DNA of 64,000 nucleotides, taken from contig JUEM01000002.1 of NCBI GenBank assembly GCA_000817085.1, positions 1 to 64,000 on the forward strand, read 5' to 3'. The position numbers and the translations under genes are program-made. This document shows, piece by piece, positions 1 through 64,000 of this stretch. The stretch is from a marine actinobacterium MedAcidi-G1. GTDB taxonomy: Bacteria; Actinomycetota; Acidimicrobiia; Acidimicrobiales; MedAcidi-G1. The stretch's first letter is position 1, and the number at the start of each line of letters is the position of its first letter. A model generated the notes under the pieces. That model saw only the letters and a list, made by a program, of their open reading frames with translations. It made no database searches and was not told the DNA's origin.

Positions 1-21
1 CTACCATTGAACTACACCCGC
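1..21 (-). tRNA. tRNA-Gly, 5' part only (cut by window edge)
   Basis: Read on the minus strand, the first 21 bases give GCGGGTG (acceptor strand), TA, GTTC (D stem) and AATGGTAG (D loop). That is the classic 5' end of a bacterial tRNA-Gly. The anticodon lies outside the window, so the isoacceptor cannot be read and the amino acid assignment rests on the acceptor and D-arm sequence alone. Confidence 0.75.
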
Positions 22-116
22 AAACAATATCGATGTTAGCGGTCTGAATTGCTCCTCAGGTGAAAATTAGAGATAATCATGATGTTTAGAGAAGTCAACT
101 GTGGCGATACACTCCC

Positions 117-1568
117 ATGTCTGTGGATTCAAAAATAACAACCCAAGACGACGACAAAGTTAAACTAAGCGTCGTAATAGAAGATGAAGAATTCGACCTT
201 GAAGTTGGCGAAGCTTTAAAACGGATTTCGAAAAATATAAAACTACCTGGGTTCAGGCCAGGGAAAATCCCAAGGAAAGTCATCGAAGCACGATTTGGGG
301 CAGGGGCTGGACGACAAGATGCACTCGAACATTCATTACCTACTTACTACGGGAGAGCGTTGATTGAGAATGAAGTGGATGCAATCGGTCCACCAGAAAT
401 TGAAATTACTAGCGATATAAGCCAAGGTCCTGTGACGTTCGAGGCAACTGTCCCGATCAGGCCTAAACCCTCCATAAGCGGACACGGATCTCTGCAAATT
501 GAAGTTCCCTCACCAGAAGTGACTGAAGAGGAATTTCAAACCCAATTAGATTCCATGCGGAAACATTTGGCGACACTAGAAGAGGCTGAAAAACCGGCTG
601 AAGAAGGTGATCTTGTAACAATTGATATAGAAGGGACACAAGACGGTGAAGCCGTTTCTGGTCTCAGCGCAACTGAATACCTCTACGAAGTTGGTAGTGG
701 AACAGTTCTGCCTGAACTGGACGACTATTTGATTGGTAGCTCAATGGGAGACCATCTTGAATTTGAAGCAAAGCACCCGACGGAAGAAGAAAATTCATTT
801 TCAATAACTATCGAAGTGGGGCAAGTGCAGATTCGTATTTTACCCGAGGTGGATGACGATTTCGCTTCTCAGGTATCTGAATTCAAGACAGCTGATGAGT
901 TGTTAGTCGATCTTAGGCATCGAATGAGTGAAACGAAATGCGAACAAGTAGGAATGTTGGCGCGCGATCTAATTGCTAAAGCAATAGGTGATCTAGTTGA
1001 ACTGGAACTTCCAAATGAATTAATCGAAAGTGAGATTGATAGAAGAATCAGAGATTTAGAAATGAGACTTAATTCGCAAGGTCTTGAACTTGATAAATAT
1101 CTGGAAGCAACAGGGGGGGAAATCGAAGCAATACGAGACGATTTTCGTGAGACGGCAGAGGTCTCTGCCCGTATAGATTTAGGTTTACGTGCTGTCGCGT
1201 ATGTTGAATATTTAGATGAAGAAGAAGAAACTTTTGAGAATTATTTAGAAAATATGGCTGGACAGATGCAGATGAAAGCAGAAGAACTTCATGATGCTTT
1301 GAAACAGTCTGGGCGACTGATTGATGTTCGCGCAGATGTAGCAAAAGAAGCTGCTCTACAGTGGGTTTTTGACAGAGTCAATCTGCTAGATGAAGAAGGA
1401 AATCCAGTAGATTCGTCGATTTTAGAAGTCAAAGAACCAGACATCCCTGACTTGCCCTCAAAAATAAGCGAAAATGATGAGGTAAGTGCGGACAATATGA
1501 GTGAAGATGATTTGATAGATGATCAAATCGCGGACCAAGAAAACAATGATGGAGATGATGAATCATGA
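117..1568 (+). CDS. tig: Trigger factor, ribosome-bound chaperone/peptidyl-prolyl isomerase
   Basis: This cytosolic chaperone docks on the ribosome exit tunnel and shields nascent chains. The N-terminal ribosome-binding signature is clear ([17 protein letters not shown] near residue 46). It is followed by an FKBP-type domain at about residues 160-245, starting [12 protein letters not shown], and a helical C-terminal domain. The length of 483 aa is usual for the family. The last 40 or so residues are very acidic (Asp/Glu/Asn-rich) and look disordered. The ATG at 117 has no obvious Shine-Dalgarno sequence, so the mRNA may be leaderless or weakly initiated. The stop overlaps the clpP start in an ATGA junction, so tig and clpP are translationally coupled, as in many actinobacteria. 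Confidence 0.96.
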
Positions 1569-2212
1569 CTCTTGCTGACTTAAGCATCAGTAATTATCTA
1601 GTTCCAACGGTTGTTGAACAGACAAATCGTGGAGAAAGGGCTTTCGATCTTTATTCGCGCCTCTTGAAAGAGAACATCATTTTTCTTGGCACGCCCATAG
1701 ATGATGCGGTGGCAAATTTAGTTTCTGCGCAGCTTTTACATCTTGAGTCGGAGAATCCAGACCGCGATATAAGTCTTTATATAAACTCTCCTGGGGGCGA
1801 TATCAATGCTTTATTTGCGATTTACGACACGATGCAATACATAAAGCCTGATATAACAACAATTTGTTTTGGTCAGGCAGCTTCCGCGGCGGCGGTATTA
1901 CTTGCGGCTGGCTCTAAAGGAAAGAGATTAGCTCTTCCACATGCAAGAGTTCTTATCCATCAACCCTATGCCGGTGCGGAAGGACAGGTGTCAGATATAG
2001 AGCTAGCTTCACGAGAAATTCAAAGATTGAAAATTCAGCTAGAGGAAATTCTAGCCAAGCATACTGGTCAGTCAACAGAAAAGATTCATGGTGATACCGA
2101 TCGTGATTTTGTAATGACTGCATATGAGGCCGTGGAGTATGGAATAATTGATGAAGTAATCGATTCAAGAGATTTTGCGGATAACAGCGGACCTATATCG
2201 GCAGTTACCTGA
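1565..2212 (+). CDS. clpP: ATP-dependent Clp protease proteolytic subunit
   Basis: Serine peptidase subunit that forms the Clp barrel and degrades proteins fed by ClpX. The catalytic triad is visible: Ser107 in GQAASAAA, His132 in VLIHQP and Asp181 in DTDRDF. The 215 aa length and the NSPGG stretch are typical. It starts at the ATGA overlap with tig, and clpX follows after 42 nt, so protease, unfoldase and a ribosome-linked chaperone are expressed together. Many actinobacteria carry clpP1-clpP2 in tandem; here only one copy is present, and any second copy must lie elsewhere. Confidence 0.97.
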
Positions 2213-2254
2213 TCGTGATACTAGAAAAGAGAATTCGGGAAAGGTTAATTTAAA

Positions 2255-3517
2255 GTGGCCAAGTTTGGAGAAGGCGGAGAACTCCTAAAGTGTTCATTTT
2301 GTGGTAAGACGCAAAAACAGGTAAAGAAACTAATTGCTGGTCCTGGCGTTTACATATGCGACGAATGCATAGACCTTTGTAACGAGATAATTGAAGAAGA
2401 ACTTTCAGAAACTTCTGAGTTCACTTTGACTGAGCTGCCTAAACCTCGTGAAATATTTTCTTTCCTTGATGAGTATATTGTTGGTCAAGCTCAGGCTAAG
2501 AAGATACTTTCCGTAGCTGTTTACAACCACTACAAGAGAATAAAAACTGCAAGTGCTTCAGTGGACGATGTTGAAGTTTCAAAATCTAACATTCTTCTCA
2601 TAGGGCCGACCGGATGCGGTAAAACCTTAATGGCACAAACTCTTGCAAGGATGCTGAATGTTCCATTTGCTATAGCTGATGCTACGGCCCTGACCGAAGC
2701 TGGTTATGTTGGGGAAGATGTAGAAAATATTCTTCTCAAACTTATACAAGCAGCGGATTACGACATTAAAAAAGCTGAGACAGGGATAATTTATATAGAT
2801 GAAGTCGACAAAGTGGCTAGGAAAAGCGAAAACCCTTCAATAACAAGAGACGTTTCAGGTGAGGGTGTTCAACAGGCACTTTTGAAGATTTTAGAAGGTA
2901 CGAAAGCTGCTGTCCCGCCACAAGGAGGAAGAAAACACCCTCATCAAGAATTTCTTCAGATCGACACGACTAACATCCTGTTTATTTGCGGTGGAGCATT
3001 TGCGGGACTTGAAGAAACGATAGAAACCCGTCTTGGTGGCGCAGGTGTTGGTTTTGGAGCAGATATACGCTCTGCTCAGGAAAAAGATTTAGGGACACTT
3101 TTTTCGGGAGTTCTACCTGAGGATTTAGTTAAATTTGGGTTGATACCTGAATTTATTGGACGACTACCGGTAGTGGCTACAGTCTCACAGCTTGATGTGG
3201 AGGCCTTGAAGAAAATATTGACTGAACCAAGAAATGCTTTAATAAAACAATATGAGAAAATTTTCGAATTCGAAGATATCAAACTCGAAGTAACTGAAGA
3301 AGCTTTAAATGCTATTTCTGAACAAGCTCTTACGAGAGGTACAGGTGCCCGAGGTCTAAGGGCAATACTTGAAGAAGTTTTACTAGACCCTATGTATGAG
3401 TTACCTAGTGATAACACGGCCGGCCGTGTGATTGTGGATGGTGAAACAGTTATCGAACATGGACTCCCAAAAATTGAATTAAGAGATGAAGATCAGACAG
3501 ATCGGGCTGCTTCTTAA
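2255..3517 (+). CDS. clpX: ATP-dependent Clp protease ATP-binding subunit ClpX
   Basis: AAA+ unfoldase that recognises substrates and threads them into ClpP. The N-terminal C4 zinc-binding domain uses Cys13, 16, 35 and 38. Walker A is GPTGCGKT (117-124), the pore loop GYVG (150-153) and Walker B IIYIDE (178-183); a sensor-2 motif GTGARGL is present. The ClpP-docking loop reads VGF rather than the usual IGF, a conservative change. Length is 420 aa. The start is GTG at 2255, preceded by a purine-rich GGGAAAGG about 10 nt upstream. Unlike many actinobacteria, valS does not lie between clpX and folC. Confidence 0.97.
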
Positions 3518-3542
3518 GTCGCTGGCAATATCCTAGATAGAT

Positions 3543-4850
3543 ATGAATTTTACGGAAGCTCTGCAGTTCTTAGACCGCTTTATAAATAGAGAGGCGACCG
3601 CAGGAAGAATACATGGTTTGAGTCTGGCTGCGATGTCAGAGCTTGTTGAGTGCATGGGAGAGCCTCATAAGGACTTGAAAGCTATCCATGTAACTGGAAC
3701 CAATGGAAAAGGTTCGGTTGTGAGTATGACTGAATCAATTCTTTCTTCAAATGGACTCAGAGTTGGCTCTTACATGAGTCCGCATGTTGACAGCATTAGA
3801 GAAAGATTCACCCTCGCAGGCTCTAAAATAACTGAAGAAATGTTCTCGGAAATAATATTTGACGTTTCTCAATATGTCGATAGCAACTCTTTGGAGCCAA
3901 GTTATTTTGAGCTGCTAACTGCATCAGCAATTCTATTATTTAGCAATGAGGCCGTAGATGCAGCTGTCGTAGAAGTCGGAATACTCGGACGTTTTGATGC
4001 AACAAATGTTCTTGAAGGAGAAATTGCTGTTGTAACGAACATTGGGAAAGATCACACCGACGGTTCAGAAGGATGGAGAAGGGCAATTGCAGGGGAAAAA
4101 GCTGGAATAATCGTTGAGGGTAAGCCGCTGCTGCTTGGCAACCCAGAAGACGATGTGGTGGATTTGTTTCTATTAGAAAAACCACATCCTGTATTTCAAT
4201 ATGGAAAAGATTTTTTAGTTGAAGAGAATCTTCCAGCTGTTGGGGGACAAGTAATAAATGTAAGAGGAATTTTTGGTAACTACCAAGAAGTTTTTTTGCC
4301 TTTATATGGTAGGCGTCAAGCGCAAAATGCTGCGCTTTCTCTAGCCACGGCTGAAGTTTTTCTGGAAGGTCCAATTCCAGAAAATGTAATTGAAGATGCT
4401 TTTGGAGAGTTGTCGATTCCAGGACGCTTAGAAATTCTTTCGCGTAGACCTGTGGTGGTCGCCGATGGAGCTCACAATAGAGACTCTGCAAATCATCTCG
4501 CAGAGACCATTAATGACGTTTTTCCAGAGAGTCGAAGAATCTTAATTTTGGGAATACTGGAACCCCATTCCCCAGAAGAAATACTGACAGAGCTTAAAGA
4601 TATCTCCCCTGATCTTGTAATTGTTTGCAAAGCACCTTCCCCAAGAGCAATCGATACTGGCGTGTTAGAAGCGGTTGTATTAAGGCTCGGATTGGATGTG
4701 GAGAGAGCGGAGAATCCTTATGAAGCAACTCTGCAAGCATTGAGAATAGGAGACGAGGATGACCTAATAGTTGCAGCAGGTTCCTTCTATAATATTTCTC
4801 AAGTCAGACATGCTGTGGAAGTTTCAAATTCAACGACGTCTGAAATCTGA
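3543..4850 (+). CDS. folC: Folylpolyglutamate synthase / dihydrofolate synthase
   Basis: Mur-ligase-family enzyme that adds glutamate to dihydropteroate and/or folates using ATP. The P-loop is GTNGKGS at residues 52-58, followed by the SPHVDSIRERF substrate loop, the metal-binding region VTNIGKDHTD, and the C-terminal ligase-domain signature VVADGAHNRDSANHL. The 435 aa length fits both FolC activities. A usually conserved EVGLGGRLDATN motif reads EVGILGRFDATN here. The gene sits 25 nt after clpX and 42 nt before ndk, a common actinobacterial order. Confidence 0.93.
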   Translation: MNFTEALQFLDRFINREATAGRIHGLSLAAMSELVECMGEPHKDLKAIHVTGTNGKGSVVSMTESILSSNGLRVGSYMSPHVDSIRERFTLAGSKITEEMFSEIIFDVSQYVDSNSLEPSYFELLTASAILLFSNEAVDAAVVEVGILGRFDATNVLEGEIAVVTNIGKDHTDGSEGWRRAIAGEKAGIIVEGKPLLLGNPEDDVVDLFLLEKPHPVFQYGKDFLVEENLPAVGGQVINVRGIFGNYQEVFLPLYGRRQAQNAALSLATAEVFLEGPIPENVIEDAFGELSIPGRLEILSRRPVVVADGAHNRDSANHLAETINDVFPESRRILILGILEPHSPEEILTELKDISPDLVIVCKAPSPRAIDTGVLEAVVLRLGLDVERAENPYEATLQALRIGDEDDLIVAAGSFYNISQVRHAVEVSNSTTSEI

Positions 4851-4892
4851 ATACTCTGCAACTAAGTTTATTTAAGGGCATAGCATGTTCTG

Positions 4893-5300
4893 ATGAGTAG
4901 AACTTTTGTAATGTGTAAACCAGATGCCGTTGAGAGAAAATTGGTCGGCGAAATAATTCGTCGTCTTGAAGAGGCGAACTTGAGTATCGTTGCCGCTGAG
5001 TTGAGGAATTTGAATCCTGAACTCCTTTCCCGTCATTATGAAGAACATGTGGGGAAACCGTTTTATGATGAACTGGTAACTTTCATGTCGAGATCACCTG
5101 CGATGCTAATGGTATTGGAAGGCGAGAGCGAAGCATTTGCTATTGCTCGACAGTTGATGGGCGCTACGGATCCTGCGGAGGCGGAAGCGGGAACCATTAG
5201 AGGCGATCTTGGCACTGAGATGCCTGAAAACCTCATACATGGTTCAGATTCTGAAGAGTCTGCTTCACGTGAGATAGGTATTTTTTTCCCAGAATTATAG
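4893..5300 (+). CDS. ndk: Nucleoside diphosphate kinase
   Basis: Transfers the gamma phosphate between nucleoside triphosphates and diphosphates through a phospho-histidine. The catalytic His116 lies in the signature NLIHGSDSEESA, and the N terminus MSRTFVMCKPDAVERKLVGE matches the nucleotide-binding start of the family. The 135 aa length is standard. It is the last gene of the tig-clpP-clpX-folC-ndk run. The 149 bp that follow, with a strong dyad, separate it from mreB. Confidence 0.97.
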   Translation: MSRTFVMCKPDAVERKLVGEIIRRLEEANLSIVAAELRNLNPELLSRHYEEHVGKPFYDELVTFMSRSPAMLMVLEGESEAFAIARQLMGATDPAEAEAGTIRGDLGTEMPENLIHGSDSEESASREIGIFFPEL

Positions 5301-5369
5301 ATCACGCTCTAGGTGGTCAGATGTGCGCTTAGAGTGGTAAAAACGTTTCAGTTCGGCTAACGTCTAGAG

Positions 5370-5389
5370 ACAGTTATGTACTTAACTGT
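5370..5389. promoter_or_regulatory. 20-bp palindrome upstream of the mreB operon
   Basis: Positions 5370-5389 form an almost perfect dyad (ACAGTTATGTACTTAACTGT) in which 9 of 10 base pairs match. It has no T-tract, so it is unlikely to be an intrinsic terminator of ndk. It lies about 60 nt before the mreB start, inside the only non-coding stretch before the rod-shape operon. An operator role is inference. Confidence 0.4.
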
Positions 5390-5449
5390 TTGTATTAAGA
5401 AGTTATTTTAAAGTTTCATTTGATCAAAAAAATCAGGAAGTAAATAGTA

Positions 5450-6502
5450 ATGGCCACTCAAATCGAACAGGTTACTGGAAGTACTTTTTTCGGTGGCCGT
5501 GATATCGCAGTTGACTTGGGTACAGCTAACACACTTGTCTATGTAAGAGGTGATGGTATTGTCCTCGATCACCCTTCTGTTGTCGCAATAGATATCCGTG
5601 ATGGGACGGTTCTATCGGTGGGTGCAGACGCTAAGAGAATGATAGGCCGCACTCCCGGGCACATACAGGCAATTCGCCCATTGGAAGATGGAGTAATCGC
5701 TGATTTTGATGTATGCGAAAAAATGCTTCGATACTTCATTCAACAAGTTCACAGTCGAAGATGGGCAAAACCTAGAATGGTAATTTGTGTACCATCAGGG
5801 GTGACAGGGGTCGAGAGAAGAGCTGTACAAGAGGCGGCAGAACATGCCGGAGCGAGATCGCCTGCTTACATAATCGAAGAGCCTATGGCAGCAGCTATTG
5901 GAGCTGGTTTACCTATCGCCGAACCGACAGGAAGTATGGTGGTGGATATCGGTGGAGGCACTACGGAAGTCGCAATGATTTCGCTAGGAGGCATTGTTGC
6001 TAATCAATCGATAAGAATTGCCGGAAATGAACTTGATGAAGCAATTATTCAACATCTAAAACAAGAACATGGTGTAGCTGTTGGGGTAAGAACAGCAGAA
6101 AACATAAAAATGAAACTTGGTTCCGCCTATCCTCTTGAGAAAGAACTAATAGCCGAAGTAAATGCAAGCGATCTGGCGACTGGGTTGCCGCGAACAGTAA
6201 ACTTTACAACAACTGAAATACGAGAAGCAATGGCGTTTCCCTTAATGGCAATAATAGACGCAATCAAAGTCACTCTGGATTCCACTCCACCAGAACTAGC
6301 AGCTGATGTTATGGAGAGAGGGATCATGCTAACGGGCGGCGGCGCCCTACTGGTCGGACTTGTTGAGAGACTTACCGAAGAAATAGGAATGAAAGTTCTG
6401 ATGGCACCCGATCCATTGAACTCGGTTGTTCTAGGTGCTGGAAAAGCGTTGGAAGAGATTGATCGTTTCGGAACCATTTTCTTCGGTAGTAACCAGGAGT
6501 AG
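5450..6502 (+). CDS. mreB: Rod-shape-determining actin homologue MreB
   Basis: Actin-like ATPase that forms membrane-associated filaments and guides the elongasome (MreC, MreD, PBP2, RodA). The phosphate-1 motif VDLGTANT is at residues 21-28, the phosphate-2 motif reads VVDIGGGTTEVA, and the adenosine motif is LTGGGALL. The 350 aa length is normal. The start is an ATG after a 149 bp leader that includes a purine-rich CAGGAAG ahead of the ATG. It heads a tightly packed five-gene operon that runs to rodA. Its presence implies a rod-shaped cell with a peptidoglycan wall. Confidence 0.97.
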   Translation: MATQIEQVTGSTFFGGRDIAVDLGTANTLVYVRGDGIVLDHPSVVAIDIRDGTVLSVGADAKRMIGRTPGHIQAIRPLEDGVIADFDVCEKMLRYFIQQVHSRRWAKPRMVICVPSGVTGVERRAVQEAAEHAGARSPAYIIEEPMAAAIGAGLPIAEPTGSMVVDIGGGTTEVAMISLGGIVANQSIRIAGNELDEAIIQHLKQEHGVAVGVRTAENIKMKLGSAYPLEKELIAEVNASDLATGLPRTVNFTTTEIREAMAFPLMAIIDAIKVTLDSTPPELAADVMERGIMLTGGGALLVGLVERLTEEIGMKVLMAPDPLNSVVLGAGKALEEIDRFGTIFFGSNQE

Positions 6503-6507
6503 CACTC

Positions 6508-7332
6508 GTGGCCAAAGGGTCAAGCGATAGACCAAGGGTAGTGTTGCTTGTTTTAATGGCGGTAGCTTTGACTCTGCTAACTGCCCAGTTCAGGAACTTT
6601 CTTCCGGTAGACGATTTTCAACAAGGTTTTCGTGATGTGATCAGTCCATTTCGCAGAGTAGTTGATAGAGCAACTGATCCGTTTCAGACAGTATGGAATG
6701 GAATTTTCAATTACGAAAAAGTAAATGACGAAAATGAACGCTTGCAGATGGAAATAGCGCGAATGAGAGGGGAAGAATTAAGTGATAAAGCCGACCGCGA
6801 ACTTCTCGAAAGACTACTGGGTGAAGTTGATATAGATTATTTGGAATTAGAAACAACGGTGGCACGAATTATTGGAGTGCCGGGCGGAAATTACAATAGT
6901 CATGTTGTTGAGATAAATAAAGGCACCGATGATGGTGTGAAAGAAGGAGCAGGTGTAATAACAAAAGCTGGATTAGTGGGTTATTTATATGAAGTTGATA
7001 GATCGACTTCTTTGGTAAGGCTTGCTACACATCCAGATTTTAGAGTTGGGGTAAGGTTAATCAATTCTCAAGATGAAGGACTTGCGCGTGGAAATGGATC
7101 AGTTGGTGTTCTGGTTCTTGATGCAGGAATAAACATTGACGCTGAAGTCTCAATTGGTGAAGTTGTGGTTACATCAGGTGGAAGAAGTATTTTCCCTCAA
7201 GATATTCCAGTCGGAATAGTTATTGATCCAGACATGGAGGCGGACTATGCGCGTTCGATAGAAATTGATTTATCGGCATCGTTAGAAAATTTGAGTTTTC
7301 TAAACGTGATTTTGGAAGCTGAGGGGAGTTAA
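6508..7332 (+). CDS. mreC: Rod-shape-determining protein MreC
   Basis: Bitopic membrane protein that links MreB to PBP2 in the elongation complex. A single N-terminal membrane segment lies at about residues 10-28 (VVLLVLMAVALTLLTAQF). A short coiled coil (about 70-105, NDENERLQMEIARMRGEE) and two beta-domain halves containing YNSHVVEINKGTDDGVKEGAGV follow. Length is 274 aa. It starts with GTG at 6508, and its Shine-Dalgarno AGGAG (6495-6499) lies inside the end of mreB, so the two genes are translationally linked. Confidence 0.92.
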   Translation: MAKGSSDRPRVVLLVLMAVALTLLTAQFRNFLPVDDFQQGFRDVISPFRRVVDRATDPFQTVWNGIFNYEKVNDENERLQMEIARMRGEELSDKADRELLERLLGEVDIDYLELETTVARIIGVPGGNYNSHVVEINKGTDDGVKEGAGVITKAGLVGYLYEVDRSTSLVRLATHPDFRVGVRLINSQDEGLARGNGSVGVLVLDAGINIDAEVSIGEVVVTSGGRSIFPQDIPVGIVIDPDMEADYARSIEIDLSASLENLSFLNVILEAEGS

Positions 7333-7337
7333 AACAA

Positions 7338-7862
7338 TTGAATACTTGGTTAAGAGTTTTGACCGTTCTTATTTCAGCGGCAATTTTACAGTCTTCGATT
7401 TTTACTGAAATACGTATTGGCGGTATGGGAACAGAGCTTCTTTTATTGATTTCGGTATTATCCGGTTATCACGGAGGGCCTGTTCGCGGGGCCTATGTTT
7501 CTTTTTGGGCCGGGCTAGTCAATGATTGTGTAGTCGCATCTCCACTGGGAATACATGCTCTTGTTTATCCTGTGATAGCCGTAGGGGTAAGTAGTCTTGA
7601 AGAGAGATTTATCAACGAAAGACGTATGATCCGAGCTTTTGGAATAGTTGTGGCTATTGCTACGGGCGTCATCTTGACTGCAGTAGTAGGAGATATTTTC
7701 GGAGAGAGTACTTTCAATACAAGTTCTTTGCCGGAAACAGCAATTGTTGCTGGGGTTATGACAACTTTTTTCTCGAAACCATTTAACAGCATTGTCAAGT
7801 GGACAGTATCGAGTGGAATGCCGACCGAAATTAAAACTCAGTTTGCACGGAGCGAGCGTTGA
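7338..7862 (+). CDS. mreD: Rod-shape-determining protein MreD
   Basis: Small polytopic membrane protein of the elongasome, 174 aa with about five hydrophobic segments. Sequence conservation in this family is low, so the call rests on size, hydrophobicity, the EIRIGGMGTELLLLISVLSGYHGG region and its place between mreC and pbp2. The start is TTG at 7338 behind a good Shine-Dalgarno sequence (GAGGGGAG, 7321-7328) located at the end of mreC. It overlaps the next gene by 4 nt (TTGA). Confidence 0.85.
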   Translation: MNTWLRVLTVLISAAILQSSIFTEIRIGGMGTELLLLISVLSGYHGGPVRGAYVSFWAGLVNDCVVASPLGIHALVYPVIAVGVSSLEERFINERRMIRAFGIVVAIATGVILTAVVGDIFGESTFNTSSLPETAIVAGVMTTFFSKPFNSIVKWTVSSGMPTEIKTQFARSER

Positions 7863-10126
7863 CAGAGGAAATAACTCGTTATCGAATGCGCGTTTTGGCA
7901 GTAGTTGCTTTGTCCATGTTTCTCGTATTGACCGCAAGACTCTGGTATTTGCAAGCTCTGAAATCTGATGAGGCTAAAGATGTTGCTACGACAAATATTA
8001 CCCGAGTGATAAATATTGAAGCTCCAAGAGGGCAGATTTATGACTCTTCTGGGAAATTACTTGTTGGTAATAGAGTTGTTGCTTCGGTTACACTTAATCC
8101 CAAAGAAATTGAAGATTCTGAAATGGATTCTAAAGCACTCAATGAGATGCTGACTGAAATAGCGATGGAAATAAATCGTTCGGGGAAGCTCATAAAGGTA
8201 TCAGATATCGAGGCGATGCTAGAGAGTTCTTCTTATGGACCTTACGACGATATTCCGATTGCTGTAGATGTGCCCGAGGATCTACTTGTTTATTTTGGAG
8301 AGAGACCCAATCTCTATCCAGGTGTAAAAGTTGCCGACCGTTCTGTTCGTTCTTATCTTTACGGCTCGCTGGCCGGTCATGTTCTCGGCTGGGTAGGTCC
8401 TGTTACTAGTTCTGAGCTCTCAACCAGAAAACCTGTAGAAGGAAAGGATTATTCATTGAGAGACCAGATAGGTAAATCTGGCATCGAGCTAATGTTCGAA
8501 GATGATCTAAGAGGTAAGAACGGCAAAAAGATAGTTGAAGTTGATAGAAGAGGGAGAGTAATACGTGAAAGAACAGATCTTTTTAAACCTCCTGTAGCAG
8601 GAAATGATGTTCATTTAACAATAGACATTGATTTACAGAGTCTTCTTGAAAATGAACTTGAAAGAAGTATCTATCTATCTCGAGAGAAAATTCCCGAAAC
8701 TTTAGAAGATGGTAAAGAAGCGCCACCATTTATAGCTCCAGGTGGTGCAGGTGTAATTATTTCTCCTAAGAGTGGAGATATCAAAGCGATGGCTTCATTT
8801 CCTACTTATGATCCAAATGAGTCTATTGGCGGTTATTCTGTGCTTCGCTGGAACGAATTAAATGATCCGGCAAATGACTTGCCGATGTTTAACAGGGCTA
8901 TTCAGGGTGAATATGCGCCCGGTTCAACTTTTAAAGTCTTCACGGCACATGCTGCATGGCACGACGACGTATTTGGTACCGGAAGAGTAAAAGAAGCTGA
9001 TCAGCCTTTAGATGACCCTGGTGAGTATTTTTTGCAAAGCTGCCGAGCCGATGCGGCAGATTTAGAAACAGCAGGTGGGTGTATTTTTAGAAATGCCGGA
9101 AGTAAACCATATGAAAATGTTGATCTAATTAGAAGCCTTACCGTCTCAAGTGATGTTTATTATTACACAATTGGGGAATCTATTTATATAAATCCAAAGC
9201 ATCCTGATAACGCGATTCAAAATGCCGCAGCCTTGTATGGGTTGGGAATGCAGACTGGAGTCCAGTTGCCTTTCGAACAAGATGGGTATATTCCAACCCC
9301 TCAAAAACGCAAAGAACGACATGAAGATAATCCCAAAATTTTTCCTAATGCTAATTGGTATCCAGGAGACAATGTCAATATTTCCGTAGGTCAGGGAGAT
9401 GTGCTTGTGACACCTTTGCAATTAGCTAATGCATACTCAACATTGGCAAATGGGGGAATAAATGTAGCTCCAAATATTGTTTCATCTGTGTTCGACAGAA
9501 ATGGCGAAATCCTTAAAGAGTTTGGTAAAAGAATCAAAAAAGAAATTGAGATTGATCCGGACTTTATAAATAGGGTAATGAGAGGGCTGGTGGGCGTTAC
9601 GGAAGATATAGAAGGAACTGCTTACTGGGCATTCAACTCGATAGCTACAGATGGCGCATTCTTTCCCCTAGATAACTTTCCTACAGCTGGAAAAACCGGA
9701 ACAGCTGAAGTTAGAGGAAAAGCCGATTCATCTTTATTTGCAGCTATCACTCCAGCTCAAGAACCAGAATATGTAATAGTAGCGATGTTAGAGGAAGCCG
9801 GTTTCGGCAGTGCTGTCGCAGCGCCTATGGCTGCAAGAGTTTTGCAAAAAGTGGTTGAAGACACGGTTCCAGAAGCACTAACTACCGAAAATCGTTATGC
9901 AGTTTCAGCTTCATTACCACTATGTATTGATTGGTATTTATGGCGTGAAAGCGATTCGTTGAAAAATTTAGAGAGTTTTAGCGAATCTGAAGTGGAGATC
10001 TTTGGTCCTGCTTTGAGTCCTGATGGAACGGTTAGGGTGCGTGGAATCGAAATCAATTGTGATCAAGTAATTCAATCTGTTTTATCACCAACCGATCTGT
10101 TAAATATTTCCCAGAGCATGGATTAG
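7859..10126 (+). CDS. mrdA: Penicillin-binding protein 2 (class B transpeptidase of the elongasome)
   Basis: D,D-transpeptidase that cross-links peptidoglycan during side-wall growth together with RodA. An N-terminal membrane anchor (about 10-33) leads into the dimerisation/pedestal region (about 50-245) and the transpeptidase domain. The active-site motifs are SxxK (Ser356-Lys359 in PGSTFK), SSD (429-431, in place of SxN, as seen in several PBP2s) and KTGT (611-614). Length is 755 aa, long for PBP2, partly because of an insertion around residues 375-420. It starts with TTG at the overlap with mreD, and rodA follows after 5 nt. Confidence 0.94.
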   Translation: MTEEITRYRMRVLAVVALSMFLVLTARLWYLQALKSDEAKDVATTNITRVINIEAPRGQIYDSSGKLLVGNRVVASVTLNPKEIEDSEMDSKALNEMLTEIAMEINRSGKLIKVSDIEAMLESSSYGPYDDIPIAVDVPEDLLVYFGERPNLYPGVKVADRSVRSYLYGSLAGHVLGWVGPVTSSELSTRKPVEGKDYSLRDQIGKSGIELMFEDDLRGKNGKKIVEVDRRGRVIRERTDLFKPPVAGNDVHLTIDIDLQSLLENELERSIYLSREKIPETLEDGKEAPPFIAPGGAGVIISPKSGDIKAMASFPTYDPNESIGGYSVLRWNELNDPANDLPMFNRAIQGEYAPGSTFKVFTAHAAWHDDVFGTGRVKEADQPLDDPGEYFLQSCRADAADLETAGGCIFRNAGSKPYENVDLIRSLTVSSDVYYYTIGESIYINPKHPDNAIQNAAALYGLGMQTGVQLPFEQDGYIPTPQKRKERHEDNPKIFPNANWYPGDNVNISVGQGDVLVTPLQLANAYSTLANGGINVAPNIVSSVFDRNGEILKEFGKRIKKEIEIDPDFINRVMRGLVGVTEDIEGTAYWAFNSIATDGAFFPLDNFPTAGKTGTAEVRGKADSSLFAAITPAQEPEYVIVAMLEEAGFGSAVAAPMAARVLQKVVEDTVPEALTTENRYAVSASLPLCIDWYLWRESDSLKNLESFSESEVEIFGPALSPDGTVRVRGIEINCDQVIQSVLSPTDLLNISQSMD

Positions 10127-10131
10127 TTGAG

Positions 10132-11265
10132 ATGGTTGATATTAGAACCCCTAATTTTGGAAAGAGTAAACTTTTACGTCATATTGATTTTTCAATCCCT
10201 GTACTTGCTTTGTGTTTAAGTGGAGTTGGATTGTTGATGGTTTATTCGGCAACTAAAAAACCTTTTGAGGTAGTAGTAAAAAATGACCTTTTGTATTTCC
10301 AAAGACAGGCAATTTTTCTAGTTTTAGGGATTGTCGGGATGGTAATTGTCATAGCGTTTGGCCATAAAAGGCTTCAAAGGCTGGTTCCTTTGATTTATTT
10401 GGTGATACTCGGATTGTTATTTTCAGTATTATTTTTTGGCGTTGAAAAAAAAGGAACTAAAGGTTGGTATGAGTTTGGGATTTACCACTTTCAACCATCT
10501 GAATACTGCAAAATCGGAATTGTTTTAGTACTCGCTTTTTTACTCAGTGGAGATGATGGAATAAGCAAAAAAAGATTGGCACTTACACTCTTTGCTGTCG
10601 CTTTACCCGTTGTGGCCATACTTGCCCAGCCTGACTTGGGAACGATACTCGTGTACGGGGCGATAACTGCTGGCATGGTTGTAGCAGCTGGAATTCAAGG
10701 ACGGTATCTATTTGTCCTATTTTTGATTCTCTTGACAGGAGTAATAGCTGTATTTGAATCTGAAACCCTTGAGGACTATCAAGTCTCAAGATTACTGGTC
10801 TTTGTTAATGATGATGAATCCACAGCTGCAAGTTACAACTTGGAGCAAGCGCAAATAGCAATTGGTAATGGAGGAATCACTGGGAGTGGGTTGTTTAAGG
10901 GAACGCAAAATAATTCTGATTTAGTTCCAGAGCAACAGACAGATTTTATATTTACAGTAATAGCAGAAGAAACAGGGTTTCTAGGAAGTATTTTTGTCCT
11001 AGCTCTAATAGGGCTTTTACTGTTCAGAATTTGGCGAATCGGACGATTGGCTGAAGATACTTTCGGACTGCTGATTTCTGTTGGAATTTTTTGTATGATT
11101 CTTTTTCAAACCTTTCAGAGTGTGGGAATGTCGACTGGGATAATGCCTATTACAGGAATTCCGTTACCTCTAATTAGTTATGGAGGATCTTCTATTGTGA
11201 CAACTTTTCTTGGGCTTGGATTAATAGAAAGTGTTCATATGAGACGTCATGAAAGATCAAATTAA
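10132..11265 (+). CDS. rodA: SEDS-family peptidoglycan glycosyltransferase RodA
   Basis: Polytopic membrane enzyme that polymerises lipid II into glycan strands and is the partner of the upstream PBP2. About ten hydrophobic segments are visible. Family landmarks are QRQAIFLVLGI, HFQPSEYCKIG, the AQPDLGT motif, a cytoplasmic loop with GGITGSGLFKGTQ and PEQQTDFIFTVIAEETGFLG, and the C-terminal PLPLISYGGSS. Length is 377 aa. It is the last gene of the mre operon. In many actinobacteria a pair of radical-SAM genes (TIGR03960/TIGR03936) follows; here a 302 bp gap leads directly to the RNase E/G gene. Confidence 0.96.
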   Translation: MVDIRTPNFGKSKLLRHIDFSIPVLALCLSGVGLLMVYSATKKPFEVVVKNDLLYFQRQAIFLVLGIVGMVIVIAFGHKRLQRLVPLIYLVILGLLFSVLFFGVEKKGTKGWYEFGIYHFQPSEYCKIGIVLVLAFLLSGDDGISKKRLALTLFAVALPVVAILAQPDLGTILVYGAITAGMVVAAGIQGRYLFVLFLILLTGVIAVFESETLEDYQVSRLLVFVNDDESTAASYNLEQAQIAIGNGGITGSGLFKGTQNNSDLVPEQQTDFIFTVIAEETGFLGSIFVLALIGLLLFRIWRIGRLAEDTFGLLISVGIFCMILFQTFQSVGMSTGIMPITGIPLPLISYGGSSIVTTFLGLGLIESVHMRRHERSN

Positions 11266-11567
11266 GCTGTATAACCTGAAAGAAAAGGTAAAATACAACT
11301 GAAGATGTTAGATCGCAAATCCACTCTATGGATATCACTGAAGAACGCATAGATGGAGTTACAATAAATTACAGAATTAGGTACTAAGCCACGCGTGCTA
11401 CGGCCGACACACCTATTGAAAAGAATTAACTCAGAACTAAGAACAGTACGTGTTCTAAGAAAAGAAGAATTAACTTTGCAGGGAATAAAAGAATTGAACA
11501 ATTATCAATCGAACTTTGCCCTGCCGCGCCTGCTGAGGTTTTGGCGTGAATAGAAGGGAAAAACTAA
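11266..11567. other. 302-bp non-coding gap between rodA and rne/rng
   Basis: No convincing reading frame is present on either strand. Visible elements are an inverted repeat AGAACA-GTACG-TGTTCT (11440-11456), a direct repeat AGAATTAACT (11422-11431 and 11466-11475), and a locally GC-rich stretch just before the RNase start (about 11518-11547). The GAAC/GTTC half-sites are 7 nt apart, not the 4 nt of a LexA box. The region probably holds the promoter and 5' untranslated leader of the RNase gene. Confidence 0.5.
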
Positions 11568-13148
11568 ATGTCCAACGAAAAGAAGAAAAAAGAAGACAAG
11601 TTTTCTTCGAATAATAAAGAAGACAAAAAGCCGCAAATTGGCGACAGTAAACCGGCACCGACTAAGGAGATCAAGAAAGATACTTCCGATAGTCAGCAAA
11701 AATCAAAAAATCAAAAACGAGACCGTAAGCGAAAGAATACAAGACCTTCAGGCTCTTCCAAAAGAGATCATGTAGAGGGAATTGGTGGGCACTCCCCGGT
11801 TGATCTGGATGAAGGCTCGTTACGTCACCGGCGTGGAAGGGAACGACGCGGAAAACCGATAGGGCGTTATTTGATGTGTGTTAGCGCTTCAGAAGGGGTG
11901 ACACAAATAGCGGTACTAGAAGGAAGGTCTTTAATCGAACACTATGTTTCCCACCCAGCAAATGATTGGAGTGAGATTCATGGAAACGTTTATTTAGGAA
12001 AGGTTCAAAATGTTTTGCCTGGCATGGAGGCAGCTTTTGTAGATATTGGAACACCTAAAAATGCCGTACTTTATCGAGGAGACTTACAGTTCGATGAGCA
12101 GGATATGGAAGACGCTTCTCCTGTTAAAATTGAAGAAGCACTAAAAGTTAACCAGAAAATAATTGCGCAAGTAACTAAAAATCCAATTTCTCACAAAGGA
12201 GCGCGTCTGAGCCAAGAGATTTCTATAGCGGGAAGATTTGTGGTTCTTATACCAGAAAGTAAAACCTTTGGTATCTCAAAACGTCTACCTGATTCAGAAA
12301 GACGCCGTCTGCGTTCTATCCTTGATCGAATAAAGCCTGCAGAACATGGAATTATTGTTAGAACAGCGGCAGAGGGTGTTACAGAGGAAGAGATTTCCTT
12401 AGATCTGACAAGATTAATTGAGCAGTGGGAGAGTATAAATTCACTTGCTAAAAAAGCGAAAGTCCCGTCGCTTCTTTATCGTGAACCCGAATTGGTCTTC
12501 CGTTACATTCGTGAAGAATTCAACAAAGACTTTCGTGGTGTTTTAATTGATGATCAAGAATTGTTTGAAAAAGTTAAAAATTATGCTGAAAGTGTTGCAC
12601 CTGCAATAGCAGACAGAGTTTCTTTTTACGATAAAAGCGAAGAAAAACTTTCCTTGTTTGAAAGACATCATGTGCATGAACAACTCATGAAAAGCCTTGA
12701 TAAGAAAGTCTGGCTTCCTTCTGGTGGTTCTTTAATTATCGAAAGTACGGAAGCTTTAACAGTAGTTGATGTTAATACCGGAAAAAATGTAGGTTCTTCA
12801 AGCCTTGAAGAAACAGTATTATCTAACAACCTTGAAGCAGCGGAAGAAATAGCACATCAGTTGAGACTAAGAGACATAGGTGGAATCATTGTTATAGATT
12901 TCATCGATATGGAGTTAGAAAAGAATCGTGAAGTAGTAGCTAACTCTCTTAGAGAAGCGTTACTGCGAGATAAAACTAGAACTCAGGTGTTTGACATTTC
13001 CGAATTAGGTCTGGTCGAAATGACAAGAAAACGTATCGGCGAAGGTCTGATCGAGTCTTTTACAGATGAGTGCGATGATTGTTCAGGGCGTGGGTTTGTA
13101 TTGGACGAAAAGCTTGTTTCAGCTTCTGATGGGGGAAAACACCGCTAG
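11568..13148 (+). CDS. rne: Ribonuclease E/G family endoribonuclease
   Basis: Single-strand-specific endonuclease for rRNA maturation and mRNA decay. Residues 1-100 are a Lys/Arg-rich disordered extension. An S1 RNA-binding domain starts near 137 (IHGNVYLGKVQNVLPGMEAAFVDIG). The catalytic metal ligands are Asp401 (VDVNTGKN) and Asp444 (IVIDFIDME). The zinc-link cysteines are C502 and C505 (CDDC). The 526 aa length has no long C-terminal scaffold, so it is an RNase G-like core with an N-terminal basic tail, as in several actinobacteria. The stop codon lies inside a hairpin that precedes rplU. Confidence 0.93.
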   Translation: MSNEKKKKEDKFSSNNKEDKKPQIGDSKPAPTKEIKKDTSDSQQKSKNQKRDRKRKNTRPSGSSKRDHVEGIGGHSPVDLDEGSLRHRRGRERRGKPIGRYLMCVSASEGVTQIAVLEGRSLIEHYVSHPANDWSEIHGNVYLGKVQNVLPGMEAAFVDIGTPKNAVLYRGDLQFDEQDMEDASPVKIEEALKVNQKIIAQVTKNPISHKGARLSQEISIAGRFVVLIPESKTFGISKRLPDSERRRLRSILDRIKPAEHGIIVRTAAEGVTEEEISLDLTRLIEQWESINSLAKKAKVPSLLYREPELVFRYIREEFNKDFRGVLIDDQELFEKVKNYAESVAPAIADRVSFYDKSEEKLSLFERHHVHEQLMKSLDKKVWLPSGGSLIIESTEALTVVDVNTGKNVGSSSLEETVLSNNLEAAEEIAHQLRLRDIGGIIVIDFIDMELEKNREVVANSLREALLRDKTRTQVFDISELGLVEMTRKRIGEGLIESFTDECDDCSGRGFVLDEKLVSASDGGKHR

Positions 13149-13170
13149 CAATTAGTCATAAGCGGTGTTT
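13137..13170 (+). promoter_or_regulatory. 10-bp hairpin spanning the rne stop codon, upstream of rplU
   Basis: AAACACCGCT (13137-13146) and AGCGGTGTTT (13161-13170) are perfect 10-bp inverted repeats with a 14-nt loop. The left arm includes the first base of the rne stop codon, and the right arm ends 30 nt before the L21 start. The T-run after the stem is only three bases, so it is a poor intrinsic terminator. Attenuation, an mRNA stability element or an RNase processing site in the L21 leader are all possible. The hairpin is seen directly; its role is inferred. Confidence 0.6.
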
Positions 13171-13200
13171 ACCAGTCTCCATTCAGCTAACCTTAATAGG

Positions 13201-13509
13201 ATGTATGCAGTAATAAGTACTGGTGGAAAACAGTACCGCGTGGAACAGGGACAACGCTTGTTAGTCGAGCGACTTGGTGAGATAAATTCTGATGTTGAAT
13301 TGAAACCTGTGATGCTAGTTGATGGGGATAGTGTTTTGGCTACACCTGAGTCTTTGGGTAACTCAAAAGTTACCGCTCGTGTGATTGCCGATGCTAAAGG
13401 TCCAAAAATTAAAGCTTTCACTTACAAGAATAAAAGTAATCAGCGTCGCCGATGGGGCCACAGGCAAAAGCTCGCAGAAATAGAAATTACGGGAATAAAG
13501 AAAGGCTAG
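13201..13509 (+). CDS. rplU: Large ribosomal subunit protein bL21
   Basis: Structural 50S protein that binds 23S rRNA. It reads MYAVISTGGKQYRVEQGQ at the start and contains KIKAFTYKNKSNQRRRWGHRQ, the basic rRNA-binding segment. I place the start at ATG 13201, not at an upstream in-frame ATG (13165), because the protein family begins exactly here; this gives 102 aa. It follows rne by 52 nt, with a hairpin between, and precedes rpmA by 4 nt. The rne-rplU-rpmA-obg order is conserved in actinobacteria. Confidence 0.96.
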   Translation: MYAVISTGGKQYRVEQGQRLLVERLGEINSDVELKPVMLVDGDSVLATPESLGNSKVTARVIADAKGPKIKAFTYKNKSNQRRRWGHRQKLAEIEITGIKKG

Positions 13510-13513
13510 TTGA

Positions 13514-13771
13514 ATGTCGAAAACCAAAGGTGGTGGGTCAACTCGAAATGGCCGGGATTCGAATGCACAAAGGCTAGGAGTAAAAGTGTTCGACGGTGGA
13601 AAGGTTCAAGCGGGTAGTATTATTATGCGCCAAAGAGGAACAAAGTTTCATCCTGGACAGAATGTAGGAAAAGGAGCTGATGATACTCTTTTCGCTACAG
13701 CAGATGGTGTTGTGAAGTTTGGTTTCCGTAGAGGACGTAAGCTAATCGACGTTCTTGGTGACTCTTCTTAA
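13514..13771 (+). CDS. rpmA: Large ribosomal subunit protein bL27
   Basis: 50S protein whose N-terminal tail reaches toward the peptidyl-transferase centre. The signature [19 protein letters not shown] is at residues 6-24, followed by [19 protein letters not shown]. The 85 aa length is standard. It is translated 4 nt after rplU. No Firmicutes-style N-terminal cleavage extension is present. Confidence 0.97.
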
Positions 13772-13803
13772 GTGCTAATAACTTAGAAATACACTCAGTT
13801 TTT

Positions 13804-13820
13804 GGGATTTTGAATATCCC
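13804..13820 (+). terminator. Weak hairpin after rpmA
   Basis: GGGAT and ATCCC form a 5-bp stem with a 7-nt loop in the 83 bp between rpmA and obg, followed by GTAAGTTTTC. The stem is short and the T-run imperfect, so at most this is an attenuating terminator. Confidence 0.3.
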
Positions 13821-13854
13821 GTAAGTTTTCATTACTCTCTTCTGGGAGATACAA

Positions 13855-15099
13855 ATGTCAAATTTTGTTGATGAGTGCGGTGTCAATGTTTGTGCTGGCG
13901 ATGGTGGTGCAGGTGTTGTCTCATTCAGGCGTGAAGCTCACGTTTCTCGCGGTGGTCCAGATGGTGGAGATGGTGGAGATGGTGGAAATATTTGGATTGA
14001 AGCCAACCACAACGTTGCATCTCTCCTAGCATTCCGAGATCATCCACACAGGCGCGCAAAGAGCGGAACACATGGTTCAGGAGGCAAGCGACATGGAAAG
14101 TCAGCTGAAGAACTGATAATTAGAGTCCCTGAGGGAACCACTATCTATGAACTAGAAGGAGAACAGGTTTTAGCTGACCTCGCAAGCCATGGTGACCGGT
14201 GGTTGGCAGCGCGAGGAGGTAGAGGTGGAAGGGGTAATTCTCGGTTTCTTAGCAATAAAAGAAGGGCACCAACTTTTGCCGAACAAGGTGAAGAAGGTGA
14301 AGAAAAATGGTTACGAATGGAGTTACGTCTTCTCGCAGATGTTGCATTAGTGGGTTTTCCGAACTCAGGGAAAAGTACGTTTATATCAAAAATTTCAGCA
14401 GCTAAACCCAGAATTGCTGATTACCCGTTTACGACCCTCGAACCTAATCTAGGAGTTGTTCAGACTCCTGATATACCAGAATTCACCGTTGCAGATATAC
14501 CTGGTTTGATAGAAGGGGCAAGTGAAGGTAGAGGTCTGGGGCATCAGTTCTTAAGACATATAGAAAGAGCGAGTATCTTGTTGATACTTTTGGACCTATC
14601 TCAAACCTCAGAGCTTTCACCTGAACGACAAAGAACAGTATTAGAGAATGAATTGAACTCATATCGTCCAGAATTATTATCAAGACCACGAATCGTTGTC
14701 GGTTCACGTTCTGATATGGCAATAGAAAGTATTGATTTTGAAGGTCAAAAAATTTCTTCTATCAGCGGTGATGGAGTAAAAGAAGTTTTATATCAAATAG
14801 CCGGTTTGATTGAAGAAGTTCGTTCAAATAGACCTGTTAATCCAACGCGTATATTACACCAACCCGAACCCGAAGGTATACGAGTCGAAAAAGTTAGTGA
14901 AACCCAATGGGAGATTAGGGACAGAGAGTTAATAAGAATTGCTAATTTAAATGACTTAAACAATCCGGATGCATTGTTTTACTTGCAAGACCGTTTTAAA
15001 AGTATGGGCGTAAATAGGGCATTGATTCGCGCAAGAGTAAAAAAAGGTGAAATTGTAAAGATAGGAAAACTAGAGTTTGAGTATGACGAAGATGAATAA
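13855..15099 (+). CDS. obg: Obg/CgtA GTPase, ribosome assembly factor
   Basis: Essential GTPase that acts on the late 50S subunit and stress control. The N-terminal glycine-rich Obg fold (about 1-158) contains the repeated GGDGGDGG segment. The G domain has GFPNSGKST (G1), TTLEPNLGV (G2) and DIPGLIEGA (G3). A C-terminal OCT domain starts around residue 340 (GIRVEKVSETQWEI). Length is 414 aa. Its 3' end overlaps the start of proB, so the two are coupled. Confidence 0.96.
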   Translation: MSNFVDECGVNVCAGDGGAGVVSFRREAHVSRGGPDGGDGGDGGNIWIEANHNVASLLAFRDHPHRRAKSGTHGSGGKRHGKSAEELIIRVPEGTTIYELEGEQVLADLASHGDRWLAARGGRGGRGNSRFLSNKRRAPTFAEQGEEGEEKWLRMELRLLADVALVGFPNSGKSTFISKISAAKPRIADYPFTTLEPNLGVVQTPDIPEFTVADIPGLIEGASEGRGLGHQFLRHIERASILLILLDLSQTSELSPERQRTVLENELNSYRPELLSRPRIVVGSRSDMAIESIDFEGQKISSISGDGVKEVLYQIAGLIEEVRSNRPVNPTRILHQPEPEGIRVEKVSETQWEIRDRELIRIANLNDLNNPDALFYLQDRFKSMGVNRALIRARVKKGEIVKIGKLEFEYDEDE

Positions 15100-16189
15100 A
15101 ACGGTAGTCGTTAAGGTGGGAACTTCTTCGATAACAGACGAAGAAGGGAAAATATCACAAAAGTCAGTCGCAAAGATTTGTCATGAAGTCGCAGATCTTA
15201 AGCGCTCTGGAAATAATGTCGTAATCGTAACTTCTGGAGCTATAGCTGCCGGACTTCCTTTCTTGGGTTTAACAGGAGAGAAGAGGCCGCAGGATCCGTC
15301 AACTCTGCAAGCCATTTCTGCTATAGGTCAAGGCTCCCTCATAGGTATTTATCGTGAAGAGTTAGCTAATCATCAATTGTTAGCAGGGCAGGTTCTATTA
15401 GCCCCTTTAGATTTTTTTGTTCGATCACAGTACCTCCACGCTCGTAACACTCTCATGACACTTATCGATTTAGGTGTTATTCCTGTAGTAAATGAAAATG
15501 ATGCAATTGCTGACGATGAAATTCGTTTTGGCGATAACGATCGCATTGCTGCACTAGTAGCCCATCTGGTTGAAGCAGATTTACTAGTTTTACTTACTGA
15601 TACCTCAGGTCTATTCACTGCCGATCCGAGAATGGACTCTGAAGCTTCTTTAATAGAAGAAATAATAGAAATAGATCAGGAGATGGAGAAATACGCTGGA
15701 GGCAGCAGTTCAGATCGAGGAAGTGGAGGGATGGCATCCAAATTGGCAGCAGCAAAAATAGCTAGCTGGTCAGGAGTTAGAACTGTAATAGCTAATGCTT
15801 CCCGAGCTGAAATTCTAAAAGATGCTTGCAATGAGGTAGGTGGAATTGGAACCGTTGTGCATCCTCGAGACACCCGATTAAATGCCCGTAAACTTTGGAT
15901 CGCATTTGCTGTGGGTTCTAATGGGCAAATAATGGTAGATGAAGGTGCCCGTAAAGCTTTGCAAGGAAGTGCTTCTTTGCTTCCAACTGGAGTGCTGAAA
16001 AGTATTGGAGATTTTGAAATCGGTGACGCTGTCGAAATAATTGATGAAAAATCAAAAATTTTTGCAAAAGGTATCGTTAGACAAGATTCAAAAAATGTCA
16101 GGAAAAATGCTGGTTTGAATACATCTCAATTACCAGAAGATGTTTCTAACGAAGTTATTCACACTGATGATCTAGTAATGCTTCCTTAG
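15083..16189 (+). CDS. proB: Glutamate 5-kinase
   Basis: Phosphorylates glutamate in the first step of proline synthesis. The amino-acid-kinase domain (about 1-260) shows VVVKVGTSSIT, TSGAIAAGLPFLG, NENDAIADDEIRFGDND and LTDTSGLFTADPR. A PUA domain occupies the C terminus (about 280-355). I chose the ATG at 15083; TTG 15077 and ATG 15092 are also possible. It overlaps obg by up to 23 nt. The usual partner proA is not downstream; instead murJ converges and the two genes overlap by 3 nt at their ends. Confidence 0.94.
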   Translation: MTKMNKTVVVKVGTSSITDEEGKISQKSVAKICHEVADLKRSGNNVVIVTSGAIAAGLPFLGLTGEKRPQDPSTLQAISAIGQGSLIGIYREELANHQLLAGQVLLAPLDFFVRSQYLHARNTLMTLIDLGVIPVVNENDAIADDEIRFGDNDRIAALVAHLVEADLLVLLTDTSGLFTADPRMDSEASLIEEIIEIDQEMEKYAGGSSSDRGSGGMASKLAAAKIASWSGVRTVIANASRAEILKDACNEVGGIGTVVHPRDTRLNARKLWIAFAVGSNGQIMVDEGARKALQGSASLLPTGVLKSIGDFEIGDAVEIIDEKSKIFAKGIVRQDSKNVRKNAGLNTSQLPEDVSNEVIHTDDLVMLP

Positions 16190-17859
16190 TCTCTATTTAA
16201 ATTTCTTAATTTTTTTTTAGAACTTTCGATCAAAACTAGAGATTCTCGCACACCATTTTTACTCGAGATGATGATGTATGTAAGTATTGCGGCAGGTACA
16301 CAGACTAAGCAATTTATTATTTCATTCATATCGGATAAGAACCACCTAGCAATAATGGAAACAGCTAGTGCTGAAATGGTCGCAGGTAAAAGCTTTAATA
16401 TTGGGGATGAAGGATAGGAATCTAAAAAAACTTTGCTGTTAGTTTTTTTAGCTAAGAAGAGCATTTCGATCCAAGCAGCTACTGCTGAAGCTAGGGCTAA
16501 CCCCATAGCTCCCAAATGAGGATTTTCTGGCAAAGACCTAACACTTTCGCTTAATGGCCCCCAATTATTAAGGATGCTTCCAGGTTCTTTTTCTAAAGCT
16601 GCATTCGAGATAAAGAGCCTATCCATAGGAAACATGAGCAGTAATCCCATAGTAAAAGAGATTGTTACTCTTAAAGTTGCGGAAAGAGCAGGAGTTTTAG
16701 TATCGCCATTTGCGTATAGAACACTTTGATACAACCTCGAAATACCTATTGCAGGGATACCAAGAGAATATGCAGCCAATGTTGCGGCCACCACAATAGT
16801 GTCGTCTCTATCAAATGAGCCCCATTGGAAAATAACTCCGATAATTTGATCTCCGATTGAAATATAAATCACCGAGGTTAAAAGCATCAAGAAAGAAGTT
16901 TGTTTGATTCCTTGGCCTAAGCGTTTATTTAGGTACTCTTTTTCTGTATTTCTTGACATCTCCGGAAGTTCAGCTGCAGCAATACTCATGGCAAAAAGAC
17001 TTATTGGAAGAATGTACAGAACTTGTGCGGACATTAGCGCTGCGACTGCTCCAGTTGCAAGCAGCGAAGCTAGAACTAGGTCAAAGTAAGCGGAAATTTG
17101 GACTACACCTTTACCCAAAACCGTGGGGTTGAAGCGTTTGATTATCTCTTTTACAGGTGGATTTTTCCAAGAAAATGAGAATCTTATTTTAGTTCGTAAT
17201 TTAATTACTCCTGAAAATTGAAATAGAAGTTGAGCGATTCCACCAAGGAGTAAACCCCATGCTGCTGCTTTGGCTGCTTTTGTCGGATCCCAATCTTTAT
17301 TTATAGCAATAAACAAAATCACAATCTGCGCAGCATTCCAGATAACTGGAGCAACATAAGATAAAAAGAATTTCCTGTGACTATTTAACACTCCGAGGCA
17401 CCAGGCGGAGAGTACAAGAAAACCAATTCCACCTGTAGTTATTTTGATCAAATCAGCTGTCAAATCTAGTTTTTCTGAGGTGAACCCAGGAGTCAAAATT
17501 TTAGCCATTGGTCTTGCGATTAGAATTCCAAGAAGAGTTAGTGCGCCTGTAAAGGCAATTAGAAGACCTGCTACGGCACCAGCAGCATCGCCTGCTTCTT
17601 TCTCTTTGCCTTCGGAAAGCAGTTTGCTGTACACAGGAATAAATGAGCTTGACAAAGATCCTTCTCCTAAGAGGTTTTGAAGAATGTTGGGTACTCGCAG
17701 AGATGCACTGAATGCATCAGCTGCTGGGCCTAGACCAAGAACGGAACGAAGTAAAGACTCTCTTAGCAAGCCCGCCAAACGTGAAAGCAGTATTCCTGCA
17801 CCAATTTTTTTTGCTCCGCTATTTCCGGAAATAGCCTGAGTTTCTTTAGAGGAGTCCAA
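16186..17859 (-). CDS. murJ: Lipid II flippase MurJ (MviN, MOP superfamily)
   Basis: Polytopic membrane protein of 557 aa with about 14 hydrophobic segments. MurJ proteins flip lipid-linked peptidoglycan precursors across the membrane. The N-terminal signature GILLSRLAGLLRESLLRSVLG contains the conserved RxxGxxRE-type motif and is followed by ADAFSASLRVPNILQNLLGEGSLSSSF. It starts with TTG at 17859 behind AGAGGT. No extra C-terminal kinase-like domain, as in mycobacterial MviN, is present. It is divergent from the MoxR/VWA pair and convergent with proB. Confidence 0.93.
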   Translation of the reverse strand: MDSSKETQAISGNSGAKKIGAGILLSRLAGLLRESLLRSVLGLGPAADAFSASLRVPNILQNLLGEGSLSSSFIPVYSKLLSEGKEKEAGDAAGAVAGLLIAFTGALTLLGILIARPMAKILTPGFTSEKLDLTADLIKITTGGIGFLVLSAWCLGVLNSHRKFFLSYVAPVIWNAAQIVILFIAINKDWDPTKAAKAAAWGLLLGGIAQLLFQFSGVIKLRTKIRFSFSWKNPPVKEIIKRFNPTVLGKGVVQISAYFDLVLASLLATGAVAALMSAQVLYILPISLFAMSIAAAELPEMSRNTEKEYLNKRLGQGIKQTSFLMLLTSVIYISIGDQIIGVIFQWGSFDRDDTIVVAATLAAYSLGIPAIGISRLYQSVLYANGDTKTPALSATLRVTISFTMGLLLMFPMDRLFISNAALEKEPGSILNNWGPLSESVRSLPENPHLGAMGLALASAVAAWIEMLFLAKKTNSKVFLDSYPSSPILKLLPATISALAVSIIARWFLSDMNEIINCLVCVPAAILTYIIISSKNGVRESLVLIESSKKKLRNLNRD

Positions 17860-17981
17860 TTCTTTTACCTCTTTTCTTATAGAAGGTTAGTCGTAGGTTG
17901 ATTGGAGTGTGATTAGGGAAAGCATTTTCTGAGAATAACTATTTGTTATTAGTTGTATTTTTCCTTGAGGATGAGGCTTTG
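17860..17981. promoter_or_regulatory. Divergent promoter region, murJ and MoxR genes
   Basis: This is the only non-coding DNA between the divergent murJ and MoxR genes. A perfect inverted repeat AATAAC-TATTT-GTTATT occupies 17934-17950. GAGGATGAGG (17967-17976) is a plausible Shine-Dalgarno region for the TTG start at 17982. An in-frame TTG at 17943 would add 13 hydrophobic residues that do not look like the family. Confidence 0.35.
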
Positions 17982-18905
17982 TTGAAAGATACGCTCATTC
18001 AAGTGGATTACAGATTCGAAGATGTAAACGGTGTTCGTTCAGGCTTGAACGATGTTAGTTATTTAGCAGACGACGGTATTGCAGGAATTGTCTATTTAGC
18101 TGATCGTCTTGCTAAGCCTGTCCTCATAGAGGGCCCAGCTGGAACAGGAAAAACTCAGCTCGCTAAAAGCGTTGCAGAAATGAGTGATGCACGTTTGATT
18201 CGTTTGCAGTGCTACGAGGGGCTTGATGAATCAAAAGCCTTGTATGAATGGAATTACAAAAAGCAACTTTTGCGTATTCAAGCTGAAGATGATACTCGAG
18301 ACTGGAGCGAGATAGAAGATGACCTTTTCTCCGAAGATTTTCTCTTAAGTCGTCCGCTTCTGGAGGCAATTCGAGCTGAAGACCCAGTGGTACTTTTGAT
18401 TGATGAAGTTGATCGTGTGGAAATTGAAACTGAAGCATTGTTGCTGGAAATACTCTCTGAATATCAAGTGTCGATACCGGAATTAGGAACTGTCGAAGGT
18501 ACTCAAGTGCCTTTGGTTTTCTTAACATCGAACGGCACACGTGAACTCTCTGAAGCCCTAAAAAGAAGGTGTTTGTATCTTTACATTGATTATCCCGACT
18601 TGGATAGAGAACGAGAGATAATTAATGCGAAAGTTCCAGGAATGGATAAAAATCTGGCTGATCAAATAGCTAGGATAGTTCGTTCGATTAGGCAGTTGGA
18701 TTTGAAGAAACACCCTTCTGTTTCAGAAACTCTTGACTGGGCAAAAACACTTCTTTTGTTGGGTGTAGAGAAAATTGATGCAGATATCGCTACAGACACT
18801 GTGAATGTTTTATTGAAGTACAGGTCAGACATAGAAAAAGCTACTAAAGAATTTGCAGATAACCCTGATTCGATAGAAGAAGTTGAAGAAGAGGGTGCAG
18901 CCTAA
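17982..18905 (+). CDS. MoxR-type AAA+ ATPase (CoxD-like)
   Basis: AAA+ ATPase of the MoxR group, which usually acts as a metal-cofactor or complex-maturation chaperone with a VWA-domain partner. Walker A GPAGTGKTQ lies near residue 51, Walker B VVLLIDEVDRVE follows, and an arginine-finger region reads LKRRCLYLYIDYPDLDRE. The TTG at 17982 gives 307 aa. The C-terminal tail is acidic. Its end is next to or overlaps the start of a CoxE-type VWA gene, the standard MoxR arrangement. No carbon monoxide dehydrogenase (coxMSL) genes are present in the window, so its client is unknown. Confidence 0.88.
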   Translation: MKDTLIQVDYRFEDVNGVRSGLNDVSYLADDGIAGIVYLADRLAKPVLIEGPAGTGKTQLAKSVAEMSDARLIRLQCYEGLDESKALYEWNYKKQLLRIQAEDDTRDWSEIEDDLFSEDFLLSRPLLEAIRAEDPVVLLIDEVDRVEIETEALLLEILSEYQVSIPELGTVEGTQVPLVFLTSNGTRELSEALKRRCLYLYIDYPDLDREREIINAKVPGMDKNLADQIARIVRSIRQLDLKKHPSVSETLDWAKTLLLLGVEKIDADIATDTVNVLLKYRSDIEKATKEFADNPDSIEEVEEEGAA

Positions 18906-18924
18906 GCTGCAGCGTCGTTTAGTA

Positions 18925-20415
18925 ATGTCATCAACTAGCAAGTTGAATAAATCGATTCATGCGGGAAGTGAAGAATCGCCGCTTCTCGATCTTTTAAACG
19001 GTTTCATAGTTGAGCTACGTCTAGCGGGACTACCAGTAAGCCTTACAGAGAGCCTTGACGCAATGGAGGCAGTTAGTCACATACCAATTGAAGATCGTGA
19101 GGCATTTAAATATGCGCTTGGGGCAACTCTCGTAAAGAATTATTCACACTGGAAATCTTTTGAGATTGTATTTGAAGTTTATTTTTCTATTCGTGGCTCT
19201 GAATATGAGATAAGGGATAACGATTTAACAAATTCAACAGATAGCGAAATAGATGAAGCTGAATACCAGCAAGGTGAAGCCCCAGCGGGAGGCGGTGCCA
19301 TGTCGGGTCTTTCCCCTGAAGAGCTGCAAGAAATGCTTTTTCGTGCTTTGTTGAATGGTGACCAAGCCATGCTCAGACTTCTAGCACGCCAGTCGGTTAT
19401 TAGATATGCGGGAATGGAACCTGGAAGACCAGTTGGTGGCACCTATTACCTCTACCGAACTCTGAGGAATCTTGACCTTGATTCAATGTTGGAGCGATTG
19501 ATGAAGGAGAGCAGGGAGCAGGCTTTAAGTGAACTTACACAGCTTGAAGAGCGGCTTGAACTAGATGAGTACAAAAATAGAATTGAAGAACTAAAAAAGC
19601 AGATTGAATCAGAGATAAGACGAAGTTTGGTGGCGGATCGTGGTGTCGAAGCTATGGCTCGGACTTTGAGGAAACCGCTACCAGAAGACGTAGATTTTAT
19701 GCACGCTTCCAGAGAAGAGATGGCTAATTTAAGACGTTCTCTCTATCCACTTACAAGAAAACTTGCTGCTCGTTTAGCAAGGAGAAGAAAGTATGGGAGA
19801 CGAGGTCCTTTAGATTTTCGCAAGACTATTAGACACTCATTAAGCTACGGAGGAGTTCCAGCAGAACCTAAATTTAAATATCCTCGACCTTCTAAACCAG
19901 AAATTATGGTCGTCGCTGATATCTCAGGATCTGTTGCAGCGTTTGCTAGATTTACCCTTCATTTGCTCTACGCTATTTCCAGTCAATTTTCAAAAGTGCG
20001 TTCTTTTGTTTTTATCGACGGGCTGGATGAAGTAACTCGTTTTTTGGAAGGTGTCGAAGATATAGGAGAGGCTGTTCACAGAGTTAATACGGAAGCAGAC
20101 GTGGTTTGGGTTGATGGTCATTCGGATTATGGGCATGCATTTGGCGTTTTTTGGGAAAAATATGGAAAAGATATTGGACCTAAAACAACTGTTCTTATTT
20201 TGGGGGATGCACGTAATAACTATCACGCTTCACAATCTTGGATTCTTAAAGAAGCGCAACAGAAAGCGAGAAAGTTGTATTGGTTAAACCCGGAACCAAA
20301 AGCATACTGGGATACAGGTGACTCGATACTCGGAGAGTACGCAACCCATTGCGATGGTGCTTATGAAGTTAGAAATCTTCGTCAGCTCGAAGCTTTTATA
20401 GAAAAGCTCGTTTAG
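18925..20415 (+). CDS. VWA domain protein, CoxE-like
   Basis: Partner of the preceding MoxR ATPase. The N-terminal part begins LLDLLNGFIVELRLAGLPVS, typical of CoxE-like proteins. A Gly-rich linker (about 115-135), a charged helical region, and a C-terminal von Willebrand A fold follow. The MIDAS motif DISGS is near residue 332. I prefer ATG 18925 (496 aa), although an in-frame TTG at 18883 would overlap the ATPase gene. It converges on the DAHP synthase gene with only 5 nt between stops. MoxR-VWA pairs commonly mature metalloenzymes; the target here cannot be told. Confidence 0.88.
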   Translation: MSSTSKLNKSIHAGSEESPLLDLLNGFIVELRLAGLPVSLTESLDAMEAVSHIPIEDREAFKYALGATLVKNYSHWKSFEIVFEVYFSIRGSEYEIRDNDLTNSTDSEIDEAEYQQGEAPAGGGAMSGLSPEELQEMLFRALLNGDQAMLRLLARQSVIRYAGMEPGRPVGGTYYLYRTLRNLDLDSMLERLMKESREQALSELTQLEERLELDEYKNRIEELKKQIESEIRRSLVADRGVEAMARTLRKPLPEDVDFMHASREEMANLRRSLYPLTRKLAARLARRRKYGRRGPLDFRKTIRHSLSYGGVPAEPKFKYPRPSKPEIMVVADISGSVAAFARFTLHLLYAISSQFSKVRSFVFIDGLDEVTRFLEGVEDIGEAVHRVNTEADVVWVDGHSDYGHAFGVFWEKYGKDIGPKTTVLILGDARNNYHASQSWILKEAQQKARKLYWLNPEPKAYWDTGDSILGEYATHCDGAYEVRNLRQLEAFIEKLV

Positions 20416-20420
20416 AAAAA

Positions 20421-21794
20421 TTAAAGTTGGCTGTTTTGCAAAAGTTCAGCGATTCTAAAAGCTATGTCGATGCTCTGAGATCCGTTTAACCTAGGGTCGC
20501 ACATGGTTTCATATCTTTTTGAAAGGTCGTCCGCTTCCAGTTGAACACCGCCACCTAAACATTCGGTTACGTCATCTCCTGTTAGTTCTAGGTGCACACC
20601 CCCTGGGTAAGTGCCCGCTTTTTTATGCGCCTCAAAGAAACCAGTTATTTCTTTAAGAACATCATCAAAGTGCCTAGTTTTGTGTCCATTTTCTGTCGAA
20701 AACGTATTTCCATGCATCGGATCACAAACCCAAACAACAGGGTGTCCAGCAGCATTTACAGTTTCAAGAATAGAGGGCAGTTTTTCTGAGACAGTTTCAG
20801 CGCCCATTCTTGAAATTAAAGTAAGTCTTCCGGGTATTTTCTCAGGATTTAGAGTTTCACAAAGAGAAATAACATCTTTAGCGTTTGCATCAGGTCCCAG
20901 TTTGCACCCAAGCGGGTTATTGACTCCTCGCAGGAACTCTACGTGGGCACCATCTAGATTTCTAGTTCGTTCTCCTATCCAGAGCATGTGTGCTGAGCAG
21001 TCATACCATTCTCCAGTTAATGAATCTTGTCTGGTCAAAGCTTCTTCGTAACCAAGAATAAGAGCTTCATGACTTGTGTGAAAGTCAACTTCACTCATTT
21101 CTGACATTTTGTCTCCATCCATTCCACAGGCTTGCATAAAGGAGACAGCACGATCTATTTCATTTGCTAGTGCTTCGTAACGCTGGCCCGCAGGACTAGC
21201 GGCAACGAATTCACGGTTCCACTGATGAACTCTAGAAAGGGCAGCAAACCCACCTTTGGTAAATGCTCTTAAAAGATTGAGTGTCGCAGCTGCTCGGTTG
21301 TATGCGGTTAAGAGGCGTTTGGGGTTGGCCGCTCGTGAATCTTCATTGAAACTTATGTCATTTACCATATGACCGCGAAATGAGGGGAGTTCCAGACCAT
21401 CTACGGTTTCGGTATCGCTAGAACGGGGTTTTGCAAATTGTCCGGCAATGCGCCCAACTTTTACAACGGGAACACCTGTGTAATAAGTAAGAATTACTGC
21501 CATCTGCAATATGACGCGAAGTCTGTCTCGTATGGAGTCGGCCGAGGTGTCGAAGGATTCTGCACAGTCACCAGCTTGAAGTAAAAACGCTTCCCCTTGG
21601 GAGACTGCAGCTAGTTGTTTTGTCAGATTACGTGCTTCACCTGCAAATACTAAAGGTGGCAATTCGGAAAGCTCATCCAAAACTTTTTGCAAAGAAGTAG
21701 AGTCAGGCCATATTGGTTGTTGGCTAGCAGTAAAGCTTTTCCATGAACTGGGTTGCCAATCCGAACTCTTATCTATCTTCAAACTTTTTCCCAT
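20421..21794 (-). CDS. 3-deoxy-7-phosphoheptulonate synthase, class II
   Basis: Condenses phosphoenolpyruvate and erythrose 4-phosphate in the first step of aromatic amino acid synthesis. It is the class II (plant/actinobacterial) type, with WQPSSWKSFTASQQPIWPD at the start and then LPPLVFAGEARNL, QAGDCAESF (metal-binding Cys), VKVGRIAGQFAKPRS, MLWIGERTRNLDGAHVEF and WVCDPMHGNT. The 457 aa length matches. It lies 57 nt downstream of the sigma-factor gene on the same strand and may be co-transcribed with it. Confidence 0.96.
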   Translation of the reverse strand: MGKSLKIDKSSDWQPSSWKSFTASQQPIWPDSTSLQKVLDELSELPPLVFAGEARNLTKQLAAVSQGEAFLLQAGDCAESFDTSADSIRDRLRVILQMAVILTYYTGVPVVKVGRIAGQFAKPRSSDTETVDGLELPSFRGHMVNDISFNEDSRAANPKRLLTAYNRAAATLNLLRAFTKGGFAALSRVHQWNREFVAASPAGQRYEALANEIDRAVSFMQACGMDGDKMSEMSEVDFHTSHEALILGYEEALTRQDSLTGEWYDCSAHMLWIGERTRNLDGAHVEFLRGVNNPLGCKLGPDANAKDVISLCETLNPEKIPGRLTLISRMGAETVSEKLPSILETVNAAGHPVVWVCDPMHGNTFSTENGHKTRHFDDVLKEITGFFEAHKKAGTYPGGVHLELTGDDVTECLGGGVQLEADDLSKRYETMCDPRLNGSQSIDIAFRIAELLQNSQL

Positions 21795-21851
21795 GTATAA
21801 AGTTTACGGAATAAACGGAGGGTAAAAAAACGAATTATTATAAAAACGCTT

Positions 21852-22682
21852 TTAAGCTACGCTTATACTTTCACCAGCGCGATCACGAACAGTATTTACA
21901 GCTCTTTTTACCAAACGACGAGCTGCCTCTGCTGTAACGCCAAGTTCTTCTCCAACTTCTCTGTAGCTTCGTTTGCGTCCGTCAACAAGTCCGAACCTTT
22001 GTTCAACTGCGTAGCGCGCTCTTTTGTCTAATACATCTAAAAGTCGAGTAGCCATTTCACTTTCCGAACGGTCCATTACTTCTTGCTCGGGTCCTGGATT
22101 GGCATCTGGCAGTAAATCTACTAATTCGTTGCTGTCATCATCTCCTATGGTTCTGTCGAGAGATGTAGGAGTAGTCAAACGGTGGAGTCTGGCGTGCTCT
22201 TCATCTAATTCATCTCCATTGCCAGATACTGCCCTTAGTGCAGCACGTAGGCTAGCGGAACGATCTCCGGGAAGGCGTACAAGGCTTGCTTTCTGGTCGA
22301 GAGCTCTACCAATGGCTTGTCTAATCCAGAAAGTTGCATAAGTAGAAAATTTAAAACCTTTTCTCCAATCGAACTTATCTACAGCGTGCTCGAGGCCTAG
22401 ATTTCCTTCTTGTATAAGGTCAAGTAGTTCCATACCGGGAGGCAACGGGTAACGCCTCGCTACGCTAACTACAAGCCGAAGGTTAGATCTAATGAACCTA
22501 TCTTTTGCTTGTTCTGCGGCTCGTATAGCCCTGACAATTTCGCGACCTGTTTCGCCCGCTTCTTTACGAGTACGTGCGTCAGTTCCTGCTTCTATTGTCT
22601 GGGAAAGTTGCCTTTCTTCTTGTGCATTAAGAAGGGGAACCATTCCAATTTCGTTTAAGTATTGTCCTACTGAATCACTCAT
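21852..22682 (-). CDS. RNA polymerase sigma-70 family factor (group 2-like)
   Basis: Region 1.2 is present (SVGQYLNEIGMVPLLNAQEE). Regions 2.1-2.4 follow, with NLRLVVSVARRYPLPPGMEL, DLIQEGNLGLEHAVDKFDW and FSTYATFWIRQAIGRAL, then a region 3 linker and a region 4 helix-turn-helix (YREVGEELGVTAEAARRLVKR). At 276 aa it lacks the long region 1.1 and non-conserved insert of a primary sigma factor, so it is probably an alternative, RpoD-related factor. The upstream 297 bp, shared with nadD, contain a palindrome and tandem decamers that could be its control region. Confidence 0.9.
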   Translation of the reverse strand: MSDSVGQYLNEIGMVPLLNAQEERQLSQTIEAGTDARTRKEAGETGREIVRAIRAAEQAKDRFIRSNLRLVVSVARRYPLPPGMELLDLIQEGNLGLEHAVDKFDWRKGFKFSTYATFWIRQAIGRALDQKASLVRLPGDRSASLRAALRAVSGNGDELDEEHARLHRLTTPTSLDRTIGDDDSNELVDLLPDANPGPEQEVMDRSESEMATRLLDVLDKRARYAVEQRFGLVDGRKRSYREVGEELGVTAEAARRLVKRAVNTVRDRAGESISVA

Positions 22683-22979
22683 TTTTTCTCTTTTTTATGC
22701 GCTTTAACGCGTCTCTGTTTCTTTTTCGGAATTGTTTTCCTACTTAGAAAATTTGCTGGGAAGACGGTTAAATACTGTAATTTTTTGGTCAGTCTGTTAA
22801 CGCCTTCGTTATATTTTGTCACATTTTGTGACTTTGTGGAAGAGTCGGCGTTTATGACTTTCGTCATACCTACCTATTTTCCTTTAGTTTCTGGGGTTTA
22901 TCAGTGAATAAAATTCTATATTTGCTACTTTGAATCCCTTAAAACAGTGAAATTTTTTATCAAGCATTACTATTTAATT
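22683..22979. promoter_or_regulatory. Divergent control region, sigma-factor gene and nadD
   Basis: No coding sequence is convincing here. The clearest element is at 22813-22832: two tandem 10-bp units ATTTTGTCAC and ATTTTGTGAC, which also form the perfect dyad GTCACA-TTT-TGTGAC (22818-22832). A third partial unit TTTGTGG follows. The half-sites are in the opposite order to a CRP/GlxR box (TGTGA-N6-TCACA), so that family is not supported. The site lies about 140 nt before either start and is a candidate operator. Confidence 0.45.
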
Positions 22980-23615
22980 GTGTTTAAAGAGGTTCGACGT
23001 CGAATTGGCGTATTTGGCGGAACATTTGACCCCCCACATAGAGGGCACACTTCAGCTGCTTTATCAGCAATGAGAGAACTTGAACTTGATTTCGTATTGA
23101 TGGTGGTGGCTAATGACCCTTGGCAAAAAACTTCCCGCAATGAAGCCTCGTTGAAAGTTGGAGACTTTATAGTTTCATCATCGCATGACAGACTCGAGAT
23201 GCTCAAAGGAGCTTTAAAAGAACACGACGGTCTAATAGCTGACGATATGGAAATTGCACGCGGGGGGAGAACGTATACCATCGATACGGTATTTGAATTA
23301 AGTGACAGATTTCCAGATAGTGATTTTTTCTTACTAATAGGTGCTGACGTGGCAAAAGATTTCGACTCATGGCATGAGCCACAAAAAATTTGCGAAGAAG
23401 TTAAGGTCGTAGTTTTAACTCGCCCCGGAACGGATCGTGGCGAGATAGACGCTGATTGGAAATTTCCAGTTTTAGACATTCCCGATATTGATGTAAGCGC
23501 CGAAGATGTTAGGTCAAGAGTTTCAAAAGGTCAGCCTGTAGAAGAAATGATTTCTACTTCTGTGGAAGAATACATTCTTTCTGCCAAGCTTTATCAGGAT
23601 CCGATAGATGAGTGA
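22980..23615 (+). CDS. nadD: Nicotinate-nucleotide adenylyltransferase
   Basis: Adenylylates nicotinate mononucleotide in NAD synthesis. The nucleotidyltransferase signature GVFGGTFDPPHRGH is right after the start; LLIGADVAKDFDSWHEP and a C-terminal DVSAEDVRSRVSKGQ, equivalent to the ISSTxIR motif, follow. I use GTG 22980 (211 aa); a GTG at 22947 would add 11 hydrophobic residues not seen in the family. It overlaps the next gene by 8 nt. The order nadD, LCP-like gene, rsfS is common in actinobacteria. Confidence 0.93.
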   Translation: MFKEVRRRIGVFGGTFDPPHRGHTSAALSAMRELELDFVLMVVANDPWQKTSRNEASLKVGDFIVSSSHDRLEMLKGALKEHDGLIADDMEIARGGRTYTIDTVFELSDRFPDSDFFLLIGADVAKDFDSWHEPQKICEEVKVVVLTRPGTDRGEIDADWKFPVLDIPDIDVSAEDVRSRVSKGQPVEEMISTSVEEYILSAKLYQDPIDE

Positions 23616-24795
23616 TCAAAATTCTGAAAACTTTTTAAAAGATAAGTCCTCAACTGAGGAATTGAAAAAGGAAAAAGTTCCCTTTTTTGATGTGATTAAA
23701 AGAAAAATCAAAGACCAAGTATTCTTGTGGAAGTTCGGGTTCCCTTTACTGCTGGTAATAGTTCTGATTTACTCCTCTTTTCTCCTTGTTGAAGGCTTCA
23801 GTTCGGTTCTTAAAAGCGAAGATGGAGCAACAAGAGAAGCTGTTACAGACCCTCTCAAAGAAGGATTTGAGGCTTTTGTGGAACAAACATGGTCGGAACT
23901 TTTGATCACGGAAGATGAATCAGGTGCTTTAGTTCAGGTTGCTGTCATCTCAATTTCAGATCGTCAAAGTGGTGGGGGCACAATCCTCTTGTTGCCACCG
24001 GAACTGGAACTGGAAGGGTGCGAAGGAAATTGTACTTTAGATTCTCAATATTCTAATTTGGGCTTGGAGGTGCTTCGCAAGTCTATTTCTGACCTGTTGA
24101 AAACGGAGTTTTCAGGCATAACGACTCTTACTCCTGAGCGTTGGGTGACTCTAGTCGAGCCTATTGGTGTAGTTGCAACAACAAGTCACGACACGGGCGA
24201 AATCCAAACATTGATGAAATCTGAAGTATTTGAATTTATATCTGAAAAAAAAGAAGAAAGTTTTATTTTCCGTCAAAAGAATCAGGGAAACTTTTGGAGG
24301 AGTTGGATAAATAGCTTAGTCGAAAGCGGTGATATTGACGGTTCGCTCCCACTTATGCGCATACCGGTTGTGGAATTGATTTCTTCACTAGCTAATGCTC
24401 CTTTTGTCGTGGTCGATAATCTTTGGTATGACCTAGGAAATGGCCCGGAAACAAACCCTGATTTAATGTCAAGCCTTATCACTGACATGTTCCCATTTCC
24501 AGCTACTACAGAAAATGATAAAAGAGTAACTGTCAGGTTGCTGAATGGGACAGATGACGCTTCTCTAAGTAGTGAGATGCAAAGATTGTTAAGAGAAAAC
24601 GATGCAAATGTTACAGTTATAGGTAATTTTCGCTCTTTCAACGTGATACAAACTCGAGTGGTCTACAAGGATTTTGAAACACAAGGCGAGGCAGAAAGAC
24701 TTGCTGCCGCTATTGGAGCGCCCGTAATAAAAGATGAACTTGTTAGCCCAGTAGCTGACTTAACGGTATTAATTGGCCGTGATTTCTCTCGATGA
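23608..24795 (+). CDS. Membrane-anchored LCP-like protein with LytR C-terminal domain
   Basis: A cytoplasmic, Lys-rich N terminus leads to one membrane segment (about 46-66, WKFGFPLLLVIVLIYSSFLL). An extracytoplasmic region resembles the LytR-CpsA-Psr phosphotransferase fold, and a clear LytR_C domain is at the C terminus (about 305-395, VTVRLLNGTDDASLSSEMQR). In active LCP enzymes the core strand ends in a SIPRDL-type motif; here it reads LLPPELELEG, so the phosphate-contacting Arg is not apparent. It may be a non-catalytic relative, possibly involved in wall assembly. Length is 395 aa. Confidence 0.7.
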   Translation: MSDQNSENFLKDKSSTEELKKEKVPFFDVIKRKIKDQVFLWKFGFPLLLVIVLIYSSFLLVEGFSSVLKSEDGATREAVTDPLKEGFEAFVEQTWSELLITEDESGALVQVAVISISDRQSGGGTILLLPPELELEGCEGNCTLDSQYSNLGLEVLRKSISDLLKTEFSGITTLTPERWVTLVEPIGVVATTSHDTGEIQTLMKSEVFEFISEKKEESFIFRQKNQGNFWRSWINSLVESGDIDGSLPLMRIPVVELISSLANAPFVVVDNLWYDLGNGPETNPDLMSSLITDMFPFPATTENDKRVTVRLLNGTDDASLSSEMQRLLRENDANVTVIGNFRSFNVIQTRVVYKDFETQGEAERLAAAIGAPVIKDELVSPVADLTVLIGRDFSR

Positions 24796-24816
24796 TTAGT
24801 TAGTATTCATTCTCTT

Positions 24817-25188
24817 GTGAAAAAAATACTACAATCCCGATCAACCCGTTTAGCGACTTTTGCTGCAAGAACCGCCGCGGAAAAATTAGGGTTAGAAACC
24901 TTAGTAATTGATGTTGGCGACGTTATAGGGATCACAGACTTTTTTGTCATAACGAGCTGCAATAATCAGCGCCATATGCAAAGTATTCGCAAAGAAATTG
25001 AGATGAAAGTATCCGAAGAAGAGAATTTGAAACCGATTCGTGTAGAAGGAAAAGAAAGTGAACAGTGGATACTTATGGATTACGGAATTTTTATTGTTCA
25101 TATTTTCGATATAGAACGTCGTTCTTTTTATAATTTAGAACGTCTCTGGTTGGATCAACCAATATTAGATTGGGAAAAAGATGATTAA
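24817..25188 (+). CDS. rsfS: Ribosomal silencing factor RsfS
   Basis: Binds bL14 and blocks 30S-50S joining when nutrients are scarce. The core sequence LGLETLVIDVGDVIGITDFFVI is the family hallmark, and VEGKESEQWILMDYGIFIVHIF follows. Length is 123 aa. It starts with GTG at 24817, 21 nt after the LCP-like gene, and overlaps the threonine-aldolase-type gene by 8 nt. This places translational control and NAD synthesis in one transcription unit. Confidence 0.95.
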   Translation: MKKILQSRSTRLATFAARTAAEKLGLETLVIDVGDVIGITDFFVITSCNNQRHMQSIRKEIEMKVSEEENLKPIRVEGKESEQWILMDYGIFIVHIFDIERRSFYNLERLWLDQPILDWEKDD

Positions 25189-26197
25189 TTTATACAGCGA
25201 TACACAAACAGTTCCTACAGAAAATATGCGAAAAGCAATTGCTGAAGCAGAAGTTGGTGATGAGCATTCCCGGTCTGACCCGACAACTCTTTTACTCGAA
25301 AAAAAAGTGGCTGAATTGTTAGGAAAAGAAGAAGCTGTTTTCCTGCCGAGCGGAACAATGTGTAATTTAATCGGAGTTGCTATAAACACTTCACCGGGCG
25401 ATGTCATCATGCTTGAAAGTAACGGTCATATCCTTAGATCGGAAACAGGCGGGCCTGCAGTTGTCTCAAGTGTTTTAACGGATCCAATAGATGGAGAGAG
25501 AGGGCAGTTTACAGCTTCACAAATCGAGCAAAGATTAGATCAGACGAGCCGATACAGGCCACCCACTTCCTTGATCTGTTTGGAGCAGACTCACAACTTT
25601 GCTGGTGGAACTGTTTGGCCCATAGGACTTTGGGAAGATGTATGTACTTTCGCTAAGAGCAAACAGATGAGAATTCATGTTGATGGGGCACGGTTACTTA
25701 ATGCTGTAGTGGCATCTGGTGTTCCTGCAGAAACTTGGGGGAGTCAAGCAGACACAATTTGGATCGATTTTTCAAAAGGTTTAGGAGCACCTATGGGGGC
25801 TTGCATAGCTGGAAATGCTGAAATGATCGATAAAGCGTGGCTTTGGAAGCATCGTCTTGGAGGAGCCATGCGTCAGTCAGGGCTTATGGCAGCTGCAGCT
25901 ATCTACGCCTTAGATGAAAATGTTGAAAGACTCAAACATGACCATGAAAGAGCAAAGACGTTAGCAGATGCACTAAAAGAACTAGGAGCAGCAGTAGTAG
26001 AACCAGAAACTAATATTGTTTTTTTCGACATGACTTCATGTGGGAAAAGTAACTATGAGTTTCTGCAAAAGTTGTCTGAAAAAGATATTCAAATGAGTGA
26101 GATAGGTAATCAGATAAGAGCTGTTACACATCTAGATATTGATGATGGTGATATTGATTCAGTTATAGATGCAATGAATCAAGTTGTCAACAGTTGA
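25181..26197 (+). CDS. Threonine aldolase-type PLP enzyme (beta-eliminating lyase family)
   Basis: Fold-type I PLP enzyme, most like low-specificity L-threonine aldolase, which cleaves threonine to glycine and acetaldehyde. It has YSDTQTVPTENMRKAI at the start, then VGDEHSRSDPT, PSGTMCNLIG, the Asp/His region RIHVDGARLLNA and the PLP lysine Lys199 in DFSKGLGAPMGA. Length is 338 aa. The start overlaps rsfS by 8 nt. It ends 1 nt from the convergent SnoaL-like gene. Substrate preference (L- or L-allo-threonine, or another beta-hydroxy amino acid) cannot be read. Confidence 0.9.
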   Translation: MINLYSDTQTVPTENMRKAIAEAEVGDEHSRSDPTTLLLEKKVAELLGKEEAVFLPSGTMCNLIGVAINTSPGDVIMLESNGHILRSETGGPAVVSSVLTDPIDGERGQFTASQIEQRLDQTSRYRPPTSLICLEQTHNFAGGTVWPIGLWEDVCTFAKSKQMRIHVDGARLLNAVVASGVPAETWGSQADTIWIDFSKGLGAPMGACIAGNAEMIDKAWLWKHRLGGAMRQSGLMAAAAIYALDENVERLKHDHERAKTLADALKELGAAVVEPETNIVFFDMTSCGKSNYEFLQKLSEKDIQMSEIGNQIRAVTHLDIDDGDIDSVIDAMNQVVNS

Positions 26198-26198
26198 A

Positions 26199-26600
26199 TT
26201 AACTAGAAAAATCCGGTTTACCCATATAAATACGATTAAGGGTTCTTTTGCTAAATAGCCAGTTGTCGTTTTCGAAAACGTATTCATCGTCGTAAAAAGC
26301 TTGAAGGACGACAGGGTCTCCTTCGATGGGTTTGAGCCATTCCGTTACATATGCACGACCTGAACCTGATTTTGAACTCTCATTTACCTCAGAGATACTA
26401 TTGCTGTAGGTATGAATCACTTTTTCAAATCTTGACATTGAGTTAACCCAGAAAGACCTAAGAGCCTCTTTGCCTGACACGGGATCACCATGACCAAGAT
26501 CCCAAATGCCCGACTCAGACCACGTTTCGGTCCATTGATCAGCATCTTGTCTGCAGACCGCATCAGAGTATAAGTGAAGAAGATCTTTTATCGGATCCAA
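26199..26600 (-). CDS. SnoaL/NTF2-like protein A
   Basis: Small alpha+beta cone-fold protein of 133 aa. The pattern DAVCRQDADQWTETWSESGIWDLG, an N-terminal helix followed by a strand, is typical of SnoaL-like polyketide cyclases, ketosteroid isomerase relatives and scytalone-dehydratase-like proteins. The start is TTG 26600 with GGAG upstream. It is the last of three minus-strand genes (SnoaL B, VOC, SnoaL A) that overlap or nearly touch. Function is not assigned; the set suggests turnover of a cyclic or aromatic compound. Confidence 0.75.
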   Translation of the reverse strand: MDPIKDLLHLYSDAVCRQDADQWTETWSESGIWDLGHGDPVSGKEALRSFWVNSMSRFEKVIHTYSNSISEVNESSKSGSGRAYVTEWLKPIEGDPVVLQAFYDDEYVFENDNWLFSKRTLNRIYMGKPDFSS

Positions 26601-26629
26601 TGAAAACTCCTTTAAATACTTTTAACCTG

Positions 26630-27145
26630 TCATTCCTTGTTTTGACTTTGGGAAGACTCTTCAACCATACGATAAAAATTTGTTAGTTCTTCGTTAGGTT
26701 CATAAATCTCTACAAAATGGCCGAAAACCTTTCTTGCATCATGCATAGCAAATGGAAACCCAGAGAGTGTTTCTGCATACAAAATTTCCTCAAAACCTAA
26801 ATTTTTTAAATTCTTCGAAGTTTTTTCGACATCATTCACGAATACTGCACAATGGTGAATATAGGGAAGTGGTTTTTCTTCTTTGTTGGAGGTACTAGCA
26901 AGTCTTTCAGTGTGTTCACATATTAATTCAAGCATGACAGGCCCCCACTGGGCATATGCCGATGAATGGTCAAATGTAGAGTGCACGCCTTTAACACGAA
27001 CGTTTTTCAAAGGTATGTGTTCTTTAATGAAAAAGGGCCCTACTTTAAAGAGTTCACTCCAGGAACTGGTGGCGTCTTTGAGATTTTCAACGGCATACGC
27101 GACTTGGACTACAGGACCCAAATTAGGGATTGACCACTTTTTCAT
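26630..27145 (-). CDS. VOC (glyoxalase/dioxygenase superfamily) protein A
   Basis: Two vicinal-oxygen-chelate modules are visible in 171 aa: PVVQVAYAVENLKDATSSWSE near residue 10 and IHHCAVFVNDVEKTSKNLKN near residue 95. The fold includes glyoxalases, methylmalonyl-CoA epimerase and extradiol dioxygenases. A C-terminal Glu in HFVEIYEP could be a metal ligand. It overlaps SnoaL protein B by 23 nt and precedes SnoaL protein A. It resembles the VOC protein at 31060 in the same island (both have WF/YAVxDLxxxxxxW and GPFFI), so they may act on related substrates. Confidence 0.78.
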   Translation of the reverse strand: MKKWSIPNLGPVVQVAYAVENLKDATSSWSELFKVGPFFIKEHIPLKNVRVKGVHSTFDHSSAYAQWGPVMLELICEHTERLASTSNKEEKPLPYIHHCAVFVNDVEKTSKNLKNLGFEEILYAETLSGFPFAMHDARKVFGHFVEIYEPNEELTNFYRMVEESSQSQNKE

Positions 27146-27554
27146 TACCTTCAGTCCAAATTTTAGTTAAAACACGACTATTTATTTTCCATTTTGAGTT
27201 GATTCGGATGAGTTCATCTTCATACTTTCCAGCAATCACAAAATTAACTCCTCCAAGGGTGGAATTTCTTACGTGCTGTGCTTGGAAGTAGCATTTACAT
27301 CTTGCTTTATCACCCTCTATCTCGACTACATGATTACTCACCATGTGGTGACTGAAGTCAAGAGGAACCAGTGCCTTTTGACATTTTTCGATAATCGAGT
27401 TAATGCCTTTATGTTCTGTAACGCCATATTTTGCATAAGCATCGGGTGAGAAAACCTCAGATAGGGACTCCCAGTCTCTCTCATCTAACGCCCAACAATA
27501 TTTAACTGTTAAAGAAATTATTTCATTTATATTTTTTTCAGAAGAATCTTCCAC
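27123..27554 (-). CDS. SnoaL/NTF2-like protein B
   Basis: Second cone-fold protein of the cluster, 143 aa, starting with GTG. The helix-strand pattern KYCWALDERDWESLSEVFSPDAYAKYG matches SnoaL_4-type proteins, and HHMVSNHVVEIEGDKARCKCYFQAQH is the usual central strand region. It is the first gene of the minus-strand trio. A 106 bp spacer with a dyad separates it from the divergent SDR gene. Such proteins are often isomerases, dehydratases or ring-hydroxylating dioxygenase small subunits; none of these is shown here. Confidence 0.75.
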   Translation of the reverse strand: MEDSSEKNINEIISLTVKYCWALDERDWESLSEVFSPDAYAKYGVTEHKGINSIIEKCQKALVPLDFSHHMVSNHVVEIEGDKARCKCYFQAQHVRNSTLGGVNFVIAGKYEDELIRINSKWKINSRVLTKIWTEGNEKVVNP

Positions 27555-27595
27555 ACTTAAACCGTATCGTTGGTAGTTTCCTAATATCGCTTCGG

Positions 27596-27617
27596 ACAGT
27601 TAGTTGTGGTGAACTGT
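27596..27617. promoter_or_regulatory. Dyad between divergent SnoaL B and SDR genes
   Basis: ACAGTT (27596-27601) and AACTGT (27612-27617) are a perfect 6-bp inverted repeat with a 10-nt spacer in the 106 bp between the two divergent transcription units. The half-site matches the one in the mreB palindrome at 5370-5389, but the spacing differs (10 versus 8 nt). A shared operator is only a possibility. Confidence 0.3.
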
Positions 27618-27660
27618 TGAAGTTAATCTTTAATTTTTAATCTGTTAGGAGAAGTAGAAA

Positions 27661-28416
27661 ATGGAATTGGGACTTGCTGGGAAAAAGGCACTTGTGACCG
27701 GATCGACGAAGGGTATTGGCCGAGCGATCGTCGAATCTCTTCTCGATGAAGGTGTTGACGTGGCAATATGCGCGCGCAATTCTGAGGAGGTAGATAAGAC
27801 AATTGAAGACCTTTCTGGAAAAGGCAGAATCATAGGATCTGCGGTTGATGCAGGTAACAGTGATTCACTTGCCGCATGGGTAACTTCTTCAATTGAAGAG
27901 TTGGGTGGTATCGACCTATATGTGCACAACACGTCGGCTAAAGGTGCTAAATCTCTGGACGCTTGGGAAAATAATTTCAATGTTGACCTAATGGCGCTTC
28001 TCCATGCAGTAGAAGTAGCAAAAGATGAATTATCAAATGGAGGAGGCTCTCTAGTGAGCATCGGTACGACAGCTGCAGCGGAGCATTTTGGGCCAGGCGC
28101 AGGAAGCTACTCTGCATTCAAAGCTGCTGTGACCAACTGGACATTAGGACAAGCCCAGGTGCTCGGAAAGCTTGGAATTAGATCAAATGTGGTGTCACCA
28201 GGACCTATTTTTGTAGATGGCGGTGATTGGGACTCGATAAAAGAAAGAATGCCAGAATTTTTTGAATCAACTGAAGCAGCTCACCCAGGAGGAGCTATGG
28301 GAGTAGTTTCTGATGTGGCGAATGTTATTACTTTCTTAGCTAGCGACAAAGCAAGTCATATAAACGGCGTCAACATCACTGTTGACGGAGGTTTCTCCAA
28401 GAGAGTGGATTACTGA
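27661..28416 (+). CDS. Short-chain dehydrogenase/reductase (SDR) 1
   Basis: NAD(P)-dependent oxidoreductase with a Rossmann fold. The cofactor motif TGSTKGIG is at 13-20, the NAG-type motif is changed to HNTSAKG, and the catalytic pair is Tyr150 and Lys154 (YSAFK). It ends with the classic INGVNITVDGGFSK. Length is 251 aa. A good Shine-Dalgarno sequence AGGAGA precedes the ATG. The ThuA-like gene starts 19 nt after its stop, so the two are likely one operon. Substrate is unknown. Confidence 0.87.
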   Translation: MELGLAGKKALVTGSTKGIGRAIVESLLDEGVDVAICARNSEEVDKTIEDLSGKGRIIGSAVDAGNSDSLAAWVTSSIEELGGIDLYVHNTSAKGAKSLDAWENNFNVDLMALLHAVEVAKDELSNGGGSLVSIGTTAAAEHFGPGAGSYSAFKAAVTNWTLGQAQVLGKLGIRSNVVSPGPIFVDGGDWDSIKERMPEFFESTEAAHPGGAMGVVSDVANVITFLASDKASHINGVNITVDGGFSKRVDY

Positions 28417-28435
28417 CATAGCAGTTAAGGAAAGC

Positions 28436-29191
28436 ATGACTGACATAGTTGATGTATATCTCGTAGCGGCTGGTAAATACCACGATATTGACTTTGCTCG
28501 TTTAGAGTTGCTCAAACTTTTAGCCGCACATGAAGAAATTAAAGTAACGACAGTTTCCGATTATGAGAATATTAAAGAAATCGAAAAGTGTAGCTTTATG
28601 ATCAGTTACACCTGCGATGTACGCCCATCAGAAGGGGCGCAGAGTTCTATAAGAAAATGGGTTGAAAGTGGAGGGCGCTGGATGGCTCTCCATGGAACTA
28701 ATTCTGCGCTAGATATGGGAGGGGAAAATGGAGTTGATTCACCTCGCTGTTTTCCAGTTTGGGCGGAAACACTGGGTAGTCAATTTGTGGCTCATCCTCC
28801 TATAGCTCCTTACCCAGTTGAAATCAGTGATCCATCAAACTGGCTGGTTGCAGATTTGGAGTCTTTTGAAACTGATGACGAACTTTATCTTTGTGAGTAT
28901 CACGACATCGAAAATTTACAGACCCTATTACACACGGACTGGAACGGTGACGCACGAGGATTTGTTGAAAGCGACTGGAATAACGACGATAAACGTCGAC
29001 TCGTTATGTATCTTCGCCCTTTAGGTGAAGGATGTGTTCTTTACAACACTCTTGGACATTGCCGAGGTCATTACGATATGCGACCCGTAACTGACTATTA
29101 TCCAAAAATTGAAAGGTGCTCTTGGGAGATTCCTCAGTATTACGAATTGTTGAAAAGAGGTATTCGCTGGGGGTTAGGCGAGAGTCATTAG
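28436..29191 (+). CDS. ThuA-like domain protein
   Basis: Class I glutamine-amidotransferase-like fold of the ThuA family, linked in other bacteria to disaccharide or secondary-sugar catabolism. Supporting features are VDVYLVAAGKYHDIDFARLE, VESGGRWMALHGTNSA, FVAHPPIAPYPVEISDPSNW and GCVLYNTLGHCRGHYDMR. The ATG at 28436 with AAGGA upstream gives 251 aa; the longer frame from 28382 overlaps the SDR gene and is not needed. It ends 4 nt from the convergent LLM gene. Confidence 0.82.
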   Translation: MTDIVDVYLVAAGKYHDIDFARLELLKLLAAHEEIKVTTVSDYENIKEIEKCSFMISYTCDVRPSEGAQSSIRKWVESGGRWMALHGTNSALDMGGENGVDSPRCFPVWAETLGSQFVAHPPIAPYPVEISDPSNWLVADLESFETDDELYLCEYHDIENLQTLLHTDWNGDARGFVESDWNNDDKRRLVMYLRPLGEGCVLYNTLGHCRGHYDMRPVTDYYPKIERCSWEIPQYYELLKRGIRWGLGESH

Positions 29192-29195
29192 ATAC

Positions 29196-30167
29196 TTATT
29201 TACCAGAAAGTTCAGCTACAACAGGTGCAAATTCTTCTAAATGTCTTTCATTGACTGAAATATAGCTAAAACCATATTCTTCACGGCGTTGCTCCAAAGT
29301 TTCACATATTTCAGCAACAGAACCGACTAGAGCATGAGGGTATTCGCTGAACTCTTCTACAGAAAACCCAAAATTAGCAGCCATGCCTTCACGGACAGAA
29401 GCAGCTTCGTTTGTGATAGTTGTGAAATAGGCAGGAAGTTCAAGTTCGAGCTGATCAAAACGAGAGCCAGCTCCGTCTTTTATCCAACCGATTTTCTCTC
29501 TAGTTTTTTCTGCAGTACTACTGCCAATTCCCGCTGCTCCTATTTTCCCATCAGAATTATTGAAGTTCAGAGAAACTATGTCACCTAGACGTCCTGCTGT
29601 CGTTAGTATTTTCTGCGCCCCTCCTCCAATCATAATTTTTGGTCCATTTTTTTGGGGGGAAGCAGGAACGGCAGCAAATTCTTTTGCGTAAACATACTCG
29701 CCTTCATAATTAAGATCCGAACCATTAAAAAAATCTCTACACAACTCGACTGTTTCGCCCATTCGTTTAATGCGAACGCTTGGTTTATCCATTGTCATAC
29801 CCATTGCCTCATACTCACTTGCAACCCAACCAGCACCGAAACCAATTTCTAATCTGCCTTCTGAAAGAAAGTCGATTGTCGCCAGTTCTTTGGCTAATAC
29901 AGTCGGATGATGGTAGTCCACACAAATTACTTTGCATCCAATCATTATTGATGAGGTTGCATCCGCTGCAGCCATCATCGCAGGAATTGCGGCAACTGTT
30001 TGAATGGGATGATTTGCAGCTTCTAGAGCGCGTCCAGGTCCTATGTAATGATCGGCAAGGACAAAAGTGGAGTACCCAGAATCTTCCGCTTTGCGTGCTG
30101 TTTCGCGCCATTGTGAGGGAGACTCCGGCGTAAAGTATTGGAGTCCAAATCTAAATTTATTATTCAT
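29196..30167 (-). CDS. LLM-class F420-dependent oxidoreductase 1
   Basis: Luciferase-like TIM-barrel flavin/F420 enzyme, close to the TIGR03621-type family known from mycobacteria. It shows FRFGLQYFTPESPSQWRETARKAE at the start, FVLADHYIGPGRALEAANHP, IMIGCKVICVDYHHP, LSEGRLEIGFGAGWVASEYEAMG and IMIGGGAQKILTTAGRLGDI. I use ATG 30167 (323 aa) because the upstream extension to 30233 is not family-like. The stop is 4 nt from the ThuA-like gene. F420 use is inferred from the family and suits an actinobacterium. Confidence 0.87.
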   Translation of the reverse strand: MNNKFRFGLQYFTPESPSQWRETARKAEDSGYSTFVLADHYIGPGRALEAANHPIQTVAAIPAMMAAADATSSIMIGCKVICVDYHHPTVLAKELATIDFLSEGRLEIGFGAGWVASEYEAMGMTMDKPSVRIKRMGETVELCRDFFNGSDLNYEGEYVYAKEFAAVPASPQKNGPKIMIGGGAQKILTTAGRLGDIVSLNFNNSDGKIGAAGIGSSTAEKTREKIGWIKDGAGSRFDQLELELPAYFTTITNEAASVREGMAANFGFSVEEFSEYPHALVGSVAEICETLEQRREEYGFSYISVNERHLEEFAPVVAELSGK

Positions 30168-30266
30168 TTTTTCTCTTTCGTATTCCAAAGAAAGACCGTA
30201 CGCCATGTGGCTACTTGATAAAAATCGTGACATGCTGCATCCAAGTATTTAATGAATGGAGTGGGT

Positions 30267-31049
30267 ATGGGTCAGCTTGAAGGAAAAGTTGCGATTGTTA
30301 CAGGATCTAGTCGGGGCATCGGTAAGGGTATTGCGACTGTTTATGCTCGTGAGGGGGCAAAAGTAGTTGTTGCCTCTCGGACGCCTTCACGCGTCAAAGA
30401 AGTGGCGGAAGAAATCAGAGCGGAAGGTGGCATTGCAGTTGGTGTCCCTTGCGACGTAGGTAAGAAAGATCAAATATTTTCTATGGTAGAAAAAGCAGTG
30501 GAAGAATTTGGAACAGTTGACATTCTTGTTAACAATGCTCAGGGCTTCGGAACTGAAGCTAATCCGCGCACATCAACGATCCCCACACCAATTGAAGATA
30601 CCGATGATGATGAGTGGGATTACACTTTTAGAACGGGAGCTTCTGCAACTCTTTGGGGAATGCAAGCAGTTTTTCCTCATATGAAAGAGGGAGGAGGAAA
30701 AATAATCAATCTTGCTTCTGGGTCAGGTATGCAAGGGTTTCCTGGAAACACTTGCTACAACGCTACTAAAGAAGCGATAAGAGCGCTCACGCGGACTGCT
30801 GCTAACGAGTGGGGAAAGTATGCCATTTGCGTAAACACAATAAATCCTTCTCTTCGAACCGATGCATGGGAATCATGGGAAGCAGCAAACCCTGAATTCG
30901 TCCAGGGGCTTAAAGACAAAATGCCTTTAGGTAGACTCGGTGACCCAATAGAAGATGGCTCACCTCTTTTTGTTTTTCTTGCCGGCCCAGGATCAGATTA
31001 CATTACCGGTATGACCGTCATGTTAAATGGCGGACGACACATGCCCTAG
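30267..31049 (+). CDS. Short-chain dehydrogenase/reductase (SDR) 2
   Basis: Rossmann-fold oxidoreductase with TGSSRGIG at 12-19, NNAQG near 89, catalytic Tyr164 and Lys168 in YNATK, and a terminal GMTVMLNGG. Length is 260 aa from ATG 30267, which has GGAG six bases upstream; ATG 30252 lacks such a site. An insert with DTDDDEWDYTFRTGASA replaces the usual helix. It nearly touches the following VOC gene, so both are likely made from one transcript. Confidence 0.87.
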   Translation: MGQLEGKVAIVTGSSRGIGKGIATVYAREGAKVVVASRTPSRVKEVAEEIRAEGGIAVGVPCDVGKKDQIFSMVEKAVEEFGTVDILVNNAQGFGTEANPRTSTIPTPIEDTDDDEWDYTFRTGASATLWGMQAVFPHMKEGGGKIINLASGSGMQGFPGNTCYNATKEAIRALTRTAANEWGKYAICVNTINPSLRTDAWESWEAANPEFVQGLKDKMPLGRLGDPIEDGSPLFVFLAGPGSDYITGMTVMLNGGRHMP

Positions 31050-31059
31050 GAGACACGAA

Positions 31060-31599
31060 TTGGAACCGTTAATCAGATACCCAATATTTCAGCACGCTTG
31101 GTTTGTTAATGATCTTGAAAAAACTTGTTTTAACTGGCATAAGGCGGTAGGAGCAGGACCATTTTTTATAACAGAAAACCATGTGACTGAAACACAGACA
31201 TACCGCGGCGAAAGTTTTTTAACGCCGTTGCATTATGCGTTCGGATACCACGGTGAAACTCAGGTTCAATTCATACAGCAAGATGAGGAAGCACCATCCA
31301 TCTATCGAGACATGTACAAAAAAGGTGAAGAGGGTTTCCACCATATAGCGATGCTTGTTCCAGATGCAGATGTGAAAACAGAAGCAAAGCGATTTGCTAG
31401 TGCTGGATACCCTGTTGCTTCAGAATTGTGGTCACATGCTGATGTGGCATACATCGACACTCGTGATTTAATCGGTTGTTTTTTGGAGCTGCATGGAGAC
31501 AATAATGAGATTCGCGGAGTTTTTGCCCCGTGGATAGAAGCACAAGAAAACTGGGATGGTGTGACAGAACCCGTTAGATACAGAAAGCAATCGGCTTGA
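31060..31599 (+). CDS. VOC superfamily protein B
   Basis: Vicinal-oxygen-chelate fold protein of 179 aa from TTG 31060, which has AGGAGA 6 nt upstream at the end of the SDR gene. Modules begin at FQHAWFVNDLEKTCFNWHKA and FHHIAMLVPDADVKTEAKRF. Candidate metal ligands are His in FQHAW, His in FHHIA and Glu in CFLELHG, similar to glyoxalase_4 members. With the SDR it forms a two-gene unit; SDR-VOC pairs are common in actinobacterial degradation clusters, but the substrate is not known. Confidence 0.8.
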   Translation: MEPLIRYPIFQHAWFVNDLEKTCFNWHKAVGAGPFFITENHVTETQTYRGESFLTPLHYAFGYHGETQVQFIQQDEEAPSIYRDMYKKGEEGFHHIAMLVPDADVKTEAKRFASAGYPVASELWSHADVAYIDTRDLIGCFLELHGDNNEIRGVFAPWIEAQENWDGVTEPVRYRKQSA

Positions 31600-31671
31600 T
31601 TGAAACTACTTTTCCCAGTTGTCGATCATTTGATTAATGCCTGTCAATTTAGGCTATATATAAAAGAACGT

Positions 31672-31744
31672 GGAGCTAGGGGGAATTGAACCCCCGACCT
31701 CCTCCATGCCATGGAGGCGCTCTAGCCAACTGAGCTATAGCCCC
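31672..31744 (-). tRNA. tRNA-Ala (anticodon GGC)
   Basis: On the minus strand a full cloverleaf can be folded. It has acceptor GGGGCTA/TAGCTCC, D arm GCTC-AGTTGGCTA-GAGC, anticodon stem CCTCC/GGAGG with loop ATGGCAT (anticodon GGC), and T arm GGGGG-TTCAATT-CCCCC. The length is 73 nt and CCA is not encoded. It lies in the 242 bp between the VOC gene and leuS and is transcribed opposite to both. Confidence 0.96.
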
Positions 31745-31841
31745 TGAAGAAAGAAATCGTACCAGAAGCTAGTGGCTACTTGCTCCAAGTAATGCAACTC
31801 TTTTTACAAAGGTCTTTAAAAGGTTAGGTAGCCTCAAAGGC

Positions 31842-34316
31842 GTGACTGAAACCTACAATCCTCAAGAAATAGAGTCGCGTTGGCAACAAAGGTGGATCGA
31901 CGACGGTACCTACGAAGTTGATAATGACGATCCGCGCCCTTCGTACTATGTCTTGTCTATGTACCCCTATCCCAGTGGACCAGCTCATATGGGGCATGTG
32001 CGAAATTACACCATGGGTGATTTGTTGGTTAGGTACCGGACAATGCGAGGAGATGGAGTATTGTCGCCTATCGGCTTCGACTCCTTTGGGCTTCCAGCGG
32101 AGAACGCCGCAATAAAAACAGGCACCCACCCACGAATCCATACAGAGGAAAATATTGAAAAACTATCTGCCTCTCTTCGTAGGATTGGTGCAGCTTATGA
32201 CTTGAGAAGGTCTTTTAATAGTCACGATAGTCAGTACATGAAGTGGACTCAGTGGATTTTTCTTCAGCTCTACAATGCAGGTCTCGCCTACAGGGATAGA
32301 GCCCCGGTTAATTGGTGCCCCGGTTGTCAGACTGTTCTAGCGAATGAACAGGTGTTGGCTGATGGCACTTGTGAAAGATCAGGAGACCTTGTTGAAAGTA
32401 GAGAGATGGAACAGTGGTTTTATCGGATAACTGAATATGCACAACAACTACTTGATGACATGGATACCGTTGAATGGCCAGAAAAGGTCAAACTTATGCA
32501 ACAAAACTGGATTGGTCGCTCCGAAGGAGCTGAGTTTGGTTTACCAATCGCTGACATCAATGGCAAGAGAAGAGAAAATGTTCCTCCTTTAGATGTCTAC
32601 ACGACACGACCCGATACAGGTTTCGGTATGACTTTTGCAGTGATGTCTCCAGAACATCCACGAGTCGATGAATTGGTAACAAAAGAGAATCAATCGTCAG
32701 TGGAAGCCTTTCGGCAGGAAGTAGCTAATCGCTCTGAAATGGATCGGCTCTCTTCTGAAGGAAATATCGAGAAAAGAGGAGTATCTACAGGGGCTTTTGT
32801 GATAAATCCATTTACAGGTTTACCTGTTCCCCTGTTTTTAGCTGACTATGTTTTAATGACCTATGGAACCGGTGCGATTATGGCAGTTCCAGGTGAAGAT
32901 CAACGTGACTGGGATTTTGCTATTGCACATGGATGTGAAATCACTAGAACCGTTAAGCCACCAAAAGATTTTGAAGGAGAGGCTTATACAGGAGATGGTG
33001 AATCTATAAATAGCGACTTCCTTAACGGAATGAAAATAAAGGAAGCTAAACAAACTGCTATTCAATGGCTTGAAGATCAAAATATTGGTTCACACAAAAT
33101 CAATTATCGTCTTAGAGATTGGCTAGTTTCACGGCAAAGATACTGGGGTTGTCCAATACCCATTATTTTCTGTGATACCTGTGGAGAGCAAGCAGTCCCA
33201 GAAAAAGACTTACCTGTCGATTTGCCTGATGATGTAAAGTTTATGCCGACAGGCAGGTCTCCTCTAACGACACACGAAAATTTCCTTAAAGTTGAATGTC
33301 CAAAATGTGGTGAAATCGCTAGACGTGAAACCGACACAATGGATACTTTCGTTGATTCATCTTGGTATTTTTTAAGATTCACCGACCCGTGGAATAATGA
33401 AAGCCCTTTTAGTGAAGAAGCTATCGACCACTGGTTACCTGTTGACCAATACATAGGAGGAGTGGAACACGCAATTCTTCACCTCATGTATGCAAGATTT
33501 TTTACTAAGGCACTGTCAGATCTAGGAGTAGCTCCAAAAGATCTACGAGAACCATTTAAAAGACTTTTCACACAAGGAATGATCCGCCTCGGAGGGTCAA
33601 AAATGTCAAAGTCTAAAGGAAATTTAGTAGCACCAGAAGCAATCCTTGATCAGCAAGGGGCTGACGCTTTACGTTTAGCACACCTACAAGTAAAGCCGCC
33701 CCAAGAAGATGTTGATTGGGAAGATTTCGGTATTGATGGATGCGCTAAATTTTTGAGTCGTGTTTGGAGAATTGCACACCCAGAAAACTCTTTGGTAGGA
33801 GAACTTAGACAAGGGGCTACAAACAAACAAGATGAAGAAATCGTTCGTCTGACAAATCGTTTAATTGAAAAAATCACTAGCGATTATGATCGTTGGTCCT
33901 ACAACACAGCGGTTGCAGCTTTCATGGAGTTTACAAATACTTTGTACCGTTGGGTTCAAACTGAGAATAAGGCTCACGTGGAAGTGCTTGGATCTGCCAT
34001 TGACACACTTCTCTTAGTAATGGCACCGGCAACTCCTCATTTTTGTGCAGAACTTTGGGAGATTAGAAACTCGGGGCACGTACACCTAGAGGCTTGGCCA
34101 GAAGCAGATAAATCCAAAATTAAATCTGAAACAGTAACGCTAGTAGTGCAGATAAATGGAAAGCTCAAAGATCGTATTGAAGTGGCATCTGATTTAACTG
34201 AGGAAGAACTTCAGAACTTGGCTTTAACTTCGGAACGAATAAAAGAGTTATTGAACGACCAGGAACCTAAACGTGTAATCGTCAGACCCCCTGCTTTAAT
34301 CAACATTGTGGTCTGA
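31842..34316 (+). CDS. leuS: Leucyl-tRNA synthetase
   Basis: Class I aminoacyl-tRNA synthetase. The HIGH motif appears as HMGH at 49-52 after SMYPYPSG, and KMSKS is at 587-591. The CP1 editing domain is present ([23 protein letters not shown]). The zinc region has FCDTCGE and [25 protein letters not shown]. The C-terminal domain includes [15 protein letters not shown]. Length is 824 aa, in the normal range. It starts with GTG at 31842. It stops 13 nt before the end of the convergent PAC2 gene. Confidence 0.97.
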
Positions 34317-34329
34317 CAAAACTTTTAAA

Positions 34330-35202
34330 TCAGTTTTCTTCTTGTGAACGAAGAAAATTCTGTAACTCCTCAGCAAGATCGTCACCTGAAGGCAAGCTCT
34401 CATCAGGGCTATTGAGTTGATCATAAGCAAGTTCTAATTTTTCTATCATTGTTAGGTGCTCTTCGTTGCTGCCAATCAGTTGATCTAAATGACTCCTAGT
34501 ATTCAAAGCTTTTCGGTCGAGTTGTAAATCTTGACTGTAAATACCAGAGATACTTCGCAGACCCTCCAATAGCTCAACTGCAGCAGGCGGGTAGGGTCCA
34601 GTTGAGAGATAGTGGGGGACTTGAGCCCAGAGACCTATAGAAGGAATTCCAGTTTTAGAAACTTCGTTTTCAATCACAGCTTGAAGCCCGGCAGGGACTT
34701 TGACAGAGGCTGTAACAAAATCCAGTTTTTTGGCCATTTCAGAAGAGCTTGCTGTGCAAGAAAGTCTAGTTGGTCTGGTATGCGGCACTGCAGCAGGGTA
34801 CGCTCCGAGTCCTACTACTAGAGAGACAGCAAGATCGTGGCAAATATTTGTCACAGCCTGAGCAAAAATTTTCCATCCATGATCTGGTTCCGGACCGTGC
34901 AATATGCAAGCATCAGGTCCTTCCAACCCTTCGATATGAGAAAGCTCTATCAAAGGCCATTCCAAATTCTCCACTACACCATTATTTAAATTAAGAATAG
35001 GTCTACGAGCACGATGATCTAGAAGCTTGTCTGTGTTGAATTTTACTATCGGGTGAGTTTGGGCTTTTGATAATAGTGAGTCTTTTACACTGCGAGCAAT
35101 TCCAGATGAGTCTATCCAGCCATCTAGAGCCAAAATCAAAACAGGTTCTTGAAGTTCTTTAAGTTGAATGAATTCGAAAAGATTCTCTTGATTATTTTCC
35201 AT
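34330..35202 (-). CDS. PAC2 family protein
   Basis: Member of the PAC2 (proteasome-assembly-chaperone-like) family, which is widespread in actinobacteria. Matching segments are ELQEPVLILALDGWIDSSG, PDACILHGPEPDHGW, LAVSLVVGLGAYPAAVPHTRP and IGLWAQVPHYLSTGPYPPAAVELLEGL. Length is 290 aa with a charged, helical C-terminal tail. No proteasome genes lie nearby. It is 4 nt downstream of the phosphotransferase gene on the same strand and likely co-transcribed. Biochemical function of bacterial PAC2 proteins is unknown. Confidence 0.83.
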   Translation of the reverse strand: MENNQENLFEFIQLKELQEPVLILALDGWIDSSGIARSVKDSLLSKAQTHPIVKFNTDKLLDHRARRPILNLNNGVVENLEWPLIELSHIEGLEGPDACILHGPEPDHGWKIFAQAVTNICHDLAVSLVVGLGAYPAAVPHTRPTRLSCTASSSEMAKKLDFVTASVKVPAGLQAVIENEVSKTGIPSIGLWAQVPHYLSTGPYPPAAVELLEGLRSISGIYSQDLQLDRKALNTRSHLDQLIGSNEEHLTMIEKLELAYDQLNSPDESLPSGDDLAEELQNFLRSQEEN

Positions 35203-35206
35203 CTGT

Positions 35207-36235
35207 TCAATCTTTCAAAAAATCTTGGAATGTCGAGTTAGCTAAGTCAATTAGAAGAAGAACGCGTTCTCCAAAAACTTCAATAGCTGCGGCATCGGCT
35301 TCACTGCCCATTACTCCTGCCGCATATCTTGTATAAACACCTTCAAGTATGCAAGCAAGTCTCCAATAAGCAAATGATATATAAAAATCTAATTTTGAAA
35401 GGTCTCTTTCACTCAAGTCGTCGTAAAGGTCATGCACCTCCCTAGGGGTAGGGAAACCCTCAACTGACATTGCTTGTGTTTCCATACCTGTAAGATCATT
35501 TGAATAGGAAATAATTGCTGCAAGGTCTGAAAGAACGTCACCTAATGTGCAAAGTTCCCAGTCTAAAACCGCAGCCACTTCACCCGTTTCTGTCATGATC
35601 GTATTATCTAATCTGTAGTCGCCATGCACTATCCCGACACCTTGCTGTTCAGGAATATTTCTCAAAAGTTTGTCATGAACTTCGAAAACACCTGATATTT
35701 GTCTATTAGTAGATTGTTCAAATTGTGCTTTCCAGCGTTTGAGCTGGCGTTCGATATAAGCATCTTTTCTAGCTAAGTTTCCAAGTCCTACTTGGTCAAC
35801 GTCTACTGCATGTAAAGAAACAAGTGTTCCTAAGAGAGATTCACCCATTTTCTTTCGAGCTGAGAAGGATTGGGATCGTGCAATTTCAGCGTCACGTACC
35901 ACTACTCCTTCCACAAAATCCATTACATAAAAAGGGGCGTCGTTTATCTCTGTGTCTTCACAAAGACCAACTACTTTGGGAACTGGGACGTCACTTTCAG
36001 CGAGTGCTTTAATTACTCGGTATTCACGGCTCATATCATGTGCAGTTGCAAGAACATGTCCTAGCGGAGGGCGTCTAAGAACCCATTTTCGACCTGATTC
36101 TTCCATGACTGTATAAGTCAAATTAGAGTGACCTCCAATAATTTGGTGATACTCGAGCTCACCTTCAACCCCGTTCACATGTATATCTAACCATTTTCGC
36201 ACCTCATTTTTTCTTATACCCGGAGTTGTATTCAT
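35207..36235 (-). CDS. Phosphotransferase of the APH/ACAD10 family
   Basis: Aminoglycoside-phosphotransferase-fold kinase of 342 aa. The nucleotide loop is YHQIIGGHSNLTYTV, the hinge region is FYVMDFVEGVVV, the catalytic loop is IVHGDYRLDNTI (HGDxxxxN) and the metal motif is AVLDWE. This subgroup occurs beside acyl-CoA dehydrogenases in actinobacteria and is thought to act on hydroxyacyl or related substrates rather than antibiotics. The gene lies near crotonases and a thiolase-like gene here. No acyl-CoA dehydrogenase is in the window. Confidence 0.83.
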   Translation of the reverse strand: MNTTPGIRKNEVRKWLDIHVNGVEGELEYHQIIGGHSNLTYTVMEESGRKWVLRRPPLGHVLATAHDMSREYRVIKALAESDVPVPKVVGLCEDTEINDAPFYVMDFVEGVVVRDAEIARSQSFSARKKMGESLLGTLVSLHAVDVDQVGLGNLARKDAYIERQLKRWKAQFEQSTNRQISGVFEVHDKLLRNIPEQQGVGIVHGDYRLDNTIMTETGEVAAVLDWELCTLGDVLSDLAAIISYSNDLTGMETQAMSVEGFPTPREVHDLYDDLSERDLSKLDFYISFAYWRLACILEGVYTRYAAGVMGSEADAAAIEVFGERVLLLIDLANSTFQDFLKD

Positions 36236-36313
36236 GCTCAGACGGTAGTGGAGGAAAGAGGATCTCTCTACCCTAAAGGTAAGGAAATTTGTTTTCTTGT
36301 TTGGTGGATGAAG

Positions 36314-37021
36314 ATGACTCTTGAAGTAGCTGATAGTGATTTTGAAAAAGAAGTATTAGAACGCTCGGAAAATACTCCGGTGGTAGTTGACCTCTGGGCG
36401 CCATGGTGTGGTCCGTGTAAGAGCTTAGGTCCAATACTTGAAAGAGTTATAGAAGAGACAAATGGGAAAGTTGTTCTTGCCAAGGTAAACATTGATGAAA
36501 ACCCCGGCGTTGCAGGAGCATTTAAGGTTCAGTCAATTCCGGCTGTTTTCGCAATACATAATAAAGATGTTGTCAGCAGTTTTGTTGGAGCACAAGGTGA
36601 AGACGCTGTAAGGGATTTTGTTCAAAAACTCCTTCCCTCTGAAGAAATGACAGAATTAGAGAAACTAATTAACAGTGGAGACGAGCTGTCCCTCAGGAAA
36701 GCTCTGGAAATAGAGGCAGATAATCCGGTAGCAGTTACGAGTCTCGCACAACTACTTGTTGCGAGAAATGAAGATGGGGACAAAGAGGAGGCGATAAAAT
36801 TTCTTGAAAAAATACCTGAGAGCCCTGAAACGAGAAGAGTATTAGCGATAGCACGTCTCGAAAATGTAGGCGACATTGATTCGGAATTAACTGAATTGAT
36901 TGCAAAAGTAAAAACAGACGAGGATGCAAGGGATAGGTTCGTAGATTTACTTGAATTATTAGGTCCTGATGATCCAAGAACAAGCGCATGGAGACAACGC
37001 TTAACATCCGCTCTTTTTTAA
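36314..37021 (+). CDS. Thioredoxin-TPR protein (YbbN/CnoX-like)
   Basis: N-terminal thioredoxin domain (about 1-105) with intact WCGPC at 31-35 and the cis-proline region QSIPAVFAI. A helical TPR-like C-terminal half (about 110-235) follows. This matches co-chaperones of the YbbN type, which in actinobacteria keep the CxxC. I use ATG 36314 (235 aa); ATG 36308 is possible, and a GTG at 36248 would add an unrelated hydrophobic stretch. It is divergent from the phosphotransferase gene (about 80 nt gap). Confidence 0.85.
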   Translation: MTLEVADSDFEKEVLERSENTPVVVDLWAPWCGPCKSLGPILERVIEETNGKVVLAKVNIDENPGVAGAFKVQSIPAVFAIHNKDVVSSFVGAQGEDAVRDFVQKLLPSEEMTELEKLINSGDELSLRKALEIEADNPVAVTSLAQLLVARNEDGDKEEAIKFLEKIPESPETRRVLAIARLENVGDIDSELTELIAKVKTDEDARDRFVDLLELLGPDDPRTSAWRQRLTSALF

Positions 37022-37040
37022 TGACAGAAAGCAAAAAACT

Positions 37041-37499
37041 GTGGCTAAAGATATGAAAATTGAGATCCCAGCAGTGGAAGGTTTCTTCACTGTTGAAGAA
37101 GAAGCACATTTGATAGGTGGTCGTTTTAAAAAATCTGGAAGTTATTGTTTTCCAAAAGATCTTGGAGGTTCTGACCCCAATTTTCCTGAAGATGAAGTGG
37201 AAGAAGTTCTTTTAAGCAGATTTGGAAAAATTTGGTCCTATACAAATAGTGTCTACCCTCCACCGCCGCCTTTCATAGCGGCTGATCCTTATGAACCTAT
37301 TGTTATTGCAGCGGTAGAATTAGAAGAAGAAAAAATAGTGATAATAGGTCAGGTAGTAAATGGTTACAGAGTTGAAGATCTAAGCATAGGCATGTCAGTT
37401 GAAGTAAAAGTTGGGACTTTGTATGAAGATTCTGAAAATCGTTACTTGACTTGGATGTGGAAGCCATTGTTAGAAGAGCAGAAACAGGATAAGAGTTAG
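37041..37499 (+). CDS. DUF35-type OB-fold protein lacking zinc cysteines
   Basis: 152 aa protein starting with GTG. It follows the DUF35 plan: a rubredoxin-like N-terminal part (GGRFKKSGSYCFPKDLGG, residues 26-43), a strand LSRFGKIWSYTNSVYPPPPPF, then an OB-fold (IVIAAVELEEEKIVIIGQVV). The four zinc-binding cysteines normal for the family are absent; only Cys36 is left. The gene is directly followed by a thiolase-like gene (2 nt gap). Such DUF35-thiolase pairs form complexes in steroid side-chain cleavage and acyl-CoA metabolism. Confidence 0.82.
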   Translation: MAKDMKIEIPAVEGFFTVEEEAHLIGGRFKKSGSYCFPKDLGGSDPNFPEDEVEEVLLSRFGKIWSYTNSVYPPPPPFIAADPYEPIVIAAVELEEEKIVIIGQVVNGYRVEDLSIGMSVEVKVGTLYEDSENRYLTWMWKPLLEEQKQDKS

Positions 37500-37501
37500 A
37501 A

Positions 37502-38689
37502 ATGGAAGATATAGCGATATTGGGAGCTGGAATGCACCCGTGGGGTAAATGGGGTCGCAATTTCGTTGAATATGGAACCGTTGCTGCGAAGAAGGCTTTA
37601 GATGATGCCCGAGTCGAATGGAGCGAAGTCGGTTTTATTTCTGGAGCAATAACCGTTAGATGCGGTTACCCCGGTTATGTCGCTGGATCAACCATGGCTC
37701 GTGCTTTAGGTTTCAATGGAACCCAAGTGGCTAGCTCGTATGCAGCTTGCGCTTCGGGTGCTACTGCTCTTTCTGTCGCCCGTGGACAGATTCTTTCTGG
37801 CGCATGTGATGTAGCTCTAGTTGTTGGAGCTGACACCACGCCAGACGGATTTCTTGCTCCTAATGCTGGAACTAGAACTGACGACACTGATTGGCTTCGC
37901 TTTCATATGGTTGGAGCAACTAATCCCGTCTATTTCGGTTTACATGCTAGACGACGCATGGAATTGTACGGAGCGACTCAGGAAGACTTCGCTCTAGTCA
38001 AAGTCAAAAATAGTAAGCATGCAGTATTCAATCAAAATGCACGATTTAACAAAGAGTACGCACTGGAAGATGTCTATAACTCTCCCGTGGTATCTGATCC
38101 ATTAAGACTTTTAGAGATATGTACAACAAGTGATGGTGGAGCGGCAGTCGTAGTTTCTTCTCTTGATTATGCTAAATCGATAGGAGTGTCTGATCCGGTT
38201 CGAATATCAGCGATTGCTTTAAATACTCCTACTTACCCAGATCCTCTAATAGACCTACCGTATTTAGCAACTGACTCTTCGGCGAGTACCCTTCCAAGCG
38301 AAACAGGGTTCAAGGAATCAATTGGAAAATACGTTTACGAAGAAGCAGGGGTCGGGCCAGAAGATGTAGATGTTGCCGAAGTCTATGATCTGGCATCCTC
38401 TATGGAGCTTGACTGGTACGAACAGCTTGGATTTTGTCAACCCGGTGAAGCAGAGACTCTTTTACGAGATGGAAGCACTTCGATTGGAGGAAGGATCCCA
38501 GTAAATCCAAGCGGTGGACTTGGAGCATTTGGAGAAGCCGTTCCAGCTCAAGCCATCGCTCAAGTGTGTGAAGTTAACTGGCAGCTTTCCCAGCGAGCAG
38601 GAAATCGACAAGTCGAAGGTGCCAGAATAGGCATTACAGCAAATCAAGGTCTGTTCGGACACGGTTCTTCAGTCTTGCTTAGAAGGTAG
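37502..38689 (+). CDS. Thiolase-fold lipid-transfer/acetyltransferase-like protein
   Basis: 395 aa thiolase superfamily member of the SCP-x/Ltp group. The nucleophile region is SSYAACASGATAL (Cys83), and the VNPSGGLGAFGEAVPAQAIA segment replaces the usual GHPxGATG; Glu345 stands where the catalytic His is expected. The C terminus reads GITANQGLFGHGSSVLLRR. This altered pattern is common in actinobacterial lipid-transfer-like thiolases. It is paired with the DUF35 protein upstream, which suggests a two-subunit thiolase or retro-aldolase acting on an acyl-CoA. Exact reaction is not known. Confidence 0.85.
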   Translation: MEDIAILGAGMHPWGKWGRNFVEYGTVAAKKALDDARVEWSEVGFISGAITVRCGYPGYVAGSTMARALGFNGTQVASSYAACASGATALSVARGQILSGACDVALVVGADTTPDGFLAPNAGTRTDDTDWLRFHMVGATNPVYFGLHARRRMELYGATQEDFALVKVKNSKHAVFNQNARFNKEYALEDVYNSPVVSDPLRLLEICTTSDGGAAVVVSSLDYAKSIGVSDPVRISAIALNTPTYPDPLIDLPYLATDSSASTLPSETGFKESIGKYVYEEAGVGPEDVDVAEVYDLASSMELDWYEQLGFCQPGEAETLLRDGSTSIGGRIPVNPSGGLGAFGEAVPAQAIAQVCEVNWQLSQRAGNRQVEGARIGITANQGLFGHGSSVLLRR

Positions 38690-38729
38690 TGTCTGTAACA
38701 TATTAAATAGTGAAATGGAGTAGTGAAGT

Positions 38730-39470
38730 ATGTCAGTGCATGAAACTATAGATAATGGAATAGCGATTCTAACTATGGATAATCCGCCTGTTAATGCACT
38801 TAATAGCACAGATGCGTACTTCATTGCAGAAAAAATCTGTTCCTATAGCAACCAAAAAAATAATATTAAAGTCGTTTTACTGCGCTCTTCTGGTAATGGT
38901 TTCTGTGCAGGAGTAGATATTAAAGAAATGCAAGGTCTTCCAGAAAATGAAGGTATTTTGAAAGCTAATCATTCCTGTTATGAGATGGCCGACGCAATAC
39001 ATAACTCAAAAATACCTGTCATAGTAGCAGTAAATGGTCACTGTCTGGGGAGTGGAATTTTGATAGCCGGTAGCGCTGATATCGTCATAGCTTCCGATGA
39101 TGCTACTTTTGGTCTTCCTGAAGTAGACAATGGAGCGCTCGGCGGTGCAAGTCACCTTATGCGTTTGGTTCCTCCCCAGAAAGCAAGGTGGATGCTTTAC
39201 ACCTGTGAGACTGCGACCGCTCAAGAGCTATTTTCTTACGGATCGGTTCTTCAAGTGGTGGAAAGTGAAAAACTTGAAAATACTTCTATGGAGGCTGCTA
39301 CAAAGATCGCAGAAAAAAATGGAACATTAATACAAGCGGCAAAAGCCTCATTTGACGCTATTGAAGAAACGAATCTTTCGAAGCGTTACAGGCTAGAACA
39401 AGGTTATACATTCGAGATGAACCTATTGGGCATAGGCGATCAAGCTCGTGACGCATTTTTGGATAAATAA
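38730..39470 (+). CDS. Enoyl-CoA hydratase/isomerase family protein 1
   Basis: Crotonase-fold protein of 246 aa. The oxyanion-hole region SSGNGFCAGVDIKEM and the second motif VNGHCLGSGILIAGSADIVI are clear. The first catalytic Glu of hydratases (GGGxE) is missing; the position holds Leu in GSGIL. The second (FGLPEVD) is present. It may therefore be an isomerase, decarboxylase or thioesterase-type crotonase rather than a classical hydratase. It follows the thiolase gene by 40 nt and precedes a nucleotidyltransferase gene by 17 nt. Confidence 0.83.
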   Translation: MSVHETIDNGIAILTMDNPPVNALNSTDAYFIAEKICSYSNQKNNIKVVLLRSSGNGFCAGVDIKEMQGLPENEGILKANHSCYEMADAIHNSKIPVIVAVNGHCLGSGILIAGSADIVIASDDATFGLPEVDNGALGGASHLMRLVPPQKARWMLYTCETATAQELFSYGSVLQVVESEKLENTSMEAATKIAEKNGTLIQAAKASFDAIEETNLSKRYRLEQGYTFEMNLLGIGDQARDAFLDK

Positions 39471-39487
39471 GAATTAGGTATTGCTCA

Positions 39488-40312
39488 ATGAATGATGTAT
39501 CCCTCGTGATCATGGCAGCTGGACTGGGAAGTAGGTTCGGAGCACCCAAGCAACTGGTGCCAGTCGGCCCAAAAAATGAAATTTTTCTTGATTATGCAAT
39601 TCGAGAAGCGATAGAACTAGAAATAAAAAAAATAGTAATAGTTACTCGTAGTATCTTAAATAAACAGCTAAAAAAGCATCTCCTTCAGTACCAGCAAAAT
39701 AATTTACTTATTGAAATCGTTCATCAGGATTCTTTTGAACCAAAACGCGATAAGCCATGGGGGACAGGACACGCGGTTGTAACAGCTTTAGATGAAACAG
39801 ACGGCCCGATTATTGTCATGAATGCAGATGACTATTATGGGCCCACAGCGTTAAGGCAGATTCTTAGCGGATTTGATGGTATAAACCCGGCGATTCTAGC
39901 CTTTCAGATAAAGAACACGATTCCTGAAAATGGAAGTGTGTCACGGGGAATTCTTTCAGTAGAGAACGAAAAACTTTTGAGCATTGAAGAAACACACGAA
40001 ATAAGAAACGAAGAGAATCTAATTAGAAGTAGGGATCAAGAGTCAATCTCTAGCGAAACTTATGTTTCGATGAATCTATGGGCGCTGCCGTCGAAAAGTT
40101 TAAAGTTGCTCAAAAAGCAATGGGATATTTTTGTAGGCCTGCATTCTTCAGAGGAAGAATCAGAGTTTCTTTTACCTTTGGCAATTGAAGAGCAACGGTT
40201 AAATAACGACATTGAAATAGATGTGATTAGAAGCAGCGAGTCGTGGATCGGGGTTACAAATCCTGAAGACTTAAAAGTGGCGAGAAGTAACCTAGCGAAA
40301 ATTAACGAGTAA
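39488..40312 (+). CDS. NTP-transferase (sugar-nucleotidyltransferase-like)
   Basis: Rossmann-like nucleotidyltransferase of 274 aa. The nucleotide-binding loop MAAGLGSRFGAPKQLVPVGP is near residue 9, and the metal-binding region is IIVMNADDYYG. It resembles GlmU/RmlA-like enzymes more than MobA. No left-handed beta-helix or acyltransferase part is present. The neighbours are fatty-acid-type genes, so the substrate is unclear; it may feed sugar nucleotides to the envelope cluster about 5 kb downstream, which is speculation. The translated part GRKIVIVTRS-like segment in the frame reads KKIVIVTRS. Confidence 0.75.
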   Translation: MNDVSLVIMAAGLGSRFGAPKQLVPVGPKNEIFLDYAIREAIELEIKKIVIVTRSILNKQLKKHLLQYQQNNLLIEIVHQDSFEPKRDKPWGTGHAVVTALDETDGPIIVMNADDYYGPTALRQILSGFDGINPAILAFQIKNTIPENGSVSRGILSVENEKLLSIEETHEIRNEENLIRSRDQESISSETYVSMNLWALPSKSLKLLKKQWDIFVGLHSSEEESEFLLPLAIEEQRLNNDIEIDVIRSSESWIGVTNPEDLKVARSNLAKINE

Positions 40313-40323
40313 TTGGAGTAAGA

Positions 40324-41295
40324 ATGTTTGTATTACGTTTTGATTTACGTGTTCCACCTTTTGTGGAGACCTTGACCCATGGTGATCAATACCGAGAGTT
40401 TTTTAAAATGGTTCAGTGGGCTGATGACAAGGGCTTTGCAGCAGTTGTTCTTTCAGAACATCACGGCACAGAAGACGGATATATGAATTCGCCTCTGTTA
40501 TTAGCGGGGAGTGTGTTAGGGGCAACGAATAATCTTTTTTGTTCTGTCTCTGCTTTGCTATTACCTTTACATGACCAGATCAGAATTGCAGAAGAAATAG
40601 CAACTGTAGACTTGATTGCTCCCGGGAGATTTAACGTTGTAATGGGTATTGGATACAGAGAGTCAGAGTTTGAAATGTTTGCTAAGAACAGAAAAACTCG
40701 TGGTAAAGATACTGAGAACGCTATCAGAACAATTCTCACTGCCTTAGAAGGTGAACCTTTTGAATACGAAGGAAGAGAAGTGCTTATTAGCCCTAAGCCA
40801 GTTTCAGCGCCAAGTTCCTTAATTTCTGTTGGCGGTTCAGTCGAAATATCAGCGATACGAGCAGCGAACTTAGGGTTACCATTTGTACCAGCGGTTAGAG
40901 ATGAATCTTTGGAAACTGCTTATTATAAGAAAGCAAAAGAGATTGGCTACGAAAGTCCCATGTGCATGATGCCTTCTGGTCCCGGGATGGTGATGGTGAG
41001 TGAAGATCCAGAAAAACTATGGAACGAGATAGGGGAGAATCTTTTATACGACGCCATGGCATATGCTGCATGGCAATATAACGATCAAAGATCTTCATGG
41101 CATGTAGAAGGAACAAGTACTGATGAGTTGAAAAAAGGGGGCCAGCATTTAATTGTCACACCTCAAGAGTGTGTGGATCTTGTAAGAAATGATGGCGCAG
41201 TAGTTTTACATCCACTAGTCGGGGGAGTGGATCCAGGTATTGGGTGGGAAAGTTTGGAGCTAGTTGCTAATAAAGTAATTCCTGCTTTGAATTAA
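40324..41295 (+). CDS. LLM-class flavin/F420 oxidoreductase 2
   Basis: Luciferase-like monooxygenase family protein of 323 aa, different in sequence from the one at 29196. It shows [65 protein letters not shown] and [21 protein letters not shown]. The start ATG follows GGAGTAAGA. It sits between the nucleotidyltransferase and a crotonase gene, with gaps of 11 and 40 nt. Oxidant and substrate are unknown. F420 or FMN as cofactor follows from the family only. Confidence 0.85.
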
Positions 41296-41335
41296 AGCAG
41301 ACGAAATATATTTAAACGATTTGTTAGGGAGAAAA

Positions 41336-42136
41336 ATGAGCGATTTGACTGTAGAAAAAGATGGATCAATCTTACTTCTAACAATGAATAGGCCAAGTCG
41401 TCAAAATGCAATGACTCTTCCCATGTTCGCCCGACTAGCTGATGCTTGGGAAATGATAGATGAGGATTTAGACATCCGAGTTTGTATTTTGACAGGAGCT
41501 GATGGAAATTTTTCCTCAGGAATGGATTTGCGATCGCTCTCAGGTGATAGTGAAAACACAGATGATTATGACGTTAGTGAACGTATGGAAAAAGAAGGTT
41601 CGGATTTTATTTATAGAGGTTTATTGAAAACAAAGCACCCTAGAGTTCCTCTGATAGCTGCTGTGGAGGGAAATGCTATTGCTGGAGGAACGGAGATCCT
41701 CCAAGGAACTGACATAAGAGTAGCTGGAAAATCAGCTGTTTTCGGCGTCTCTGAAGTCAAATGGTCTTTATACCCAATGGGTGGATCGGCAGTTCGACTT
41801 GCACGGCAGATACCTTTTACAGAAGCCGCAGACATACTTTTAACAGGAAAGCATATAACAGCTGAAGAAGCTAAGAATCTTGGCTTAGTCGGTCATTTAG
41901 TAGACGATGGCAACGCACTGGATAAATCTATGGAAATAGCTAAGACTATTAGTGAAAACGGCCCGCTCGCTGTTGAGGCTGTTTTGCGAACTCTTAGAGA
42001 GACGAGCGGAATGACAGAAAAAGAGGCCTTTGAATTCGAAGATCCAATCGGTAAGGAAGTATTTGCCTCAGAAGACGCAAAAGAAGGCCCTAAAGCATTT
42101 TCGCAGAAAAGAACGCCCGATTTTAAACGTTCCTGA
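41336..42136 (+). CDS. Enoyl-CoA hydratase/isomerase family protein 2
   Basis: Crotonase-fold protein of 266 aa from ATG 41336, which has AGGGAGA upstream. The oxyanion motif [15 protein letters not shown] and the [19 protein letters not shown] region (with catalytic Glu) are visible, followed by the second Glu in [13 protein letters not shown]. Both hydratase Glu positions are thus kept, in contrast to the crotonase at 38730. It stops immediately beside the stop of the convergent HAD gene, with no spacer. Confidence 0.87.
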
Positions 42137-42790
42137 TTAGAAACGGTCTCTACCTTCTTCAAATCCTGGAAGTTGAGATTGGATTTCGAAACCCATTTTT
42201 GTCGCCTCATCTAAGATTAAGTGTTCACAAGACTCCCAGTCATGTGCTCTTAGTCCCTCTAGATTTTGATTATAAGGGGCGTCAAAAATTATTACCTTAT
42301 TACCGGTAGATTCAAGTGCCTCAATGTTATGGGGAGCGTCGTCGATATATAAATGAGCTCCCACTTGTGGTTTGTCTCCTAAAAAACAAATATCTCTATA
42401 CGGTATCTTTGTTTCATCTAGCCACTCGACCGTGTCGACAACTGCTTTAGCATGAGTCCAGTTTACGTAGAGGCGGTGAGTGATAATTCGAATCCAAACA
42501 CCGGCATCAGAGAGTCTCCACAGAACTTCTGATGCTTGATCCATAGCGGGCATCTGTCTCATCATGTTGTACTCATCAACTGCCAGATGGTGCAACTTTC
42601 TATACTCCTCAGTGCTTAGTCCCCATTCGCTGAAATCCCAAGAACGTTTAAGTGGAAGCTCGGATTGGTCTACCCCAAGTTCTTGAGCAGCAATTTCCCT
42701 AAATGCGGTTGTGTAGTCGGCGCATACACCATCTAGGTCGACACCTAGGACAAAAGGGGTTTCACTATGTTGGGTTTTTTTAGAAGCCAT
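42137..42790 (-). CDS. 5'(3')-deoxyribonucleotidase-like HAD phosphatase
   Basis: HAD-superfamily hydrolase of 217 aa, close to the NT5C type that removes phosphate from (deoxy)nucleotides. The nucleophile and acid residues are Asp18 and Asp20 in GVDLDGVCADY. Motif II is IRIITHRLYVNW, and motif IV is AHLYIDDAPHNIEALES. It begins 1 nt after the stop of the upstream SDR gene, so the two form an operon. A link between the two activities is not obvious. Confidence 0.83.
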   Translation of the reverse strand: MASKKTQHSETPFVLGVDLDGVCADYTTAFREIAAQELGVDQSELPLKRSWDFSEWGLSTEEYRKLHHLAVDEYNMMRQMPAMDQASEVLWRLSDAGVWIRIITHRLYVNWTHAKAVVDTVEWLDETKIPYRDICFLGDKPQVGAHLYIDDAPHNIEALESTGNKVIIFDAPYNQNLEGLRAHDWESCEHLILDEATKMGFEIQSQLPGFEEGRDRF

Positions 42791-42791
42791 T

Positions 42792-43544
42792 TCAACCTGC
42801 TGTTAGTCCACCATCGACCGCAATGACGGCTCCGTGTATTCTTCTGGCATCATCTGATACTAAAAAAGAAATCACATTTGAAATTTCTTCGGGTTCAGCC
42901 ATTCCTCGAAAGCCCATATATGGTTTCACCAAATCCATGTTTATGTCTTCCGGTATAGAATAATTGTTAATAAGTGGAGTCTGGACACTACCAGGCGCTA
43001 CAGCATTTATCCTGACACCAGTTTTGACGTATTCCATTGCCAATGACTTAGTCATGGCAATAACACCACCTTTAGTGGCAGAGTAAGCGACTGTATAAGC
43101 CTGCCCCATGAGTCCTGAGCAGGAAGCAACATTGATCAAAGAACCGTTGCTTTCTATCAGGAAGGGTATTGCCGCCTGCGAGCACCAAAAAACTCCCGAC
43201 AGGTTGACGCCAAGCATTTCATTCCAGGACGCTTCGGAAACTTCGGTAGCGTGTTCGCTTCTTGCAATTCCGGCAATATTCGCAAAGACATCGATTCTGC
43301 CGTTTTTTTCAAATATTCGAGAGATAGTTGAATGACATTGTTCTCTTGAAGAAATATCAATTACATAAGTTTCACAAAGGTCTTTATTTAACTTAATAAC
43401 GCTTGACAATCCATCAAGGCCGGCAGCGTCTACATCCATCGCGGCAACCTTAAATCCCTGATTAAGCAAAGTAATTAAGGTTGCCTTTCCTATTCCGGAA
43501 GCGGCACCTGTTACCACAGCAACTTTAGGTTCATTTTTTGTCAT
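42792..43544 (-). CDS. Short-chain dehydrogenase/reductase (SDR) 3
   Basis: Classical SDR of 250 aa with TGAASGIG at 12-19, ANIAG near 88, catalytic Ser in NVASCSG, and Tyr154-Lys158 in YSATK. The C terminus GAVIAVDGGLTAG is typical of 3-oxoacyl-ACP-reductase-like SDRs. Asp37 in AMDVDA at the end of the second strand favours NAD over NADP. It heads the two-gene unit with the HAD phosphatase and is divergent from the thioesterase gene by about 18 nt, so their promoters overlap coding DNA. Confidence 0.88.
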   Translation of the reverse strand: MTKNEPKVAVVTGAASGIGKATLITLLNQGFKVAAMDVDAAGLDGLSSVIKLNKDLCETYVIDISSREQCHSTISRIFEKNGRIDVFANIAGIARSEHATEVSEASWNEMLGVNLSGVFWCSQAAIPFLIESNGSLINVASCSGLMGQAYTVAYSATKGGVIAMTKSLAMEYVKTGVRINAVAPGSVQTPLINNYSIPEDINMDLVKPYMGFRGMAEPEEISNVISFLVSDDARRIHGAVIAVDGGLTAG

Positions 43545-43562
43545 AGAGAGTTTCTGCTTTCA

Positions 43563-44255
43563 TTGATTAACCGTAGTCTTCAGAACAGTATTTGTGCAGT
43601 ATCTCAGAATACTTTAGGCAATCAGAAAGTGGGACTTGTGTCTGGCGAATTAGTGTATTTAAACGAAGTGACCAGACGCTTGATGAAAGCGGTTCGCTTG
43701 ATCGACACAACTGATGAAGTTATAAATGAATTAAGTAGAAAAATTTTTGATGTTGTTTCGGAGGCTGAAAATTATAGCTACGAAGGGACAACGGCACAGG
43801 GGTCTTTGAAGAACGATAAAAACCCAATTGAAAGAAGAGATCAGAGCCCGTCAGAATTTTTTCCTTACAGTCCGGCTGTAGGCCCTCTTAATCCAATAGC
43901 ACCACCTTTAAAGGTGGAAGTATGCAATGAAGGTGAGTACAAGGAAATAAGAGCTCTTGGAAAACTTGATGGAGTCTATGTAGGGCCACCTGATCTTGTC
44001 CAAGGAGGTGTAATTGCTTTACTTTTTGACGACATAATGGGAAGCGTTTTGGTTGTCAATAATTGTGGCGCTATGACAGGAACGTTGGAAGTAAGATATG
44101 AAAAACCTACTCCCATAGCTAAAGAACTTTTATGGATAGGGAAGATAGAAAAAATTGAAGGTCGAAAAATTCATGTTTCAGCTGAGCTCTGGGCGGAGGA
44201 AACGAGGACTGCAATAGCAAAAGGAATTTTTGTGAAAGTAGAAATGTTGAGTTGA
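43563..44255 (+). CDS. PaaI-type hotdog thioesterase
   Basis: C-terminal half (about 110-230) is a hotdog fold of the PaaI/4HBT group: GVYVGPPDLVQGGVIALLFDD is the central helix region and GTLEVRYEKPTPIAKELLW the following strands. It probably hydrolyses acyl-CoA thioesters. The N-terminal 100 residues are helical and of unknown role. The start is uncertain: TTG 43563 gives 230 aa, while in-frame GTG 43653 or ATG 43683 would give a shorter protein that begins near NEVTRRLMKAV. A strong terminator follows 16 nt after the stop. Confidence 0.8.
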   Translation: MINRSLQNSICAVSQNTLGNQKVGLVSGELVYLNEVTRRLMKAVRLIDTTDEVINELSRKIFDVVSEAENYSYEGTTAQGSLKNDKNPIERRDQSPSEFFPYSPAVGPLNPIAPPLKVEVCNEGEYKEIRALGKLDGVYVGPPDLVQGGVIALLFDDIMGSVLVVNNCGAMTGTLEVRYEKPTPIAKELLWIGKIEKIEGRKIHVSAELWAEETRTAIAKGIFVKVEMLS

Positions 44256-44271
44256 TGGTCCACATAAATGC

Positions 44272-44305
44272 AAAAAACCCCGCCACCGAAGTGACGGGGT
44301 TTTTT
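44272..44305. terminator. Bidirectional intrinsic terminator
   Basis: Six A's and CCCCG (44272-44282) pair with CGGGG and a T-run (44295-44305). An inner CAC/GTG step closes a CGAA tetraloop, with one C-A mismatch. The A-run on one side and an eight-T run on the other make it work on both strands. It ends the thioesterase gene (plus) and the small membrane-protein gene (minus). It is the strongest intrinsic terminator in the window. Confidence 0.93.
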
Positions 44306-44319
44306 TTAGTTATTGCTAC

Positions 44320-44640
44320 TTAGCGGGCTACGCCTTTACCAAGAGCAGAAATTGCTGCATTTCCGACCGGAATAAATGCACAAATTGCTAGTGCAGTTCC
44401 GATATCAGATCCGAAACTTCCCATTCCGAGAATTTCGGTTGATGCACCGTAGTCCATACCACCAAGTTCGGTGATTGCTACGAAAAGATAAGCCCAAATT
44501 AAATTTAAATTAGGCCCGATAATTGGAAGTCCTTTAAGCATCCCATTGACACCTGCGGTGTCGAGAATACTGTCAAGAACAGCAACTACACCCTGAAAAA
44601 GCATTCCTAGAATTATCAGAGTGAGAATTGTTGACATCAT
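44320..44640 (-). CDS. Small membrane protein of unknown function
   Basis: 106 aa, very hydrophobic, with three likely membrane segments at about 3-24, 44-60 and 78-100. A glycine-rich loop (GLPIIGPNLN) lies between the first two. Only three charged residues precede the last helix and the C terminus is GKGVAR. No family is recognised. The gene stands alone, with a strong terminator 15 nt after its stop and a 194 bp leader containing a hairpin. The start could be either of two adjacent ATGs (44640 or 44637), with AAGGGG upstream. Isolation and terminator strength hint at high expression. Confidence 0.72.
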   Translation of the reverse strand: MMSTILTLIILGMLFQGVVAVLDSILDTAGVNGMLKGLPIIGPNLNLIWAYLFVAITELGGMDYGASTEILGMGSFGSDIGTALAICAFIPVGNAAISALGKGVAR

Positions 44641-44668
44641 GGAGAGGTACCCCTTTTATAGTTGTAAC

Positions 44669-44694
44669 TCGACTGGTCTCACCGGACCAATCGA
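44669..44694 (-). promoter_or_regulatory. Hairpin/operator-like dyad upstream of the small membrane protein
   Basis: TCGACTGGTC (44669-44678) and GACCAATCGA (44685-44694) pair in 9 of 10 positions around a 6-nt loop. It begins about 29 nt before the ATG of the minus-strand gene. A TTGACA hexamer on the minus strand overlaps at 44697-44702, but no good -10 is found 16-18 nt downstream, so a promoter is not assigned. Leader hairpin or operator are both open. Confidence 0.45.
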
Positions 44695-44834
44695 ACTGTC
44701 AAATGTTAAATTAGAAGAATCAAATGACGCTGTGGTGGATCCTGTTTGAACTTTCTTTAATATTTTTTGATTTTCCTTTTTTTTTAAGCAAAATGCACTA
44801 ATATTGCCGCTTTATAGTAAAGATAGGCGGTTTT

Positions 44835-46010
44835 ATGCGGAAAAAGTCTTCCAATGAAGCTCTTAAATCTTTATTCGTGATGTGTTTCTTTCTTATTTTC
44901 GCTTCTTTTTTAGCACCTGGTGTGCTTGACATATGGGCCTCAACACAAAAAAATGATTTTCGTCGTGATTTAGCCAGAGAATGGTCAGAGCCAATAGGTG
45001 ACTTAAGTAGAAAAATTAAATTTGATGAAATAAGAGATTTTTCAGAACGCATAATTGATACTTCTCCATCAGAACAGATGCTTGAACCATTAGTGAAACA
45101 AGTTTTGATCGTCCCAGAAGAAAGCTTTCCAATACTTTCAATAAAAGAAGCAAAGGAAGAAAATGACAGCGGGGTAAAAGCAACTGAATTGAAATCAACA
45201 TCATCGAGTATTGAGAATCTAATTGATCTGCCGCCTAGCCCGACGATTTTACCTCCTCAGATAACCGCAAATGCAATAGCTGCAACTACAACTACAACTA
45301 CAACTTTAGTTAACCCAGAGTCTTTAGCGAAAATTCGAAGGACAGCTACGGTTGAAGATCCGCTAAGGATACTTGCCGTAGGTGACTCTCTTATGCTTGA
45401 TTTTCAATATGGACTGGAAAGAATTTTAGAAGCACGGCCTGATGTAAATATTGAAGGCAGGGGTGCGCTTGGTTTTGGCTTCACGGTTCCTTATTGGGAC
45501 TGGGAAGATGACGTAATACCTGATTACAACTCGATGGTCAGAAAAGTGCGTCCGGACATTGTCATAGCAATGATTGGAGCTAACGAATTTCAAGGGTACG
45601 CAATCGAAGGGGAAGATCTTGAACCAGGTTCTTTGCGGTGGAGCGAGGTTTTAACTGAGCGAGCGAACGACGCAATTTCTCATTGGATAGCAGATGGAGC
45701 ATACCTGTATTGGTGGACTACCCCTAAAATGTCGGATCCCTCTTATTTGACGGACGATTTGAACAGCATTTGGCATTCTGTAGTCAGTGATTGGTATCCA
45801 AAAGCTGAAATGCTCGACAGTATGGAAGTCTTAGGTGATGAAGAAGGAAAATTTCGTTGGAATATGAAAATGCTTGATGGTTCCATGGTTCCTCTTCGCA
45901 AAGAACATGGCGTCCATTTTTTTGAAGTAGGAGCCGATGCTTTGTCTAGAGAATTTGAAGAAATCTTAGAAAAAGATGGATGGGTTGAAAATCTGTTGCC
46001 AGTTTCTTAA
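44835..46010 (+). CDS. Exported SGNH-fold (DUF459-like) protein with poly-Thr linker
   Basis: 391 aa. A membrane anchor near the N terminus (about 12-36) is followed by an extracytoplasmic low-complexity region with seven Thr in a row (151-157), then a C-terminal SGNH domain. Block I is AVGDSLM (Ser185), block II GRGALGFG and block III MIGANE (Asn250). In block V the expected Asp is replaced by His (HGVH, residues 358-361). DUF459 proteins sit in surface-polysaccharide clusters and may modify glycans by acyl transfer or removal. The Thr tract is a plausible O-glycosylation site. It starts with ATG 44835. Confidence 0.78.
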   Translation: MRKKSSNEALKSLFVMCFFLIFASFLAPGVLDIWASTQKNDFRRDLAREWSEPIGDLSRKIKFDEIRDFSERIIDTSPSEQMLEPLVKQVLIVPEESFPILSIKEAKEENDSGVKATELKSTSSSIENLIDLPPSPTILPPQITANAIAATTTTTTTLVNPESLAKIRRTATVEDPLRILAVGDSLMLDFQYGLERILEARPDVNIEGRGALGFGFTVPYWDWEDDVIPDYNSMVRKVRPDIVIAMIGANEFQGYAIEGEDLEPGSLRWSEVLTERANDAISHWIADGAYLYWWTTPKMSDPSYLTDDLNSIWHSVVSDWYPKAEMLDSMEVLGDEEGKFRWNMKMLDGSMVPLRKEHGVHFFEVGADALSREFEEILEKDGWVENLLPVS

Positions 46011-46351
46011 TCTTCTTTTTCTATTTTTTCTTTCAGTAAAGAGATTTCTTCGACGAGAATCCTTACACGATTTTCTATTCGCGAAAGTTCATAAGAAAAA
46101 TGCATAGCCAAAAGCAATAAGAAGCCAATTGCTAAGAGAAGGAACAGAGTTGGTTGATACCAAATGCCAAGTTGTTCGGCACTCCAATCGAGTATCTGGG
46201 GAACGGCAGAAATAACCGCTAATGATGTTCCAACTGTTAGCCACAGAATTGAGTATTTTGCTTTAAGAGCTTTAAGCCTAACTAGTCTTACGATCAGAAA
46301 TAAAGACCCTAATGCAAGAACAGCTATCAAGATATGTGTCGATGTACTCAT
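46007..46351 (-). CDS. DUF2304 membrane protein
   Basis: 114 aa from ATG 46351, which has AGGAG 8 nt upstream. It has three hydrophobic segments (about 5-22, 35-52 and 65-85), then a charged helical tail (RIENRVRILVEEISLLKEKIEKE) that could form a coiled coil. DUF2304 proteins are almost always found next to a GT2 glycosyltransferase; here the GT2 gene is 4 nt upstream. The role is probably anchoring or regulating the transferase at the membrane. It overlaps the end of the convergent SGNH gene by 4 nt. Confidence 0.85.
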   Translation of the reverse strand: MSTSTHILIAVLALGSLFLIVRLVRLKALKAKYSILWLTVGTSLAVISAVPQILDWSAEQLGIWYQPTLFLLLAIGFLLLLAMHFSYELSRIENRVRILVEEISLLKEKIEKED

Positions 46352-46355
46352 TGAG

Positions 46356-47051
46356 TCACTCCTTTTTCTTTCCGCGAGTACCAGCAAGTAGAACTATCAA
46401 GAGTCTTAAAAAATAATAAACTAGGCGAAAGTTACGGTTAGATGGCTGTCCAGCAGATCGTTCTCTCATCTGAACGGGGATTTCTGAGATTTTAAAACCA
46501 TTTTTTGAAGCTATAAGTAGGGCCTCCACAGAGTCCATATATTCAACCGGATATTCCTTAGCGAAAAGCCTGATTACTGGTTTTCTGAAAGCGCGAAAAC
46601 CAGAAGAAGTGTCAGTAAATTTTTGACCGGTATAAATTCTCACCAAGAACCTTAGGAAGTTCATGGCAGCTTTTCTACTCTGGCCAACCTCGTAAGAATA
46701 ATCAGTGGAAAATCTGCTACCAATCACCATGTCAGAGTTTTCGAGTTCAGATAGTAGTGAAGATATTTGCGTTGGGTCATGTTGGCCGTCTGCGTCAAAT
46801 TGATACGCGTAGTCAATTTCTCTGTCAAGGCAGTAGCGAAAACCTAAACGAAGAGCTCCTCCAATTCCAAGGTTAAACGGCATGGAGAGGCACACACAGT
46901 CAAATTTTTTAGCAACATCAGCGGTTTCATCTGTTGAACCATCATCGACTACAACTATTAGATGGTCTGGAAAAAGCTCTTTAATTTCACGGATTACACT
47001 TGGCAGTGACTCTGCTTCGTTAAAAGCTGGAATGATGGCCGCAGTTTCCAT
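46356..47051 (-). CDS. GT2 glycosyltransferase, polyprenyl-phosphate sugar synthase-like
   Basis: 231 aa GT-A fold enzyme of the DPM1 type that moves a sugar from a nucleotide donor to polyprenyl phosphate. It shows AAIIPAFNEAESLPSVI at the start, VVVDDGSTDET, the DAD metal motif at 86-88 (FDADGQHD), IGSRFS and DTSSGFRAFRK. No C-terminal membrane domain is attached; the DUF2304 protein downstream may supply it. Likely products such as polyprenyl-phosphate mannose would serve the GT39 and PIG-V-like transferases of the cluster. Confidence 0.88.
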   Translation of the reverse strand: METAAIIPAFNEAESLPSVIREIKELFPDHLIVVVDDGSTDETADVAKKFDCVCLSMPFNLGIGGALRLGFRYCLDREIDYAYQFDADGQHDPTQISSLLSELENSDMVIGSRFSTDYSYEVGQSRKAAMNFLRFLVRIYTGQKFTDTSSGFRAFRKPVIRLFAKEYPVEYMDSVEALLIASKNGFKISEIPVQMRERSAGQPSNRNFRLVYYFLRLLIVLLAGTRGKKKE

Positions 47052-47092
47052 TAAAAGAACGGTATCTGCGCTTGAACATTTTTCTTCGACAT

Positions 47093-48007
47093 CTAAAAAG
47101 CATCGAAGTCTAATAATTCAAATTCTTTAAGTTCGAAATCGCGGTTCCTTTCAAAAAAATGAACGACTAAATCAAGAGGGCTGGGTTGAAATTTTCTTGG
47201 GACTTTAAGTCCATTCATCTCAAAGTATTGATTTTGACCCCAATAAGCAACAAAAGGCGTTTTGTGGTACTTGGCAACACCTGAGGCAATCGGTGCAATT
47301 GGGATTGGTGTCTTGTTCATGTCTATAGGAAATGCTTTTAGCAGAAGAGCTATTTTGAGCCCCTTGAGAGAAATTTTTGTACTCACGATAAAAGCCGATT
47401 CACATGTATGTAAATAGTAATCAGCTCCTGGCCTTGAAAGCCTCCACTCCAAAAGTTCTCTGTTCCAAGCAGGGTAAAATTCAGAAGGGTGTTCAAAAGT
47501 TTCAAAATCAAAAACTCCTTCTATAGCAATTTTTTTGAATTGATCAGATTGCAATTGAAATGTTTTTAAAGCAGTTTCTGATCTCGAGAGTTTTAAAAGT
47601 CGAAAATCGAAAGAAGGCAGTTTTCTCCATCCCATCGCTTCGGTCATCCTTGGTGAAGATTGCGAATTCGCGACTCCAAGAATCCCATCTAAATTACCTT
47701 TAATGCCGGCTTCGTAGCTATTTTCTATGGTTTTACGAAATAATCCTTTACCACGGCTGTTAGGTGACACGGCTAAATCAACACCTATACCTAAAGTGAT
47801 TCTTTCTCCGAGATAGTTTTGGAAAATTTTTGGAATCAAAGCGTAGTTGCTTATTTGCTTATTTGCTTCAAATAGATATCCAATACAAGCAGATCCAGAA
47901 GGATTTTTAAGATACTGCCATTCCAAGTATTCAACTGTTACATGAGTTTTAGGTTTGAACACGCCGTTTAAGAGTTGTGCAGTAAGTAAAAGATCTAAGT
48001 TTTCCAT
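47093..48007 (-). CDS. GNAT-fold acyltransferase-like protein
   Basis: 304 aa. The acetyl-CoA-binding region lies near residues 72-90 (GIGVDLAVSPNSRGKGLFRK), with the RGKGL version of the Q/RxxGxG/A motif. A second half (about 165-304) is less clear and could be a second degenerate GNAT domain. These proteins appear in polysaccharide and amino-sugar clusters as N-acetyltransferases. It overlaps the upstream two-TM gene by 13 nt and is followed by the GT2 gene after 41 nt, so it belongs to the same operon. Confidence 0.72.
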   Translation of the reverse strand: MENLDLLLTAQLLNGVFKPKTHVTVEYLEWQYLKNPSGSACIGYLFEANKQISNYALIPKIFQNYLGERITLGIGVDLAVSPNSRGKGLFRKTIENSYEAGIKGNLDGILGVANSQSSPRMTEAMGWRKLPSFDFRLLKLSRSETALKTFQLQSDQFKKIAIEGVFDFETFEHPSEFYPAWNRELLEWRLSRPGADYYLHTCESAFIVSTKISLKGLKIALLLKAFPIDMNKTPIPIAPIASGVAKYHKTPFVAYWGQNQYFEMNGLKVPRKFQPSPLDLVVHFFERNRDFELKEFELLDFDAF

Positions 48008-48342
48008 TTTTTATTTCTTTTAAAATAAATTATTAAACATGTGCCCAAAAGAAAAAGAGAAAATCCAAAGACGAAACGGAAAGTAGCTCTACTAGAGCAA
48101 CTAATAGATTGATTTATTGTTGGATCTCCAATTTTTGGTTTAGGGGAGACATAAACATCATAAGAGGGTGAATCTTCAGCAAAAGTACCAAAAATTGGAC
48201 TTCTGCAAGAAGCCTCTGGAGTATTTTCAAACGAGAAAATCTCTCCACCTGGTAAAGGCCGTGAAAAAGGAATTAAAGCAACCCAAAGTCCGAGAATTAT
48301 TAGAAGAGTTGCAGAGATAGGTAAGATTTTGTTTTTCTTCAC
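47995..48342 (-). CDS. Two-TM protein with extracytoplasmic loop, unknown function
   Basis: 115 aa from GTG 48342. It has two membrane segments (about 7-27 and 89-107) and a 60-residue loop between them with two cysteines (Cys46, Cys82) that could form a disulfide. The N terminus (MKKNK) and the C terminus (KRNKKWKT) are basic, so both are probably cytoplasmic and the loop is outside. No known family. It heads the minus-strand operon with the GNAT, GT2 and DUF2304 genes and is divergent from the lipoprotein SGNH gene by 37 nt. Confidence 0.68.
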   Translation of the reverse strand: MKKNKILPISATLLIILGLWVALIPFSRPLPGGEIFSFENTPEASCRSPIFGTFAEDSPSYDVYVSPKPKIGDPTINQSISCSSRATFRFVFGFSLFLLGTCLIIYFKRNKKWKT

Positions 48343-48379
48343 AGCACGCTGATCCTATACGGTCGGTTAGCCTCACCAA

Positions 48380-49417
48380 GTGTTTAGAAAATACTACAAA
48401 GAGTGTGTTATTACGTCCATTTGTTTTCTATCAGCATGCAGCTCTACAGAAACCGCTTTTGGAAATCTATCTGTAGAGGAAACAGTGACATCAACTGCAA
48501 GACAGGAAATCACCACCCAGACGGCAAGATTGCCAACTCTAACCTCGACTAGCTCACCTAACTTGACCTTTTTTACAGAAGATTTAACGCCAGCCTCATC
48601 TTTATTAATCGAAAAAGAAGTTGTTCTAGAAACAACTCTTTTGGACACACAATCAGATAATGGAGAAAAATCAGAAACGGAAAGTGTGGATTCGAGTGAA
48701 AATATAATCAGAACTCCAACAGAAAATGAGCCTTTAAGTGTCGTCACTATTGGAGACAGCGTTTCTTATGATGCAGATCTAGCTATAAAAGCAGTTCTAG
48801 AATCAACTAAAACGGTCAATGTAGAAAATAGGTCATTTGGGGGAGTTGGTTTAACTCAAAAAGGATTTCAGGGCTATCTAAAAGAGTCTCTCGAAAACGA
48901 ACCTGAGGTTATGACAGTAATGATCGGAGGTTGGGATCTGGCATTTGCCGAAGAAAATCAAAAAGAGTATGAACAAATCATAGAAAATTCAATAGAAGAA
49001 ATACTAAAAGTTTCTTCCCTGATTATCTGGATAGGAATGCCTCCAACCCCTGAGGGGGAAGGTTTGGAGGAAAATCGCCATCTAGTTAATCAAATTTATA
49101 GAGAAATTTCTGATCGCAAAATAGAAGTTGAATTTATAGATACAGATGAACTACTTGGCAGTGAACAGGGTGCTTTTGTACGTTTCCTAACTGGCCTTGA
49201 TGGTAAGACTTATCAGATACGTAAGGTTCGCAACGGCAAGGACGATGGGCATCTATGTCCATTCGGTGCTGCAGTTATAGGTAGATCTGTTTTTGAAAAA
49301 ATTGAAGAAAGGTTTCCCCTTTTTACGAAAGAAGACAACTGGTGGTTGGGGGAGTGGACTAAGGATCAACGTTACGATGACCCCACAGGGGGATGCTCAT
49401 ACATCCCTGTCGAATAG
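48380..49417 (+). CDS. Lipoprotein with SGNH-hydrolase fold
   Basis: 345 aa from GTG 48380. The signal peptide ends in the lipobox LSAC (Cys20). A Ser/Thr-rich linker runs to about residue 115, then the SGNH domain starts. Block I is TIGDSVSY (Ser127), block II GGVGL, and block V DDGH (Asp288, His291). In block III the oxyanion Asn is replaced by Trp (GGWD, residues 183-186). It is probably a surface glycan-modifying enzyme or a binding relative. It converges on the GT39-like gene and overlaps it by 21 nt. Confidence 0.76.
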   Translation: MFRKYYKECVITSICFLSACSSTETAFGNLSVEETVTSTARQEITTQTARLPTLTSTSSPNLTFFTEDLTPASSLLIEKEVVLETTLLDTQSDNGEKSETESVDSSENIIRTPTENEPLSVVTIGDSVSYDADLAIKAVLESTKTVNVENRSFGGVGLTQKGFQGYLKESLENEPEVMTVMIGGWDLAFAEENQKEYEQIIENSIEEILKVSSLIIWIGMPPTPEGEGLEENRHLVNQIYREISDRKIEVEFIDTDELLGSEQGAFVRFLTGLDGKTYQIRKVRNGKDDGHLCPFGAAVIGRSVFEKIEERFPLFTKEDNWWLGEWTKDQRYDDPTGGCSYIPVE

Positions 49418-50803
49418 TTCAGACTTTTTTGCAAATTTCTTAATTAATAGATCAATAGAAAAAGCTGCAAGAATAACCAAGGATGTTTCGGCAGCAGTTC
49501 GATAGCGGGTATTCCCAAAAGTTAAGGCAGCGGTAAATGTAACAACTGGAATCCATGCTGAAGTTATAAATATAATTTCTCTTCTTTTTTTCCACAGTTT
49601 TAAAATAGCAATTAGGGAAAGAGGTAATAAAAGCAGATATTGACCAAAACCTATTGAGGAAATTGTCAAAGATCTGCGATCGGCAAGGACGTCAAGGCGT
49701 AGCTGTTCAATGGGTTTGTATGCACCCCACATTCTGCCGATACGCGCAGGGGCAACAACTGTTATAAGCCTCTTTTTGTGATCAGCGATGTAATCAAGAG
49801 ATCTGTCTCGAACAATAATATCTCTTTGTGACTCGTCAAGTAGTTCACCATTTTTGCCATACGGGGGCGGTTGACCGCATTTGAGCTCCCAGTACCCAAG
49901 GTTTTGCCCGTAATAGGTGGAATCACAATTCGCTTGAACTAAAACCGTGCCCGCGCCGTCGGATAGAAAAACGTCCTCTTCAAATGAGTAAAGATTTCTA
50001 ATCACCCACGGAGAAATTACCAGCAGGGCCACTAAGCCAATAGAAAGGTAGCGAACTATTTTTATTCGCCATGAAATCTTCTTCTTAAATAGAATAACTG
50101 CTGCTACAAGGGGCAAATAGATGAGCAGTTCAGCCCGACACAGAGCTGCTAAACCACCAACACAGCCAAAAATCAGAGCGTTTTTCATTTTCTGGTTTTC
50201 AGCAAAAACAAGTCCGGCCAGAATGCATGCAAAGGCCGCAGTGATTGCACACGTTTCTGCCATAAGAAGTCCGTCATTAATCCAAATAAATGCATAAGTG
50301 GCAGTAAGTGATGCAGTAATTAAACCAAGTTTTTCTGAACCTATTTTCCGTCCGATCAAACCCGCAAGAACGATTGAGGGTATGCCTAGAAATATTGAAA
50401 ATATCTGCTGCTGGAAAACAGTTGTGAAACCAAGAAAAGAGCCGATTGAGAGCAGTAAGGTCCACATCGGCGGATGTCCCGCAGTTGGTTCCATGTGGCC
50501 AATTGGTGTGACTACTTCAACCAGTTCTCCTTCAATAGGTACTAAATCGGTAGCCCCAAAGAGGTAACGGAATGGTTCAGTGAAGCCAAGACCGTCTGCA
50601 AAAAGATTTGCCGTTAAATGGTAGGAGGAGGCATCACCACTTAATTGATTGTCAGCAGCTACGAGAAAAAAATACAAGAGACGTATGGAAAGCCCCAATA
50701 GACAAATAAGGAATAGAATCGTATTAAAGTTTACTTTTTTACGTATCTCATATTTCTCTTTGATTTCTATAGCGGTCCCCACTGCAGATTCACTTTTTTC
50801 CAA
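49397..50803 (-). CDS. GT39-like membrane glycosyltransferase A
   Basis: 468 aa polytopic protein (about 9-11 membrane segments) of the PMT/ArnT group that uses polyprenyl-phosphate sugars. The first outer loop has the catalytic acidic SGDASSYH, then GHMEPTAGHPPMW and NDGLLMAE. A large outer loop with two Cys (QANCDSTYYG, ELKCGQPPPYG) follows. It is a paralogue of the enzyme at 51632 and shares all these motifs. It starts with TTG and overlaps the deacetylase gene by 14 nt. Acceptor (protein or glycan) is not shown. Confidence 0.83.
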   Translation of the reverse strand: MEKSESAVGTAIEIKEKYEIRKKVNFNTILFLICLLGLSIRLLYFFLVAADNQLSGDASSYHLTANLFADGLGFTEPFRYLFGATDLVPIEGELVEVVTPIGHMEPTAGHPPMWTLLLSIGSFLGFTTVFQQQIFSIFLGIPSIVLAGLIGRKIGSEKLGLITASLTATYAFIWINDGLLMAETCAITAAFACILAGLVFAENQKMKNALIFGCVGGLAALCRAELLIYLPLVAAVILFKKKISWRIKIVRYLSIGLVALLVISPWVIRNLYSFEEDVFLSDGAGTVLVQANCDSTYYGQNLGYWELKCGQPPPYGKNGELLDESQRDIIVRDRSLDYIADHKKRLITVVAPARIGRMWGAYKPIEQLRLDVLADRRSLTISSIGFGQYLLLLPLSLIAILKLWKKRREIIFITSAWIPVVTFTAALTFGNTRYRTAAETSLVILAAFSIDLLIKKFAKKSELFDRDV

Positions 50804-51638
50804 GAGGTGAAAATTCCGGATCGACTATTTGCAGTTTAGAAAGATTCATTGTCGACGCTATGTCGCCAAGGGTTTCTGATGAAGCGTCCTTAAGAAAGAC
50901 ACGCATTTTACCTTCCATCTTTTTTCTACCGATCCAAGCGATCCGACTTGTGGCACGGCCGACGTTTTCAAGCTGATAGTAGCTTTCGTTTGGATCAAAT
51001 TCCCAAGGATGACAGTAGGTCCAAAGAACCTCTTTATTTGAAGATCGTCTCACGCCTATTTTTCTAATGATTGAGGGGAAAAGTCTGAAGTAAGCTCCTC
51101 CTAGGTAAGGAATGGTAAAGCCAAGAATATTCGTTACCGGACAAGGAAACTCTATGACTGAATTAAACCACCTGAATGGGTGTGTAGGTAAACCATCCCA
51201 TCCATAAAGAGGGTTTTTAGCAGGTAGAACGCTCGAAGAATAAGTAAAACCTACTCTTTGCATTATTGGGATCACCCATTTAGTTTCGGGTGTAAGTGAC
51301 ATTGTCGGAGCACGAAAGCCATTTATCTGTTGCCCAGAAATTTCCTGAAGTAATGTTTTTGCGTCGCTTAATTCTTGTTCAAAGTTACCTGGGTTTAACA
51401 GTTGAAGGGGTATGTGTTTATGGGAATGCAAGCCAATCTCATGTCCATCTTTTACAGCTTTCTTTATTACTTCTGGATGCTTTTTCGCTACATCACCCAC
51501 GACAAAAATTGTCGCTCGAATCTTCATTTCAGCAAAAAGATTTAAAACTTTTTCTGTCATCAATTTTGACCGGTCTTCAAAATGATCTGCAGGACGAAGG
51601 TCTTCAACATCTAGGGTGACTGAAATATTTTTTAGCAT
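50790..51638 (-). CDS. Polysaccharide deacetylase (NodB-like, carbohydrate esterase 4)
   Basis: 282 aa with no visible signal peptide. The catalytic Asp is in SVTLDVEDL near the start, then FVVGDVAKKHPEVI, the metal motif GLHSHKH, and the RAPTMSL active-site strand. The later part (TYCHPWEFDP) resembles exopolysaccharide-type deacetylases with a DUF3473-like extension. It lies between the two GT39-like paralogues and overlaps both, which suggests co-translation. It probably N-deacetylates a sugar on a lipid-linked glycan on the cytoplasmic side or before export. Confidence 0.87.
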   Translation of the reverse strand: MLKNISVTLDVEDLRPADHFEDRSKLMTEKVLNLFAEMKIRATIFVVGDVAKKHPEVIKKAVKDGHEIGLHSHKHIPLQLLNPGNFEQELSDAKTLLQEISGQQINGFRAPTMSLTPETKWVIPIMQRVGFTYSSSVLPAKNPLYGWDGLPTHPFRWFNSVIEFPCPVTNILGFTIPYLGGAYFRLFPSIIRKIGVRRSSNKEVLWTYCHPWEFDPNESYYQLENVGRATSRIAWIGRKKMEGKMRVFLKDASSETLGDIASTMNLSKLQIVDPEFSPLGKK

Positions 51639-53065
51639 GTTTTATCTTCTGAAAAAGAAATCGATTCTTGTTTCGTACTTATGCGAACCTTCCTGATCCT
51701 TTCGAAGAGAAACTGTATCCCAAAGGCAGCAAAAATTATTATTGAGATTTCAGCTGAAACGCGGTATCTGGTTGTTCCCATAGTTATAGCAGCGAGAAAT
51801 GTGGTAATTAAAGGCATAGCTATGAGTGGCAACAAAGCTCCTTTTTTATTCTTGAGTTTAATCAGACCAAGAATTGACAGAGGCAACAGAGCATAATACT
51901 GAAAAAGTCCTATAAGTGAAAGACTGAAATTTCTTCCCTCAACAAGTTTGTCAGCGCGCAACTGCTCTATTGGAGAGTAAAAACCCCATAAACGAGCTAT
52001 CCGCTTCGGGATGACATTGGTAATAAGACGTTTCTTGTTGTCCGCAGCGTAGTCAATGCCTCTTGAGCGATACTCCTTATCACGAACTGATTCATCAGTA
52101 GGTTCACCATCTTTTCCTACAGGTTGAGGTAAACCGCACAAATATTCCCAGTAACCCTGTTTATCTCCAAAGTAAGTTGCGTCACAATTAGTCTGCGCCA
52201 TTAAAATTCCTGAACCATTTGAGAGGAATACCGGCTCTTCGAACTGGATTAAATTCCTAGCGACCCAAGGCATCATCACCGAAATAACAATAACTCCTAC
52301 AAGTAAATATTTGATCAATCGTTTTTTCAGCGTCTCAGATGAAGTGCGTAGAATAGGTAATGCCAAAAAAGGAATAGCGATTATTAATTCAGCCCTTGTG
52401 AGAATTGCCAACCCTCCTATCACAGCGAATGCTGATACAAGGTAAAGGGAACTCTTACGGTATAGACGAGCGGAAAGTCCAATTATAATTGCCACTATTG
52501 GTATAACGAGAGTTTCTGACATTAGCAGTCCGTCATTTAACCATAGAAATGCATATATTGAAGCTATTCCTGCGGCGATCAGTCCACTTTTCTCACCAAC
52601 TACTTCACGCGCTGCCCAACCAATAGTCAAAACACCGACGGAACCTATTAAAGCAGAAAAAATTTGTTGAATAAAAACACTATCTAATCCGATCAAAACC
52701 GGAAATGCCAAAAATAAAACCCAAAGAGGCGGGTGGCCAGCCGTTGGTTCTATGTGTCCGACGGGAAGACTTTGGTTCGCGGTTTTAGTTAGGTATGAGG
52801 GGTCTTCAATGAAGAGCAGTTCTTGAGCTCCCCCGAACATGTATCTATATGGCTCAATAAATCCGAGACCATCAACAAGAAAGCGGGAAGCATGATGGTA
52901 GTAAAAGGCGTCCCCATTTAACGGATCTCCTTTTTCAACAAAAATCACGTATAGAACTCTTACAAGGAAAGCAAAAAGAGAAATGAGAAGCAGTTTGAAA
53001 TAAAATGGTCTTTTTTGAAATTTTAGAAAGTTGCCTAGAGGATCACGTAGCAATGGAATTATCAC
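51632..53065 (-). CDS. GT39-like membrane glycosyltransferase B
   Basis: 477 aa polytopic protein, a paralogue of the enzyme at 49397. Shared landmarks are NGDAFYYHHASRF, GHIEPTAGHPPLW, NDGLLMSE, the two Cys in QTNCDATYFG and EYLCGLPQP, and SPIEQLRADKL. It starts with GTG 53065 and ends inside the deacetylase start (7 nt overlap). The order flavoprotein, GT39-B, deacetylase, GT39-A on the minus strand is compact and looks like one operon. The pair may act at different positions of the same glycan. Confidence 0.83.
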   Translation of the reverse strand: MIIPLLRDPLGNFLKFQKRPFYFKLLLISLFAFLVRVLYVIFVEKGDPLNGDAFYYHHASRFLVDGLGFIEPYRYMFGGAQELLFIEDPSYLTKTANQSLPVGHIEPTAGHPPLWVLFLAFPVLIGLDSVFIQQIFSALIGSVGVLTIGWAAREVVGEKSGLIAAGIASIYAFLWLNDGLLMSETLVIPIVAIIIGLSARLYRKSSLYLVSAFAVIGGLAILTRAELIIAIPFLALPILRTSSETLKKRLIKYLLVGVIVISVMMPWVARNLIQFEEPVFLSNGSGILMAQTNCDATYFGDKQGYWEYLCGLPQPVGKDGEPTDESVRDKEYRSRGIDYAADNKKRLITNVIPKRIARLWGFYSPIEQLRADKLVEGRNFSLSLIGLFQYYALLPLSILGLIKLKNKKGALLPLIAMPLITTFLAAITMGTTRYRVSAEISIIIFAAFGIQFLFERIRKVRISTKQESISFSEDKTC

Positions 53066-53087
53066 TTTCAGTACCTAAAGAGGGCTT

Positions 53088-54521
53088 TCAAGTCTCGATA
53101 ACCTCTTCGTGGTAATCCTGTTCCACATTCACAGACCAAATATCATGATCAGCTCCGAGAATATTTTCAACACTTAAAATGGCAGTGAGCATAGAATGGT
53201 CTTGATTGTTGTAGCGGTGCATGCCGTTTCTGCCGACTGGAAAAATATTCTCGGCGTTTTGTTTCAACCACGTTTTAATCGTTTCGACATTTTCGAAATA
53301 GTTTTTGTCGTACATCGGGTAAGCCTTTGGCATCCGAACGACGTAAGCCTCCTCAACACATTCAGAATTTAACAGTCCCAGAATACCCATTTCGGATTTG
53401 CCAAGACTTATTAGATCAGCGTCAGGAGTATTCCAAATTTCATCACCTTCAGTAACGAAGTACTCAAGACCGAGACAAGTTTTTCCGTCTTTAACTAAGT
53501 AAGGAGACCACCTTCCAAAGTTTTGAACTCGGCCAACTTGGACATCAGGCGAGTGTATGTAAATCCAGTTATCAGGGAAACCTTCTTCTTCGGGAACCAC
53601 CAGTGCGACGGTTATGTGCTCACGAAAGGTCAGCGAGAGCGCAGCTTCTCTGACGTGTTCAGGAGCCGGGGGATCCATAGCCAGAAGTAGTTTAGAAATT
53701 GGCATCGAGGAAATTATGTGCGAAGTAAGAAAAGTTTCAGGTCCATTAGGGCTCTCAGTAATTACTTTGTTTGCATTACCATTTGAATGCTTAATAGAAG
53801 TTACAGAGTTCTGAAAAACAACATTGCTACCTTGATCTTGTATGAGTTGGTGGCATTTCTCCCACATCATTCCCGGGCCCAGTTTCGGATATTCAAATTC
53901 TTCGATGAGACTTGTAATTTCTTTCTGATTCCTCTTTGGCATTAGTGAATTTAATACGGCTTTAAAAAGAGAAAGATTTTTAATACGTTGTGCAGCCCAG
54001 TCGGCTTGTATTTCGCTTGCATCAACACCCCAAACTTTTTCAGTGTAAGTTTTAAAAAACATTCTGTAGAGCCGCCAACCGAACCTACTTACCGTCCAAC
54101 CTTCAAAAGTACTTACATCTGATGGCTTCTTGATTCTCACCCAAAGATATGAAAGAGCACATAAGAAAGATTCGAAAAGACCAAGATTTTTTAGTGCATT
54201 ACTAGCTTTTAGAGGGTAGTCATAAAAGCGACCTTTGTAGAAGATGCGACTCATTCGCGGCCTTAAAAGAAAGTCGCCTTCGTCGAGGATTTCATGCCAG
54301 AGGTCAGAAACCATAGGTACTTTTGTGAAAAAGCGGTGACCTCCTATATCGAAGCGCCAACCGTCTCTTACCTCAGTACGGCTGATACCACCAACGATGG
54401 AATCAGCTTCTAGAACCGTACTTTTTACGCCGTGTTTCCCAAGATGGTATGCAGCAGTAAGACCTGCTGGCCCGGCCCCGATAATAATTGGATCAATATT
54501 TTGATTGTCATTAATAGTCAC
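53088..54521 (-). CDS. FAD-dependent oxidoreductase, UDP-galactopyranose-mutase-like
   Basis: 477 aa. The FAD-binding motif IIIGAGPAGLTAAYHLGKHG is at residues 12-31, followed by SIVGGISRTE and FDIGGHRFFTK. These and FYDYPLKASNALKNLG match the family that includes UDP-galactopyranose mutase and protoporphyrinogen-oxidase-like proteins found in O-antigen clusters. Galactofuranose production is one idea, but sequence alone does not tell UGM from other members. It starts with GTG 54521 and heads the four-gene minus operon. The divergent GT gene starts 106 nt away. Confidence 0.82.
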   Translation of the reverse strand: MTINDNQNIDPIIIGAGPAGLTAAYHLGKHGVKSTVLEADSIVGGISRTEVRDGWRFDIGGHRFFTKVPMVSDLWHEILDEGDFLLRPRMSRIFYKGRFYDYPLKASNALKNLGLFESFLCALSYLWVRIKKPSDVSTFEGWTVSRFGWRLYRMFFKTYTEKVWGVDASEIQADWAAQRIKNLSLFKAVLNSLMPKRNQKEITSLIEEFEYPKLGPGMMWEKCHQLIQDQGSNVVFQNSVTSIKHSNGNANKVITESPNGPETFLTSHIISSMPISKLLLAMDPPAPEHVREAALSLTFREHITVALVVPEEEGFPDNWIYIHSPDVQVGRVQNFGRWSPYLVKDGKTCLGLEYFVTEGDEIWNTPDADLISLGKSEMGILGLLNSECVEEAYVVRMPKAYPMYDKNYFENVETIKTWLKQNAENIFPVGRNGMHRYNNQDHSMLTAILSVENILGADHDIWSVNVEQDYHEEVIET

Positions 54522-54627
54522 TAATACGGATCATAGAAGCCCAAAAGGGATAGAGGGGAAAATAAGCAAAAATTACTTCTATTGGCCTGAGATATTTCTC
54601 TAACTCATGTAGGGGTACGATCTAATT

Positions 54628-56163
54628 GTGACTGAAAAAATTGATTTTCAAAAAAGTGTGTTTTGGGTAGTTGCCATGACAGGAATTGCATTTGGAGTCA
54701 TTTTCAATTTCTTGCCTATGACACCGCTTTGGCTCGACGAAGCTCAGTCGGCTTCTATAGCGGAAGAGAGTTTTTCTTCTCTTGTGGAAGCTTTGCGCCA
54801 CGACGGTCACCCACCTCTGTATTACTTTCTTTTAGGGTTCTGGGCAGATTTATTCGGAAATTCAGATTTTACCCTGAGGGCCTTTTCTGGACTTTTGGGT
54901 TGTTTGGCAATTGTGATGACCTGGTTCACTTTTCGCATTCACATGGGCAAGAGAGAGTCACTGATAGCTGCCTCTCTAATGGCATCAAGCCCTTTTGCTA
55001 TCAGATATGCGACAGAAGTTCGCATGTATTCATTAATAATTTTTTTGCTTCTGTGCGTCTATTTAAATTTCTACAAAGCTACGGTTACGCAAAATTCAAA
55101 TACTAAAAACAGATTTTTTTATGCGGTATCTCTTGCTTGCTTATTGATGACCCATTATTGGTCACTTTTCTTTCTTGCTGGGCTCGTATCTTTTCTCTTG
55201 ATTAGGGCTATGAGAAGTTCTGGTGAAGAAAAAAAGAATTACAAGCGTCTAATAACATGGAGTGCAGGAGCCTGCATTCCTTTTGTTTTCTGGCTACCGG
55301 TTTTCCTCGAGCAGTTAGAACATACAGGAACCCCTTGGTCAAAAGCACCCAGGCCAACAGTTGTTCTGGCTTTGACTCTAGAAGCTTTTGGCGGAGGCAA
55401 AGGATCAGAAGCATTATTGGTAGCAGTCGCGCTCTCTTTATTAGTGTCACTTGGAGTTTTCACTCGAATTAACGAAAAAGGATCTGGATTAGAAATTGGT
55501 TTAAATGAACTTTACTGGTTGAAAGAAATTTGTCTTATTTCTGTTTGCACAATGATTCTTGGCTCGACAGTAAGTCTTTTAACAGACACAGCCTTTCAAG
55601 GTAGATACGGAGTTTTCTTCTTTCCTTTTGTAATTTTTGCTTCTGCTGTCGGGTTGTCGCGCCTGCCGTCAAAGGTAACTCTTTTACTTCTCACACTTTT
55701 GTTGCTTCTTTGTTCTGTCTCAGTTGCCAGAGAACTCTCACGGGATCGAACTCAACTCGGAGAGATTGCGGACGTTATTACTAATGAGGGAAAGGAAGGA
55801 GATTCGATCGTTTTTTGTCCCGATCAGTTAGCTCCAGCAGGAAACAGAGTTTTGGGCAAGGGTTATGAATTTTTTTCTTACCCATCACTGGAGAGCGGAG
55901 AGCGAATCGACTGGTATGACTACAGGGAGCGAAATCTTGAATCTTCACCTTTGCTTATAGCTGAAGATCTCTTAGCTAGAAGTAGCAGTGAGCAAAATAT
56001 TTGGCTCGTGTGGATAGATGGATTCGATTCCTTTGGAAAACAATGTGGTTCATTCAGGTCAGAACTAAGTAAGCGACTAAGTGGCGGTGAAACTCTGGTT
56101 AATGCTGACGGTGATGAGTATTACAACCCCGCAAATCTTGTTCGATACGACGGTAACAAGTAA
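54628..56163 (+). CDS. GT39-like membrane glycosyltransferase C
   Basis: 511 aa polytopic protein starting with GTG. The first loop holds TPLWLDEAQSASIAEES (acidic DE motif), then RHDGHPPLYYFLLGFW, typical of ArnT/PMT-type transferases, and later RYATEVRMYSL. About ten membrane segments are followed by an outer C-terminal domain (about 390-511). It differs from the GT39 A/B pair, so it is a separate lineage. The stop overlaps the PIG-V-like gene by one base, so these two are coupled. Confidence 0.83.
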   Translation: MTEKIDFQKSVFWVVAMTGIAFGVIFNFLPMTPLWLDEAQSASIAEESFSSLVEALRHDGHPPLYYFLLGFWADLFGNSDFTLRAFSGLLGCLAIVMTWFTFRIHMGKRESLIAASLMASSPFAIRYATEVRMYSLIIFLLLCVYLNFYKATVTQNSNTKNRFFYAVSLACLLMTHYWSLFFLAGLVSFLLIRAMRSSGEEKKNYKRLITWSAGACIPFVFWLPVFLEQLEHTGTPWSKAPRPTVVLALTLEAFGGGKGSEALLVAVALSLLVSLGVFTRINEKGSGLEIGLNELYWLKEICLISVCTMILGSTVSLLTDTAFQGRYGVFFFPFVIFASAVGLSRLPSKVTLLLLTLLLLLCSVSVARELSRDRTQLGEIADVITNEGKEGDSIVFCPDQLAPAGNRVLGKGYEFFSYPSLESGERIDWYDYRERNLESSPLLIAEDLLARSSSEQNIWLVWIDGFDSFGKQCGSFRSELSKRLSGGETLVNADGDEYYNPANLVRYDGNK

Positions 56164-57299
56164 TGAAATCTGAGAGAATTAAATCATTAAATTGGACAAG
56201 TAGTAGTAATTTCTGTCGTGAAGCACTCTTAGTGTTGCCAGCATTCATTATCTCAAAATGTCTTGTTTTTCTAGCTTGGATATTGAGCAAATTACTTTCA
56301 GGTACTTTTGACCCACCAAATGGGGAAAGATTCGATCGAGGTTTGATGGCATGGGATGGAGATTGGTACGCCTCTATAGTTGCAAACGGTTATGACGATG
56401 TGGTTAGGGAAGGGATTAGATTTTTCCCTGGATATGTAATTCTGGGGCGTCTCTTCGATGTTTTAATTCCGGGACCTGTTTCTATTTCTTTGATCCTCAT
56501 AGCAAATCTTGCTTCCTTAATAGCCTTGGTGGCAATTAAAAAATTAGTTTTCCTTGAAACCCGTGATGAGAGATTGGCCAAGCGTTCTGTTTGGTTGCTC
56601 TCTATTTTCCCATCTTCTTTCGTGCTTACATGGGCTTATGCGGAGAGTCTCTTCTTAACTTTTAGCATTTATTGCTTTATAGGTCTTCGTAAAGAGCAAT
56701 GGAAGACAGTTATTTTTTGTTCATTTGCGGCAGCTTTAGTTAGACCCACTGGTTTACTTCTAACTATTCCAATACTCTGGACAATTTGGGAAAATCGGAA
56801 AATAAACCAAAGGAGAGGATTATTTGAGTCAACTGCGGCTCTATCCAGCGGATTCATCGGAAGCGGTATATACATACTCTGGGCGTCACTCCACTTTGAT
56901 CAAACTCTCGCTCCGATAAAAGCACAGGAGTCTCTAAGAGGTAGTTTTGTCGATCCCTTTTCTAGAATCATTAAAGGAATCGCTCGGGTATTCACTGGGG
57001 CTTCGCCAACTGAAACTTTGCATGTAGTTTCTGCTCTACTACTGTTCTTTTTATTGGTCAAACTTTTTAAAGAATGGCCTCTAAGGTATGTACTTTTCTC
57101 GGCTAGCTGTATAGCAGTAGCACTTGCAGCAGAGAACATAAACAGTCTTGAGAGGTACGCTTTAAATGGATTTCCAATAATTCTGGGTGTTTTATCACTT
57201 TCTAGTCAAGCTAGGCTTCGCTTCGCTGTTCCTTTTATCTCAGCTTGTTGCATGGTTTCTTTATGTGTGTTTGCTTGGTTGGGTGTCTACGTTCCTTAA
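56163..57299 (+). CDS. PIG-V-like membrane mannosyltransferase
   Basis: 378 aa with about nine membrane segments. The first outer loop has AWDGDWYASIVANGY and IRFFPGYVILGR, which match the W/DGxWY...FFPLYP motif of GPI-mannosyltransferase II (PIG-V, GT76) and its bacterial relatives; RPTGLLL is a further family motif. Donor is probably polyprenyl-phosphate mannose. It is cotranscribed with GT39-C. Its stop is 11 nt from the convergent S33 hydrolase gene. Confidence 0.82.
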   Translation: MKSERIKSLNWTSSSNFCREALLVLPAFIISKCLVFLAWILSKLLSGTFDPPNGERFDRGLMAWDGDWYASIVANGYDDVVREGIRFFPGYVILGRLFDVLIPGPVSISLILIANLASLIALVAIKKLVFLETRDERLAKRSVWLLSIFPSSFVLTWAYAESLFLTFSIYCFIGLRKEQWKTVIFCSFAAALVRPTGLLLTIPILWTIWENRKINQRRGLFESTAALSSGFIGSGIYILWASLHFDQTLAPIKAQESLRGSFVDPFSRIIKGIARVFTGASPTETLHVVSALLLFFLLVKLFKEWPLRYVLFSASCIAVALAAENINSLERYALNGFPIILGVLSLSSQARLRFAVPFISACCMVSLCVFAWLGVYVP

Positions 57300-57310
57300 A
57301 TAAACTGTGT

Positions 57311-58735
57311 TCAGCAAGGTGCATTTTCAGCAACCCACCGGCTACCAGTGAAAAACTTGTAGACAAGTTCTTTTGCGCATTGGTCGCTCAAGGAAGGGGC
57401 ATGTGTCCAATTCTCTCTCTTCACCAAAATAGAATTTGGTAAAATTTCCTGCGTTTTTGAAGACCAGGCGACTGGTGTGATTGGATCAAGCAAACCTCCA
57501 AGTATTAAGGCTTCTGTCTCAAATGATTGAAAAAAAGTTTCCTTCAAAATAGTTTCATCAGGACTCCAAATTGCACAGATTTCCTGAAGGACTTTCTCTC
57601 TTTCAGTCAGAGCTGAAGCGATAGGAGTTGAATACTGTTCAATAAGAGGATTGTTTTTTGGAAGTTCGTCAAGACATTCAGAAGAGAATTGCGCACCTTC
57701 ACTTAATTCATCACCTTCTGAATACCCAGAAATGCCAACAGTCAAGAGAGAACTCATGGCTTCCGCCATACGGCCATTTAGTGCCAGTACCACAGCTTTT
57801 GGAACGATGTTTCTTCCATCTGGATGGGCAAGAGTTTTTGCTAGTTGGGATGCAAATACTGTGTCATCAACAGGAATGCTTTTTTCACCATCTGAAAATA
57901 TAATCGGATTTTTGTGAAGATCTATGAGCAACTCACCGAGACACTCGGATATGGGTTTTTGTTCATTTGAACAATCAGGGATTTCTTGATCAAGAACTAT
58001 AGTGTCGCATTCTTTTATTTTTTGACAGTTGTTGATTGCAAAATTTATTGCCAGTTCTGACTCGTATGGTAAAGAGTCATAGGCTGCCACGTGACTAGGA
58101 AGAGGTGAATCTAGAACAACGCTATTAACTGCTGCTTGGTCGATGGCAACTAACTCGAGTGCTATTCGCGAACCAAAAGAAACACCGTACAAATTCCACT
58201 TGTTAATCCCTAAGGCGATTCGGAGGTCAACTATGTCTTCAGCGATTTCTGAAATTCGATAGGAAGAAAAATTTATTCCTTCTGAAGAAAGCCTCGTTTT
58301 GCAATCTGAAATTGATTCTGCTGTTAAACCACCATCAACTTCCCAGCAGTCTAGAGAAGGTTTAGATTCACCTGAACCTTTTTGATCAACCAAAATTAAA
58401 TCATGAGAATTTAGTAGTTCGGATTGAGGTGTTAGCCATATATGCCGATCAAAAATTGACCTCCCGCCTGGCCCACCGTGAAGGAAAAGAATTGGCTTAT
58501 GGGTAGCTTTCGTAGATTTAATTACTGCAAAAGCTGTATCCGAGTTGCCTTCGCTGTGGTAGTAGCAGTTGATTATCAAGGGTGTAGGGACCACCTCTCC
58601 AGGGCACTTTTCAATGCTTTGAGTAATGTTGTCGAGCTCCTCATGACGTGATCCACAAGAAGTGAGAGAAATCAAAAAAACTAATGCTAAGAAGCTCAAA
58701 ATAAGCCTAATTTTCAACTTTAAAACATCCCTCAT
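57311..58735 (-). CDS. Alpha/beta-hydrolase lipoprotein (peptidase S33/TAP-like)
   Basis: 474 aa from ATG 58735 (GTG 58750 is an alternative). The signal peptide ends in the lipobox LTSC (Cys27). The oxyanion motif LFLHGGPGG, the nucleophile elbow YGVSFGSR (Ser), and the late Asp (GLLDPITPV) and His (NWTHAPSL) give a full triad. The C-terminal part fits the TAP-like domain seen in secreted actinobacterial tripeptidyl aminopeptidases and proline iminopeptidases. Several Cys pairs could form disulfides outside the cell. It is divergent from the Cys-rich small protein. Confidence 0.85.
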   Translation of the reverse strand: MRDVLKLKIRLILSFLALVFLISLTSCGSRHEELDNITQSIEKCPGEVVPTPLIINCYYHSEGNSDTAFAVIKSTKATHKPILFLHGGPGGRSIFDRHIWLTPQSELLNSHDLILVDQKGSGESKPSLDCWEVDGGLTAESISDCKTRLSSEGINFSSYRISEIAEDIVDLRIALGINKWNLYGVSFGSRIALELVAIDQAAVNSVVLDSPLPSHVAAYDSLPYESELAINFAINNCQKIKECDTIVLDQEIPDCSNEQKPISECLGELLIDLHKNPIIFSDGEKSIPVDDTVFASQLAKTLAHPDGRNIVPKAVVLALNGRMAEAMSSLLTVGISGYSEGDELSEGAQFSSECLDELPKNNPLIEQYSTPIASALTEREKVLQEICAIWSPDETILKETFFQSFETEALILGGLLDPITPVAWSSKTQEILPNSILVKRENWTHAPSLSDQCAKELVYKFFTGSRWVAENAPC

Positions 58736-58803
58736 TAAAAGAGAAGCCACTTAAATGGCCAAAAATTGATTTTACTGTCACAGGCACATGACAATCTATA
58801 AAT

Positions 58804-59025
58804 ATGAATTTTAAAGAAAGAGAAAATAAGTTATTAATTGATTGTGAAAAGTGCACTAAACAAGAATCACAACACTGTGGAGACTGTGTAGTTACTTTCT
58901 TATGTGGAGATACTGATTCAACGGCAGTAGTAATTAATCTTGACGAATATCGCTCCATTAAGCAGATAGTAGCGGCTGGTTTGGTGCCTCCATTGCGTTA
59001 TTCGGAGCCGATTAGGGTTTTTTAA
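58804..59025 (+). CDS. Small Cys-rich protein, likely zinc-binding
   Basis: 73 aa. Four cysteines in two CxxC pairs (Cys14/17 and Cys25/28) plus Cys34 suggest a zinc ribbon or knuckle. A helical part and the ending AAGLVPPLRYSEP follow. Similar small proteins with a CxDCxVxFL core and a GLVPPLR-type tail are, to my memory, widespread in actinobacteria, but I know of no function. The 27 nt spacing to queG suggests an operon with the queG-pimB'-SRPBCC genes. Confidence 0.72.
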   Translation: MNFKERENKLLIDCEKCTKQESQHCGDCVVTFLCGDTDSTAVVINLDEYRSIKQIVAAGLVPPLRYSEPIRVF

Positions 59026-59052
59026 AGCTTCAAGGTCTCATAAAATTCGATA

Positions 59053-60174
59053 ATGAGTCTTGAGGTAAATAATGACTTGGGGTATGAGTATTTTGAAAAG
59101 ATCTCAAAATTAGCCCCAAAATTGGGTTTATCGGCATTGGGTGTTACCAACGCGGATCCCTTTCTGGAAACGCGCATTGAAATAGAACGAAGAAAAGAAA
59201 AAGAGCTTCATGGAGGAATGCAGTTTACTTTTCGAAACCCTGAACGTTCAACAACCCCAAAAATGATAATGAAAGATGCAAAATCATTAATTGTAGGAGC
59301 TCTCAGAACACCAGCTCCGCGGCTCGAAACAGTGTCTAGTGAGGCTCTAAGAATTGCTGCATACGCACGAAAGGATTATTACAGCGTTCTTCGTGAAGCT
59401 CTGACAGAGATCTCTGAAATATTAAAAAAAGATGGCTGGAAAGCACAGGTTGTTGCAGATGAAAATTCTTTGGTCGACCGTGCAGCAGCTATTCGGGCAG
59501 GTATCGGATGGCACGGTAAAAATGGCAATGTTTTGATTCCCGGACAGGGGAGTTGGTTTGTTTTGGGCTCGATTGTTACAAATGTCGAACTTCCTTTAAG
59601 CGAAAAAGTTCAACAAGACTGCGGCGTCTGTAAGCGCTGCATAGACGCTTGCCCTACAGGGGCAATTATTGAGCCAGGAGTAGTAGACGCAAGAAAATGT
59701 ATTGCATGGCTTGTTCAGGCTCCAGGAATAATTCCCCACGAATACCGAGAAAGTATAGAGCATCGTATTTATGGGTGTGATGATTGCCAAGAGGTGTGTC
59801 CAGAGGGAAGAGAAGAGCGGAATAGTGATGGGGAACCTGAGATCAAGGCGGATTATCTTGCTTCGGAAATTTTAGAAGCCGAAGATGAAGAACTTTTAGA
59901 TCGTTTTTCTTCTTGGTACATAGCAGAAAGAAATCCTCGTTATCTAAAACGCAACGCTCTAGTTTCAATCGGCAATTCAAAAGAAACAGAGAATGAGCTA
60001 TTTAAGGCTCTCTTAACAGAATACTTACTTAACTCAGACTCTTTATTAAGAAGTCATGCAGTATGGGCCAGTATTCGCTTGGGTCATAAAGAACTTGTAG
60101 ATTTGGTAAAAAATGATTCTGATCCTCTGGTTGTAAATGAAATTATGCTGGCTAAGGCAGAGGGTCATTTATGA
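59053..60174 (+). CDS. queG: Epoxyqueuosine reductase QueG
   Basis: Cobalamin and [4Fe-4S] enzyme that reduces epoxyqueuosine to queuosine in tRNA. It has 373 aa. The N-terminal B12-binding part has HGGMQFTFRNPERST. RAAAIRAGIGWHGKNGNVL and the two cluster motifs CGVCKRCIDACPTGAI and CDDCQEVCP follow. A HEAT-like C terminus closes the protein. No other queuosine genes lie in the window, so salvage or a related role is possible. It overlaps pimB' by 4 nt (ATGA). Confidence 0.92.
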   Translation: MSLEVNNDLGYEYFEKISKLAPKLGLSALGVTNADPFLETRIEIERRKEKELHGGMQFTFRNPERSTTPKMIMKDAKSLIVGALRTPAPRLETVSSEALRIAAYARKDYYSVLREALTEISEILKKDGWKAQVVADENSLVDRAAAIRAGIGWHGKNGNVLIPGQGSWFVLGSIVTNVELPLSEKVQQDCGVCKRCIDACPTGAIIEPGVVDARKCIAWLVQAPGIIPHEYRESIEHRIYGCDDCQEVCPEGREERNSDGEPEIKADYLASEILEAEDEELLDRFSSWYIAERNPRYLKRNALVSIGNSKETENELFKALLTEYLLNSDSLLRSHAVWASIRLGHKELVDLVKNDSDPLVVNEIMLAKAEGHL

Positions 60175-61301
60175 GAAAGCACATATTAATTACAAATGAC
60201 TTTCCACCGAAAATAGGAGGGATTCAGTCTTATCTTTGGGAGCTATGGCGGCGCCTACCCGATAAAGATTTTTGTGTTTACACGACGCCTTTCTCTAAAG
60301 ACAAAGAATTTGATTCTAAACAACCTTTTCGTACTATCAGATCAAACAAAAAGGTTTTACTGCCTACTCCAAGTATTAATAAAAATTTACAAAGACTAAA
60401 AAGAGATGTTGACGCGGAACTAATAGTTTGGGATCCGGCGTTTCCACTCGGGATATTAGCTCCGCAGACTCGAATCCCATATGCACTTGTTATACACGGG
60501 GCGGAATTAGCAATACCTGGAAAGCTGCCTATTGCTAAATCACTTCTAGCAAACACTCTCAAAAAAGCTTCCTTAGTTATTTGTGCTGGGAATTATCCGG
60601 CGGAAGAAGCGGAGCGGATAGCAAAGCAAAGTTTACCCATAGCTGTTATTGCACCTGGTGTTGATATTGAAAGATTCAGTCCAGCAAACATATTTAATAA
60701 AGAGAAAATAAGGAAAGACTTTGAAATACCTAATAACGCAAACGTAATTCTTGCGTTAACTCGTTTGGTTCCTAGAAAAGGTATAGATGTGTTGATAGAA
60801 GCGTTTAAAATTCTTGAGAAAACCTATCCAGAATTGCTATTACTAATTGGAGGAAAAGGTCGCGATGCTCCACGATTAGAAGGTTTAGCAAAAGATTCAG
60901 GAAGTGGCATTAGATTTCTTGGAGAAATTTCGGAAGAAATTTTGCCTAACTTGTACAGAGCAGCCGATATTTTTTGTATGCCATGCCGTTCTCGTTGGGG
61001 AGGATTAGAACAAGAAGGTTTTGGAATAGTCTTCCTGGAAGCAGCAGCGTCAGGCATTCCTCAAATCGCTGGTAAAAGTGGCGGATCGGCAGATGCTGTA
61101 TCAGATGATGAAACGGGTTTCATCATCGACGTTCCGAATGACCCAAGACAGCTATCGCAATTTATTGAGACGCTTTTAACCGATTCAGAAAAATTGGAAC
61201 GTATGGGCTCTGATGCACGTAAGCGAGCTGAAAATTATTTTTCGTATGACCAACTGTCAAAAAGTCTTATTAAGGCACTGGATTCAGCAACTCTTAAGTA
61301 G
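60171..61301 (+). CDS. GT4 glycosyltransferase, PimB'-like mannosyltransferase
   Basis: 376 aa GT-B fold enzyme. It opens with LITNDFPPKIGGIQSYLWEL, the donor-binding start of PimB'-type enzymes, and has LALTRLVPRKGIDVLIEAF, MPCRSRWGGLEQEGFGIVFLEAAA with the EX7E motif, and SGGSADAV. In mycobacteria PimB' adds the second mannose to phosphatidylinositol mannosides from GDP-mannose. The neighbouring SRPBCC protein matches the mycobacterial context (pimB' near the TB16.3-type gene), so a phosphatidylinositol mannoside role is likely but inferred. Confidence 0.82.
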   Translation: MRKHILITNDFPPKIGGIQSYLWELWRRLPDKDFCVYTTPFSKDKEFDSKQPFRTIRSNKKVLLPTPSINKNLQRLKRDVDAELIVWDPAFPLGILAPQTRIPYALVIHGAELAIPGKLPIAKSLLANTLKKASLVICAGNYPAEEAERIAKQSLPIAVIAPGVDIERFSPANIFNKEKIRKDFEIPNNANVILALTRLVPRKGIDVLIEAFKILEKTYPELLLLIGGKGRDAPRLEGLAKDSGSGIRFLGEISEEILPNLYRAADIFCMPCRSRWGGLEQEGFGIVFLEAAASGIPQIAGKSGGSADAVSDDETGFIIDVPNDPRQLSQFIETLLTDSEKLERMGSDARKRAENYFSYDQLSKSLIKALDSATLK

Positions 61302-61321
61302 AGTTTTAGACGGAGGGCAAT

Positions 61322-61765
61322 ATGGTCGATCATGCAAATCAAAGAAGAATAATTAAAGCTTCCCCTCAGAGATGTTTTGACATGGTTTCAGATGTTGAAA
61401 AACTTTCAGACTGGACTGATGATATTAAAGAAGTCAAGATTTTAGTCCGAGATGAAAGTGGTCGTCCTGGCGATGTGTCGTTTCGTGCAGCCGCAATGGG
61501 AAGAAGTACCAATTACACACTTAGATACAGCTATGGCTCTAATCCTCTTAGGATCTCATGGCGCTTAATAGAAAGTGATTTAATTCGGAGAATGAATGGT
61601 GACTATGAGTTTAATCCTTCTGGAGAAGATGGTGCGGAGACTGAAGTCGTCTACAATCTCGATGTTGACCTACTAGTTCGTCTACCAGGTTTCGTAAAGC
61701 GCCGTGCAGAAAGCAAAATAGTGCATGCTGCGGTTGATGATTTGAAGGAAAGACTCGAGATATAA
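61322..61765 (+). CDS. SRPBCC (START-like, cyclase/dehydrase) protein
   Basis: 147 aa hydrophobic-pocket fold of the polyketide-cyclase/COQ10 group: RIIKASPQRCFDMVSDVEKLSDW at the start, and DLLVRLPGFVKRRAESKIVH near the C-terminal helix. A Shine-Dalgarno sequence (GGAGGG) precedes the ATG. It lies 20 nt after the PimB'-like gene, a pairing conserved in mycobacteria and many other actinobacteria. It may carry a lipid, but ligand and role are unknown. It converges on glpK. Confidence 0.83.
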   Translation: MVDHANQRRIIKASPQRCFDMVSDVEKLSDWTDDIKEVKILVRDESGRPGDVSFRAAAMGRSTNYTLRYSYGSNPLRISWRLIESDLIRRMNGDYEFNPSGEDGAETEVVYNLDVDLLVRLPGFVKRRAESKIVHAAVDDLKERLEI

Positions 61766-61802
61766 GACTGAAATTGTAGAGAGTTTAAAAACGCCTTACG
61801 TC

Positions 61803-63284
61803 CTAATTTTTACTTTTACTTACAGCCTCGAGCCAATTTTCATAAAGTTTTTCAGAAAGTGGATTATTGAAGTCTGGCAAAAATGGGTCATCTCCCTTCC
61901 ACAAATTCTGAATTTCTTCCAATGACCCCCACACATCACTTGCTAAACCGGCAAGATAAGCAGCGCCCATGGCAGTTGATTCTTTGTTAGAAGAACGAAT
62001 GACAGGAATTTTGAGTTGATCAGCTTGGAACTGCATTAGTAGATCCATTACTGAAGCACCCCCATCTACTTTCAGTTTTTCCGGAGTTGTCATCCCATTT
62101 CTTTTTATGCTCTCAAGAACATCACGAGTTTGAAAAGCCATTGATTCAATTGTTGCTCTTGCAAGTTCAGCTTTTCCGACTCCTCGTGTGAGGCCAGTGA
62201 TGATTCCTCGAGCATCAGCATCCCACCAAGGACTACCTAAGCCTGCAAAAGCGGGGACAATAACTACACCGCCATTATCAGTCGAAGTGAGAGCTAGTTG
62301 TTCGAGTTCTGAAGATTTATTTATTATTCCGAGCTCATCACGTAGCCATTGAACTGTTGCCCCTGTTGAAAATATAGATCCCTCAACTGCGTAAGTTAAG
62401 GGCGATTTGGAGTCCAATTTCCACGCTACTGTTGTTATAAGACCGTCATTAATCGTGGGTGTTTCTTTGCCTATATTAGTAAGCATGAAGGAACCGGTTC
62501 CGTAGGTGTTTTTAGTGTCGCCAGGCTTGAAGCATGCTTGTCCGAAAAGAGAAGACTGTTGATCACCGATAGCACTTCTAATAGGCACTTTTTTTCCAAG
62601 GGGTCCGTCAGTTAATGTTGAGCCGAAATGACCAGAGGTTGAGTGAATTTCTGGGAGTGAGTCAATAGGAACGGAAAACACGTCACATAATGAATCAGAC
62701 CATTTTCCTTGATTTAGATCAAACAACATACTGCGAGAGGCATTTGAGGGTTCAGTAGCGTGCACCTCTCCACCGGTGAGTTTCCAAATTAACCAAGAGT
62801 CCACTGTTCCTAAAAGAAATTTCATTCCAGGGGCAACTGAAGAGGAGTTGATCATCCATTCAAATTTTGAGGCAGAGAAATACGGATCCAGGACTAAGCC
62901 CGTTTTATGTCTAATTTCGTTCAGGTAGCCCTGTTCCAGTAATTCTTGGCAGCGGTCGGCTGTTCTGCGATCCTGCCAAACAATTGCATTATGTAAAGGT
63001 TTTCCTGAGTCTTGATCCCAAATGATTGAAGTTTCACGCTGGTTAGTAATACCAATACAGACAACATCATGTCCCATTTCTGCAACTCGTTGCGAAACTT
63101 CCTTCAGAGTGTTAGCTGCGGCTAGCCAGATTTCTTCCGGATCGTGCTCTATGAGACCAGGTTTTGGATAGATCTGGTTGAATTCTTGCTGAGAAGTAGT
63201 CAGAATTTCAGCAGAAGGGCTTACTGCCAGTGTTCTAACACTCGTAGTGCCTGCGTCTAAAGCTAAAACGACTTGCAATTTCAT
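61803..63284 (-). CDS. glpK: Glycerol kinase (FGGY family)
   Basis: ATP-dependent phosphorylation of glycerol to sn-glycerol 3-phosphate. It has 493 aa. The phosphate-1 motif is LALDAGTTSVR (DAGTTS instead of the usual DQGTTS), the glycerol site is ITNQRETSIIWD and AIVWQDRRTADRC, and the C-terminal nucleotide motif is LKVDGGASVMDLLMQFQAD. No glpF or glpD gene is near. It is 9 nt downstream of the GerMN lipoprotein gene on the same strand. Confidence 0.92.
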   Translation of the reverse strand: MKLQVVLALDAGTTSVRTLAVSPSAEILTTSQQEFNQIYPKPGLIEHDPEEIWLAAANTLKEVSQRVAEMGHDVVCIGITNQRETSIIWDQDSGKPLHNAIVWQDRRTADRCQELLEQGYLNEIRHKTGLVLDPYFSASKFEWMINSSSVAPGMKFLLGTVDSWLIWKLTGGEVHATEPSNASRSMLFDLNQGKWSDSLCDVFSVPIDSLPEIHSTSGHFGSTLTDGPLGKKVPIRSAIGDQQSSLFGQACFKPGDTKNTYGTGSFMLTNIGKETPTINDGLITTVAWKLDSKSPLTYAVEGSIFSTGATVQWLRDELGIINKSSELEQLALTSTDNGGVVIVPAFAGLGSPWWDADARGIITGLTRGVGKAELARATIESMAFQTRDVLESIKRNGMTTPEKLKVDGGASVMDLLMQFQADQLKIPVIRSSNKESTAMGAAYLAGLASDVWGSLEEIQNLWKGDDPFLPDFNNPLSEKLYENWLEAVSKSKN

Positions 63285-63293
63285 CCTTTCCGA

Positions 63294-63923
63294 CTATGAG
63301 AAATTCTCTTCTGTCATAAAGCTTGCATAGTTGGCACACAGTACAGGAGCACCTTCTTCAGGAGGGTCCCCATCAGTCACGGGTGCATTAATAGCTTCAA
63401 GTGAATCATTTTGCCTAACCATAATTTGTACGAAAGAAATGTCTGCACCCGCTATTAATTCGGATGCGGTGCAGACAAGCATTGCAAAAGCAAGACGGTT
63501 ACTCTTTGAGTCATCTTGTGGAAAGCCATCGAGGCTGTCTAGGTGTATTTCGAGTAAAGCATTTTCAAGAATGGCGCCTATCACTTTACTACCTTCAGCA
63601 AATGGCGAAACGAGCTGTGTTTCTTGCTCATTCAAAGTAGGTCCAGCCAAGACTTGATCCAAGATAACGTTTATCGAACCATCTCCGGAGATTTCACGAT
63701 TAACAGCTTCAAGTTTCATTTCCCCATCTAAATTGGCCTTAGCAAGGAAGATTTTGACGGTTTCCTTAGGGGCAGGCGCTTGAGTAGTTGTTGAAGCAGC
63801 TGGTAGTAAAGCATCAGGCAAGTTTGAAGAAAGATCTCTAGGATTCTCATCAAGCGGGATAGTGCAACCCGTCATTGAAGAGATGCTTAATAATAGAGTG
63901 AGAACGACCGAGTTCTTTTTCAT
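63294..63923 (-). CDS. Short LpqB-like GerMN-domain lipoprotein
   Basis: 209 aa. Signal peptide ends in the lipobox MTGC (Cys20), followed by a Thr/Pro/Ala-rich linker (ASTTTQAPAPK) and one GerMN domain (about 55-185) with VNREISGDGSINVILDQVLAGP and AILENALLEIHLDSLDGF. The start has GAGAGGAAAC upstream and overlaps the end of a histidine kinase gene in an ATGA junction. In actinobacteria LpqB (GerMN plus a beta-propeller-like part, about 580 aa) follows mtrB; this short form lacks the second domain. Confidence 0.82.
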   Translation of the reverse strand: MKKNSVVLTLLLSISSMTGCTIPLDENPRDLSSNLPDALLPAASTTTQAPAPKETVKIFLAKANLDGEMKLEAVNREISGDGSINVILDQVLAGPTLNEQETQLVSPFAEGSKVIGAILENALLEIHLDSLDGFPQDDSKSNRLAFAMLVCTASELIAGADISFVQIMVRQNDSLEAINAPVTDGDPPEEGAPVLCANYASFMTEENFS

Positions 63924-64000
63924 GAGGTTTCCTCTCTTGTTGTAGATAATTCGATTACGAAACGGGAACCTGTATCCGATTTTGTTACTTTTAGATTCTC
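63920..64000 (-). CDS. Sensor histidine kinase, C-terminal end only (MtrB-like by context)
   Basis: On the minus strand the last 26 codons are open from the window edge to TGA 63922-63920. They read ENLKVTKSDTGSRFVIELS followed by TTREETS. GSRFVIELS is the final strand of a HATPase_c domain, the usual GSxFxIxLP end of sensor kinases. The stop overlaps the start of the GerMN lipoprotein (ATGA). The kinase-GerMN order is that of mtrB-lpqB, but so few residues cannot prove the identity. The rest of the gene lies beyond the window. Confidence 0.75.
   Translation of the reverse strand, partial: ENLKVTKSDTGSRFVIELSTTREETS

Follow-up and report, generated by a model that had tools for sequence, protein, structure and literature searches.

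Gene organization of the locus

The window, that is, the whole 64,000-nt stretch of DNA analysed here, is part of a 1.68-Mb assembly of the marine actinobacterium MedAcidi-G1 (G000; 43 contigs, 84% complete). It carries a solitary minus-strand gene for a 106-aa protein with three predicted transmembrane (TM) helices (Table 1), which starts with ATGATG. Its divergent neighbour is a DUF459 gene (44835-46010, plus strand). The convergent neighbour, also on the plus strand, encodes 230 aa (43563-44255) and includes a 4HBT thioesterase domain (22.2 bits against a cut-off of 20.6 bits); the TTG start assigned to this gene may be wrong. The interval first drawn around the locus, 44320-44834, takes in the ORF and its leader and leaves out the terminator.

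Table 1. Coordinates of the features of the 106-aa gene in the window
Feature	Position	Strand	Basis
Intrinsic terminator, bidirectional, common to this gene and the convergent 4HBT-thioesterase gene	44272-44305		Hairpin-plus-T scan
ORF of 106 aa, three predicted TM helices	44320-44640	-	ORF list, hydropathy, relatives, pN/pS
Shine-Dalgarno AAAAGGGG, 9 nt before the first ATG	44650-44657	-	Comparison of leaders
5'-terminal stem-loop: TGAC/GTTA plus 10-bp stem, 6-nt loop	44665-44701	-	Fold, comparison, position
Inferred transcription start, about +/-2 nt	44701	-	Inferred from -10 position
-10 hexamer TAATTT (TAnnnT in most clades)	44708-44713	-	Comparison of leaders
Conserved ATCCACC, -35 region, where other clades have their last 11-bp repeat unit	44734-44740	-	Comparison

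The 106-aa protein and its relatives

Members of this protein family range from 99 to 115 aa. The ratio pN/pS lies between 0.00 and 0.17 in all 10 within-clade pairs tested, which identifies the ORF as coding. The hydropathy profile has strong peaks at residues 5-21, 40-56 and 84-100, from which three TM helices are predicted, and a weak peak at 25-41. The distribution of charges suggests that the N-terminus faces outwards and that loop 1 and the C-terminus face inwards, since loop 1 carries a lysine and the C-terminus is basic while loop 2 is acidic. Two AlphaFold2 runs on 28 sequences gave models too poor for use (pLDDT 53.7 and 47.5). Together with the relatives described below, these data establish that the three-TM protein noted in the preliminary description of the locus corresponds to a real and strongly conserved ORF.

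In the samples compared, relatives fall within one order. In the nearest sample they occur in 37 of 61 genomes, which are all 37 members of the window's own family, f1, and none of the 24 genomes from other families; two of the 37 (G007 and G029) are fragments. The class sample yielded relatives in 14 of 296 genomes, the order sample in 55 of 397 (17 f1, 12 f131, 15 f151, 8 f7, 1 f17 and 2 f29) and the phylum sample in 6 of 396, and every match in these three samples falls within Acidimicrobiales. Five families besides f1 are thus represented (f131, f151, f7, f17 and f29), all of them Acidimicrobiales; some f7 genomes have no relative, and we do not claim a copy in every f131 or f151 genome. 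A scan of 84,980 species genomes identified 40 loci with a relative, nearly all of them named as Acidimicrobiia, Acidimicrobiales, Acidimicrobiaceae or Microthrix, the rest simply as actinobacteria. The named near relatives of the window are mostly Acidimicrobiales assemblies, several of which are ocean-derived according to their isolate names. The most distant relatives, L101 and L102 from f29 (E about 1e-13), retain the three TM segments and the terminator and have lost an IPxKDA motif near the C-terminus.

Searches of Pfam, NCBIfam, PHROGs, PADLOC and PDB returned no usable family match for the 106-aa protein, and a 33-member profile found no PDB chain at E up to 10. A literature search that included the accessible part of PMC7771536 found no published description. 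The protein is therefore a member of no known family, as had been proposed; a clear match to a transporter or holin family, which would have contradicted this, was not obtained, the best Pfam hits being weak and below the cut-offs.

Two of these weak hits deserve comment. The first is to DUF4112 (PF13430), a membrane family of which the three-TM protein might be a distant member. Both are hydrophobic, about 100 residues long and have two proline-containing turns. Weak Pfam hits occur in 4 of 33 members (best E 0.046), and the end-to-end profile alignment is weakly significant (P 0.0041 and 0.0022 for two query profiles), the real score exceeding those of all 150 locally shuffled profiles with each query. 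However, DUF4112 was singled out after a scan of 24736 families, its hhalign probability is 8-13%, none of the 33 members passes any cut-off, the first 16 residues of the three-TM family fall outside the alignment, and no PF13430 match is found in any of the 21 genomes of the nearest sample for which this was determined. We consider such kinship unlikely; it is nevertheless the sole lead on the relationships of the protein, and a distant one.

The second hit concerns Phage_holin_4_2 (PF04020). A holin or phage remnant would also be a small multi-TM protein, and 2 of 33 members hit this profile at E 0.031, short of its cut-off. However, no relative was detected in 50,697 phage records or among viral contigs at the limits used, the gene is spread across the whole of f1 and is not phage-borne, and the neighbours examined include no recurrent lysis gene or lysis cassette. 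This origin is largely refuted and can be regarded as highly improbable.

Sequence constraint and expression level

Compared with three genomes from another genus (L043, L047 and L048), the 106-aa gene is the most identical gene of its neighbourhood in two cases and ties with the 271-aa gene c8 in the remaining one. Its synonymous divergence is 0.16 from G008 (0.50-0.67 for 11 neighbours), 0.43 from G002 (0.67-0.80 for 12 neighbours) and 0.47 from L036 (0.67-0.74 for 10 neighbours; the DUF459 paralogue pairings for L031 and L036 are probably not orthologous). The value for G006, 0.44, is not low (0.40-0.60 for 12 neighbours). ORFs of the ribosomal-protein cluster region, sets which include a few non-ribosomal proteins, have a median of 0.41 and a minimum of 0.27 against G008 (24 ORFs), a median of 0.56 and a minimum of 0.43 against G002 (25 ORFs) and a median of 0.37 against G006 (27 ORFs). 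The gene is therefore as slow at synonymous sites as ribosomal genes in two of three comparisons, those with G008 and G002.

The preliminary description had proposed high expression. The low synonymous divergence agrees with this, whereas codon usage does not: it differs from that of ribosomal genes (rank 55 among the 63 ORFs of the window, z -0.53), in a genome where codon bias is weak. Strong expression is thus plausible on these sequence measures.

Terminator, neighbouring genes and insulation

The terminator downstream of the ORF has 15 pairs with a T run on each strand. It obtained the highest score of the hairpin-plus-T scan in the window, on both strands, which confirms the earlier view of it as the best terminator there and as bidirectional. 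This feature is typical of the family: once duplicates and downstream stretches that were too short or contained N had been removed, 78 of 86 relatives possessed their own terminator within 110 nt, compared with 15 of 182 neighbouring genes. Of the eight relatives that fail this test, several have a long hairpin with no accepted T run, while L065, L066 and L099 have no such hairpin either.

Flanking genes vary between families while the unit formed by promoter, leader, ORF and terminator persists. Neighbours in f1 include the DUF459 gene and genes that we take to be SDR-like and NT5C. Those in f151 are presumably acyl-CoA-dehydrogenase-like and alcohol- or threonine-dehydrogenase-like, and for f131 we assume trpB- and trpA-like, HU-like and FabZ-like genes. 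No recurrent operon partner appeared among the flanking genes compared between families, which suggests that the three-TM protein probably acts without one. The independent control and insulation first deduced from the window alone are thus borne out by the terminators, by the changing neighbours and by the structured leaders described below.

The window contains two DUF459/SGNH-like genes of cluster c6 on the plus strand within 4 kb, at 44835-46010 and 48380-49417, of which the Pfam scan covered the former. A DUF2304 gene and a glycosyltransferase-like gene lie between them.

Promoter and -35 region

The 194-bp leader of the preliminary description exists as a region, but it is mostly promoter, and as intergenic DNA it belongs equally to the divergent DUF459 gene. 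Judging from the conserved -10 hexamer, transcription would start near 44701, leaving a 5' UTR of about 61 nt that begins with a stem-loop. The same order of parts recurs across clades: -35 repeats, TAnnnT, stem-loop, Shine-Dalgarno, ORF and terminator.

For the gene family as a whole, the region upstream of the -10 hexamer carries tandem 11-bp direct repeats. In 20 hand-chosen leaders, the first of each group and one per clade, the lag-11 repeat score reaches 5.30, compared with 4.42 +/-0.18 for shuffled sequences (best of 200 shuffles, 4.85), and 61 upstream regions used as controls show no such peak. The repeat is not evident in the window's own genus, where ATCCACC alone is conserved. The regulation proposed for this gene therefore gains indirect support from the -35 repeats that other clades carry, but its own genus offers ATCCACC only.

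The repeats resemble the boxes of OmpR-type response regulators. MtrA is said, in the title of one study, to bind boxes of the GlnR format as well. This format is given as GTnAC-n6-GTnAC in PMC10704036, and the PHO box recognized by PhoP as two 11-nt repeats in PMC7866108. Leaders of the sponge clade f151 read GTCAC-n6-GTCAC-n6-GYAAC or close to it, which fits the GlnR format. When duplicate leaders, those that were too short and those with N had been removed, GTnAC-n6-GTnAC matched 5 of 82 leaders under a strict definition and 23 of 82 under a loose one, with no match of either kind in 61 controls. The loose box is absent from the other 59 leaders, the window's included. Likeness to GlnR, MtrA and PhoP promoters thus lies in tandem direct repeats of this length over the -35 region, whereas the units have diverged in most other clades, including that of the window.

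A further difference is that the sites look nearly private to the 106-aa gene rather than regulon-wide, judging from pattern matches. GTTRCG-n5-GTTRCG occurs seven times in 12 genomes, five of them at the promoter of this gene (backward control, 11 matches), and the triple box three times in six genomes, two of them at this promoter (control, 2 matches).

ATCCACC was also considered as a promoter word common to other genes and rejected: the window contains 9 sites against 5.3 expected, a count reached by 5 of 100 shuffles, the flanks being judged by eye. The longer pattern, ATCCACCAC plus TTCTAAT, has a single occurrence in the genome. One other ATCCACC (36303-36309, minus strand) is followed some 20 nt further on by TACCTT, ahead of a 342-aa kinase-like ORF (35207-36235); it overlaps a divergent thioredoxin-like ORF at its start, and the leader there is not structured (z 0.24). 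In f7, L076 and L107 carry within 140 nt upstream an inverted pair that we take to resemble DnaA boxes, TATCCACA...TGTGGAtAA.

Leader stem-loop and ribosome binding site

The 10-bp imperfect hairpin of the preliminary description is real, being present both in the centroid fold of the leader (44669-44694; 10 pairs, 6-nt loop) and in the comparison across species. Its sequence has no other copy in the window at up to 3 mismatches, and Rfam searches matched no family to the leader, the sole match in the window being a tRNA. Taken alone, the 194-nt leader has no exceptional stability over its full length (z -1.23, matched by 29 of 200 shuffles), so the support for structure comes from the comparison between species. 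Twenty-one hand-chosen representatives, one per clade and two for f131, have a mean fold z of -1.83, compared with -0.01 for 65 control leaders of neighbouring genes (Mann-Whitney p 4e-9). Values at or below -1 were obtained for 17 of the 21 and for 7 of the 65; the four representatives above -1 include f151m2, which has no excess stability (z 0.02).

The position of the stem is also conserved. In 18 of 25 leaders the first stem nucleotide comes 6-9 nt after the -10 hexamer (overall range 3-19 nt; both positions were picked by hand), so that the stem should be located at the mRNA 5' end or close to it. Across 82 leaders, a set freed of duplicates, too-short sequences and those with N, the stem has wholly different letters from one genus to the next but still pairs. 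Folding several genera together to a consensus produced no common pairs, since the stems do not align, and covariation was consequently analysed within genera. In genus g1, 98.2% of pair cells hold, two pairs have changed on both sides, and the covariation score was reached by 9 of 500 shuffles; the corresponding figures for genus g4 are 93.5%, one pair and 13 of 500. Within-genus covariation is modest, and the strength of the case lies in the many different stems found at one place.

This rewriting bears on whether the inverted repeat at 44669-44694 acts as DNA, as the operator of a repressor, rather than as RNA. Like an operator, the repeat follows closely on the promoter, and in the window's genome it forms a near-perfect palindrome. 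However, an operator would be expected to keep its letters; here these are replaced completely from genus to genus, and what is preserved is the pairing, G-U pairs and bulges included. We consider an operator very unlikely.

Another possibility is that the structured leader serves mainly to switch translation (as a thermometer, ligand-dependent or autoregulatory) by hiding the ribosome site, rather than as a stability element. Leaders of f151 form a second hairpin, GACC-AAAGGG-GGUC, whose loop and stem include the Shine-Dalgarno and which in marine members is closed by GCCAG/CUGGC. Genus g1 shows weak GGGG/CUCC pairing over the ribosome site, and its initiation region and first codons are nearly invariant. 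However, this site, whose conserved form is (A)AAGGGG in leaders of f1 and f151 and AAGGAG in f131, is unpaired or weakly paired in most f1 and f7 clades, the constant element across clades is the stem at the 5' end and not pairing of the ribosome site, and no Rfam family was matched. A switch as the main function is rather doubtful. In L050-L062, the last 40 nt before the start codon form a nearly invariant hairpin, GCCAG...GACC-A(U)AAGGG-GGUC-CUGGC, that contains the ribosome site and may possibly serve as a translation gate in f151.

The reading of the leader as a stabilizing element finds its closest parallel in the ompA mRNA of E. coli, where a 5'-terminal stem-loop stabilizes the message (PMC2777011). 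Both are messages of a single gene for an envelope protein, with a stem-loop no more than a few nt from the 5' end (the inferred end in our case), a ribosome site downstream of it and a strong terminator. The protein here is a three-helix inner-membrane protein and not a beta-barrel, and some clades, namely f151, add a hairpin around the ribosome site. Working like an ompA-type stabilized message is, by analogy, the best reading of the 106-aa gene transcript.

An insulated expression unit

The small membrane protein gene at this locus is insulated and under independent control, and it has been retained in the whole of family f1 and beyond. The initial interpretation of the locus is partly supported. 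The ORF and its constraint, its spread, and the architecture of promoter, stem-loop and terminator with its conservation are directly observed. The joint best explanation, to which we assign a probability of about 50%, adds to them a transcription start, a regulator, RNA stability, abundance and an envelope role. The locus would be an autonomous transcription unit whose single gene encodes a three-TM inner-membrane protein of Acidimicrobiales. A response regulator of the OmpR type, from the GlnR, MtrA or PhoP class, would bind the tandem 11-bp repeats over the -35 region and so set transcription from the TAnnnT promoter. The stem-loop, within a few nt of the mRNA 5' end, would shield the message from 5'-end-dependent decay as in ompA, leaving the AAAGGGG ribosome site free in most clades. 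The strong hairpin terminator would close the message and block read-through to and from the neighbours. The product would probably be an abundant structural or scaffolding protein of the envelope, acting alone.

A more far-reaching version, which we regard as tentative, is that these proteins constitute an undescribed core envelope family of Acidimicrobiales, abundant and self-assembling, whose level would be set jointly by a response regulator on a private 11-bp array and by a stem-loop with rewritten letters. Nearly every lineage has kept the shape of this stem-loop while its letters were replaced.

The hosts are uncultured marine and sponge-associated bacteria, and the gene is found in every sampled f1 genome. 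Its product is among the best conserved proteins of its neighbourhood, and the expression unit is fully insulated. Should the protein prove abundant, it would be a structural component of the envelope and a lineage marker for transcript and protein surveys. The leaders form a natural series of sequence-rewritten mRNA 5' stem-loops, which may be useful for studying stem function outside E. coli.
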